A DNA stretch of 34,745 nt from Gemmatimonadota bacterium. Its GTDB lineage: Bacteria; Gemmatimonadota; Gemmatimonadetes; Longimicrobiales; RSA9. The notes beneath the pieces are model-generated. The model saw nothing but the letters and a program-made list of their open reading frames with translations, searched no databases and had not been told where the DNA came from. The stretch spans positions 1 to 34,745 of the forward strand of contig JACQVE010000256.1 in NCBI GenBank assembly GCA_016209965.1, written 5' to 3'. This document shows positions 1 to 34,745 of the stretch, one piece after another (the first letter of the stretch is position 1; each line of letters starts with the position of its first letter). The position numbers and the translations under genes are program-made.

Positions 1-49
1 CTCGCACGGTCGGGATGACAGTGCCCATCGGTACCTCTAACTCGGCACA

Positions 50-2845
50 CTAGAGCTTCGGCCCCACCAGCAGCGCGTTGGTGTAGGGCTGGAACCCGGA
101 GTACCAGAAGTGGCGGAACAGCGGGTCATCGGCGAAGAGGATGACGCGGCCGCGGCCCACCGACTTCAGCGCCAGCCATGACGCCTGCGACAGCCGCTCG
201 AGGTTCTTCTTGCTGATCACGCCGCTCACGCGCTCGAGCTTCTCGCCGAAGTAGCCGACGCTCTCGAAGGCCTCGGCCGGCTCGAACGCCATGGCCCCGC
301 GGTGCAGCACGTAGAGCCGGTCGGGACTGCCGTCCGCGCCCGCGCCGAAGGCCAGCGGGTGGGCCGGATCCAGCGTCACCGGGAGCACGGTCCCGGGTAC
401 CTGCTCCTCCCAGCGCTCCAGCTCGCGGGCCTCCCGCCCGCGCAGCGCGCGCCGCAGATCCTTTTCTTTTTCCTCCTCCTTCTTCTCCTCCTCCTTCTTC
501 TCCTCCTCGCGCCGCAGCTTCATCTCGGCCAACGGCTCGGCCACGGCCCGGGCGGCGTCGGCCAGCGCCACCAGCGTGCCGCCCGCCTCGACCCATTGCT
601 TGAGCTGATCCAGCCGCGCCTTTGGCAACGCCTCCTCCGCTGGGCCGGCGAGGTCGGGGATGACCAGGACATCGTAGTCCTTAAGCCGGACACCGCCCAG
701 GCTCTCGCTGGGGACGGCATCGAACTCCAGCCCCAGTGTGCGTTCCAGGAAGAACCAGTGAGCGCCAAACGATGTCGGTGACACGCCACGGCTGGTCAGC
801 ACGGCGACGCGCGGCAGCTCGAGCGCATAGGCCTCTTCAGTGCCCAGGTCATGACCCTCCGCCGTGAGCCCGCTGCGCACCGCCTGCCCACGCTCTGCCA
901 GCCCGCTGGCCTGCACCTTCTGACTGAACTCCTGAACACCCAGCCGCGGCAGGAAGATCGTGCCCGCCGGCCAGCGCCGGCCGTCCAGCGCGAAGCCCTC
1001 GTCGAGCACGACAGCACGCCCACCCGCCTCGAGGTAGCGGACCACTCCCGGCCAGGAGGCGAAGCCGGGCGGGAGCAAATACCCGTAGGGCTCCTGGCGC
1101 GCCACGACCCCACCAGCCGCCGCAGTGGTGCGCTCCTGGCGCGCCGCGACCCCACCACCGCCCGCTGTGGTCCGGGGCTCGGGCGCCGCTGCGCTGGGCT
1201 CGGGCTGGGAATCTGCGCCGCGCGGCGCCGCGCCCGCGGCCGCCTCCGCGGGAGATCTCTGGGGATCGGCAACCGTCGCGGCAACCGGCTTGGCGAGCGC
1301 CCACCCCGCCTCCGGCACCCGCTCCGCCTGATGCGCCTCGACGCCATAGGCATAGGGCAGCGACCAGGCGCTCACGTCATAGGAGAACGTCGCATCCAGC
1401 ACGGTTTCCGGCTGGAGCAGGGTGATGGCCAGCCGGCCCCGCGGCTGGCGCGCGGGCACGTGGTAGGTCCCGGCAGGGAACTCGCGCCTGGGGGCAAAGC
1501 CGGCGTGCGGCTGCGCGCCCGTGCGGAAGGCGCGGCCCGCGCGCTCTACCCGGATGCCCTGATCGTGCAGCAGCGCCACCAGCGCCTCGACGCGCGCCGC
1601 ATCCCCGCCCGGCACCAGCAGGATGTCCGGCAGCCCCGTGTCCACTCCGCGATGGAAGCGGGCAAAGTCCAGCAGCAGCTCGGTCTTCCGCGCGGCCGCG
1701 GCGCGCAGCGTCGCCTCACCGGCGGTACGGTGGTGCTCCGCGCGATCGCGCAGCGTCAGCACCTGCCCGTCCGGCCGCTTCACCGCGAGACCCGCCCGCG
1801 AGTGCCCCGCCTGCTCGTACGTCATGCCGATCGCGCCCACCAGGCTGGGCCAACTGTCGCCGTACCCGGGATAGAAGAGGTCAAAGCCCTCGCCCGTGTA
1901 GTACGCCCAACCGTGGCGGTCGAACGCCGTCGCATTCGCCTCGCCGAAGCGCCGGCCCCAGGTGAGGATGTGATCCGGGTACAGCGGGTTGATGGGCGGC
2001 GTCGCCGGGAAGAAGAAGTAGCTCGAAGTGTAGCTCATCTCGTGGAAATCCACATGCACCTGCGCCGACCAGTACTCCCAGGTGGCCAGCCGCGCCCGCG
2101 TTTCCGGCTGCGTCGCCCAGGCCCAGTCCCGGTTCAAGTCGAAGAGGTAGTGGTTGAAGCGCCCGCCCGGCCATGGCTCCCAGTGCTCCCGCGACTCGGG
2201 GTTCGCGTTCGGCGCCGCGCCCTTCGCCTGCCCGTACCAGTGCACGTAGCGGTCGCGGCCGTCCGGATTCACGGCCGGGTCCAGCACCACCACCAGCGAG
2301 TCGAGCACGCCCGCGACCTCGTCCGCGCCGCGGGCCAGGTCCCAGGCCGTCCAGAGCGCCGCCTCGCTCGAGGAGCTCTCGTTGCCGTGGACGCCGTAGC
2401 TGAAGTAGACGACGCCGGGCGCGGAGGCCGCCATCGCCCGCGCCCGCGCCTCGGTGGTGGCCGGGTCCGTCAGCTCGCGGTTGCGCGCCACCAGCTCGTC
2501 GAGCCGCGCCAGGTGGTCCTCCCGCGCGACCACCACCTGGAGCAGCGGCCGCCCCTCGGCGGTCTCGCCGTAGCGCCGAACGGACACGCGGGGCGACGCC
2601 GCGGCCAGCGCCTCCATGTAGCGCACGACCCCGGCGTGATCCGTGAACCGCTCGCCCAGCTCGTAGCCCAGCACCTGGGCGGGCGAGGGCACGGGCGGCG
2701 GCCAGCGGGGCGCCAGGTACGAGGCCGCAGCGGCGGGCGACGCCGGAACCGGCACGCCGGCAGCCGCTTGACGGTAGGCCTGGACAGGACACAGCAGGAG
2801 CCCGGCAAGCAGGAACGTGGGCGCGGCTTCGCAGCGGTGACGCAT
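50..2845 (-). CDS. Secreted M14-family zinc carboxypeptidase with C-terminal GATase-like domain
   Basis: 931 aa. The N-terminus (about 1-23) looks like a signal peptide, so the enzyme is probably exported. The M14 zinc site is visible: HGNE (His153, Glu156), NPDGR (193-197), the substrate-binding NR in FDLNRDW (236-242), DFHE (His268), and the catalytic glutamate in MTYEQAGHS (Glu344). By family, M14 enzymes remove residues from peptides or cell-wall peptides; the substrate here is unknown. The C-terminal third, from about residue 680, resembles the class-I glutamine-amidotransferase-like fold often attached to these peptidases, interrupted by a Lys/Glu-rich low-complexity run. A proline/alanine/glycine-rich linker around residues 530-590 carries a 14-residue tandem repeat. 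The gene is divergent from the OPT transporter, which fits extracellular peptide breakdown feeding uptake (inference). No clear Shine-Dalgarno sequence precedes the ATG. Confidence 0.88.
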   Translation of the reverse strand: MRHRCEAAPTFLLAGLLLCPVQAYRQAAAGVPVPASPAAAASYLAPRWPPPVPSPAQVLGYELGERFTDHAGVVRYMEALAAASPRVSVRRYGETAEGRPLLQVVVAREDHLARLDELVARNRELTDPATTEARARAMAASAPGVVYFSYGVHGNESSSSEAALWTAWDLARGADEVAGVLDSLVVVLDPAVNPDGRDRYVHWYGQAKGAAPNANPESREHWEPWPGGRFNHYLFDLNRDWAWATQPETRARLATWEYWSAQVHVDFHEMSYTSSYFFFPATPPINPLYPDHILTWGRRFGEANATAFDRHGWAYYTGEGFDLFYPGYGDSWPSLVGAIGMTYEQAGHSRAGLAVKRPDGQVLTLRDRAEHHRTAGEATLRAAAARKTELLLDFARFHRGVDTGLPDILLVPGGDAARVEALVALLHDQGIRVERAGRAFRTGAQPHAGFAPRREFPAGTYHVPARQPRGRLAITLLQPETVLDATFSYDVSAWSLPYAYGVEAHQAERVPEAGWALAKPVAATVADPQRSPAEAAAGAAPRGADSQPEPSAAAPEPRTTAGGGGVAARQERTTAAAGGVVARQEPYGYLLPPGFASWPGVVRYLEAGGRAVVLDEGFALDGRRWPAGTIFLPRLGVQEFSQKVQASGLAERGQAVRSGLTAEGHDLGTEEAYALELPRVAVLTSRGVSPTSFGAHWFFLERTLGLEFDAVPSESLGGVRLKDYDVLVIPDLAGPAEEALPKARLDQLKQWVEAGGTLVALADAARAVAEPLAEMKLRREEEKKEEEKKEEEKEKDLRRALRGREARELERWEEQVPGTVLPVTLDPAHPLAFGAGADGSPDRLYVLHRGAMAFEPAEAFESVGYFGEKLERVSGVISKKNLERLSQASWLALKSVGRGRVILFADDPLFRHFWYSGFQPYTNALLVGPKL
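459..508. repeat. 50-nt uninterrupted polypyrimidine/polypurine tract in the M14 gene
   Basis: Every base of the plus strand from 459 to 508 is C or T. On the coding (minus) strand it is built from roughly 15-nt units encoding EEEKK repeats. It explains the Lys/Glu-rich insertion in the C-terminal domain of the peptidase. Slippage or triplex potential is inference. Confidence 0.85.
1090..1173. repeat. 42-nt imperfect tandem repeat, two copies, in the M14 linker
   Basis: The 14-mer GCTCCTGGCGCGCC starts at 1090 and again at 1132, and similarity continues through each 42-nt unit. It encodes two imperfect 14-residue linker units containing VARQE or AARQE. The linker joins the peptidase half to the C-terminal half. 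Confidence 0.7.
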
Positions 2846-2892
2846 GGTAGCAAGCTTCGGGATGGGAGAAACCGGACCGTGAAATGCCGCAG

Positions 2893-2922
2893 AAGATACG
2901 CGGCGCGCGTTTCCACCCGCAA
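2893..2922 (-). promoter_or_regulatory. Candidate promoter for the M14 peptidase gene
   Basis: On the minus strand, TTGCGG (2922-2917) is followed after 18 nt by TATCTT (2898-2893), 48 nt upstream of the ATG. The match to a housekeeping-type promoter is only partial, so this is tentative. It would lie back-to-back with the OPT promoter in the same 161-bp divergent region. Confidence 0.3.
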
Positions 2923-2932
2923 CCTGGTCCGC

Positions 2933-2961
2933 TTGACAGTCCTGGAGTGGGCCGGTACGGT
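2933..2961 (+). promoter_or_regulatory. Sigma70-type promoter for the OPT transporter cluster
   Basis: A perfect TTGACA (2933-2938) is followed by a 17-nt spacer and TACGGT (2956-2961), which keeps the conserved first, second and last positions of the -10 box. It would give a leader of about 40 nt before the GTG start at 3007. GGAG at 2996-2999 serves as ribosome binding site, 7 nt from the start. Confidence 0.6.
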
Positions 2962-3006
2962 TGTCGCCGCTTCCGCGGCCTGCTTTACCTCTGCCGGAGC
3001 GAGACC

Positions 3007-4992
3007 GTGAGTGAAACCGCGCCCTCCCCGACCCGCCGCAGCACCGGGCTGCCCCTCGAGGCGTACGAAGCCGTTCCTGGCGAAGCCTACCGGCCGTACA
3101 TCGATCCGGCCGAATCCATCGGTGAATTCTCGTGGAAAGCCGTGCTACTGGGCATCGTCATCGGCATTGTCTTCGGCGCTGCCAACGCGTATCTGGGGCT
3201 GCGCGTGGGAATCACGGTCAGCGCTTCCATACCCGCAGCCGTCATGGCCATTGTGCTCTTCCGTGCGTTCCGCACGGGGACGGTGCTCGAGACCAACATT
3301 GTCCAGACGGTCGGCTCGGCGGGCGAATCGCTCGCCGCCGGCGTGATCTTCACCATCCCGGCCATCTTCATCTGGGGTCTCGAGCCCGACCTGATCGAGA
3401 TCAGCGTGCTGGCCATTATCGGCGGGCTGCTGGGCGTGCTCTTCATGATCCCGCTGCGGCGCTTCCTCATCAAGGGTGAGCACGGCGCGCTCCCCTACCC
3501 TGAGGGGCTGGCCACGGCGGAGGTCCAGGTGGCAGGCGAGGCGGGCGGGCAGCGCGGGCGTCTGGTGTTCGGCGGCCTGGGCGTCGGCGCGGCCTATCAG
3601 CTCATGGCCAATGGCCGGGGCCTCAGCCTCTGGCCGGACGAGCCCAGTGTGCGGCTCCCGGCCAAGGCCGAGATCGCGGGCTCGTTCACCCCGGAATTGC
3701 TGGGCGTCGGCTTCATCATCGGCCCGCGCATTGCCGCCATCATGTTCGGCGGCGGCGCCCTCGCCTGGCTAATCCTCATCCCGCTGATCAACGTGTGGGG
3801 CGGCGGGCGCGTCGTCTTTCCCGGCACCATCCCTGTCTCGGACATGGAGCCGGGCGAGATCTGGCACCGCTACGTGCGTTACGTGGGCGCGGGCGGCGTC
3901 GCGTTCGGCGGCCTGGTCACACTGCTCAAGGGGCTACCCACCATCTGGCAGTCGTTCCGCCTGGGTCTGACCCACCTGACCGGTGGCGCGGCCGCCGCAG
4001 AAACGCCCCGCACCGATCGGGACATTGGCTACGGCTGGATCGTGGGCGGCTCCGCGGCCGCTGCCCTCGCCATCTGGCTCTGGCCCGGTATTCCGGTGAA
4101 CCTGTTGACAGCCGCGCTGCTCGTGCTGTTCACCTTCTTCTTCGTCACCGTCTCGTCCCGCATTGTCGGGCTGGTGGGCTCGACGTCCAACCCTATCTCG
4201 GGGATGACCATTGCCACACTGCTCCTGATCTCGCTCATCTTCGTGGGACTCGGCTGGGACGAGCGCCCCGATGCCCGTCTGGCCGCGCTCTCTGTGGGCG
4301 CGGTCGTCGCCATCGCCGCGGCAATTGCTGGCGACACCTCTCAGGACCTCAAGGCCGGGTTCCTGCTGGGCGCGACACCCTGGAAGCAGCAGGTGGGCGA
4401 GATCATCGGCGTGCTCACCAGCGCGCTGGTCATGGGGTCCGTCCTGCTGCTGCTGCACCGCTCGTACGGGATCGGCACGGAGGGCGGACTGCCGGCGCCG
4501 CAGGCCACGCTCATGAGCCTGGTCATCGACGGGGTGCTGGCGCGCGACCTCCCCTGGGCCTTTGTCTTCGTGGGCATGGGGCTCGCCGCCGTGGTCGAGT
4601 TCGGGCTGCGGCTGCCCTCCCTGGCCTTTGCCGTAGGCCTCTACCTCCCGGTCGCACTGACCACGCCCATCATCATCGGCGGGGTGCTACGCGCCTTTGT
4701 CGAGCGCACCGCGCCGCAAGCGGAGCGGGCCGAGCAGCGCGAGGCGGGCATCCTGTTCTCGAGCGGCCTGGTGGCGGGGGCCGCGTTGCTGGGCGTCGTG
4801 ATCGCCGGCGCCATCTATGTGGCCGGGGTCTTCGACCCCACGCTTCCCGACCGCTGGGTACTCGGCCACCAATGGATGGGCGTGGCCGGCGGCACGCTGA
4901 TCGGCAGCGCCGTGTTTGCCGCGCTGGTGTACTTGCTCCACCGCGCAGCTCGAAAGGGCGCCGCGCTGGCCGCGGAGGATCACGCAGCGTGA
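3007..4992 (+). CDS. OPT-superfamily oligopeptide transporter
   Basis: 661 aa from the GTG at 3007, chosen because GGAG lies 7 nt upstream and a promoter lies just before it; an open frame continues further upstream but would cover the promoter. The protein is a polytopic membrane protein with many hydrophobic segments from about residue 40 to the end. It carries the prokaryotic OPT signature SNPISGM near residue 394, and its N-terminal segment (GxxxGxxNAYLGL) is typical of the family. By family it is a secondary transporter of oligopeptides or metal chelates; the substrate cannot be told from sequence. Its stop overlaps the start of the next lipoprotein gene (GTGA, 4989-4992), so the two are probably made together. 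Confidence 0.88.
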
Positions 4993-5324
4993 GACCCTTC
5001 GCCCGTCGTCTGTGCGGCGCTGCGGCACTGCTGGCGCTGGGCTGCGGCGTAACCGAGCCGGACCGAGAAAAGGGCGGCAGGGCGCTCAGCAGTGAGGAGT
5101 TCGTGGCCATCTACGTCGAGTTGCGGCGTGCCGAGCGCGAGGCGTCGACGGCAGAGGAGTTCGAGGCGCGCAAGCAAGAAGTGCTGGCCCGCCATGGCAC
5201 GACGCCCGAGCGGCTGATAGAATTTGTCCAGGCGCACGGCCGCGACGTGCGTAGCATGGCCGAGGTCTGGGACAGTATCGAGGCCAAGCTCGCCCGCACG
5301 TACTCGGATACTGCGCAGAGTTGA
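4989..5324 (+). CDS. Small lipoprotein coupled to the OPT transporter
   Basis: 111 aa. It starts at a GTG that overlaps the transporter stop by four bases (GTGA). The N-terminus VRPFARR is followed by a short hydrophobic stretch and the lipobox LALGC, with the lipidated cysteine at residue 19. The mature part is short, charged and probably helical, with SSEEFVAIYVELRRAE near the front and TTPERLIEFVQAHG in the middle. I do not recognise the family with confidence; it vaguely recalls small helical DUF4296-type lipoproteins. Tight coupling to the transporter suggests an accessory role on the membrane (inference). Confidence 0.75.
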   Translation: MRPFARRLCGAAALLALGCGVTEPDREKGGRALSSEEFVAIYVELRRAEREASTAEEFEARKQEVLARHGTTPERLIEFVQAHGRDVRSMAEVWDSIEAKLARTYSDTAQS

Positions 5325-5388
5325 AGCGCGTCTCCCCCTGAGGGCAGGGACAGAAGCTCCCCTCGACTGACGCCGGGGCTGGCTGGGG

Positions 5389-5871
5389 ATGACAACCACG
5401 ATTCGACTTCGGGCCCGCGGCGCTCGGCTGGCGATAACGTTGCTGGCAGGGATCCCGTGGTTGGCCGCAGCCTGTACTGACCGGCAGCGCAGCGAGCCAC
5501 TGGCCCCCCGGCAGGTGGCGCGCCTGAGCGCCGAGCTCATCTCCCCTCGCGCCAATCAGACGGTTGTTGCGGGGCAGAGCCTGGCGATTCTGGTCCGCGC
5601 CGCCGAGGAGAGCGGCGAGCTCAGCGGCGCCGGCTACGTGCTGCGGCGGTTCGGACCCACTCCCTTCACCATCGACTCCGCCGCGCTCCACTTCGCCACT
5701 GTCCGGGACACGACCGTTGGCTTCACGACCGGGGTACCCGACAGCCTGCCCAACAACGCGCAACTCGAGGTGTCCGCCCTGGCCTTCGCCGCCGGCGGCA
5801 GCCAGCTCCGGTCCGCGCCTCGCGCGGTGCTGGTGGTTCACTGTACGCCCGCTGCCGCCTGGTGCCGGTGA
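5389..5871 (+). CDS. Putative lipoprotein with an Ig-like or bacterial-surface beta domain
   Basis: 160 aa. The N-terminus has arginines, a hydrophobic segment, then LAAAC, a plausible though atypical lipobox. The mature region has alternating hydrophobic strands (for example SAELISPRANQTVVAGQSL) that look like a single beta-sandwich module of the kind that precedes Ig-like repeats. No catalytic motif is visible. It lies 64 nt after the coupled lipoprotein gene on the same strand and is probably in the same transcript. The function is unknown. Confidence 0.6.
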   Translation: MTTTIRLRARGARLAITLLAGIPWLAAACTDRQRSEPLAPRQVARLSAELISPRANQTVVAGQSLAILVRAAEESGELSGAGYVLRRFGPTPFTIDSAALHFATVRDTTVGFTTGVPDSLPNNAQLEVSALAFAAGGSQLRSAPRAVLVVHCTPAAAWCR

Positions 5872-5984
5872 ATCGTCTGCCCGGCGGCGGCTTCCCCCCG
5901 ATCCCCGGCCCGCAGGTCATTGGCGTGGAGCTTGCACTCCCGTGGCCGTGGGCGCAGCTTGCGCCCCGGAGTCGGGAGGACCTG

Positions 5985-6209
5985 ATGGTCGTGCTCGAAC
6001 ACGCCACCGACGACTGCACGGGCAACTGGCGTCTGGTAGGCACGGGCGACAACCGCACCATCCGCTGCGACCGGTGCGAGGGTCGTTACGCAGCCACGCC
6101 GGAGAATCGGCTGGCAGCCATTGACGAGAACTACGCGGGCATCTACCTGTGCAGGTTGACCGCCGAGGGCGCGGAGATCATCGACCCGGACCAGCGCAAC
6201 GCGGCCTAG
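5985..6209 (+). CDS. Small CxxC protein of unknown function
   Basis: 74 aa from ATG 5985, chosen because a strong Shine-Dalgarno GGGAGGA lies at 5974-5980. A longer form from GTG 5868, overlapping the previous stop as GTGA, would be 113 aa. The sequence has a Cys in TDDCTGNW, a CxxC pair in IRCDRCEGRY and a further cysteine in YLCRL, so metal binding or a redox role is possible. I recognise no family. It ends 22 bp from the convergent guaA stop with no obvious terminator hairpin between them. Confidence 0.5.
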   Translation: MVVLEHATDDCTGNWRLVGTGDNRTIRCDRCEGRYAATPENRLAAIDENYAGIYLCRLTAEGAEIIDPDQRNAA

Positions 6210-6231
6210 CCACCAGCCAGCATATCCAACA

Positions 6232-7773
6232 CTACTCCCACTCGATCGTGGCCGGCGGCTTCGAGCTGACGTCGTAGCAGACGCGGTTCACGCCCGCGAC
6301 CTCGTTGATGATGCGGTTGGCAATGCGGCCCAGGACTTCGTGGGGGAAGGGGAACCAGTCGGCCGTCATGCCGTCGCGACTGGTGACGGCGCGCAGGGCT
6401 ACCACATGCTCGTAGGTGCGCAGGTCGCCCATGACGCCCACGCTGCGGACGGGCAGGAGCACGGCGAAAGCCTGCCAGATGTCGTCGTACAGCTCGGCAG
6501 CTCGGATCTCCTCGAGGTAGATGGCGTCGGCCGCACGCAGGATGGCCAGCCGCTCCTCCACCACCTCGCCCAGCACGCGCACGGCCAGTCCCGGCCCGGG
6601 GAAGGGGTGGCGGCCCACCAGCTCCTCCGGTAGCCCCAGCTCCCGGCCGACCTGCCGCACTTCATCCTTGAACAACTCGCGCAGCGGCTCGACCACCGTG
6701 AACGCCATGTCTGGCGGCAGCCCGCCCACGTTGTGGTGGGTCTTGATGGTCGCGGACGGGCCGCGCACGGAACGGGACTCGATCACGTCCGGGTAGAGCG
6801 TCCCCTGCACCAGGAACGGCGCGGCCCGCCCCTGCTCGCGGGCCGCTCGCTCGAACACGCGGATGAACGCTTCGCCCACCGCCCGCCGCTTCGCCTCCGG
6901 ATCTGCGAGGCCGCGCAGCCGCTCGAGGAACTCGGCCGCGGCGTCGACCACCACCAGCCGCATCGCGAGGTGCTGGCCGAACGTGCGCTCGACGGCCTCG
7001 CGCTCCCCTTTCCGCAGCAGGCCCGTATCCACGAAGATGCACGTGAGCCGGTCGCCGATCGCGCGGTGCACCAGGGCGGCCGCGACCGAGGAATCGACGC
7101 CGCCGGAGAGTCCGCAGATCACCTCCTCCCCACCCACCTGCTCGCGCACGCGTGCGACGGCCTGGTCAATGAAGGAGCCGGCAGTCCAGGTCGGCTGGCA
7201 GCCGCAGATGCGGAAGAGGAAATTGCCCAGCAGCTCCTCGCCTCGCGGCGTGTGGGCCACCTCCGGGTGGAACTGCAGCCCGAAGATGGGGCGGTCCACG
7301 GCCCGGAACGCCGCTACCGGCAGGGCCGGTGTCCCTGCCAGCGTGCGGTAGCCGGGCGGCGGCTCGTTCACGTGGTCGCCGTGGCTCATCCAGACGGCCA
7401 CGCGCTCCCCGGGCTGGAACCCCTCGAACAGCGCATCCGGCTCCGCAACCGCGATCTCCGCGCGGCCGTACTCCCGCCGCCCCGCGACCACACGTCCCGC
7501 CTCGAGGTGCGCCACGAGCTGCATGCCGTAGCAGATGCCGAGCAGCGGGACCCCCAGCCGGAGCAGCCCCGGATCCGCCGTCGGCACGGCCTCCTCGTAC
7601 ACGGACGCGGGCCCACCCGAGAGCACGATCCCGCGCGGCTGCCACTCGCTGATCCACGCCAGCGACGCCGTGGGCGGATGGATCTCGCAGTAGACCCGCG
7701 CCTCGCGGATCCGCCGCGCGATGAGCTGCGTGTACTGCGACCCGTAATCCAGAATCAGAATTCTATTCTGCAC
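6232..7773 (-). CDS. guaA: GMP synthase (glutamine-hydrolysing)
   Basis: 513 aa, normal length. It converts XMP, ATP and glutamine to GMP. Domains: an N-terminal class-I glutamine amidotransferase with nucleophile Cys81 in GICYGMQ and the FHPE His170/Glu172 pair; an ATP-pyrophosphatase domain with the PP-loop SGGVDSS (224-230); and the C-terminal dimerisation domain ending in the usual [12 protein letters not shown]. It starts at GTG with AAGGGA about 7 nt upstream. It is the last gene of the long minus-strand run and is separated from lysA by 167 bp of GGGTAC-repeat DNA. Confidence 0.97.
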
Positions 7774-7785
7774 CGCTTATCCCTT

Positions 7786-7828
7786 CGTACCCGAGCCCGT
7801 ACCCGTCCCGTACCCGATCCGTACCCCG
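7786..7828. repeat. Left arm of GGGTAC/GTACCC inverted array
   Basis: The plus strand holds repeated GTACCC units with CCC runs at 7790, 7796, 7802, 7807 and 7813, among others. The minus strand therefore has at least five closely spaced G-triplets. It is complementary to the GGGTAC array at 7911-7936. Confidence 0.8.
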
Positions 7829-7910
7829 GCCTCGCGCTCGGAAGGGAAGCTCAGAGGGCGACACGTTACTTCCGTGCGTTCTGCGTCTCATTCGCATTCG
7901 ACGGCCTCAT

Positions 7911-7936
7911 CGGGTACGGGTACGGGTACGGGTACG
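7911..7936. repeat. Right arm: (GGGTAC)x4, perfect G-quadruplex motif
   Basis: Four GGG runs at 7912, 7918, 7924 and 7930 are separated by exactly three bases (TAC). This matches the classic G-quadruplex pattern on the plus strand. The array can also pair with the left arm at 7786-7828 across a spacer of about 80 nt. It lies a few bases beyond the lysA stop codon. Confidence 0.85.
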
Positions 7937-7940
7937 CGCC

Positions 7941-9200
7941 TTACTCCAGCAATTCCAGCTCGCCCCTAACCAGGTCCTCGTACGTCTCCCGCCGACGGAT
8001 CAGCCGGAACGACCCGCCCTCCACCAGCACCTCCGCCGGCCGCGGCCGCGCGTTGTACGTCGAGGCCATGGAGAAGCCGTAGGCGCCAGTGGTGCGGATG
8101 GCCAGGAGCTCGCCCTCCACGGGGCGCTCGAGGCGGCGGTCCAGCGCCAGGAAGTCCCCGCTCTCGCAGATCGGGCCCACCACATCTACCGGCGCTTCCT
8201 GCCGCCCGCCGTGCCGCTCGACCGGCTCGACGCCGTGGTAGCTGGCGTAATGGCTGGGCCGCAGGAGGTCGTTCATCCCGGCGTCCGTCACCACGAACGT
8301 CTTGCCGCCCATCTCCTTGAGGTACAGCACCCGCGTGAGCAGGATGCCGGCGGGTCCCACAATGTAGCGGCCGGGCTCGACTACCAGCTTGAGGCGGCTG
8401 GCCGCGACGTGGGGAACAATGCGCCCCGCGAAATCGGCCGCGCCCGGCCCCCGCCCTTCGTCGTAGGCGACGCCAAAGCCGCCGCCCACGTCCAGGTACT
8501 CGAGCTCGACGCCGCGCGAGCGCAGCTCGTCGACCAGCTCGAGCAGGTGCAGCACCGCCCGCTGGTAGGGCTCCCCGTCCAGGATCTGGCTGCCGATATG
8601 GGCGTCGATGCCGCGCACCTCGAGCCCCGGCAGCTCGAGGGCGAGCCCGTAGAGCCGCAGCGCCTCCTCGCTCGGGATCCCGAACTTGGTGGCCAGGTGC
8701 CCGGTGCGGGTGTAGTGGTGTGGCGTAGGCGACTCGATGTCCGGATTGACCCGCAGCGCGATGGGCGCCTTCTTCCCTGCAGCCGAGGCGAGATCGGCCA
8801 GGCTACGCAGCTCGCCCTCGCTCTCCACGTTGAAGCCGTAGACGCCCGCCTCGAGCGCCGCGGCCATCTCGGCAACCGTCTTGCCCACGCCGCTGAAGAC
8901 CGTGCGATTTGCCGGGATGCCCGCTTGCTGCGCGCGGTACAGCTCGCCGCCGCTCACGATGTCGGCGCCCGCGCCATGCTCAGCCAGCAGCCGCAGGATG
9001 GAAAGATTGCCGTTGGCCTGGACGGAGAAGGCAATCAGGCGGTCGAGCGGGGCGAAGGCCTGGTCGAACTCGCGGTACCGCTCCAGGATCGCCGCGCGGC
9101 TGTAGACGTAGAGCGGCGTGCCCTGCGCCGCGACTGCGTCCTCCACCGGCACGTCCTCGCAGTGCAGCTTCCCGCCCCGGTAGTGGAACGCCGCCGCCAC
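7941..9200 (-). CDS. lysA: Diaminopimelate decarboxylase family protein with the PLP lysine replaced by Gln
   Basis: 419 aa from GTG 9200 (GAGG 6 nt upstream, just after the proS stop). It is a fold-III PLP decarboxylase. Recognisable segments are ADIVSGGELYRA, the glycine-rich LDVGGGFGV, EPGRYIVGPAG, the active-site PICESGD and GAYGFSMASTYN. These fit meso-diaminopimelate decarboxylase, the last step of lysine synthesis. The segment that normally reads YAxKAN, whose lysine forms the Schiff base with PLP, reads FSVQAN here: residue 61 is Gln (CAG at 9020-9018). A Lys codon differs by one base. It could be a sequencing or assembly error, an inactive paralogue or a changed activity. It lies in the proS-lysA-guaA run. 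Confidence 0.88.
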   Translation of the reverse strand: MAAAFHYRGGKLHCEDVPVEDAVAAQGTPLYVYSRAAILERYREFDQAFAPLDRLIAFSVQANGNLSILRLLAEHGAGADIVSGGELYRAQQAGIPANRTVFSGVGKTVAEMAAALEAGVYGFNVESEGELRSLADLASAAGKKAPIALRVNPDIESPTPHHYTRTGHLATKFGIPSEEALRLYGLALELPGLEVRGIDAHIGSQILDGEPYQRAVLHLLELVDELRSRGVELEYLDVGGGFGVAYDEGRGPGAADFAGRIVPHVAASRLKLVVEPGRYIVGPAGILLTRVLYLKEMGGKTFVVTDAGMNDLLRPSHYASYHGVEPVERHGGRQEAPVDVVGPICESGDFLALDRRLERPVEGELLAIRTTGAYGFSMASTYNARPRPAEVLVEGGSFRLIRRRETYEDLVRGELELLE

Positions 9201-9208
9201 CGGCAGCC

Positions 9209-10672
9209 TCAGTAGGCCCGCGCCCAGAGCGCCTCGTCCCGCGCCCGCTCGCCGCACACCAGGCACCGCTCCGGCGCCGGCCGGCTGCGGAACTCCTGGA
9301 AGGGCAGCACCCGGATCGTCGCCTTGGTCTCCTCCTTCACCCGCTCGTCGCACCCGGCCGAGCCACACCACCCCGCGTACACGAAGCCGCCCGGCCCCTC
9401 CAGGATCTCGCGCATGCGGTCATAGCTCTGCACGTCGCGATACGAGTTCTCCTCCCGCCGCCGCCGGGCCGCCTCCAGCATCGAGCGCTGCAGATCCTCG
9501 AGTCGCTCCGGAATGGTGAAGAGCGCCACCGCCTCGTCGATCGTTTGCTTGCGCGGCCGTTCGCCGATCGGCACGCGCGACACCAGCACGAGCTGCTGCT
9601 GCGCCACCTCGCGCGGCCCGATCTCGATACGCAAGGGCACCCCCTTCCGCTCCCACTCGTAGAACTTCGCGCCCGCCGTCACTGTCTCCCGGCCGTCCAC
9701 GTGCACGCGCACGCTCTGCCCCTTGAGCATGTTGGCCACGCGTTGCGCCTTCTCCCGCACCGCCGGCCGCTCCTCCTCGGCGCGCACGATGGGCACAACT
9801 ACCACCTGGATCGGCGCCAGCCGGGGCGGGACGACAATCCCGGCATCATCGCCGTGGGTCATGACCAGCCCGCCCACCAGCCGGGTCGAGACGCCCCACG
9901 ACGTGTTCCACGCGTACTCCTCCGTGCCCGCCTCGCTCTGGAACTTGAAGTCGAATTGCCGGGCGAAGTTCTGCCCCAGGTTGTGCGACGTCCCCGCCTG
10001 CAGCGCCCGGTTGTCCTGCATCATGGCTTCACACGAGTAGGTGCGCAGCGCGCCGGCGAAGCGCTCCGTCTCCGTCTTCTCGCCCAGCACGGGCGGCATG
10101 GCCATCCAGCCATCCATGAAGTCGCGGTAGACGCCCAGCATCTGGCGCGCCTCTTCCTCGGCCTCCGTTTCCGTCACGTGCGCCGTATGCCCCTCCTGCC
10201 ACAGGAACTCGGCGGTCCGGAGGAACAGCCGCGTGCGCATCTCCCAGCGCACCACGTTCGCCCACTGGTTGATGAGCAGTGGCAGGTCGCGATAGCTCTG
10301 CACCCACTTGGCGAACATGGCGTAGATGATCGTTTCCGAGGTGGGCCGGATGACCAGCGGCTCCTCGAGCTCCTTCCCACCCGCGTGCGTGACCACCGCT
10401 ACCTCGGGGGCGAACCCCGCGATGTGCGCTTTCTCCCTCTCGAGGAAGCTTTGTGGGATCAGCAGCGGGAAGTATGCGTTCTGGTGGCCCGTGGCCTTGA
10501 ACATCTCATCCAGCGCACGCTGCATGTTTTCCCAGATCGCGTAGCCGTAAGGCCGGATCACCATGCTGCCCCGCACCGGCGAGTAATCCGCCAGCTCGGC
10601 GCGCAGCACCACCTCGTTGTACCAGGCGCTGAAGTCCTCCGCCCGCGCAGTCAGCCCCTTCTCATCCCCCAT
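9209..10672 (-). CDS. proS: Prolyl-tRNA synthetase, archaeal/eukaryotic-type (ProS type 3)
   Basis: 487 aa, the short type lacking the bacterial INS editing insertion. It charges tRNA-Pro. Class-II motif 2 lies around VVRWEMRT, with RPTSET before it, and motif 3 includes LVMTHGDD. The C-terminus has the type-3 zinc-binding cysteines (CGSAGC and CLVC) and ends in the conserved tyrosine (WARAY). The ATG overlaps the hisS coding end by 11 nt, indicating coupling. Confidence 0.95.
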   Translation of the reverse strand: MGDEKGLTARAEDFSAWYNEVVLRAELADYSPVRGSMVIRPYGYAIWENMQRALDEMFKATGHQNAYFPLLIPQSFLEREKAHIAGFAPEVAVVTHAGGKELEEPLVIRPTSETIIYAMFAKWVQSYRDLPLLINQWANVVRWEMRTRLFLRTAEFLWQEGHTAHVTETEAEEEARQMLGVYRDFMDGWMAMPPVLGEKTETERFAGALRTYSCEAMMQDNRALQAGTSHNLGQNFARQFDFKFQSEAGTEEYAWNTSWGVSTRLVGGLVMTHGDDAGIVVPPRLAPIQVVVVPIVRAEEERPAVREKAQRVANMLKGQSVRVHVDGRETVTAGAKFYEWERKGVPLRIEIGPREVAQQQLVLVSRVPIGERPRKQTIDEAVALFTIPERLEDLQRSMLEAARRRREENSYRDVQSYDRMREILEGPGGFVYAGWCGSAGCDERVKEETKATIRVLPFQEFRSRPAPERCLVCGERARDEALWARAY

Positions 10673-11960
10673 GATCCTGCCCCTCCACCAGTTCTTCCAT
10701 TGGGACTCGACGCTCTGCGCCGGTAGCCATCTCCCGCACCAGCGCTACTCCCTGGGCGGCCTCCGCGGGGCCGAGGACGACCACGCGGATCGCGCCGCGC
10801 GCATCCGCATCCTTGAACTGCCGCGCCACCCCGGCCGGCCGCAGCATGTAGGCGACCGTGTGGCCGGCATCGCGCAGCCGGTGCGCCAGTCGCAAGAGCA
10901 GAGGCCGCTCGCCATCGCTCACCGCGACGAGGTAGTACTCGACGCGTGGCGCGTACGAGGGGAGCAACCCCCGTTTCGCCAGCATCTCGCCCAGCACGAC
11001 GTCGCCCATGCCGAAGCCCAGGGCGGGGAGGTCCGCGTCGCTCACCGCGCGCAGCAACTGGTCATAGCGGCCGCCGCCACAAACCGCGCGCAGCTCGCCC
11101 CGCCGGTCGAAGATCTCGAAGACAACACCTGTGTAATAGGCGAGGCCGCGGACAATGCGGGGATCGAAGGCCACGTAGTCGCCCAGCCCCATCTCATCCA
11201 GCGCACCGAAGTAGGTGGCCAGCTCGTCAATCTGCGCCGCGACGCCTTTCACGCCCGCGTACGCCGCGGCCAGTGCCCGAAAGCTGGAGTGCGCGAAGAT
11301 CCCGAAGATCTCGCTCACCGCGCCCCGGTCCAGCCCCGCTTCCGTCTGCAGTTGTTCCCGGATCCGCCCCTCCTCCTCGCGCCCCAGCCGGTCCAGGATC
11401 GCGTACGTCGCCGCTAGCTGGTCCGCGGGCACGCCGGCGTGCAGCAGCAGCCGCTCGAGCAGCCGGCGGTCACTGACCCGCGCGACCACGTCCTCCTGCG
11501 TGAGCCCCAGCACGCGCAAGGCGTCCAGCGCCACAGCCAGCACCTCCGCATCCGCCTGGACCCCCTCCTCGCCCACCACATCCACGTTCCACTGGAAGTG
11601 CTCGCGTAGCCGCCCCCGCTGCGCCCGCTCGTAGCGAAAGAGCTGCGGCACCGAGAACCAGCGGATCGGCTTGCGCAAGGCGCGCGCCCGCGCCCCCACC
11701 ATGCGCGCCAACGTCGGCGTCATCTCGGGGCGCAGGGCGACGGCGCGGCTGCCCTTGTCCTGGAAGTTGTAAAGCTGCCGGACGATCTCTTCCCCGCTCT
11801 TCTCGATGTACAGCTCGAGCGGCTCGAGCGGCGGGCCGTCATACTCCTCGAAGCCGTAGCGCCGGGACGCCTCCCGCCACGCCCCCACCATGTGCGCCCG
11901 CGCCGCAAACTCTTCCGGATAGAAATCCCGGAACCCCGGCAAGCTCCTGAACACCGGCAT
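10662..11960 (-). CDS. hisS: Histidyl-tRNA synthetase
   Basis: 432 aa, normal length. It is a class-II synthetase that attaches histidine to tRNA-His. Visible features are the N-terminal PGFRDFYPEE, motif 2 RPEMTPTLARM (77-87), the histidine-binding GLAYYTGVVFEIF segment near residue 270, and a C-terminal anticodon-binding domain. HisZ (the ATP-PRT regulatory paralogue) is less likely, because the catalytic motifs are complete and the anticodon-binding domain is present. It lies 10 nt after folC and overlaps proS. Confidence 0.93.
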   Translation of the reverse strand: MPVFRSLPGFRDFYPEEFAARAHMVGAWREASRRYGFEEYDGPPLEPLELYIEKSGEEIVRQLYNFQDKGSRAVALRPEMTPTLARMVGARARALRKPIRWFSVPQLFRYERAQRGRLREHFQWNVDVVGEEGVQADAEVLAVALDALRVLGLTQEDVVARVSDRRLLERLLLHAGVPADQLAATYAILDRLGREEEGRIREQLQTEAGLDRGAVSEIFGIFAHSSFRALAAAYAGVKGVAAQIDELATYFGALDEMGLGDYVAFDPRIVRGLAYYTGVVFEIFDRRGELRAVCGGGRYDQLLRAVSDADLPALGFGMGDVVLGEMLAKRGLLPSYAPRVEYYLVAVSDGERPLLLRLAHRLRDAGHTVAYMLRPAGVARQFKDADARGAIRVVVLGPAEAAQGVALVREMATGAERRVPMEELVEGQDHGG

Positions 11961-11970
11961 GGCCGCGAAT

Positions 11971-13332
11971 CTAGACCGGGCTCGCGCAGCCCGGCAAGCC
12001 CGGATCGGCGCCCCACGGAGCGCGTCCCAGCGCGGCCATCGCGTCCCCCACGGTGTGAGACGACCCCGTCACCAGCACGGTCCCCGCCGCCCCGCCTGGG
12101 CGCCCGCCCCCCAGCGCCAAGATTGCTACCCGCTCTAGCGCCGCGCCAAACTCCCGCACCACCTCGGCCCTTGGCAGCTCCAGCTCGCGCCGCACCCGCT
12201 CCGGCTCCCACAGCCGTTCGGCCGGCGCGGTCGGCGGGATGGTCAGGATCAGGCGGTCGGCCAGCCCGGCCAGCGGCCGAAGCATACCGTGCCAGTCCTT
12301 GTCGCCCAGGATCCCGACCAGCGCCACCAGCGGCCGCGCCACTACCAGTTGCTCGACGAGCTGCTCGAGCGCGCTGACCGTTGCCGCCATGCCCGCCGGG
12401 TTGTGGGCGACGTCGAAGACCCAGTCCAGCCCGCCGATCCGCTCGATCTGGAGCCGCCCCGGCCAGTGAACCTGACGCACGCCGTCCAGCAGCGCGCAGC
12501 GATCGGGGCGCCACGCCTCCGGGAGCTGCTCCAGGGTACGGACGGCGAGTGCGGCGTTCGTCGCCTGGTGCTTCCCGATCAGCGGCGTGTGCAGCTCGAG
12601 CGAGCCCCAGGCGCCGGTCGCCAGGCGGAAGCGCGTGCCATCGCGGCCGAAGCGCACATCCGCCGCCTCCTGGGCCTCGAGCACGTGCAGCGACGCACCG
12701 ACTTCGTCCGCCCGCCGGCGGAACACTTCCCGCAGCGCCGGGTCCGCTTCGGTTGTGACCGCGGGGACGCCGGCCTTGATGATCCCCGCCTTCTCCCGCG
12801 CCACTGCCTCGATCGTCGGCCCCAGGTATTGCGCGTGATCGAGCGCCACGTTGGTCAGGGCAACAACTTCGGGTGCCACCACATTGGTCGAGTCGAGGCG
12901 TCCGCCCAGCCCCACCTCGATGACCGCGGTCTCGACGCCGGCCTCGGCCAGCGCCAGGAACGCGATGGCGGTGGTGGCCTCGAAGAAGGAGGCACGCTCC
13001 TGCTGGATCGAGGGCCACAGCCGCTCGGCCGCGGCAACCAGCGCGGCCGCGTCGAGTGGCGCACCCTGGACCTGCACCCGCTCCCGGAAGGCGCACAGGT
13101 GGGGGGACGTGTAGAGGCCCGTGCGAACTCCGGCTCGCTGCAGCACGGCAGCCAGCGTTGCGGCCACCGAGCCCTTGCCGTTCGTGCCGCCCACGTGCAG
13201 CACGCGGTACGCACGGTGCGGGTTGCCGACGGCGGCCATCAGGTGGTGGGTGCGCTCGAGCCCCCACTGGATGCCGCCGGTCAGCCGGGGGAACAGCTCG
13301 CGGATGAGCTGCTGGTAAGATAGCAGCGTCAA
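11971..13332 (-). CDS. folC: Folylpolyglutamate/dihydrofolate synthase
   Basis: 453 aa from a TTG start that overlaps the accD stop (TTGA, 13332-13329). It adds glutamate to dihydropteroate or folates. The P-loop HVGGTNGKGS lies at about 46-55, followed by the family segments TSPHL, VGLGGRLDSTN and WPGRLQ, and the DVAHNP motif of the Mur-ligase fold in the C-terminal half. Immediate coupling behind accD is a common bacterial arrangement. Confidence 0.93.
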   Translation of the reverse strand: MTLLSYQQLIRELFPRLTGGIQWGLERTHHLMAAVGNPHRAYRVLHVGGTNGKGSVAATLAAVLQRAGVRTGLYTSPHLCAFRERVQVQGAPLDAAALVAAAERLWPSIQQERASFFEATTAIAFLALAEAGVETAVIEVGLGGRLDSTNVVAPEVVALTNVALDHAQYLGPTIEAVAREKAGIIKAGVPAVTTEADPALREVFRRRADEVGASLHVLEAQEAADVRFGRDGTRFRLATGAWGSLELHTPLIGKHQATNAALAVRTLEQLPEAWRPDRCALLDGVRQVHWPGRLQIERIGGLDWVFDVAHNPAGMAATVSALEQLVEQLVVARPLVALVGILGDKDWHGMLRPLAGLADRLILTIPPTAPAERLWEPERVRRELELPRAEVVREFGAALERVAILALGGGRPGGAAGTVLVTGSSHTVGDAMAALGRAPWGADPGLPGCASPV

Positions 13333-14378
13333 CCGGTGGGCCCCTCCGCCTCGCCCCTCCGGCCGCGGGCGCCGCCCTCATCGCCCCCCGCCCCCTCGCC
13401 GCCCGCCCCACGCCGCCCGCGCCGGCCGCGCGGGGGGGATCGACCGGCCGACCCCTTCCCCCGCCGCCGCACCGCGCCCGACCCCGCCTCCGCTATGGCC
13501 ACGCCTTCCCCGTTCGTGCCCGCCTCCGCAGCCGGCGGCAGACCCAGCATGTGCCGGAGCAGCCGCGCCAGCGTGGATTTCAGCTCCCGCCGGTCCACGA
13601 TCCGGTCCACCATGCCGTGCTCGAGCAGGAACTCCGCGCGCTGGAAGCCTTCCGGCAGCTCCTGCTTGATGGTCTGCTCGATGACGCGCGGCCCGGCAAA
13701 GCCGATCAGCGCGCCCGGCTCCGCCAGGTGCACGTCTCCCAGCATGCCGTAGGACGCAGTGACCCCGCCCGTCGTGGGATTGGTCAGGATGGAGACATGG
13801 GGTACACCCGCCTCGTGCAGTTGCGCCAGCACGGCGGCGGTCTTGGCCATCTGCATTAGTGACAGGATCCCCTCCATCATCCGGGCGCCGCCAGACGCGC
13901 TCACAATCACGAGTGGCTGGTGCGTCTCGAGCGCGCGACGTCCCAGCCGCGCGATCTTCTCCCCGACCACCGACCCCATGCTGCCGCCAATGAACTCGAA
14001 GTCCATTACGGCCAGGCAAACCGGGATCCCCTCCAGCAGCCCCTCTCCGGTCAGCACCGCCTCGCCGTGTCCCGTCTTGCGCTCCGCCGCTTCGAGGCGC
14101 TGCGGATACGCCTTCAGGTCGCGGAAATGCAGGGGATCCGCACTGCGCAGCCCGGCTTCCAGCTCCGTGAATTGACCGTCGTCGACCAGCAGGCGTATGT
14201 AATCCTCCGCCGTGATCTGCAGGTGATGCGCACACGCCGGACAGACGTAAAGGTTCTGCTCGAGCCGCGCACGGTAAAGGATCTCCGCGCAGTTCGGACA
14301 CTTCTGGAAGACGTCCGTGGGCAGCTCGCGGCGCTCCGCGGCCTGCAACTTCTGCTTCGGCTTCCGGAACCAGGCCAT
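13329..14378 (-). CDS. accD: Acetyl-CoA carboxylase, carboxyltransferase beta subunit, with long RG-rich tail
   Basis: 349 aa from ATG 14378 (MAWFRKPKQ), with GGAAGGA upstream. It is the beta subunit of the carboxyltransferase that makes malonyl-CoA for fatty-acid synthesis. The N-terminal zinc ribbon is complete (CPNC and CPAC), followed by the crotonase-fold carboxyltransferase core (FIGGSMGSVVGEKI, VSASGGARMMEG, NPTTGGV). The last ~60 residues after LGLPPAAEAG are an Arg/Gly/Ala/Glu low-complexity extension that the core enzyme does not need. The accA partner is not in this window. It is 4 nt after rodA and overlaps folC. Confidence 0.93.
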   Translation of the reverse strand: MAWFRKPKQKLQAAERRELPTDVFQKCPNCAEILYRARLEQNLYVCPACAHHLQITAEDYIRLLVDDGQFTELEAGLRSADPLHFRDLKAYPQRLEAAERKTGHGEAVLTGEGLLEGIPVCLAVMDFEFIGGSMGSVVGEKIARLGRRALETHQPLVIVSASGGARMMEGILSLMQMAKTAAVLAQLHEAGVPHVSILTNPTTGGVTASYGMLGDVHLAEPGALIGFAGPRVIEQTIKQELPEGFQRAEFLLEHGMVDRIVDRRELKSTLARLLRHMLGLPPAAEAGTNGEGVAIAEAGSGAVRRRGKGSAGRSPPRGRRGRRGAGGEGAGGDEGGARGRRGEAEGPTG

Positions 14379-14382
14379 GGGA

Positions 14383-15627
14383 TCAGATCCTTCCCTGTTC
14401 GGCAGCGATCCGCTCCACAATGGCCAGGGCCAGAAAGTTGGCCAGCAGGAACGAGCCGCCATAGCTCAGGAACGGCAGCGGAATGCCCGTCACGGGCATC
14501 ACACCCACGGTCATTCCGATGTTCACGACGACGTGCGCGAACCACGCGCCGAACACGCCGAAGACAATGATTCCCGCAAACGGGTCCGCCACGCGCTCCG
14601 CCACCCGCGCGAGACGCCACAGGATCAGTCCGAAGGCCAGCAGTACGGTGACCGTCCCCAGGAAACCGAACTCCTCGCCGATGACACTGAAAATGAAATC
14701 TGTGTGCTGCTCCGGCAGGAACGCCAGCCGCTTCTGCGTCCCCAGGGTGAAGCCCTTGCCCAGCAGCCCGCCACTGCCAATGGCGACGCGCGACTGGATG
14801 ACGTGATAGCCCCAGCCGCGCGGGTCGATGCTGGGATCCAGGAACACCAGCAGGCGGGCCTGCTGGTACGGCTCGAGCGAGTTCCAGAGCGGCACGGCGA
14901 TGGTGCCGGCCGCCAGGTTGGCGGCCAGCACCAGCACGCTCTCCCACAGGTAGGCGCGGTACAGGTACAGGAACGCCAGCAGCCCCAGCATGTACAGGCT
15001 GAACAGCCACCCCTCGAACGCAAAGAACAGCCCCAGCGCCGGGCTGATCAACATGAACAGCAGCCCCAGCGGCGTCCCGGCCCAGTACATGGCCGCGAGC
15101 AGCACGGCGCCGAACACCATGGCGGTGCCCAGGTCGGGCTGCAGCATGACCAGTCCCATGGGCACTACAACCAGAGCCACGGGGGGCCAGAGCGCCCAGA
15201 GCGAGCGCGGCGGCTCGCGCCAGTTGCCCATGATGCGGGCGAGAATGAGGATAGTGGCCAGGTTGGCGAACTGCGCCGGCTGGATGGCGACGGGGCCCAG
15301 ATCGATCCAGCTCTTGACGCGCTCCGCCGTGCCCGCGCCCGTGCCGATCACGAGTGTAGCCGCTAGCAGGCCCAAGCTGAGCACATAGGCCGGTGCGGCG
15401 ATCCACTCGAGCCACCGCACCTGCATGCGCAGCAGGATCAGCATGGCGAAGAGCGACATGCCGAGCCACAGGAGCTGCATGCGCCAGACGCCCGTCACCT
15501 TCGAGTCGGGAACGTCGAGCTGGCCGGCGGAATACACCATGGCCACGCCGAACAGCGACAGGCCCAGCACCAGCAGCGCCAGCGGCGGGTCCCCCAGCAG
15601 TCGTCGCAGCCGATCGATCAGCGCCAT
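14383..15627 (-). CDS. rodA: Rod-shape peptidoglycan glycosyltransferase RodA
   Basis: 414 aa polytopic membrane protein of the SEDS family (RodA/FtsW/SpoVE), with about ten hydrophobic segments. SEDS hallmarks include QPDLGTAMVFG in the middle, DPSIDPRGWGYHVIQS and VAIGSGGLLGKG in the large loop, and PLPFLSYGGS near the C-terminus. It polymerises lipid II during side-wall growth with PBP2. Its ATG overlaps the mrdA coding end by 10 nt. RodA rather than FtsW is called from the mre/mrdA context. Confidence 0.95.
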   Translation of the reverse strand: MALIDRLRRLLGDPPLALLVLGLSLFGVAMVYSAGQLDVPDSKVTGVWRMQLLWLGMSLFAMLILLRMQVRWLEWIAAPAYVLSLGLLAATLVIGTGAGTAERVKSWIDLGPVAIQPAQFANLATILILARIMGNWREPPRSLWALWPPVALVVVPMGLVMLQPDLGTAMVFGAVLLAAMYWAGTPLGLLFMLISPALGLFFAFEGWLFSLYMLGLLAFLYLYRAYLWESVLVLAANLAAGTIAVPLWNSLEPYQQARLLVFLDPSIDPRGWGYHVIQSRVAIGSGGLLGKGFTLGTQKRLAFLPEQHTDFIFSVIGEEFGFLGTVTVLLAFGLILWRLARVAERVADPFAGIIVFGVFGAWFAHVVVNIGMTVGVMPVTGIPLPFLSYGGSFLLANFLALAIVERIAAEQGRI

Positions 15628-17450
15628 GTCGCCCAGGGCGCAGGCTTCCCCGCGATGAGGTGGTCACGCAACGTCTGGATCGTGTCCACCGGGATGCCGT
15701 GCTTGCGGCGCAGGTAGAAGTCGGCCGCCTTGGACACGTACTGCGCGGTGCTCGATCCGTGCTCCGAGAACTCCATGACCGCGGCGATCACGATCTCCGG
15801 CGAGCCACCCTTCGGCCCCGCAATGCCCATGAACCAGCCGTGGTCCGGGCCATGCGGGTTCTGCGACGTGCCCGTCTTGCCGATCAGCTCCCAATGCTCG
15901 AGTGAGGACAGGTACGCCGTGCCGCCCGGTGAGACGACGCGGCGCAGTCCCTCCTTCAGCCACTCCAGGTTCTCGGGCGAGAGCTTCAGGTCCAGCGCCT
16001 CCCCGACCGGCGCCACGCCGCGGGCCAGTCGCGGCGCTGGCACGCGCCCGCCGCCCGCCAGTGCAGCGTAGAAGAGCGCCATCCTCAGCGGCGACTGACT
16101 GTTCGGCCCCTGCCCGATCGCCAGGCTGAGCACTTCCGTGGGTGTAGGCTTCCAGCCGAAGCGACGGCGGAACCAGTCCACGCCGTCCGGGAAATGGCCC
16201 GTCGCCTCGACCGGCAGGTCGATGCCGGTTCCCCGTGAGAAGCCCAGCCGGTTCGCCTCGGCCAGGAACCGCTCGAGCCCGATGCGCAGCCCCAGTTGAT
16301 AGAAGAAGACGTTGCACGAGTTCTTGATCGCGTCCGGCAAGGTCAGGTAGCCGTGGCCCTCCTTGTACCAGCACTTGAAGTAGCGGTTGCCATACTGCAT
16401 GCCGCCCCGGCACGGGATGGGCATGTACGCCTTCGGGTCCACGACCCCCAGCTCGAGCGCGATGGCGGCGGAGGCCAGCTTGAACGCCGAGCCCGGCGGG
16501 TAGAGCCCCGTCAGCGCGCGGTGCAGCAGCGGGCGCGCAGAATCGGCGTTGAGCTGGCGCCACAGATCCGGCGAGACGCCGCCCACGAACTGGTTCGGGT
16601 CATAGGCCGGGCTCGAGTAGAGCGCCAGCACTTCGCCCGTGCCCGGCTCGAGCGCGACCATGGCGCCGCGCGTCGAGTCCGGGAAGATGCGGTCGATCCA
16701 GCGCTGCAGCTCGAGGTCCAGTGAAACCCGCAGGTCCTTTCCCGGCACCGGTGCGACGCTCGGCTGTGGCGCCAGTTCCCCGATGATGTGGCCGTAAGCG
16801 TCTACCTCGAGGTAGCGCACCCCCGGCTTGCCCCCCAGGATCCGCTCGTACTGGCGCTCCAGCCCTGCCTTCCCCACCGTCTGCCCCGGAACGTACTCCT
16901 GAAATGCGGGCAGCTTGAGCTCCTGCTCGCTGATCTCCGCCACGTAGCCGACCAGGTGCGCCACGGCCTGGCCCGCCGCGTAGTTCCGCTTTGGACGCAT
17001 GTCCACGAACACGCCCGGCAACTGCCGCCGCCGCTCCTCGACCGCCGAGATCTGCTCGAAGCTCAGGTCGGGCGAGACAACCAGCGGCTGCGCCGGGAAC
17101 TTGCGCTGCTGCTCGAGCAGCGCCTCGATGCGCACGGGCGGCAGCCCCAGCACGGGAGCGAGCCGCGCCAGCGCGTTGCGCAGCGAGTCGCGCGGCGCGG
17201 GCAGCAAGGCGAGGCTGTAGCCGGGGAGGTTGTCGGCAATGATCCGGCCGTACCGGTCGTACACCGTGCCCCGGGGCGCGGGCACCGCGAAAGGGCGCAG
17301 CCGGTTCGCGTCCGACTGCAGCGCGTAGGCCATGTTCTTGAGGACTTGCGTCTGGAAGAGAGAGGCGCAGAGCCAGCCCAGGCCGAGGAACAGCGCGAGG
17401 ATCGCGCCCCGCGCACGCCGGCGCCGCGCGTGCAGGTGAAAGAGCTGCAT
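15618..17450 (-). CDS. mrdA: Penicillin-binding protein 2 (elongasome transpeptidase)
   Basis: 610 aa, normal for class-B PBP2. It has a short cytoplasmic Arg-rich N-terminus, one membrane segment (about 15-33), a PBP dimerisation domain beginning with PAPRGTVYDRYGR, then the transpeptidase domain. The active-site motifs are SxxK (SAFK, Ser321), SxN (SCN, 378-380) and KTG (525-527). It cross-links side-wall peptidoglycan with RodA and MreBCD. The PRGxIxDR-like motif and gene order favour PBP2 over PBP3/FtsI. Confidence 0.96.
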   Translation of the reverse strand: MQLFHLHARRRRARGAILALFLGLGWLCASLFQTQVLKNMAYALQSDANRLRPFAVPAPRGTVYDRYGRIIADNLPGYSLALLPAPRDSLRNALARLAPVLGLPPVRIEALLEQQRKFPAQPLVVSPDLSFEQISAVEERRRQLPGVFVDMRPKRNYAAGQAVAHLVGYVAEISEQELKLPAFQEYVPGQTVGKAGLERQYERILGGKPGVRYLEVDAYGHIIGELAPQPSVAPVPGKDLRVSLDLELQRWIDRIFPDSTRGAMVALEPGTGEVLALYSSPAYDPNQFVGGVSPDLWRQLNADSARPLLHRALTGLYPPGSAFKLASAAIALELGVVDPKAYMPIPCRGGMQYGNRYFKCWYKEGHGYLTLPDAIKNSCNVFFYQLGLRIGLERFLAEANRLGFSRGTGIDLPVEATGHFPDGVDWFRRRFGWKPTPTEVLSLAIGQGPNSQSPLRMALFYAALAGGGRVPAPRLARGVAPVGEALDLKLSPENLEWLKEGLRRVVSPGGTAYLSSLEHWELIGKTGTSQNPHGPDHGWFMGIAGPKGGSPEIVIAAVMEFSEHGSSTAQYVSKAADFYLRRKHGIPVDTIQTLRDHLIAGKPAPWATWR

Positions 17451-17520
17451 CAGCCCCTACCCCCGGAGCAGGCACGCCCGCCCGCTGGGCCCGGCCGGCC
17501 GCGCCCGGCGCGGTCGGCGC

Positions 17521-18003
17521 TCAGTGCCGGCCGACTACCACCCGATACAGCAGCAGCGCGGCAACGGCCACGCCCGAGGCGTAAAGCGCGGCAAGCGGCG
17601 CGTCGATCAGCAGCCCGCCGGCCCCGCCGCCGGCCGCGGCCGGCCCCGCGAACAAGTCGTAAACCGCGTCGTGAAGCCACTTGCCGACAAAGAGGTAGAA
17701 GCCGAGGAATAATAGGCTGTCCCCCACGAAAAGATCCCGCGACCGAGCGCCCAGGTAGCCGACCAGCGTGAGCGCGATCGCGGCCGCGCCGAACCCCTGA
17801 AGCGACAGCGCGTCCTCCAGCACACCCAGCGCCAGACCCAGTCCCGCCGCCGTGGCGCCACGCAGCCGCCGCGCGCCCAGGAGCAGAGCCACGGTGAGGA
17901 GGTCCGGGCCTGCCGCCCCGAGCCCGAGTGCCAGGTACAGGGTGAAGTGGCCGACAACGAGAACGGCGATCAGCACCCAGAACGGCCCGGCCCGGCGCGC
18001 CAT
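17521..18003 (-). CDS. mreD: Rod-shape determining protein MreD
   Basis: 160 aa, almost entirely hydrophobic, with about five membrane segments, as expected of MreD. Assignment rests on size, hydrophobicity and position directly between mreC and mrdA. The mreC stop TAG and the mreD ATG are adjacent with no spacer. It is followed by 70 bp of GC-rich spacer before mrdA. Confidence 0.85.
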   Translation of the reverse strand: MARRAGPFWVLIAVLVVGHFTLYLALGLGAAGPDLLTVALLLGARRLRGATAAGLGLALGVLEDALSLQGFGAAAIALTLVGYLGARSRDLFVGDSLLFLGFYLFVGKWLHDAVYDLFAGPAAAGGGAGGLLIDAPLAALYASGVAVAALLLYRVVVGRH

Positions 18004-18915
18004 CTACGGCGTGGGCAGGCTGTCCGCCGTCGGCTGCCGGGCGGCGGCACCCGTATCGAACGGAGCCGCGGCGTGCCACAACTGCGAGAGATCGCCCCGC
18101 GCACCTTCGCCCTCGCGTACTCCCACCAGGACGTGCGTCACCGCTGCCGGCCGCGCCGCCGGCTGCATCAGGTACGTCTTCCGCCAGCCCGTTTCGGCTT
18201 CCTCGATGCCCACCACCGTGCCGATGGGAATGCCGCGAGGAAAGATCCCGCCCCGCCCCGATGTGACTACCCGGGCTCCCGCAGCGATGTCACTGTGGAA
18301 TGGCGCGCCCGTCAGCGCCAGCATGTCCTCTTCCCGGAAGCGGCCCCGCCTCGGCTCGACAATCCCATACACCTCGCCGTTGCGCGTCATGGCGCTGGCG
18401 CGGAACTCGGGATGGGTCCAATCGATGGCCTGCGAGGTATGCTCGTCTACTTCCCAGATCACGCCCAGCAGCCCCTCGACCGCCAGCACCGGGCTGCCGA
18501 CCCACACACCATCCGCGCTACCCACGCCTACCAGAAAAGTGGCCTCCGCACCCCTCAGGCCCGCGCGGATCACCTCCGCAGGCACGAAGTCCGGCTCGGC
18601 GCGTGGCCGCAGCCCCAGCAGCGCGCGCAGCCGCCGGTTCTCTTCCGCCAGACTCGCCTGCGCCGCGACCAGCGCCGCGAGCGAGTCCCGCTGCGCGCGC
18701 AGCACGCGGGCCGCCGCGCGCCCCATGCGCCGCGATGCCAGCTCGCCCTGCGCCGCGAGGAACGGGCGCAGCGCCGTGCTGCGCACCGCCTGCCGCACCT
18801 GCGCCTGGTACGCCGAAGGTAGGAAAAAAAGAAGGAGGGCTACCAGCAAGAAGCCCCCCGCGATCACCGCGTCGCGCCGGCGGGCACTGCGCGGAGCCTC
18901 CAGATACTCCACCAC
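18004..18915 (-). CDS. mreC: Rod-shape determining protein MreC
   Basis: 303 aa from a GTG start, 14 nt after mreB. A single membrane segment (about 17-33) follows a basic N-terminus; residues about 60-100 look like a coiled coil (LAEENRRLRALLGL); the rest is the periplasmic beta-domain region with GSADGVWVGSPVLAVEGLLG and TSGRGGIFPRGIPIG. It is a scaffold linking MreB to the wall-synthesis enzymes. The C-terminal ~40 residues are low-complexity and probably disordered. Confidence 0.93.
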   Translation of the reverse strand: MVEYLEAPRSARRRDAVIAGGFLLVALLLFFLPSAYQAQVRQAVRSTALRPFLAAQGELASRRMGRAAARVLRAQRDSLAALVAAQASLAEENRRLRALLGLRPRAEPDFVPAEVIRAGLRGAEATFLVGVGSADGVWVGSPVLAVEGLLGVIWEVDEHTSQAIDWTHPEFRASAMTRNGEVYGIVEPRRGRFREEDMLALTGAPFHSDIAAGARVVTSGRGGIFPRGIPIGTVVGIEEAETGWRKTYLMQPAARPAAVTHVLVGVREGEGARGDLSQLWHAAAPFDTGAAARQPTADSLPTP

Positions 18916-18929
18916 TCGCCTGCCACGCC

Positions 18930-19970
18930 TCAGGTGTTCAGGACCATCCGGAAGCGCTCGAAATCATCGAGGATCCGACCCGCCCCCCGCACCACGCACG
19001 TCAGCGGCTCGTCATCCACGTGGATCGGCAGGTCCGTCTCGTGCGCCAGCAAGAGATCCAGGCCCCGGATCAGGGCACCGCCACCCGTCATCACCATTCC
19101 GCGATCCACAATGTCCGAGGCCAGCTCAGGCGGCGTGATCTCGAGCGCCCGCCGCACGGCGTCCACAATCTGCTGCACCGGCTCCTGGATGCACTCGCGA
19201 ATCTCCTGCGAGTGCACCCGCACCACCTTCGGGATGCCGCTCACCAGGTCCCGCCCCTTCACCTCCATCTCCCGCTCCTGCCCACTGTTGAAGGCCGAGC
19301 CGACCTGGATCTTGATCGCTTCCGCCGTCGGCTCGCCGATCAGCAGATTGTAGTTCTTGCGCAAGAAGGTCACGATCGCATTATCGATCTCGTCGCCCGC
19401 CACCCGGATCGAAGTGTTCGACACGATCCCGTTCAACGCGATCACCGCGATCTCCGTCGTGCCACCGCCAATGTCGATCACCATGTTCCCGGTCGGCGTG
19501 TCTACCGGCAGCCCTACGCCGATGGCGGCGGCCATGGGCTCGGCCACCATGTACACCTCCTTGGCGCCCGCTGCCGCCGCACTCGAGCGCACGGCCCGTC
19601 GCTCCAGCTCGGTGATTCCCGAGGGCACGCCCACAATCACCCGCGGCTTTATGCGGAACAGGCGGTTGGATGTCACTGCCCGCAAGAAATGCCGCAGCAT
19701 GATTTCGGTGATGTCGACGTCCGCAATCACGCCGTCCTTGAGCGGCCGCACCGCCACGATTCCCTCGGGCGTGCGGCCCAGCATGCGCTTCGCCTCGAGC
19801 CCGATCCCCTTGATGCGGTAGGTGCCCCGCTCGATCGCGACCACTGAGGGCTCGTTCAGGACGATGCCCTCCCCCTTCACGTAGACCAGCGTGTTCGCCG
19901 TGCCCAGGTCTACAGCAATATCGTTGACCGGAATCAGCCGGCCCGAGTTCAACCAGCTACGCACCCCCAT
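18930..19970 (-). CDS. mreB: Rod-shape determining actin homologue MreB
   Basis: 346 aa, normal length. It is a bacterial actin that polymerises on the inner membrane and positions side-wall synthesis. ATPase motifs include DLGTANTLVY (21-30), the phosphate-2 region DIGGGTTEIAV, and the adenosine motif MTGGGALIRGLD. The N-terminus is short, with a possible membrane-binding stretch (VRSWLNSGRLIPV). It is first in the mreBCD-mrdA-rodA series. GGGTGG about 6 nt before the ATG serves as ribosome binding site. Confidence 0.97.
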   Translation of the reverse strand: MGVRSWLNSGRLIPVNDIAVDLGTANTLVYVKGEGIVLNEPSVVAIERGTYRIKGIGLEAKRMLGRTPEGIVAVRPLKDGVIADVDITEIMLRHFLRAVTSNRLFRIKPRVIVGVPSGITELERRAVRSSAAAAGAKEVYMVAEPMAAAIGVGLPVDTPTGNMVIDIGGGTTEIAVIALNGIVSNTSIRVAGDEIDNAIVTFLRKNYNLLIGEPTAEAIKIQVGSAFNSGQEREMEVKGRDLVSGIPKVVRVHSQEIRECIQEPVQQIVDAVRRALEITPPELASDIVDRGMVMTGGGALIRGLDLLLAHETDLPIHVDDEPLTCVVRGAGRILDDFERFRMVLNT

Positions 19971-20002
19971 GATTCCACCCGTGGCCCCCCAGCGCAGGAC
20001 CC

Positions 20003-20029
20003 AAAAAAGATGCCGCCGCTGGCGGCACC
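20003..20029 (-). terminator. Intrinsic terminator in the ald-mreB gap, 33 nt before mreB
   Basis: On the minus strand a 9-bp stem (GGTGCCGCC with GGCGGCATC, one G-U wobble) with a 3-nt loop is followed by six T residues. It can end the upstream ald transcript. Too little room remains downstream for a separate promoter plus leader, so mreB transcripts starting upstream must read through it. Confidence 0.8.
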
Positions 20030-20075
20030 GCGCAGCCGCGCGGCCGCAGCTCTTGCTGACATTAGCAGAAGCCCG

Positions 20076-20104
20076 AAGCTAACGGCGGGGCAATTGCGGT
20101 GCAA
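20076..20104 (-). promoter_or_regulatory. Possible promoter for the mreB operon
   Basis: On the minus strand, TTGCAC (20104-20099), a 17-nt spacer, and TAGCTT (20081-20076). This is a weak match, supported mainly by spacing and position in the 207-bp gap. It would start transcription near 20069, upstream of the terminator at 20029-20003. Confidence 0.3.
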
Positions 20105-20177
20105 GGGATTGCCGCATCGGCGTTTCCGCCTCCTCCAGCTAGCGAAACCTGGCCACTCTGCCGCTACCGGAGCAATG

Positions 20178-21290
20178 CTAGAGCAGGTCCTCGACAGCGG
20201 TGTACTCGAGCCCGAACGCCTCCGCGACGCCCGGGTAGGTCACCCGCCCGCCCACCACATTCAGCCCCAGCGCCAGCGCACGATCCTCCTGACACGCCTT
20301 CCGCCACCCCTTGTTTGCCAGCGTCAGGGTATAGGGGAACGTGGCGTTGGTCAGCGCCAGGGCAGAGGTGCGCGGCACGGCGCCCGGCATGTTCGCCACG
20401 CCGTAGTGGATGACGCCGTCGACGACGTAGATGGGGTCCTCGTGCGTGGTGGGCCGGATCGTCTCGACGCAGCCGCCCTGATCCACCGCCACGTCCACGA
20501 TCACGGACCCGGGCTTCATCCGCTTCAGGTCCTCCCGGCGCACCAGGTTCGGCGCTTTGGCACCGGGCAGCAGCACGGCGCCTATCAGCAGGTCCGCCTC
20601 CTCGAGCTGCGCCAGAAGGTTGTAGCGGTTCGAGTAGAGCAGCGTGACGTTGGCCGGCATGACGTCGGCCAGGTAGCGCAGCCGGTTCAGCGACACGTCC
20701 AGGATGACGACGTGCGCGCCGAGCCCCGCCGCCATGCGCGCCGCGTTCGACCCCACGATGCCGCCCCCCAGCACCACCACCGTGGCCGGCTCGACTCCCG
20801 GTACGCCGCCCAGCAGGATACCCGCGCCGCCGAAGAACTTCTCCAGGTACTTCGCGCCCTCCTGCACGGCCATTCGCCCCGCTACCTCGCTCATGGGCGT
20901 AAGCAACGGCAGCTCACCCGTGGGGAGCTGCACCGTCTCGTAGGCAATAGCCACGGCGCCGGAAGTCATGATGGCTCGAGTCAGCGTCTCGGATGCCGCA
21001 AAGTGGAAATACGTGAAGAGCACCTGTTCCGGCCGCATGCGCGGCCATTCCGCCTCGATCGGCTCCTTCACCTTAAGGATCATCTCGGCATCCGCCCAGA
21101 TCTCGGCCGGCCGGTCGACCAGCGTGGCGCCCGCCGCCTCGTATGCCGCGTCCTCGAAGCCGCTCCCCTCCCCGGCGCCGCGCTGCACCAGCACCCGGTG
21201 CCCCGCGTGCCCCAGCGCGTCGGCGCCGCCCGGGAGCAGCGCCACCCGGTACTCGGCCGGCTTGATCTCCTTGGGCACGCCAATGGTCAT
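20178..21290 (-). CDS. ald: Alanine dehydrogenase
   Basis: 370 aa from ATG 21290 ([10 protein letters not shown]). It interconverts L-alanine with pyruvate and ammonia using NAD. The family's substrate residues fall at their usual numbers: Arg15, Lys75 (KVKEP) and His96 (TYFHFAA). The Rossmann motif [14 protein letters not shown] is clear, and VDVAVDQGG and [15 protein letters not shown] follow. Pyridine-nucleotide transhydrogenase alpha is the related alternative, but length and the His96/Lys75 pattern favour Ald. It lies between the M16 peptidase (57 nt) and mreB. Confidence 0.95.
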
Positions 21291-21347
21291 AGGACCCGCT
21301 TTCCGGTGGTTGGGACCGCCGCCCACGGCGGCGCCGGCTAACCGGTG

Positions 21348-22610
21348 CTACGTGGCCGGGCCGAGTCGCAGCACGAGCTGGCGCGCCGGGTCGAAGTACT
21401 CCGCCGTCAGTTCAGCCACCGCCTCCCGCGTCACGGCGTCCACCCGCGCCATCAGCTCCTCCACCGTGAGGAACGGCTCGTCGTACAACCTGAAGCCGGC
21501 CAGGCGGTGCAGCCGCGCGCCGCTCGACTCGAGGGAAAGCACCATCTGCCCCTTCACCTGGCTTTTCACGTCTTCGAGCTCCTCGGCGGTGAGACCTTCC
21601 CGGGCAATGCGGCTGAGCTCCTCCCGCACGACGCCGGCCGCGCGATCCGCCCATTCGTGCCGCGTACCCACATAGACGCCGCTCACGCCGGCTGCCGAGT
21701 AAAAGGACTGGAAGGAATAAACGCTGTAGGCCAGCCCCAGCTCCTCACGCACCCGCTGGAAGAGCCGTGAGCTCATCCCGCCGCCGAACGCCGTCGAGGC
21801 CAGCACCAGCCCAATGCGGCGCGGATCGCTGTGGCCGAACGTCTGCGTGCCGAACACCAGGTGGGTCTGTGCCGTGGCCCGCTCGACGCGTACCTCCCGC
21901 GGCGGCTGCATCTCGGCCGGCGGAACCGCCACCCGGGGCGCGCCGTTCCGCGCCGGCGCGAACAGCTCCGCCACCCGCTCCAGCACCCGCTCGTGTCCAA
22001 CGCCACCCGCCGCCGCGACAATCAGGTTGGGCCGGCCGTACCCCCGCTCGTGCACCCGCTTGAGATCCTCCGCCTGCGCGGCTCCCACGGTGGCCGGCGT
22101 GCCCAGGATGCTGTAGCCGTAAGGGTGATCACCCCAGAGCGCGGAGGCGTGCAGCTCGAAGACCAGGTCGTCCGGCGTGTCCTCGACCGTCGAGATCTCC
22201 TCCAGCACCACCTCGCGCTCGAGCTCGAGGTCCTCGGGCCGGAGCAGCGGCCCCAGCACCAGGTCGGCCAGCACCTCCAGCGCCGTGTCCAGGTGCTCGT
22301 CCAGCACCCGCGCCTGATAGCTGGTGTGCTCCCGGGTGGTGTAGGCATCCAGCGAGCCGCCCAGGCGTTCCAGCACCAGGGCGATCTCCCGCGCCGTCCG
22401 CCGCCGCGTCCCCTTGAACACCATGTGCTCGAGCAGATGGCTTACGCCCATCTCACCCGGCTGCTCGTGCACCGAGCCGAAGCGGACCCACACGCCCAAC
22501 GCCGCCGAGTGCACCCCAGGCATCGCCTCGGTCAGCACGACGAGCCCGTTTTCTAGCTCGGCGAATGCGAAGCGTTCGACCGTCCGCCCAGCGCGCGCTC
22601 GGGAGGGCAT
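21348..22610 (-). CDS. M16-family zinc metallopeptidase (pitrilysin/processing-peptidase-like)
   Basis: 420 aa. The inverted zinc motif HxxEH is HLLEH (58-62), with the distal glutamate in VVLEEIS (137/138). It has the two-lobed single-chain length typical of bacterial M16B enzymes related to the mitochondrial processing peptidase beta subunit. The C-terminal lobe has LVLASTAFGGGMSSRLFQ and ELGLAYSVYS, both typical of the family. It starts 3 nt after pnp, a frequent bacterial neighbour pair. The substrate is unknown; cytoplasmic or periplasmic location is unclear because no signal peptide is visible. Confidence 0.92.
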   Translation of the reverse strand: MPSRARAGRTVERFAFAELENGLVVLTEAMPGVHSAALGVWVRFGSVHEQPGEMGVSHLLEHMVFKGTRRRTAREIALVLERLGGSLDAYTTREHTSYQARVLDEHLDTALEVLADLVLGPLLRPEDLELEREVVLEEISTVEDTPDDLVFELHASALWGDHPYGYSILGTPATVGAAQAEDLKRVHERGYGRPNLIVAAAGGVGHERVLERVAELFAPARNGAPRVAVPPAEMQPPREVRVERATAQTHLVFGTQTFGHSDPRRIGLVLASTAFGGGMSSRLFQRVREELGLAYSVYSFQSFYSAAGVSGVYVGTRHEWADRAAGVVREELSRIAREGLTAEELEDVKSQVKGQMVLSLESSGARLHRLAGFRLYDEPFLTVEELMARVDAVTREAVAELTAEYFDPARQLVLRLGPAT

Positions 22611-22613
22611 GCT

Positions 22614-24686
22614 TCAGAGGGCAGCTTTGCGCGACAGCCGGAGCCGCCCCTTCTCGTCCACCGAGAGCAGCTTCACCCGCGTCATATCGCCCTTCTTCAG
22701 CACGTCCTCCGTCCGCTCCGTCCGCCCCTCCTGCAATTCCGAGATGTGGACCAGCCCCTCGACGCCCGGCAGGATCTCGACGAAGGCGCCGAACGTGGTC
22801 GTGTTCTTGACCACCCCCTCGTAAACGCGCCCGACTTCCGGCTCCTGCACGATGGCCGCAATCATCTCGCGCGCCCGCTCGCCGCCCTCCGCCGAGACAC
22901 TCGCAATCATGACCAACCCCGTGTCGTCCACGTTGATCTCGGCGCCCGTCTCCTCCTGGATCCCGCGGATCGTCTTCCCCTTCGGCCCGATGACCTCGCC
23001 GATCTTGTCCGGGTTGATCTGCAGCGTGATGATGCGCGGCGCGTAGCGCGAGAGCTCGGAGCGCGGCGCGCTGATCGTCTGGTCCATGATGTCCAGAATG
23101 TGGAGCCGGCCGAGCCGCGCACGATCCAGTGCCTCACGCATCAGCTCGACCGTCAGCCCCTCGACCTTGATGTCCATCTGGATCGAGGTGATCCCGCGCC
23201 GCGTGCCCGCGACCTTGAAGTCCATGTCGCCCAACGCATCCTCGAGCCCGAGGATGTCCGTGAGGATGGCCACCTCCTCCCCCTCCTTGATCAGGCCCAT
23301 GGCCACGCCGGCGCAGGCCGCGCGCACCGGCACGCCCGCGTCCATGAGCGCCAGTGAGGCGCCGCACACCGAGGCCATGGAGGAGGAGCCGTTCGACTCG
23401 AGCACGTCCGAGACCACCCGGATCGTGTAGGGAAAGCTGTCATACGCCGGCAACAGCGGCTGGATCGCCCGCTCCGCCAGCGCACCGTGGCCGTACTCCC
23501 GGCGCGACGTGCCCCGCAGTGGCTTCACCTCCCCCGTCGAGAAGGGCGGGAAGTTGTAGTGCAGCATGAACGACTTGGACGTCTGCTGCGGCACGTCCAC
23601 CGTCTCGATGCGCTGCTCGTCCGATGTCGTGCCCAGCGTCGCCACGGCCAGGGCCTGCGTCTGCCCGCGCGTGAACAGCGCCGAGCCGTGCGTCCGCGGC
23701 AGCAGCCCCACCTCGCAGGTGATCGGCCGGATCTCCTCCGGCCTGCGCCCGTCCGCCCGCTCCGCCTTCTCCAGGATCTGACGGCGCATCACCCACCTCT
23801 CCGTCTCCGCCAATACCTCCGCAATCGGCCGTTCCTGGCCCGGGAACTCCTGCGCGAGCTGCAGCTTCACATCCTCGCGCAACGCCGCCAGCGCCTGGTT
23901 CCGCTCCACCTTCTCCTTCAGGTTCAGCGATTCCGCGACCCGGTCCCGCGCCAGCATTTCCACGCGCGCGCGCACGTCCGCCGACAGCTCGAGCGGCGAC
24001 CACGGCATCTTCGGCACCGACAGCTCCGCCAGCAGCTCCTTCTGGTAGCCAATCAGCTCCCGGATCCCGCGGTGCGCCACCAGCAGCCCCTGCACCATGT
24101 CCTCCTCAGCCAGCTCAAGCGCGCCGCCTTCCACCATCGTGATCGCGTCCTCCGTGCCCGCCACCACAATGTCCACATCACTGAACTCGAGCTGCTGGAA
24201 CGTGGGGTTAAGCACGAACTGCTCCTCGATCCGCCCGATCCGCACCGCCGCGACCGGCGCGGCAAACGGGATCTTCGAGACGTTCAGCGCCGCGGAAGCG
24301 CCGAAAATGCCCCAGGGGTCCGCATCGTTTTCCTGGTCCGCCGACAGCACGTACACGAAGATCTGCGTCTCGTTCGTGAAGCCGTCCGGAAACAGCGGGC
24401 GCAGCGGCCGGTCCGTCAGCCGCGCCCCCAGGATCTCGGGCTCGCTCGGCCGACCCTCCCGCTTGATGAAGCCGCCCGGAATCTTCCCCGCCGCGTAGCT
24501 CCGCTCCCGATACTCGACCGTCAGCGGGAAGAAGGGCAGCGTGGTCGACTCCTCCTGCGCGGTAGCCGCACACAGCACCACCGTCTCCCCGTACTGCACC
24601 AGGCAGGAGCCGTGCGCCTGCTTCGCCATCCGCCCCGTCTCCAGGATCAGGGGGCGACCGGCAAACGTCCGTTCGATTCTGTGCAT
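22614..24686 (-). CDS. pnp: Polyribonucleotide nucleotidyltransferase (PNPase)
   Basis: 690 aa. It is a phosphorolytic 3'-to-5' exoribonuclease of the RNA degradosome. It has two RNase PH domains joined by a helical domain; the second carries the conserved SNGSSSMASVCGAS and MDFKVAGTRRGITSIQMD segments. These are followed by a KH domain (GPKGKTIRGIQEETG, about 555-610) and an S1 domain (about 620-690). It ends directly after S1, without the extended tail of some family members. It is 18 nt after rpsO, the classic rpsO-pnp pair. Confidence 0.97.
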   Translation of the reverse strand: MHRIERTFAGRPLILETGRMAKQAHGSCLVQYGETVVLCAATAQEESTTLPFFPLTVEYRERSYAAGKIPGGFIKREGRPSEPEILGARLTDRPLRPLFPDGFTNETQIFVYVLSADQENDADPWGIFGASAALNVSKIPFAAPVAAVRIGRIEEQFVLNPTFQQLEFSDVDIVVAGTEDAITMVEGGALELAEEDMVQGLLVAHRGIRELIGYQKELLAELSVPKMPWSPLELSADVRARVEMLARDRVAESLNLKEKVERNQALAALREDVKLQLAQEFPGQERPIAEVLAETERWVMRRQILEKAERADGRRPEEIRPITCEVGLLPRTHGSALFTRGQTQALAVATLGTTSDEQRIETVDVPQQTSKSFMLHYNFPPFSTGEVKPLRGTSRREYGHGALAERAIQPLLPAYDSFPYTIRVVSDVLESNGSSSMASVCGASLALMDAGVPVRAACAGVAMGLIKEGEEVAILTDILGLEDALGDMDFKVAGTRRGITSIQMDIKVEGLTVELMREALDRARLGRLHILDIMDQTISAPRSELSRYAPRIITLQINPDKIGEVIGPKGKTIRGIQEETGAEINVDDTGLVMIASVSAEGGERAREMIAAIVQEPEVGRVYEGVVKNTTTFGAFVEILPGVEGLVHISELQEGRTERTEDVLKKGDMTRVKLLSVDEKGRLRLSRKAAL

Positions 24687-24704
24687 GTCCGCTCCCTCTT
24701 CCCC

Positions 24705-24965
24705 TTAATGGCGCAGGCCCAGATCCTCGATCAGCGCGCGGTACCGCTCCAGATCCGTGCGCCGTAAATAATCGAGCAGCCGGCGTCGCTTGCCCACCAT
24801 CATGAGCAAGCCGCGCCGGCTGTGGTGATCCTTGGTGTGCGCCCGGAAATGGTCGGTCAGTTCATTGATGCGCGCGGTCAGCAGCGCGATCTGCACCGAG
24901 GCGCTTCCCCGATCATTCGGGTGAAGCTGGTACTTGCGGATGATCTCCTCTTTCTCAACGGCCAT
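24705..24965 (-). CDS. rpsO: 30S ribosomal protein S15
   Basis: 86 aa, close to the usual ~89. It is a primary 16S rRNA binder that also autoregulates in many bacteria. Typical segments are [21 protein letters not shown] and [26 protein letters not shown] lies about 8 nt upstream of the ATG. It has an 87-nt leader separating it from ribF, whereas most neighbours are tightly packed, consistent with its own promoter and leader control. Confidence 0.96.
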
Positions 24966-25032
24966 GCCGCCTGCCTCCTCGAGAGTCTACGCTGGTCGGG
25001 AAGCCCGTGCTCCGAAATCTGTATAACCTTGC

Positions 25033-25061
25033 ACTCTAACCACTCCCAGCCCTCAGGGCAA
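25033..25061 (-). promoter_or_regulatory. Candidate rpsO-pnp promoter overlapping the ribF stop
   Basis: On the minus strand, TTGCCC (25061-25056), a 17-nt spacer and TAGAGT (25038-25033). The -35 box is formed by the last two ribF codons. Transcription would start about 60 nt before the rpsO ATG. In the leader, CGGGCTTCCCG can fold into a small hairpin upstream of the ribosome binding site. The match is moderate. Confidence 0.3.
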
Positions 25062-26024
25062 GCTGCCCGCCGGCGCGAACAGCGCGCGCGCCGCCGCGCA
25101 ATCGGCCTGGATCGCGCGGACCAGCTCGGCCGTGCTCTGGAAGTGGTGGATGTCGCGGAGCCGCGCGCAGAAGTCGATGCGCACGGCCTCGCCATAGATG
25201 TCCTGGTCGAAGTCGAAGAGGTGGAGCTCGATGGAGGGTGGGGAGCCGCGGAACGTGGGGCGGGGGCCGAGGTGCAGCACGCCTCCCAGCCCGCGGCCCG
25301 CGCCGGCCGCCGCCTGGCGCAGCACGGCGCGGACGGCGTAGACGCCCTCCCGCGGCAGCAGCTTGTCGGGGTCCGCCACGTCAATGTTGGCGGTGGGGAA
25401 GCCCAGCGCGCGGCCGCGGCCCTCTCCCCTGACGACGGGGCCACGCAGCGAGTAGGGGCGTCCCAGCGCGCGGGCAGCGGCCTCGACGTCGCCGGCCTCG
25501 AGCGCCCGGCGGATGCGGGTCGAGGAGATGGGCGCGCCGCTCAGCATCACGGCGGGCACCACCTCGAGGGTGAAGCCCAGCTCGTGGCCGAGGGTGCGCA
25601 GCATTTCCACGTCGCCGCTCCGGCCGCGGCCGAGGCCGTGATCGTAGCCCACCACGAGGTGCCGGAGTCCCAGCCGCTGTAGCAGGATCTCTTCGACGAA
25701 CTCGCGAGGCGGGGTGCGGGCAAGCTGCGGCGTGAAGGAGAGGAAGACCGCATATTCGACACCGGACTCCGCCAGGATCTCTTTCTTCTCGAGCGGCGTG
25801 GTCAGGAGGCGGGGCGCGGCTTCGGGCCGGACGATGCGCAGTGGGTGCGGATCGAACGTGACCAGCATGCTGCGGCGGCCCAGCCGCTGCGCCGCACTGC
25901 GCAGGCGCTCGAGGACGGCCCAGTGGCCGCGGTGGACGCCGTCGAAGGTCCCGACCGTGATGACGGCCCCGGGGCTGGCCAGACCTCCCGCCTCGCGGCC
26001 GCGAGCTGCCGTGCGCTCACTCAC
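25053..26024 (-). CDS. ribF: Bifunctional riboflavin kinase/FMN adenylyltransferase
   Basis: 323 aa, normal length. It makes FMN and FAD from riboflavin. The N-terminal nucleotidyltransferase domain has TFDGVHRGH (HxGH at 31-34) and the ISSTRIR motif; the C-terminal kinase domain has the GFPTANI motif and the ELHLFDFDQDIYG segment. It starts at a GTG overlapping the truB end by 8 nt. Confidence 0.95.
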   Translation of the reverse strand: MSERTAARGREAGGLASPGAVITVGTFDGVHRGHWAVLERLRSAAQRLGRRSMLVTFDPHPLRIVRPEAAPRLLTTPLEKKEILAESGVEYAVFLSFTPQLARTPPREFVEEILLQRLGLRHLVVGYDHGLGRGRSGDVEMLRTLGHELGFTLEVVPAVMLSGAPISSTRIRRALEAGDVEAAARALGRPYSLRGPVVRGEGRGRALGFPTANIDVADPDKLLPREGVYAVRAVLRQAAAGAGRGLGGVLHLGPRPTFRGSPPSIELHLFDFDQDIYGEAVRIDFCARLRDIHHFQSTAELVRAIQADCAAARALFAPAGSLP

Positions 26025-26934
26025 CGGCCAGCACCTTGCGCGGCCGGAGCGTGCCGTCCGCCGCTTCCGCCACGGCCAGCAGCTCGGCGCCGGAGGCGAC
26101 GGCTACCAGCCCCGCCGCGGGCGCGCCGGCTGGCGCGCGGACGGTCGCGCCGTGGCCGAGTCGCTCGGCTGCCTCGCCCTCGACACGCACCAGCGGCAGG
26201 TGAGCCAGTGCGGCCAGTGGCGAGACCCAGGCTGCCTCGAGTGCGGCCGGATCCCGCAGCCCCTCGAGGGTCACGGCCTGCCCTACCGTGTGCGGGCCAA
26301 TGCGGGTGCGCCGCAGTCGGATCAGGTGCGCGCCGCAGCCCAGCTCCGCGCCTACGTCGCGCGCGATCGCCCGCACATACGTGCCGCTCGAGCATTCGAC
26401 CTCGAACTCGACCTCAGGGAGGTCAAACGCCAGCGCCTCGATCCGGTAGATCCGCACCGCCACCGGCGGCGCCGTGACCGGCTCGCCGCGGCGCGCCCGG
26501 CGGTACAACCGCTCGCCACCTACCTTCTTGGCCGAGTAGGCGGGCGGCACTTGCAGCCGCTCGCCGAGCTGCGCGCGAAACGCCGCCGCTACCGTGGCGG
26601 CAGAATAGTCGCGCCACTGCTCGCTGGTCGAGACGACCTCCCCGGTCACATCATCCGTGTCCGTGCTCACCCCGAGCCTCGCCCTCGCCACATAGGTCTT
26701 GGGCAGGTCCAGCAGGTATTCCGCCAGGCGGGTCCCGCGGCCCAGGCACAGGAGCAGCAGCCCGGTGGCAAACGGGTCGAGGGTGCCGGTATGGCCGATA
26801 CGCCGCGTGCCCAGTGCGGCTCGCGCGGCCGCGACCACGTCATGGGAGGTGAGACCGGCCGGCTTGTCCACGCGCAGCACGCCGCTCCTCAGGGCGGGGA
26901 CCATGCTCGAGAGGCGCGTGAGCTCAGTGGTCAC
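26017..26934 (-). CDS. truB: tRNA pseudouridine-55 synthase
   Basis: 305 aa. It forms pseudouridine 55 in the T-loop of tRNAs. The catalytic aspartate is Asp53 in GHTGTLDPFATG, and the KPAGLTSHD segment precedes it. YSAKKVGGERLY and SSGTYVRAIARD are further family motifs. It starts at a GTG that overlaps the rbfA stop (GTGA). Confidence 0.96.
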   Translation of the reverse strand: MTTELTRLSSMVPALRSGVLRVDKPAGLTSHDVVAAARAALGTRRIGHTGTLDPFATGLLLLCLGRGTRLAEYLLDLPKTYVARARLGVSTDTDDVTGEVVSTSEQWRDYSAATVAAAFRAQLGERLQVPPAYSAKKVGGERLYRRARRGEPVTAPPVAVRIYRIEALAFDLPEVEFEVECSSGTYVRAIARDVGAELGCGAHLIRLRRTRIGPHTVGQAVTLEGLRDPAALEAAWVSPLAALAHLPLVRVEGEAAERLGHGATVRAPAGAPAAGLVAVASGAELLAVAEAADGTLRPRKVLAGE

Positions 26935-27308
26935 GGCTTATTGGAGGAGTCCGGCCCGCCGCTCCGGTCCGGCCGCATTTCCTGCAGCAGCCGCTCGATG
27001 CGCAGAGCATGCTCGAGCGCGCGGTCCAGCTCGAAGTGCAGCTCCGGCGTGCGGCGGATGCGCAGCCGCCGGCCCAGCTCCCCGCGGATAAAGGCGGCCG
27101 CGGCGCGCAGCCCCTCCAGCGTCTGGGCCTTCTCCGACTCGCCGCCCGCTACGCTCACGTAGATCCTGGCCAGGGCCAGGTCCGGCGTGACCTCGGCGGC
27201 CGTGATGGCGGCCGGTCCCACCCGCGGATCCTTGACCTCGTGACGCACGATAGCCGCGATCTCCCGCTTGAGCTGCTCGTTCAGCCGCTCGATCCGCCGA
27301 CCTGCCAT
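26931..27308 (-). CDS. rbfA: 30S ribosome-binding factor A
   Basis: 125 aa from ATG 27308 (MAGRRIERLNEQLKREI). It is a KH-like protein that assists late maturation of the 16S rRNA 5' end. KDPRVG, the VSVAGGE-type strand and IRRTPELHFELD are typical. A longer open frame upstream in the same frame has no similarity to RbfA and is ignored. It overlaps truB by four bases. Confidence 0.93.
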   Translation of the reverse strand: MAGRRIERLNEQLKREIAAIVRHEVKDPRVGPAAITAAEVTPDLALARIYVSVAGGESEKAQTLEGLRAAAAFIRGELGRRLRIRRTPELHFELDRALEHALRIERLLQEMRPDRSGGPDSSNKP

Positions 27309-27355
27309 CCCAGCCCCCCAATGCACAACGGCGGCCGCCAGGCCGCCGCCTTGCC

Positions 27356-27637
27356 TCAGTAGAAGACGCGCGAGCTGTGCATGATGCGCACGCGCGCCTC
27401 CGCGCTCACTACTCGGTCCGCACTCTCCAGGATCGAGTCGGCCTGGCGACGCCCGCCCGCCGCCACGCACGCCGTCAACTCGGCGCGCTGCCACAGGTCC
27501 TGGTACCCCGTCTCGGCCACCGAGAGGTTGAAGCGCGCGTGCAGCCGGTCCTTCAGGCTGCGCAGCACCGCCCGCTTCTCCTTCAGCGACTGGCAGCCGT
27601 AGACCTCGAGCTCCCAGGCGATTACGCCTACGACCAC
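27356..27637 (-). CDS. DUF503 protein (YlxP-like)
   Basis: 93 aa, a full-length DUF503 protein from a GTG start. Diagnostic segments are SLKEKRAVLRSLKDRL and FNLSVAETGYQDLWQRA. The family sits between infB and rbfA in many bacteria and its biochemical role is unsettled; a ribosome-assembly role is inferred only from position. It lies 39 nt after infB and 47 nt before rbfA. Confidence 0.88.
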   Translation of the reverse strand: MVVGVIAWELEVYGCQSLKEKRAVLRSLKDRLHARFNLSVAETGYQDLWQRAELTACVAAGGRRQADSILESADRVVSAEARVRIMHSSRVFY

Positions 27638-27676
27638 CGCTCGCTGGACCCTGTGGCCCGCGCTCCGGCCCGTCGC

Positions 27677-30361
27677 TTAGCCTTCCTCCCCGCCGCCCGC
27701 CGCGCCCGCCAATGTGCGGGCCACCGACTCGATGCGGTAGCACTCGAGGACGTCACCGACCTTGATGTCGTTGAAGCCGGCAATGCTCAGGCCACACTCG
27801 AAGCTCTCGCGCACCTCGCGCACGTCCTCCTTGAACCGCTTCAGGCTGCCCAGCTCACCGTCATAGACCTGGACACCGTCGCGCACCAGCCGCACCCGGC
27901 CCTTACGGTCCAGCACACCCTCCGTGACGTAGCACCCGGCCACCGTGCCGACCCGCGGCACTTTGAAGATCTGGCGCACCTCGGCGACTCCCAGCAGCAG
28001 CTCCCGCTCCTCCGGCTGCAGCATCCCCTCGAGCGCGGCCCTCACATCTTCGACCGCCTCGTAATTGATGTTGTAGAGCCGGATGTCCACGCCCTCCCGC
28101 TCCGCCACCGCCCGCGCATTCTGGTCCGGCCGCACGTGGAACCCGATGATGATGGCCGCAGCCGTGGCCGCAAGCAGCACGTCCGACTCGTTGATCGCGC
28201 CCACCCCGCGGTGGATCACCTGCACCTGCACATCCGCGGTCGAAAGCTGATCGAGCGCGTCGGACAGCGCCTGCACCGAGCCGTCCACGTCTCCCTTGAT
28301 CACCAGGTTGAGCTGCGCCGTCTGGCCTTCCGCCAGCAGCTTGCTGATGTCGGTCAGCTTCACGCCGCGCCCCTTGATCCGGAGCTGTTTCTCCCGCTCG
28401 AGCCGCTGGCGCGTGTGGGCGATCCCGGCCGCTCGCTCCGCCTCCATGACCGCCAGCGAGTCGCCCGCCTGGGGCACGCCCGAGAGCCCCAGCACCTGCA
28501 CCGGGATGGACGGGCCCGCCTCCGTGACCGCCTTGCCCCGCTCGTCCAGCAGGGCGCGGACCCGGCCATGGTGGAAGCCGCACACGAAGTCGTCACCTAC
28601 GCGCAGCGTGCCAGCCGTCACGAGCACTGTCGCGACCGGCCCCTTACCCACGTCGAGCTGCGCCTCGATCACCGCGCCCTGCGCCGGGCGGCTCGGGTTG
28701 GCCTTGAGCTCGAGCACCTCGCTCTGCAGCAGGATCTTCTCCAGCAGCTCGTCCACACCCGCGCCCGTCTTGGCACTGACCTCGGCCGAAAGGACATCGC
28801 CGCCGAACTCCTCGACCACGACGCCGTGCTCGAGCAGTTCCTGGCGCACCCGCGCCGGGTTCGCCGCGGGGAGGTCCGTCTTGTTGATGCCCACGACAAT
28901 GGGCACGCCGGCGTTCTTGGCATGGCTGATGGCCTCGACCGTTTGCGGCATCACCGAGTCGTCCGCAGCCACCACCAGCACCACGATGTCCGTGACCTCG
29001 GCGCCGCGGGCACGCATGGCGGTGAACGCCGCGTGGCCCGGCGTGTCCAGGAAGCTCAGCGAGCGGCCATCATCCAGCCGGACGTGGTAGGCGCCAATGT
29101 GCTGCGTAATGCCGCCCGCCTCGCCCGCCACCACGTTCGCCTTGCGGATGTAGTCGAGCAGCAGCGTCTTGCCGTGGTCGACGTGGCCCATGACCGTGAC
29201 CACGGGCGGCCGGGGCTCGAGCCGCGCCTCCTCGTCCGGCGCCTCCGCCTCGACCAGCTCGGCGCCGTATTCCGCCTCGCGCACGGCGCGGAACCCGAAC
29301 TCGTCCAGCAGCAGCTCGATCTGGTCGAAGTCCAGCCGCTGGTTGATGGTCACCATGAGGCCCAGGTTCTTGAACGCGCTGGTGATGATCTCGGTCGGGC
29401 TGCGCTCGATCAGCTCGGCCAGCTCTCCCGCCGTGAGGAACTCGTTCACGTGGACGGTCTTCGCCTCTTCCGCCGCCAGCCGCTCCCGCTCCGCCGCCTC
29501 CTCGATGCGCGCCGTCGGCTCCTCGCGCCGGTGACGCCGCCGCCTGCCACCCGACTTGAGCTCCGCCAGCACGCGCTGGATGTTCTCCTGCACCGCGCCC
29601 TGGTCCACCCGCTGGCGACGCTTCTTCCGCTTGTCCTTCTTGCGCCGCCCGTCCGTCGTGAAGCCCTCCGCCTGGATCCGCACCTGGCCGCCAGGGGCCG
29701 CGCTCGCCGCCGGCGCCGGTGGCCGCACAGGCGCGGACGGCCGCGTCGGCGCGGACGGCCGCGTCGGCCACCCCTCGCTCACGCGCCGCGGCCGAGCCCG
29801 CTCCGGGAAACGCGGCTCGACGGGCCGCGGCGTTGCTACTGTGCGCGCCAGCCGCAGGGGCGGCGGCGCTGCCTCGGCCGCGACCTCTTCAGGCGCAGCT
29901 TCTGCCTCCGGAGCCACCGGCGCTTCCACCGGCGGCGCAGCCGCCGCCTCGACCACGATGGTCGTGTCCGTCGGCTCCTCGCCGCCCACGGTGACCAGCT
30001 CTGCGCCGCGCGCCGCAGCCGCCTCCACCTGCTCCGCCGCCATAGCTTCGGCCGCGTCCGCGACCACGGAGGCCGAGGAATCGGCAGTCGTCAACTCGAG
30101 CGCCGCCGCCTCCTCCGGGCGCTGGCGGCGACGACGGCGGCGGCCCGCCGCCTGAGTGTCTTCCATCACCGCGCCGATGATCTCTTCCGCCTCTCCGTGG
30201 CCCGCCCTGCGCCCCCGCTCGAAACGGGCGCGCAGCCGGTTGATCACAGCGTCCTCCACCGTGGAGCTCTCGCTCCGCGCGGGAACGCCCAGCTCGTGGA
30301 GAAGCTGGATCAGCGTGTCCGCCGGGATATGAAATTCCTTGGCTGCCTCTGCGACGCGCAT
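27677..30361 (-). CDS. infB: Translation initiation factor IF-2
   Basis: 894 aa from ATG 30361; a GTG lies immediately before it. It is the GTPase that brings initiator tRNA to the 30S subunit. It starts with an IF2 N-terminal helix domain (VAEAAKEFHIPADTLIQLL) and continues with a long Ala/Glu/Pro/Arg-rich disordered region (about 70-280), a second IF2 N-domain (about 305-350), then the G domain: GHVDHGKT (about 392-399), DTPGH (about 439-443), NKTD (about 493-496) and SAK (about 529-531). Domains II, III and IV follow. It carries a TRPSAP repeat near residue 201. Confidence 0.97.
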   Translation of the reverse strand: MRVAEAAKEFHIPADTLIQLLHELGVPARSESSTVEDAVINRLRARFERGRRAGHGEAEEIIGAVMEDTQAAGRRRRRRQRPEEAAALELTTADSSASVVADAAEAMAAEQVEAAAARGAELVTVGGEEPTDTTIVVEAAAAPPVEAPVAPEAEAAPEEVAAEAAPPPLRLARTVATPRPVEPRFPERARPRRVSEGWPTRPSAPTRPSAPVRPPAPAASAAPGGQVRIQAEGFTTDGRRKKDKRKKRRQRVDQGAVQENIQRVLAELKSGGRRRRHRREEPTARIEEAAERERLAAEEAKTVHVNEFLTAGELAELIERSPTEIITSAFKNLGLMVTINQRLDFDQIELLLDEFGFRAVREAEYGAELVEAEAPDEEARLEPRPPVVTVMGHVDHGKTLLLDYIRKANVVAGEAGGITQHIGAYHVRLDDGRSLSFLDTPGHAAFTAMRARGAEVTDIVVLVVAADDSVMPQTVEAISHAKNAGVPIVVGINKTDLPAANPARVRQELLEHGVVVEEFGGDVLSAEVSAKTGAGVDELLEKILLQSEVLELKANPSRPAQGAVIEAQLDVGKGPVATVLVTAGTLRVGDDFVCGFHHGRVRALLDERGKAVTEAGPSIPVQVLGLSGVPQAGDSLAVMEAERAAGIAHTRQRLEREKQLRIKGRGVKLTDISKLLAEGQTAQLNLVIKGDVDGSVQALSDALDQLSTADVQVQVIHRGVGAINESDVLLAATAAAIIIGFHVRPDQNARAVAEREGVDIRLYNINYEAVEDVRAALEGMLQPEERELLLGVAEVRQIFKVPRVGTVAGCYVTEGVLDRKGRVRLVRDGVQVYDGELGSLKRFKEDVREVRESFECGLSIAGFNDIKVGDVLECYRIESVARTLAGAAGGGEEG
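29731..29766. repeat. 18-bp tandem repeat, two copies, in infB
   Basis: Two consecutive near-identical 18-bp units encode TRPSAP twice in the disordered N-terminal linker of IF-2. Confidence 0.8.
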
Positions 30362-30394
30362 CACTTCCTGTTCACCTCTGCGTAAACCGTCTCA

Positions 30395-30715
30395 TCACCC
30401 CGAGCCTTGCCCTTCCGCCAGTTGCCTCAGTCGCCCGGCCAGCGCCGCATCCGTTACGCCCAGCGCGCTCAGCGGCCCGCGGCCCACGGCCCACCCCAGC
30501 TCCGAGCGGCTGAAGCCGACCAGGTGCTGGACCCGCCGCTGCTCCAGCAGCGGCAGTAGCTTGGCCCGACTGTTCGGCGAAGCGTCGGCAGCTACGATCA
30601 CCAAACGGAGTGCGCCCCCGCGCACCGCCTCGCGCACGCGCTGCGTGCCCGGAAGCACCGCCCCCGCCCGCGCCGCCAGTCCGAGCAGGCGCAGCACCGC
30701 CTCAGACTTCGCCAT
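30395..30715 (-). CDS. L7Ae/L30e-family RNA-binding protein (YlxQ-like)
   Basis: 106 aa. The N-terminal ~90 residues fit the L7Ae/L30e/S12e fold: LLGLAARAGAVLPGTQRVREAV followed by a LVIVAADASPNSRAKL strand-helix. In this position (nusA to infB) such proteins are called YlxQ and are thought to bind structured RNA; the exact target is unknown. The start overlaps the nusA end by 14 nt. The small ylxR gene that often lies between nusA and ylxQ is absent. Confidence 0.85.
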   Translation of the reverse strand: MAKSEAVLRLLGLAARAGAVLPGTQRVREAVRGGALRLVIVAADASPNSRAKLLPLLEQRRVQHLVGFSRSELGWAVGRGPLSALGVTDAALAGRLRQLAEGQGSG

Positions 30716-32144
30716 CCTCGAGCGGCTCGGCCGGCGACTTCTCGAGCGGCTCGGCCGGCGGCTCCTCGAGCGACACGCCCAGCATCTCCGCGCCTTCCCG
30801 CGCCTCCGCCAGCTCCTGCGCCGAGGGACCGGCCGCCGCGGCCTCGTCCGCCGCAGGCTCTTCTTCCGTCAACTCGTCGATCACGCGCACGACCGCATCC
30901 ACCTCCCCGGCTCCCAGGCCAGGCACGCGGAGCAAGTCCTCGCGTTCCAGATCAATGATATCGAAAAATGTAGTATACCCCGCCCCTTCTAGTGCCGCCA
31001 GGGTCGCGGGCGGCAGATCCAGCTCGCGCAGCGGGAAGTCCGCCACCTCGTATTCCTGCTCACCGCCGCCGAAGAGCGCCGCTTCCGCGCCGCGCTCGAG
31101 CCACTCGCGGCTGCCGTACAGGTCGATCTGCCAGCCAATCAGTTGACTGGCCAGCCGCACGTTCTGCCCGTTGCGCCCGATCGCCAGCGAAAGCTGGTCC
31201 TCGTCTACGATGGCCGTGATCACGCGCCGCGACGAATCGCTGATGACCTTGGCCACCTTGGCCGGCGCCAGCGAGCGCCGCGCGTAGATCTCCGGATCCG
31301 GGTGCCAGGGCACGATGTCAATGCGCTCGCCGCCCAGCTCGCTCACCACGGCCTGCACGCGCGAGCCCTTGAGCCCTACGCACGCGCCCACTGGATCGAT
31401 GGACTCGTCCCGCGACGAGACCGCCACCTTCGTGCGGCCGCCGACCTCGCGGGCGATCCCCTTGATGTCTACAATGCCTTGATAGATCTCGGGCACCTCG
31501 AGCTTGAACAGCGCCGCTACGAACAGCGGATCCGCCCGCGACAGAATGAGCCGCGGACCCTTGGGCGTCTCCTCCACTTTCTTCAGCACTGCCCGGATCG
31601 GCTCGCCCTGACGGAACCGCTCGCGCGGGTTCTGCTCCTTCCAGGGAATGATCGCGTCCGCCTCCCGCGTCTTGTTCAGCATGACCACTATCTTGCCCCG
31701 CTCGACCTGCTGCACCTCGCCGCTCAGCAGATCGCCCACCTTGTTCGCGTACTCCTCACGGATCCGGTTCCGCTCCCCCTCCCGTACCCGCTGGATGATC
31801 CGCTGCTTCGCCGCCATCACCGCGTTGCGGCCAAACTCCGCAAAATCCACCGGGATCTCGAGAACGTCGCCAACCTCGAACTCCGGGTCGTCCCAGCGCG
31901 CCTCGTCCAGCGAGATCTCCCGCGACGAGTCCTGCACTTCAGCCACCACTTCCTTCAGGACCGTGATCTGAATGTCACCGCCATCCTCATCGATGGCGAT
32001 CTCGGCTTCGACGGCCGGACCGTAGCGCTTCTGCAGCGCGGCCATGATCCCGTCCTGGATCAGATCATGGAGGTCGGCCTGGGACAGACTCTTGTTCTGC
32101 GTCATGTCCCGGAACGCCGCCAGCACCTGCGTCGCGTTGGTCAT
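30702..32144 (-). CDS. nusA: Transcription termination/antitermination factor NusA
   Basis: 480 aa. It binds RNA polymerase and nascent RNA, and stimulates pausing and intrinsic termination. It has the N-terminal polymerase-binding domain (1-130), an S1 domain (about 135-200), KH1 (about 250-280, CVGLKGSRVQAV) and KH2 (about 318-345, AIGRNGQNVRLAS), then one helix-hairpin-helix repeat (about 378-422) and an acidic tail with the repeat PAEPLE. GGGAG lies 6 nt before the ATG. Its operon leader contains an intrinsic terminator, so NusA could act on its own expression (inference). Confidence 0.97.
   Translation of the reverse strand: MTNATQVLAAFRDMTQNKSLSQADLHDLIQDGIMAALQKRYGPAVEAEIAIDEDGGDIQITVLKEVVAEVQDSSREISLDEARWDDPEFEVGDVLEIPVDFAEFGRNAVMAAKQRIIQRVREGERNRIREEYANKVGDLLSGEVQQVERGKIVVMLNKTREADAIIPWKEQNPRERFRQGEPIRAVLKKVEETPKGPRLILSRADPLFVAALFKLEVPEIYQGIVDIKGIAREVGGRTKVAVSSRDESIDPVGACVGLKGSRVQAVVSELGGERIDIVPWHPDPEIYARRSLAPAKVAKVISDSSRRVITAIVDEDQLSLAIGRNGQNVRLASQLIGWQIDLYGSREWLERGAEAALFGGGEQEYEVADFPLRELDLPPATLAALEGAGYTTFFDIIDLEREDLLRVPGLGAGEVDAVVRVIDELTEEEPAADEAAAAGPSAQELAEAREGAEMLGVSLEEPPAEPLEKSPAEPLEDGEV
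30717..30760. repeat. 24-bp direct repeat at the 3' end of nusA
   Basis: The 20-mer CTCGAGCGGCTCGGCCGGCG occurs at 30717-30736 and again at 30741-30760. It encodes the repeated PAEPLE in the acidic NusA tail. Confidence 0.85.
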
Positions 32145-32185
32145 TAGCTCTCCCGCTCACTCCTTTGGCGCGGCGGGCCCCCGCC

Positions 32186-32674
32186 TCAGCGGGCATGGCC
32201 CCACCGGAAAATCAAATGGGCGCGCGCGATCTCGCCCCGCGCAAGTTCCACCACCTCACCGTCCGCGAGCTGCAGCCGCACCCACATCCCACCATCGCTC
32301 AAGCCGAGCAGCGTTCCCTCCAGCCGCCGGCCGCGCCCCGCCAGCGGAGCGACGCCTTTGATGGCGACTTCCCGGCCCGCGAAGCGCTCGAAGTCCCGCG
32401 GCCGAACCAGCGGCCGCTCGATGCCGGGGGATGAAACCTCCAGTACGTAGCGTGCCCCCAGCTCCGCCATCTGGTCCAGCAGCGACTCGAGCTCACGGCT
32501 CACGCGGGCGCAATCGTCCAGCGTCACGCCCCGCCCGCGCTCCGAGTCCGGCCGGTCAATCCGCAGCCGCAGGATCGGCCGGCTCCGCGAACCGGTGCGC
32601 TCGAGCTCGACGAGTTCGTAGCCCAGCGCCTCGACGCGCGCCTCCAGCAACCGCTCGAGCGGATCGTCGGCCAT
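32186..32674 (-). CDS. rimP: Ribosome maturation factor RimP
   Basis: 162 aa from ATG 32674 (MADDPLERLLEARVEALGYELVELE), the normal start and length; the frame is open further upstream, but that would run through the promoter and terminator. It assists 30S assembly. DDCARVSRELESLLD and YVLEVSSPGIERPLVRPRDFERF are the family signature, and the C-terminal SH3-like domain follows. The start has no strong Shine-Dalgarno sequence and lies 14 nt downstream of a terminator, so expression is probably limited (inference). It is first gene of rimP-nusA-infB and 41 nt upstream of nusA. Confidence 0.94.
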   Translation of the reverse strand: MADDPLERLLEARVEALGYELVELERTGSRSRPILRLRIDRPDSERGRGVTLDDCARVSRELESLLDQMAELGARYVLEVSSPGIERPLVRPRDFERFAGREVAIKGVAPLAGRGRRLEGTLLGLSDGGMWVRLQLADGEVVELARGEIARAHLIFRWGHAR

Positions 32675-32688
32675 GGGTGCACCCGAAT

Positions 32689-32715
32689 AAAAAAGTGGGG
32701 GCTCGTCCCCCACTT
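32689..32715 (-). terminator. Intrinsic terminator (attenuator-like) in the rimP leader
   Basis: On the minus strand a perfect 9-bp stem (AAGTGGGGG with CCCCCACTT) and a 5-nt loop ACGAG are followed by T6-A-TT. It lies downstream of the promoter at 32783-32755 and ends 14 nt before the rimP start. A leader CTCGT at 32739-32735 is complementary both to ACGAG at 32720-32716 and to the terminator loop ACGAG, which allows alternative pairings. Confidence 0.85.
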
Positions 32716-32754
32716 CTCGTACCGGGCCCGCAGCACGAGCCCGGATGCAATGGC

Positions 32755-32783
32755 AATATAATGGCGGCGGCGAGGAAAGACAA
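32755..32783 (-). promoter_or_regulatory. Promoter for the rimP-nusA-infB operon
   Basis: On the minus strand, TTGTCT (32783-32778), a 17-nt spacer and TATATT (32760-32755), a 5/6 match to the -10 consensus. Transcription would start near 32748, giving a leader of about 74 nt that contains the terminator. A perfect TTGACA at 32794-32789 lies just upstream but has no -10 box at 17 nt. Confidence 0.55.
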
Positions 32784-32801
32784 CCCCTTGTCAACGCTAG
32801 C

Positions 32802-32825
32802 GCTAGGGCAAGGGCCAGCCCTAGC
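32802..32825 (-). repeat. GC-rich inverted repeat over the OsmC stop codon
   Basis: GCTAGGGC (32802-32809) and GCCCTAGC (32818-32825) form a perfect 8-bp inverted repeat with an 8-nt loop, spanning the TAG stop. No T-run follows on the minus strand, so it is a weak terminator candidate or an RNA-stabilising 3' hairpin. Confidence 0.6.
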
Positions 32826-33285
32826 CCTCCTCGGCGATTTCCGCCTGCCAGCCGACCTCCACAGCCCCGCGCAGGCTCTGCGCCGTCGGGCACTTCTCCT
32901 GGTGCCGCGCCAACGCCCGCTCCACCACCTCCCGGCTCCCGGCCGGAACGCGCAGCACGTACTTCAGGTGGATGCGCGTCAGCACGGGCATGCTCTCGCG
33001 CAGCTCGTTCACGCCCTCGGCCTCCGCCCGAATCGCCTCGGCTGGCAGCTTGATCCCGCGCACCTCCAGTGCGCCGTTCAGGGTGCCCAGCATTCAGGCG
33101 CCGGTGGCGGCGACCACGTAGTCCACGGGGAGCGGCAGGTCCGGCTCGCCCCCCAGCTTGTAGTGCAGCTTGATGGGGCCGTGTACGCCAAACTCGACCG
33201 TGGCGCCCGACTCCAGGGTGGCGCGGCGGTGCACGCCCCGGACTTTCTCGATCCGCACCCGCGCGCGGTAGAACGGCTCGCTCAT
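32821..33285 (-). CDS. OsmC-family peroxidase-like selenoprotein (in-frame TGA read as selenocysteine)
   Basis: 154 aa if the TGA at 33096-33094 is read as selenocysteine (Sec64). The start ATG 33285 has GGAG 7 nt upstream. Both halves are in one frame, and together they make one OsmC/Ohr-type protein: LHYKLGGEPDLPLPVDYVV before the TGA, and LGTLNGALEVRGI after it. The family's reactive cysteine follows a (L/T)G(A/G) turn at exactly this codon (AATGA-U-MLGTL). The second family cysteine is present, Cys132 in HQEKCPTAQSL. OsmC-type proteins reduce organic hydroperoxides; OsmC-like selenoproteins have been described, to my recollection. A SECIS-like hairpin follows the TGA. The alternative is two split ORFs or a Cys-to-stop change. 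The start overlaps the upstream gene as ATGA. Selenocysteine genes (selA, selB, selC, selD) are not in this window. Confidence 0.75.
33058..33074 (-). promoter_or_regulatory. SECIS-like hairpin downstream of the OsmC TGA
   Basis: On the minus strand GCGCAC (33074-33069), loop TGGAG (33068-33064) and GTGCGC (33063-33058) form a perfect 6-bp stem. The loop begins 25 nt after the TGA, inside the 16-37 nt window of bacterial SECIS models. The second loop base is G, as those models require. A CCC/GGG lower pairing is possible with an asymmetric bulge. Confidence 0.65.
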
Positions 33286-33521
33286 TTCTGCTCTCCGTTT
33301 TGACTGGCCGGATCGACCGGCGTGTCGGCTCGGCTCGCCGTCGACGCTTCGTACCCGCGGCAGCGCAGCACGGGCAGCCTCGGGTAACGGGGGAAGGCCG
33401 GGTCGAAACGCGAGCGCTCGCACAGGAAGAAGTGCGAACCGCGCCGGTTCCGGATCACGCGGCCGTGCCGGCACATCGCGCACAGACCGGGCGCCTCCGC
33501 TTTCACTGGAAAATCGTTCAT
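33282..33521 (-). CDS. Small four-cysteine protein of unknown function
   Basis: 79 aa from ATG 33521 (MNDFPVKAEAP). Cysteines lie in CAMCRHG, LCERS and LRCRGYE, a C-x2-C...C...C arrangement that suggests a zinc or metal site. The FDPAFPRYPRLPVL segment is rich in proline and aromatic residues. I recall similar uncharacterised small proteins but no named function. Its TGA overlaps the OsmC start (ATGA), so it is translationally coupled to the selenoprotein candidate. The 5' end of the gene is part of a 37-nt duplication shared with the end of pgeF. Confidence 0.7.
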   Translation of the reverse strand: MNDFPVKAEAPGLCAMCRHGRVIRNRRGSHFFLCERSRFDPAFPRYPRLPVLRCRGYEASTASRADTPVDPASQNGEQK

Positions 33522-33581
33522 CGCAGGTGAAATGATCCTGCCTGGCACACCGCGCACAGACCGGGGCGCCTCCGCTTTCAC
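33470..33581. repeat. Pair of 37/38-nt direct repeats, 74 nt apart
   Basis: Copy 1 is 33470-33506 and copy 2 is 33544-33581, differing by one substitution (T/C) and one extra G. Copy 1 encodes the KAEAPGLCAMC part of the small Cys protein. Copy 2, shifted by the indel, covers the last codons and stop of pgeF and the spacer after it. This looks like a local tandem duplication. Confidence 0.85.
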
Positions 33582-34378
33582 ACCCCCTGCGCCCCCGTGG
33601 GGCGCAGCCCCAGCACACCCAGTTGTCGGCCGGGCGAGCCCGCGCGGTGAGAGAAGAAGGGCGAGTTCCCGCAGCGCGTGCAGAGGCTCGAGCTCGTCAC
33701 CTGTGCTCCGGGTATGCCCAGTGCCGCCGCCCGCCCGGCGAGCAGCGCCCGCAGGTCCACGGGCCCGGGCGCGGGCCGCCGCTCGAGCCCCAGCGCCGCG
33801 TGCACTTCCGCTCCCACCTCGTAGCAGGCACCGCAGATCGCCGGCCCCAGGTGCAGGTGCAGGTCAGCCCGGCGGGAGCCCGCGGCACCGGCAAGCCGCG
33901 CTACACCGGCCTCGAGTACCCCAGCAGCAATGCCGCGCCAGCCGCCGTGCAGCAGCGCCACGGCACGCTGCTCCGCGTCAACCAGAGAGATGGGGACGCA
34001 GTCCGCCACAGACACGGTGAGCAGCACTCCCGCATCCCGGGTCACATGCCCATCGGCCCCCTCGGCCAGGAAAACGCCGGGCGGCCCCGCGCCATGCACC
34101 AGCACCTCCGCACCGTGCACCTGCAGCGCATGCACGGCGCGCGGGCACCCCGTCGCCTGGCGCAGCCGCGTCCACCGCGCCCAAACCGTCGCGGCCGGCA
34201 CTTCACCGAACCAGCGCAGGTCGAACGGCTCCTGCTCCGCTCCCCGCGCCGTCGTGCCCTGCACCAGCCAGGGAAAGCGGCGCGCCCACTCCGCGTGAAG
34301 GAACAGAGGAAGCGGCGCCGCGGCCCGCTCTTCCCGGACCGGCCGCGCCCGCAGCGCCGGGGCTACCGCTCCCCTCAC
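33578..34378 (-). CDS. pgeF: Purine nucleoside phosphorylase / polyphenol oxidase family (PgeF, YfiH/YlmD)
   Basis: 266 aa from a GTG that overlaps the preceding stop (GTGA). It belongs to the Cu-oxidase_4/laccase-domain family, now known as purine nucleoside phosphorylases with a zinc site. Motifs: LQVHGA (His88), VADCVPI (Cys127), HGGWRGI (His144), GPAICGACYEVG and LCTRC...FFSHRA. The C-terminus (GVLGLRPTG) is short, and the stop lies inside the duplicated 37-nt repeat. A murein-synthesis linked (YfiH) role is also proposed for this family. Confidence 0.9.
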   Translation of the reverse strand: MRGAVAPALRARPVREERAAAPLPLFLHAEWARRFPWLVQGTTARGAEQEPFDLRWFGEVPAATVWARWTRLRQATGCPRAVHALQVHGAEVLVHGAGPPGVFLAEGADGHVTRDAGVLLTVSVADCVPISLVDAEQRAVALLHGGWRGIAAGVLEAGVARLAGAAGSRRADLHLHLGPAICGACYEVGAEVHAALGLERRPAPGPVDLRALLAGRAAALGIPGAQVTSSSLCTRCGNSPFFSHRAGSPGRQLGVLGLRPTGAQGV

Positions 34379-34704
34379 ACCCCTTCCCCGGGGAAGGGGC
34401 CTTCCGGAGCCTCACCCTCGAGCACCGCCAGTCGGCGCCGCAGCTCCGCCACCTCCGCCTGCAGCGCCTCGAACTCCCGCCGCGGCACGAAGTCCAGCCG
34501 CTCCTTCGCCTCTTCCATCGCCTGCTGCGCCCGCCGCATCGTATCGCGCACCACCTCTTTCGCCCGCTCCGGCGAAATCTCCTCCCGCTGCCGCAGCTCC
34601 TGGATCGTCTCCTCGATGGCTTCCTTCAGCGCAGCCAACAGGCCGATTCCCGTCCGGATCCCCTCCTTTATCCCCTCCCGCATGCGCTGCTGCTCCTCTG
34701 TCAT
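34375..34704 (-). CDS. Small coiled-coil protein, phasin/PhaF-like
   Basis: 109 aa from ATG 34704, chosen for a strong AGGAGG 8 nt upstream; the frame is open further upstream. The N-terminus is a helix with IREGIRTG-like amphipathic spacing (REGIKEGIRTGIGLLAALKE), the middle is charged and helical, and residues about 75-100 form a clear heptad coiled coil (FEALQAEVAELRRRLAVLEG). This resembles PhaF/phasin-type and UbiK-type accessory proteins. No polyhydroxyalkanoate gene is in the window, so a granule role is unproven. It begins the operon that continues with pgeF. Confidence 0.6.
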   Translation of the reverse strand: MTEEQQRMREGIKEGIRTGIGLLAALKEAIEETIQELRQREEISPERAKEVVRDTMRRAQQAMEEAKERLDFVPRREFEALQAEVAELRRRLAVLEGEAPEGPFPGEGV

Positions 34705-34745
34705 ACCCCTACCCTCCTTTAGTGGTCGAATCCGCAAATACGGCC

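What the first reader, a model, noticed from the sequence alone, without database searches (positions are those of the whole stretch)
32821..33285. OsmC-family gene with TGA at the catalytic cysteine: candidate selenoprotein
One uninterrupted frame from 33285 to 32821 carries a single internal TGA (33096-33094). The residues on both sides belong to the same OsmC-type domain, and the TGA falls at the usual reactive-cysteine position, with the partner cysteine (Cys132, HQEKCP) intact. Without recoding, the gene would be called as two hypothetical pieces with no ribosome binding site before the second. The known rule in selenoproteins is that TGA replaces the catalytic cysteine, and that is what is seen here. 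I infer selenocysteine insertion.
Basis: partly seen in the sequence, partly recalled or inferred. Interest (0 to 1): 0.92.

Follow-up and report, generated by a model that had tools for sequence, protein, structure and literature searches.

The report
Selenocysteine OsmC-type peroxidase gene
This bacterial gene reads one stop codon (TGA) as the rare amino acid selenocysteine at the reactive site of an OsmC-type, probably peroxide-reducing protein; the same site is kept as TGA in over a hundred related genomes, and standard gene finding would break the gene in two.

Summary
The finding holds. The frame 33285..32821 (-) has one in-frame TGA (33096-33094) in the middle of one OsmC domain (PF02566, 5.5e-14). 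The TGA aligns with the reactive Cys of solved OsmC/Ohr proteins, and Cys132 with the second Cys. All 111 distinct relatives I read, across the phylum (probably Gemmatimonadota), have exactly one TGA, at this site. Only remote classical OsmC proteins (about 25-35% identity) have Cys there. A hairpin 22 nt after the UGA meets the published bacterial SECIS rules; it forms in 65/65 closer relatives, against a mean of 4 after synonymous codon reshuffling, with compensatory changes at two pairs. The genome has tRNA-Sec (anticodon TCA), SelB, a SelD that itself carries an in-frame TGA, and part of SelA at a contig edge. TGA is also the window's commonest stop, so this is local recoding. OsmC-like selenoproteins have been known since 2005, so the kind is not new; but NCBI's curated model for them scores this protein at 30 bits against a cut-off of 95. 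It belongs to an apparently undescribed, Sec-only subfamily with two paralogous branches. Sec insertion is inferred, not shown at protein level; the peroxidase role is inferred from homology.

The parts
32821..33285 (-). Sec-containing OsmC-family gene (154 aa with Sec64), ATG 33285 to TAG 32821
   Evidence: PF02566 5.5e-14 across the TGA; 111 relatives with the same single TGA; model pLDDT 87.4 with OsmC fold
33094..33096 (-). In-frame TGA, codon 64, read as selenocysteine at the reactive (peroxidatic) Cys position
   Evidence: Aligns to the first Cys of 1ukk and 1n2f and to Cys in 16/16 Cys-type OsmC proteins; TGA in 111/111 close relatives
33058..33074 (-). SECIS hairpin: GCGCAC-UGGAG-GUGCGC; apical loop 33068-33064 begins 25 nt after the UGA
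   Evidence: 6 bp formed in 65/65 (group 1) and 29/34 (group 2) relatives against means of 4.1 and 1.8 after synonymous reshuffling; compensatory changes at 27-35 and 26-36; meets the bSECIS rules quoted in PMC13188914
32890..32892 (-). Cys132 codon (HQEKCP), predicted resolving cysteine
   Evidence: Invariant in 111/111 Sec forms and 16/16 Cys forms
33293..33296 (-). Shine-Dalgarno-like GGAG, 7 nt before the start codon
   Evidence: sequence
33282..33521 (-). Small four-cysteine protein upstream; its stop overlaps the OsmC start by 4 nt (ATGA)
   Evidence: Homologue upstream on the same strand in 26 of 77 group-1 loci; no Pfam family

Best explanation
The gene encodes an OsmC-family thiol/selenol peroxidase-like protein whose reactive cysteine is selenocysteine. 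The UGA at codon 64 is decoded by tRNA-Sec brought by SelB, which recognises a hairpin 22 nt downstream inside the coding sequence. The selenolate at the middle of the central helix most likely attacks a (probably organic) hydroperoxide and is then resolved by Cys132; a thiol reductant completes the cycle. Shown here: the frame, the domain, conservation of the TGA, selection on the RNA hairpin, and presence of the Sec machinery genes. Inferred: that Sec is actually inserted, and the peroxidase chemistry, substrate and reductant. The confidence given is for a selenoprotein of the OsmC family; for the peroxidase role it is about 0.7.
For: One OsmC domain across the TGA. TGA in 111/111 distinct relatives at the same site, in two paralogous branches that form one clade apart from Cys OsmC proteins (support 99/94). 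Cys at that column in 16/16 Cys-type OsmC proteins and in solved structures. SECIS hairpin: 65/65 against a mean of 4.1 (maximum 12 in 200 trials) with codons reshuffled; mean folding energy -12.6 against -7.6 (sd 0.3) kcal/mol; the signal is confined to the window starting 5 codons after the UGA (mean z -2.5, elsewhere between -0.5 and +1); Ala codon GCA, 7% elsewhere in these genes, is used in 53 sequences exactly where it must pair with GUG, and GCG in the 12 where the partner is GCG. tRNA-Sec 71.5 bits, anticodon TCA; SelB 366.6 bits; SelD 390 bits with its own in-frame TGA at GAG-U-ACK; SelA N-terminal 174 residues at a contig end, complete in five relatives. The model places residue 64 inside helix 54-75 and Cys132 just after helix 118-131; the best fold matches are OsmC/Ohr.
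Against: No protein-level evidence. SelA in this genome is cut by a contig end. Folding this one hairpin sequence alone is not remarkable (z -0.69 for 42 nt); the case for the hairpin is comparative. Seven of 114 genomes with a strong Sec-OsmC match lack a strong tRNA-Sec match (my count); at least some are incomplete drafts. Sequence similarity to characterised OsmC/Ohr enzymes is low (about 20%), so the reaction is not certain.
Confidence: 0.96

Rival explanations
1. Two separate genes, the second restarting at the ATG that follows the TGA directly (TGAATG), giving two half-domain proteins.
For: TGAATG is present in this window, and the mechanical ORF list gives a 90-aa ORF starting at that ATG.
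Against: ATG follows the TGA in only 33 of 111 relatives, CTN in the other 78. The break falls inside the central helix of one domain. The hairpin downstream is selected at RNA level.
Confidence: 0.01
2. Sequencing or assembly error, or a recent nonsense mutation (pseudogene).
For: The genome is a draft of 354 contigs; raw reads were not available.
Against: The same TGA in 111 distinct proteins from independently assembled genomes, with the frame open on both sides and Cys132 invariant.
Confidence: 0.005
3. Genome-wide reassignment of TGA to an amino acid, or unspecific read-through.
For: None found.
Against: TGA ends 16 of 25 main genes of the window and 57 of 111 of these very genes. A dedicated tRNA-Sec and SelB are present.
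Confidence: 0.005
4. A selenoprotein of the OsmC fold, but not a peroxidase: for example a selenol-dependent reductase, or a binder of small electrophiles or metals.
For: OsmC-fold proteins are diverse; similarity to characterised Ohr/OsmC enzymes is low. The upstream partner is a small four-Cys protein of unknown role.
Against: Both redox positions of OsmC peroxidases are invariant.
Confidence: 0.25

Closest known systems
OsmC-like selenoprotein (Sargasso Sea and GOS metagenomes, PMC1088965 and PMC2398784; NCBIfam NF041052 OsmC_like_Se)
   Same: OsmC domain, Sec in place of Cys, bacterial SECIS
   Different: Reported motif is UxxT; here UxxGT. This protein scores 30 bits against a cut-off of 95 on NF041052, and no match in 298 genomes of the phylum passes the cut-off.
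OsmC / Ohr peroxidases (PF02566; PDB 1ukk, 1nye, 1n2f, 6ebg)
   Same: Fold; positions of the two redox residues
   Different: Cys replaced by Sec; about 17-22% identity in structural alignment
Bacterial SECIS element (bSECIS consensus, PMC13188914)
   Same: 6-bp upper stem, 5-nt loop UGGAG fitting N1-GG-N-N2, spacing 25 nt (allowed 16-37), hairpin energy about -12.7 kcal/mol (allowed -7.5 or lower)
   Different: No difference found; a short, very GC-rich version

Membership tests
Bacterial selenoprotein | In-frame UGA aligned with Cys in homologues | tested here: met
Bacterial selenoprotein | UGA conserved in several distinct relatives | tested here: met
   111/111 distinct proteins
Bacterial selenoprotein | bSECIS hairpin downstream of the UGA (loop 3-9 nt, stem 4-16 bp, G in the first two loop positions, spacing 16-37 nt, energy at or below -7.5) | tested here: met
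Bacterial selenoprotein | tRNA-Sec, SelB, SelD, SelA in the genome | tested here: met
   SelA only as a piece at a contig end, complete in relatives
Bacterial selenoprotein | Selenium in the protein product | not testable with these tools
   needs mass spectrometry or 75Se labelling
OsmC/Ohr superfamily (PF02566) | Domain score over the curated cut-off | tested here: met
   52.8 bits against 27.5
OsmC/Ohr superfamily (PF02566) | Two redox residues at the helix sites | tested here: met
   Sec64 and Cys132, invariant
OsmC/Ohr superfamily (PF02566) | Hydroperoxide reductase activity | not testable with these tools
   needs an enzyme assay
NCBIfam NF041052 OsmC_like_Se | Score over the curated cut-off of 95 bits | tested here: not met
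   30.3 bits; relatives of both branches 21-33 bits or no match
Sargasso Sea OsmC-like selenoprotein | UxxT motif | tested here: not met
   UxxGT in all 111

The most novel reading that the evidence does not exclude
A phylum-wide, Sec-only OsmC subfamily with two old paralogous branches, in which Sec has not been swapped for Cys in any genome sampled, suggesting the protein depends on selenium for its function rather than using Sec as an optional upgrade.
Probability: 0.6. Interest if true: 0.55.

Novelty: new member of a known kind. Interest (0 to 1): 0.45.

Why it matters
Standard annotation cuts this gene, and its relatives in more than a hundred genomes, into fragments. The subfamily shows that selenocysteine is a stable feature of these OsmC proteins across a phylum. 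It gives a test case for why some enzymes do not revert from Sec to Cys, and a GC-rich SECIS with clear covariation that can improve selenoprotein finders.

Tried and rejected
Rejected: restart at TGAATG, error or pseudogene, reassigned code. Rfam scan of the window found nothing, which is uninformative for bSECIS. Viral contigs held no relative. The genome-contig scan returned only one close relative (L002) and one Cys protein (L003); its peptide patterns are narrow, so it says little about spread outside the phylum. A single-sequence fold of the hairpin region was inconclusive. Two papers by Haft and colleagues on new selenoprotein families are not held, so prior notice of this subfamily cannot be fully excluded; the 2026 review lists only one OsmC selenoprotein, with motif UxxT.

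Full report
Observation. The minus-strand frame 33285-32821 encodes 154 residues with one in-frame TGA at codon 64 (33096-33094) and ends in TAG. A GGAG lies 7 nt before the ATG. Read through, the protein matches PF02566 OsmC at 5.5e-14 over residues 47-145, across the TGA; the N-terminal 63 residues alone match nothing and the C-terminal part alone matches at 3.4e-8. In alignments with solved proteins, codon 64 sits on the reactive Cys (1ukk AAHAGCFSMAL; 1n2f YSACFIGAM) and Cys132 on the second Cys.

Conservation. A search of 395 genomes of the same phylum (the named relative L002 is a Gemmatimonadetes MAG, so the phylum is very probably Gemmatimonadota) found matches in 155; by my count 114 genomes have a strong match (E 1e-16 or better), and every strong match listed carries the TGA. 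I read 111 distinct proteins: each has exactly one in-frame TGA, at the same site, within a motif U-x-x-G-T. They form two branches: one including the window protein (76 rows, about 50-70% identity to it) and one more distant (35 rows, about 33-47%), together one clade (99/94) apart from Cys-type OsmC proteins (one row, L058, was first labelled with the wrong branch by best match). All 16 Cys-type OsmC proteins examined, mostly from the same phylum and including the second OsmC of this genome (G000:C41), have Cys in the TGA column and a second Cys in the Cys132 column. These are only remotely similar (about 25-35%), so no close Cys orthologue was found.

Machinery. The same genome holds a tRNA-Sec (71.5 bits, gathering score 47; ARAGORN: tRNA-SeC, anticodon TCA), SelB (366.6 bits, over its cut-off), and SelD (390 bits), which itself has a TGA at the HGAG-U-ACK site. 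It also holds the first 174 residues of SelA at a contig end; SelA is complete in five relatives checked. Of the 114 genomes with a strong Sec-OsmC match, 107 have a tRNA-Sec match at E 1e-9 or better (hand count). tRNA-Sec passes the cut-off in 314 of 395 genomes, so the whole phylum is largely Sec-decoding and the co-occurrence is consistent rather than sharp.

SECIS. Counting the U of UGA as 1, positions 23-28 pair with 34-39 around the loop UGGAG (29-33); in the window this is 33074-33058. All six pairs form in 65 of 65 distinct group-1 sequences and 29 of 34 group-2 sequences; reshuffling synonymous codons with the genes' own usage gives means of 4.1 (maximum 12) and 1.8 (maximum 7). Position 27, a silent third base of Ala, is A in the 53 group-1 sequences where position 35 is U, and G in the 12 where it is C. 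Position 36, also silent, changes from G to A in all seven sequences (one in group 1, six in group 2) where position 26 changes from C to U. GCA is only 7% of Ala codons elsewhere in these genes. A scan along the gene shows the folding signal only in the window starting five codons after the UGA (mean z -2.5). These tests do not correct for relatedness, but the use of rare silent bases exactly where pairing needs them, in both branches, is hard to explain otherwise. Five group-2 sequences (L051, L052, L054-L056) have lost this stem and appear to fold a shifted one instead. The hairpin meets all four rules of the published bSECIS model: loop 3-9 nt, stem 4-16 bp, G within the first two loop positions, spacing 16-37 nt, energy at or below -7.5 (PMC13188914; here 5 nt, 6 bp, G at the second loop position, 25 nt, about -12.7). 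Folded alone, the window sequence is unremarkable (z -0.69).

Alternatives. TGA ends 16 of the 25 main genes of the window, so the code is not reassigned. ATG follows the TGA in only 33 of 111 relatives, so restart is not the conserved feature. Error or decay is excluded by conservation.

Function. AlphaFold2 (pLDDT 87.4, two-sequence alignment) puts residue 64 inside the long central helix 54-75 and Cys132 at the end of helix 118-131; the best structural matches are OsmC and Ohr (Foldseek probability 1.00, though TM-scores are only 0.5-0.6 for this monomer model). From established knowledge of OsmC/Ohr enzymes I infer a peroxidase cycle: selenolate attack on a hydroperoxide, selenenyl-sulfide with Cys132, then reduction by a dithiol. 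Substrate and reductant are not known.

Known kinds. OsmC-like selenoproteins were reported from the Sargasso Sea in 2005 (3 sequences, motif UxxT; PMC1088965) and again in GOS (PMC2398784), and NCBIfam has a model, NF041052. The window protein scores 30 bits against that model's cut-off of 95, relatives of both branches 21-33 bits or no match, and no match in 298 genomes of the phylum passes it. So this is an OsmC selenoprotein, but not a member of that model's family as curated. I found no paper describing Sec-OsmC in this phylum, but two relevant papers were not available.

Noticed in passing
L164-L171 (for example L165, L168): A third, separate OsmC selenoprotein type in another family of the phylum (f4): motif GAU-TSMTIALYARR, with its own hairpin (CGCGC-UGUAU-GCGCG) after the UGA. 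It scores about 50 bits on NF041052, still below its cut-off.
   Followed up: partly
window 33282-33521 (-): Small protein with four cysteines (CAMC ... LCE ... RCRG), no Pfam family, overlapping the OsmC start by 4 nt; a homologue sits upstream of the Sec-OsmC gene on the same strand in 26 of 77 group-1 loci. Possible functional partner, for example a redox or zinc-binding protein.
   Followed up: partly
L045 1531-1533 (G000:C99): The SelD of this genome is itself a selenoprotein: in-frame TGA at the catalytic site (LSHGAG-U-ACKL).
   Followed up: partly
L051, L052, L054, L055, L056: Five group-2 relatives lack the common SECIS stem and show a shifted hairpin (CC-CUGG-AAG-CCAG-A-GG): possibly a SECIS that has moved within a conserved coding stretch.
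   Followed up: no
L133 (end) and L153 (start): In genome G110 the group-2 gene is cut by two contig ends right at the UGA (one contig ends ...VAAAAG, the other begins G-UGA-LTGTF).
   Followed up: no
window 30702-34378 (-): Gene order laccase-like (PF02578), four-Cys protein, Sec-OsmC, rimP, nusA; the link of Sec-OsmC to rimP-nusA is seen in 7 of the group-1 loci read, all from the window's own taxonomic family.
   Followed up: partly

Follow-up and report, generated by a model that had tools for sequence, protein, structure and literature searches.

An OsmC-like gene with an in-frame TGA and a downstream hairpin

The window, by which we mean the whole 34,745-nt stretch of Gemmatimonadota DNA analysed here, carries on its minus strand an OsmC-like gene with one in-frame TGA (Table 1). 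Its product matched the OsmC family PF02566 with 52.9 bits (cut-off 27.5). An AlphaFold2 model calculated with Cys in place of the TGA residue reached a mean pLDDT of 97.3 and was confident through the site, and the solved structures nearest to it were OsmC/Ohr proteins. Three positions, C/U63, C131 and P132 (numbering of protein P0001), were common to all 65 aligned proteins. OsmC/Ohr proteins are organic hydroperoxide peroxidases that act via a Cys pair, and because they do so, the predicted Sec-Cys pair is likely to form the active site, with C131 in the part of redox partner that we take over from these enzymes. Immediately upstream, a Cys-rich open reading frame of 99 residues (window positions 33282-33581, minus strand) ends in a stop codon that overlaps the ATG of the OsmC gene (ATGA), and in 6 of 30 other loci (L013, L015, L020, L033, L035 and L040) a sequence related to its core was located upstream of the OsmC gene.

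Table 1. Features of the OsmC-like gene in the window (families A and B are defined in the text)
Feature	Position	Strand	Evidence
OsmC-like selenoprotein gene (predicted), ATG to TAG, one in-frame TGA	32821..33285	-	PF02566, AlphaFold2, nearest folds
Predicted selenocysteine codon (in-frame TGA) where OsmC proteins have their first catalytic Cys	33094..33096	-	TGA in 91/91 A and 40/40 B genes; Cys codon in 18 distant homologues
TGC codon of C131 (P0001), the second catalytic Cys and predicted redox partner of Sec	32890..32892	-	Invariant in 65 aligned proteins
Putative SECIS stem, 5' arm GCGCAC	33069..33074	-	Pairing kept in 91/91; two-sided changes at columns 26/36 and 27/35
Putative SECIS apical loop UGGAG (U-GGA-G; pattern N1-GGN-N2)	33064..33068	-	UGGAG 73, UGGAA 17, UGGAU 1 of 91
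Putative SECIS stem, 3' arm GUGCGC	33058..33063	-	Pairing and covariation among orthologues

Direct reading of the minus strand placed the TGA at 33096-33094, followed by a 19-nt spacer (33093-33075) and the hairpin GCGCAC-UGGAG-GUGCGC (33074-33058). The initial annotation of this DNA had described a perfect 6-bp stem closed by a 5-nt loop with G at loop position 2, all of which we could read in the sequence, and position 3 is a G as well. It had further placed the structure 25 nt after the TGA, a figure that is right for the loop and wrong for the stem, which begins after 19 nt; the loop distance is the relevant measure, since the bacterial SECIS model uses the interval from UGA to loop. The hairpin is contained within the coding frame, where its codons read G-A-L-E-V-R.

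The hairpin in a single sequence

As a chance expectation, we counted Watson-Crick hairpins of at least 6 bp with a loop of 3-9 nt, a G in the first two loop positions and a spacing of 16-37 nt. Of the 69,350 positions of the window, 3,399 (4.9%) were followed by a comparable hairpin, as were 24 of its 650 TGA triplets (3.7%). Such a hairpin also arose in 153 of 20,000 synonymous randomisations drawn with the codon usage of nusA and in 362 of 20,000 drawn with that of the OsmC genes. RNA folding was among the checks suggested in the initial annotation. For 54 nt folded from 3 nt upstream of the TGA, the z-score was -0.88, with 41 of 200 shuffles at least as stable, and the minimum free energy (MFE) form was a different structure; folds begun at +4 or later, as well as the fold from the TGA to +54, contained the hairpin. 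The alternative MFE structure was rejected upon comparison with relatives, as only 79.2% of its cells paired and its covariation score equalled that of its shuffles. Because chance hairpins are fairly common and the 54-nt fold is unremarkable, the single sequence is not enough to establish the element. The hairpin barely exceeds chance in the lone sequence and far exceeds it across relatives. The annotation's reading of the hairpin as a SECIS element that favours recoding is supported by the comparison among relatives; taken as independent support from the single sequence, it was weak given the z-score and the 4.9% background.

Conservation and covariation among orthologues

A protein search of 395 genomes of the same phylum returned matches in 155. 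Family A was assembled from 90 of the 91 places listed at E <= 7.4e-47, together with locus L040, giving 91 orthologues; G392:C571, which lies at a contig end, and the fragment G392:C650 were left out. L040 (66% identical) came from a scan of other genome contigs, which yielded a second locus, the distant Cys homologue L041; the latter, with 3 of 6 positions able to pair, was dropped from the set before counting.

The TGA was found at one shared place in all 91 orthologues examined, and all six base pairs were kept in each of them. The stem read GCGCAC/GTGCGC in 77 genes, GCGCGC/GCGCGC in 11 and GCGTGC/GCACGC in one, the remaining two containing one wobble pair. Position 2 of the loop was G and the loop contained GG in 91/91. 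The outer loop bases N1 and N2 corresponded to U-GGA-G in 73 genes and to U-GGA-A in 17, and pairing between them was impossible in 1 of 91 (UGGAU). The base just below the stem was likewise G in every gene. When the orthologues were folded from +1 to +48, the hairpin was part of the MFE structure in 89 of 91, and in 91 of 91 when folding started at +10, +13 or +16. The folding energy was -9.7 kcal/mol for the 17-mer of the window and -7.8 kcal/mol or lower in all 91 orthologues.

The initial annotation had named a lack of covariation in relatives as grounds for refuting its reading; compensatory changes were in fact present at two pairs, without a single broken cell among 74 distinct rows: 444 of 444 cells paired, and two pairs, accounting for 13 cells, changed on both sides. 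None of 500 shuffles matched the paired percentage, the number of two-sided cells or the covariation score, and 3 of 500 matched the number of pairs. As a control, sliding the partners by 1-3 columns abolished every two-sided change and left at most 69.1% of cells paired. Further pair types were not in excess over shuffles among the 74 rows (4 vs 4.9). RNAalifold returned the same hairpin from the alignment, adding a U-G/U-A closing pair and a weak outer pair, such that the apical loop comprises 5 nt, or 3 nt if the U-G closing is counted. A further C-G pair below the stem, which leaves a G bulged (columns 21, 22 and 40), held in family A; we do not claim it, because among the 40 family B genes column 21 is occupied by A in 22 and by G in 6. 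In a tree from which the stem codons had been excluded, at least eight changes fell on pair 5 (seven of these in family A) and at least three on pair 4; the five exceptional family B genes described below contribute their state to these whole-tree counts. Contrasts across well-supported branches agreed in 3/3 cases for pair 5 and 2/2 for pair 4, which is too few for significance (sign test p = 0.25 and 0.5). The covariation thus rests on few independent events.

Codon usage within the stem

The codons of the stem were nearly fixed among 88 distinct genes, with GGC in 87/88, CTG in 88/88, GTG in 76/76 Val codons, CGC in 87/88 and GCA in 76/87 Ala codons. Identical amino acids outside the stem behaved differently. 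Gly codon 7 was GGC in 87/88 genes, whereas Gly codon 3 was spread over four codons, with an effective number of 3.34; likewise, Ala codon 8 was GCA in 76/87, compared to only 6/87 for the Ala at position -5. Thr codon 4 had an effective number of 3.58, and most other codons had values of about 1.6-2.9. Low values were seen outside the stem too, namely at Leu codon 5, Gly 13, Pro 15 and Ser 22 (1.15-1.36). Changes in base pairs were coupled to changes in residues, as Ala GCA occurred with Val GTG, Ala GCG with Ala GCG, and Val GTG with Ala GCA. The compensatory changes hence give rise to the protein variants ALEVR, ALEAR and VLEAR, and a V..V combination was found in none of the 131 A and B genes.

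A second family and distant Cys homologues

Among the matches listed, at least 58 places belonged to a paralogous family B, 40 of which were examined. These genes were 33-47% identical to the query, carried the TGA in 40/40 cases and kept the hairpin in 35/40 (GCGCGC/GCGCGC in 23, GCGTGC/GCACGC in 8 and GCGCGC/GCGCGT in 4). The five exceptions (L102, L103, L104, L106 and L107) are related genes that retained the TGA and lacked the standard hairpin; pairing was possible at one or two of the six positions. Instead, they contained GGGC-GGA-GCCC, the loop of which is situated 18 nt after the UGA and thus 8 nt nearer to it than the standard loop. This displaced hairpin was present in the MFE structure of a 32-nt stretch in four of the five genes and showed no covariation, the five copies being near-identical here.

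Searching for more distant homologues gave 23 loci, of which L198 was dropped as the site was not covered. The four homologues with TGA (L178-L181) all possessed the standard hairpin, and it was seen in none of the 18 Cys-codon homologues, where 0 to 3 of 6 positions could pair. The hairpin is therefore associated with TGA and not with the Cys homologues, which serve as a distant control because they are only 23-35% identical; the matches listed included no close orthologues of family A with a Cys codon, which would have made a sharper control. One Cys homologue, L188, had an 8-bp hairpin in another register, its loop 26 nt after the Cys codon, which is about what the 4.9% background leads one to expect, and several others had 5-bp hairpins elsewhere within the spacing range. 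A later one-family search yielded 30 loci, 16 already seen and 14 new (three A and 11 B genes), and all six pairs were kept in 14/14. The 11 new B genes weigh little, because ten or so of them are near-identical in the stretch, and the family A locus L232 represents another VLEAR case. In the family B locus L221, the loop reads GGGAA and the Leu codon CTG, present in all of the 91 A and 40 B genes first examined, is replaced by CGG.

Selenocysteine machinery and selD

The genome of the window encodes the components expected for selenocysteine insertion: a tRNA-Sec (71.5 bits), SelB (366.6 bits) including the winged-helix domains PF09106 and PF09107, SelD (390 bits; L159, C99:3742-4668), and SelA as an N-terminal domain part at a contig end. 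The selD gene contains one in-frame TGA, followed by UGACGCAG-GUC-CUGCGUCA. These sequences form a perfect hairpin with a stem of 7-8 bp and a 5-nt (or 3-nt) loop GGUCC located 32 nt after the UGA. SelD of this genome is itself a predicted selenoprotein with its own GU-loop SECIS element. Across the selD loci of this genome and its relatives, TGA was present in 17/20, and all 17 had a hairpin there with a stem of 5 bp or more. Formate dehydrogenase was considered as a further gene with a SECIS element and rejected, since the match above cut-off was without an internal stop.

Across the phylum, tRNA-Sec was detected in 87 of 90 genomes with family A compared to 192 of 305 without it (Fisher p = 7e-12, with kinship ignored and counts made by eye). 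The exceptions G097, G159 and G209 are all draft assemblies. Repeating the tRNA-Sec search in these three returned nothing above cut-off for G159 and G209, and for G097 a borderline match of 47.8 bits (cut-off 47) that may be another tRNA.

Comparison with known SECIS elements and OsmC selenoproteins

The published bacterial SECIS model, as given in section 5 of PMC13188914, describes a loop of 3-9 nt separated from the UGA by 16-37 nt, an upper stem of 4-16 bp, and an energy of -7.5 kcal/mol or below. It also describes a G in the first two loop positions, mostly as N1-G[G/U]-N-N2 with N1-N2 pairing. The OsmC hairpin agrees in all these respects, with a loop of 5 nt (or 3), a stem of 6 bp, a distance of 25 nt, an energy of -9.7 kcal/mol and the loop G; N1 and N2 are unpaired in one of 91 genes. 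It further shares an in-frame UGA at the catalytic Cys position, a genome with Sec machinery (SelA as an N-terminal part), and conserved pairing with compensatory change, of which few independent events fall on supported branches. None of the listed constraints is violated. Less similarity exists to the E. coli type, for which PMC8704476 describes a bulged U in the stem and an unpaired adjacent G-U in the loop. A short hairpin soon after the UGA and a G in the loop are shared; in contrast, the OsmC stem is perfect and its loop has GG instead of GU in 91/91. The selD hairpin of the same genome has the loop GU and likewise lacks the bulged U. Compared to the OsmC hairpin, it also combines TGA with a perfect stem, at a longer distance (32 nt) and with a longer stem. 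The initial annotation had remarked on the missing bulged U. Its absence is real, yet it does not set the hairpin apart from bacterial SECIS elements in general, because the consensus, as set out in section 5 of PMC13188914, does not list one.

Selenoproteins of the OsmC-like type were already described in the Sargasso Sea study (PMC1088965). Those proteins and the NCBIfam model NF041052 (OsmC-related (seleno)protein) likewise represent OsmC-like sequences in which Sec occupies the catalytic Cys position and a SECIS element is predicted. The gene of the window reached 30.4 bits against NF041052, far below the cut-off of 95, and relatives from both families scored 17-24 bits in 7/7 cases. The published motif is UxxT according to two reviews, compared to U-[LM]-L-G-T in 90/91 of family A and U-[LM]-x-G-T in family B. 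Rfam gave nothing at gathering score in the window, with one chance microRNA match (E = 2) in the hairpin region. Among the open-access papers listed and in passages of PMC1088965, PMC13188914, PMC9312934, PMC12013277 and PMC8704476, we found no account of OsmC selenoproteins in Gemmatimonadota.

Interpretation

Since its pairing has been maintained through matched substitutions in both arms of the stem, the hairpin is very probably a signal for selenocysteine insertion, and we are confident that it acts as a functional bacterial SECIS element directing selenocysteine to the UGA. One could instead suppose that only the protein is under constraint, GALEVR being needed by the helix after the catalytic residue and the palindrome reflecting codon preference in a G+C-rich genome. 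The stretch does follow the catalytic residue, the 65 aligned proteins do not vary at G70, L72 and R75 (P0001 numbering), and hairpins arise by chance fairly commonly at this composition. A purely protein-level constraint would, however, leave unexplained that synonymous third positions are frozen throughout the stem (even if a few single codons outside are also low), that GCA dominates in the stem and is scarce for Ala elsewhere in the gene, that Ala/Val replacements occur in matched pairs preserving the pairing, with V..V absent from 131 genes, and that the hairpin is missing from all 18 Cys homologues. We thus consider this explanation very unlikely. A similarly small probability applies to a recoding or pausing hairpin that works without SelB, the UGA being decoded by a near-cognate species, for example tRNA-Trp. 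A stable hairpin downstream of a stop codon is able to promote readthrough, and the geometry departs from the E. coli SelB site in the bulge and the loop U. Against this, the TGA falls exactly at the catalytic Cys, the genome has the Sec gene set, the gene co-occurs with tRNA-Sec, SelD of the same genome shows the same arrangement, and the loop fits the SECIS pattern published in PMC13188914.

Two further explanations, both of which we regard as extremely unlikely, concern the TGA codon itself. TGA is common as a stop in the window, and the codon might be a true stop, with the downstream frame a remnant and the hairpin a terminator or a product of chance. However, similarity to the query is as high after the TGA residue as before it (59.8% vs 61.4% mean identity, 44 aligned family A proteins), the TGA recurs at the same place in all orthologues examined, no T run follows the stem, and the AlphaFold2 model is confident through the site. 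Conversely, UGA might be reassigned to an ordinary amino acid genome-wide, a reading in favour of which we found nothing. TGA is not reassigned, because it ends 12 of the 21 long stop-to-stop frames of the window, including nusA; moreover, the UGA position aligns with Cys, and the Sec machinery is present.

According to the SECIS reading, SelB would bind the hairpin and selenocysteine would be inserted at the UGA, whereupon the ribosome would melt the hairpin and continue through it as G-A-L-E-V-R. Judging from the related enzymes, the selenocysteine would be the peroxidatic residue of an OsmC/Ohr-type thiol peroxidase, paired with the Cys encoded at 32892-32890. In this way, a weak hint in a single sequence became, by comparison, a well-supported SECIS element, and two widespread OsmC-like selenoprotein families, far under the cut-off of the standard NCBIfam model, are added. 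A broader view, for and against which we see about equal grounds, is that two phylum-wide selenoprotein families exist beyond the reach of that model in which the SECIS element steers protein evolution, the matched switches among A..V, A..A and V..A being imposed by the need to keep the stem paired. Within family B, one clade would then have exchanged its hairpin for GGGC-GGA-GCCC, such that a SECIS element could be re-made at a new place within one gene family. The loci also constitute a large natural data set for SelB recognition, as GG-loop (OsmC) and GU-loop (SelD) hairpins, both without the bulged U of E. coli, coexist in one genome. As to the three selD loci with a Cys codon, one of which (L177) is only loosely related, two have no hairpin at the site, and L164 retains a 6-bp relic of the SECIS element, as if Sec had been lost recently.
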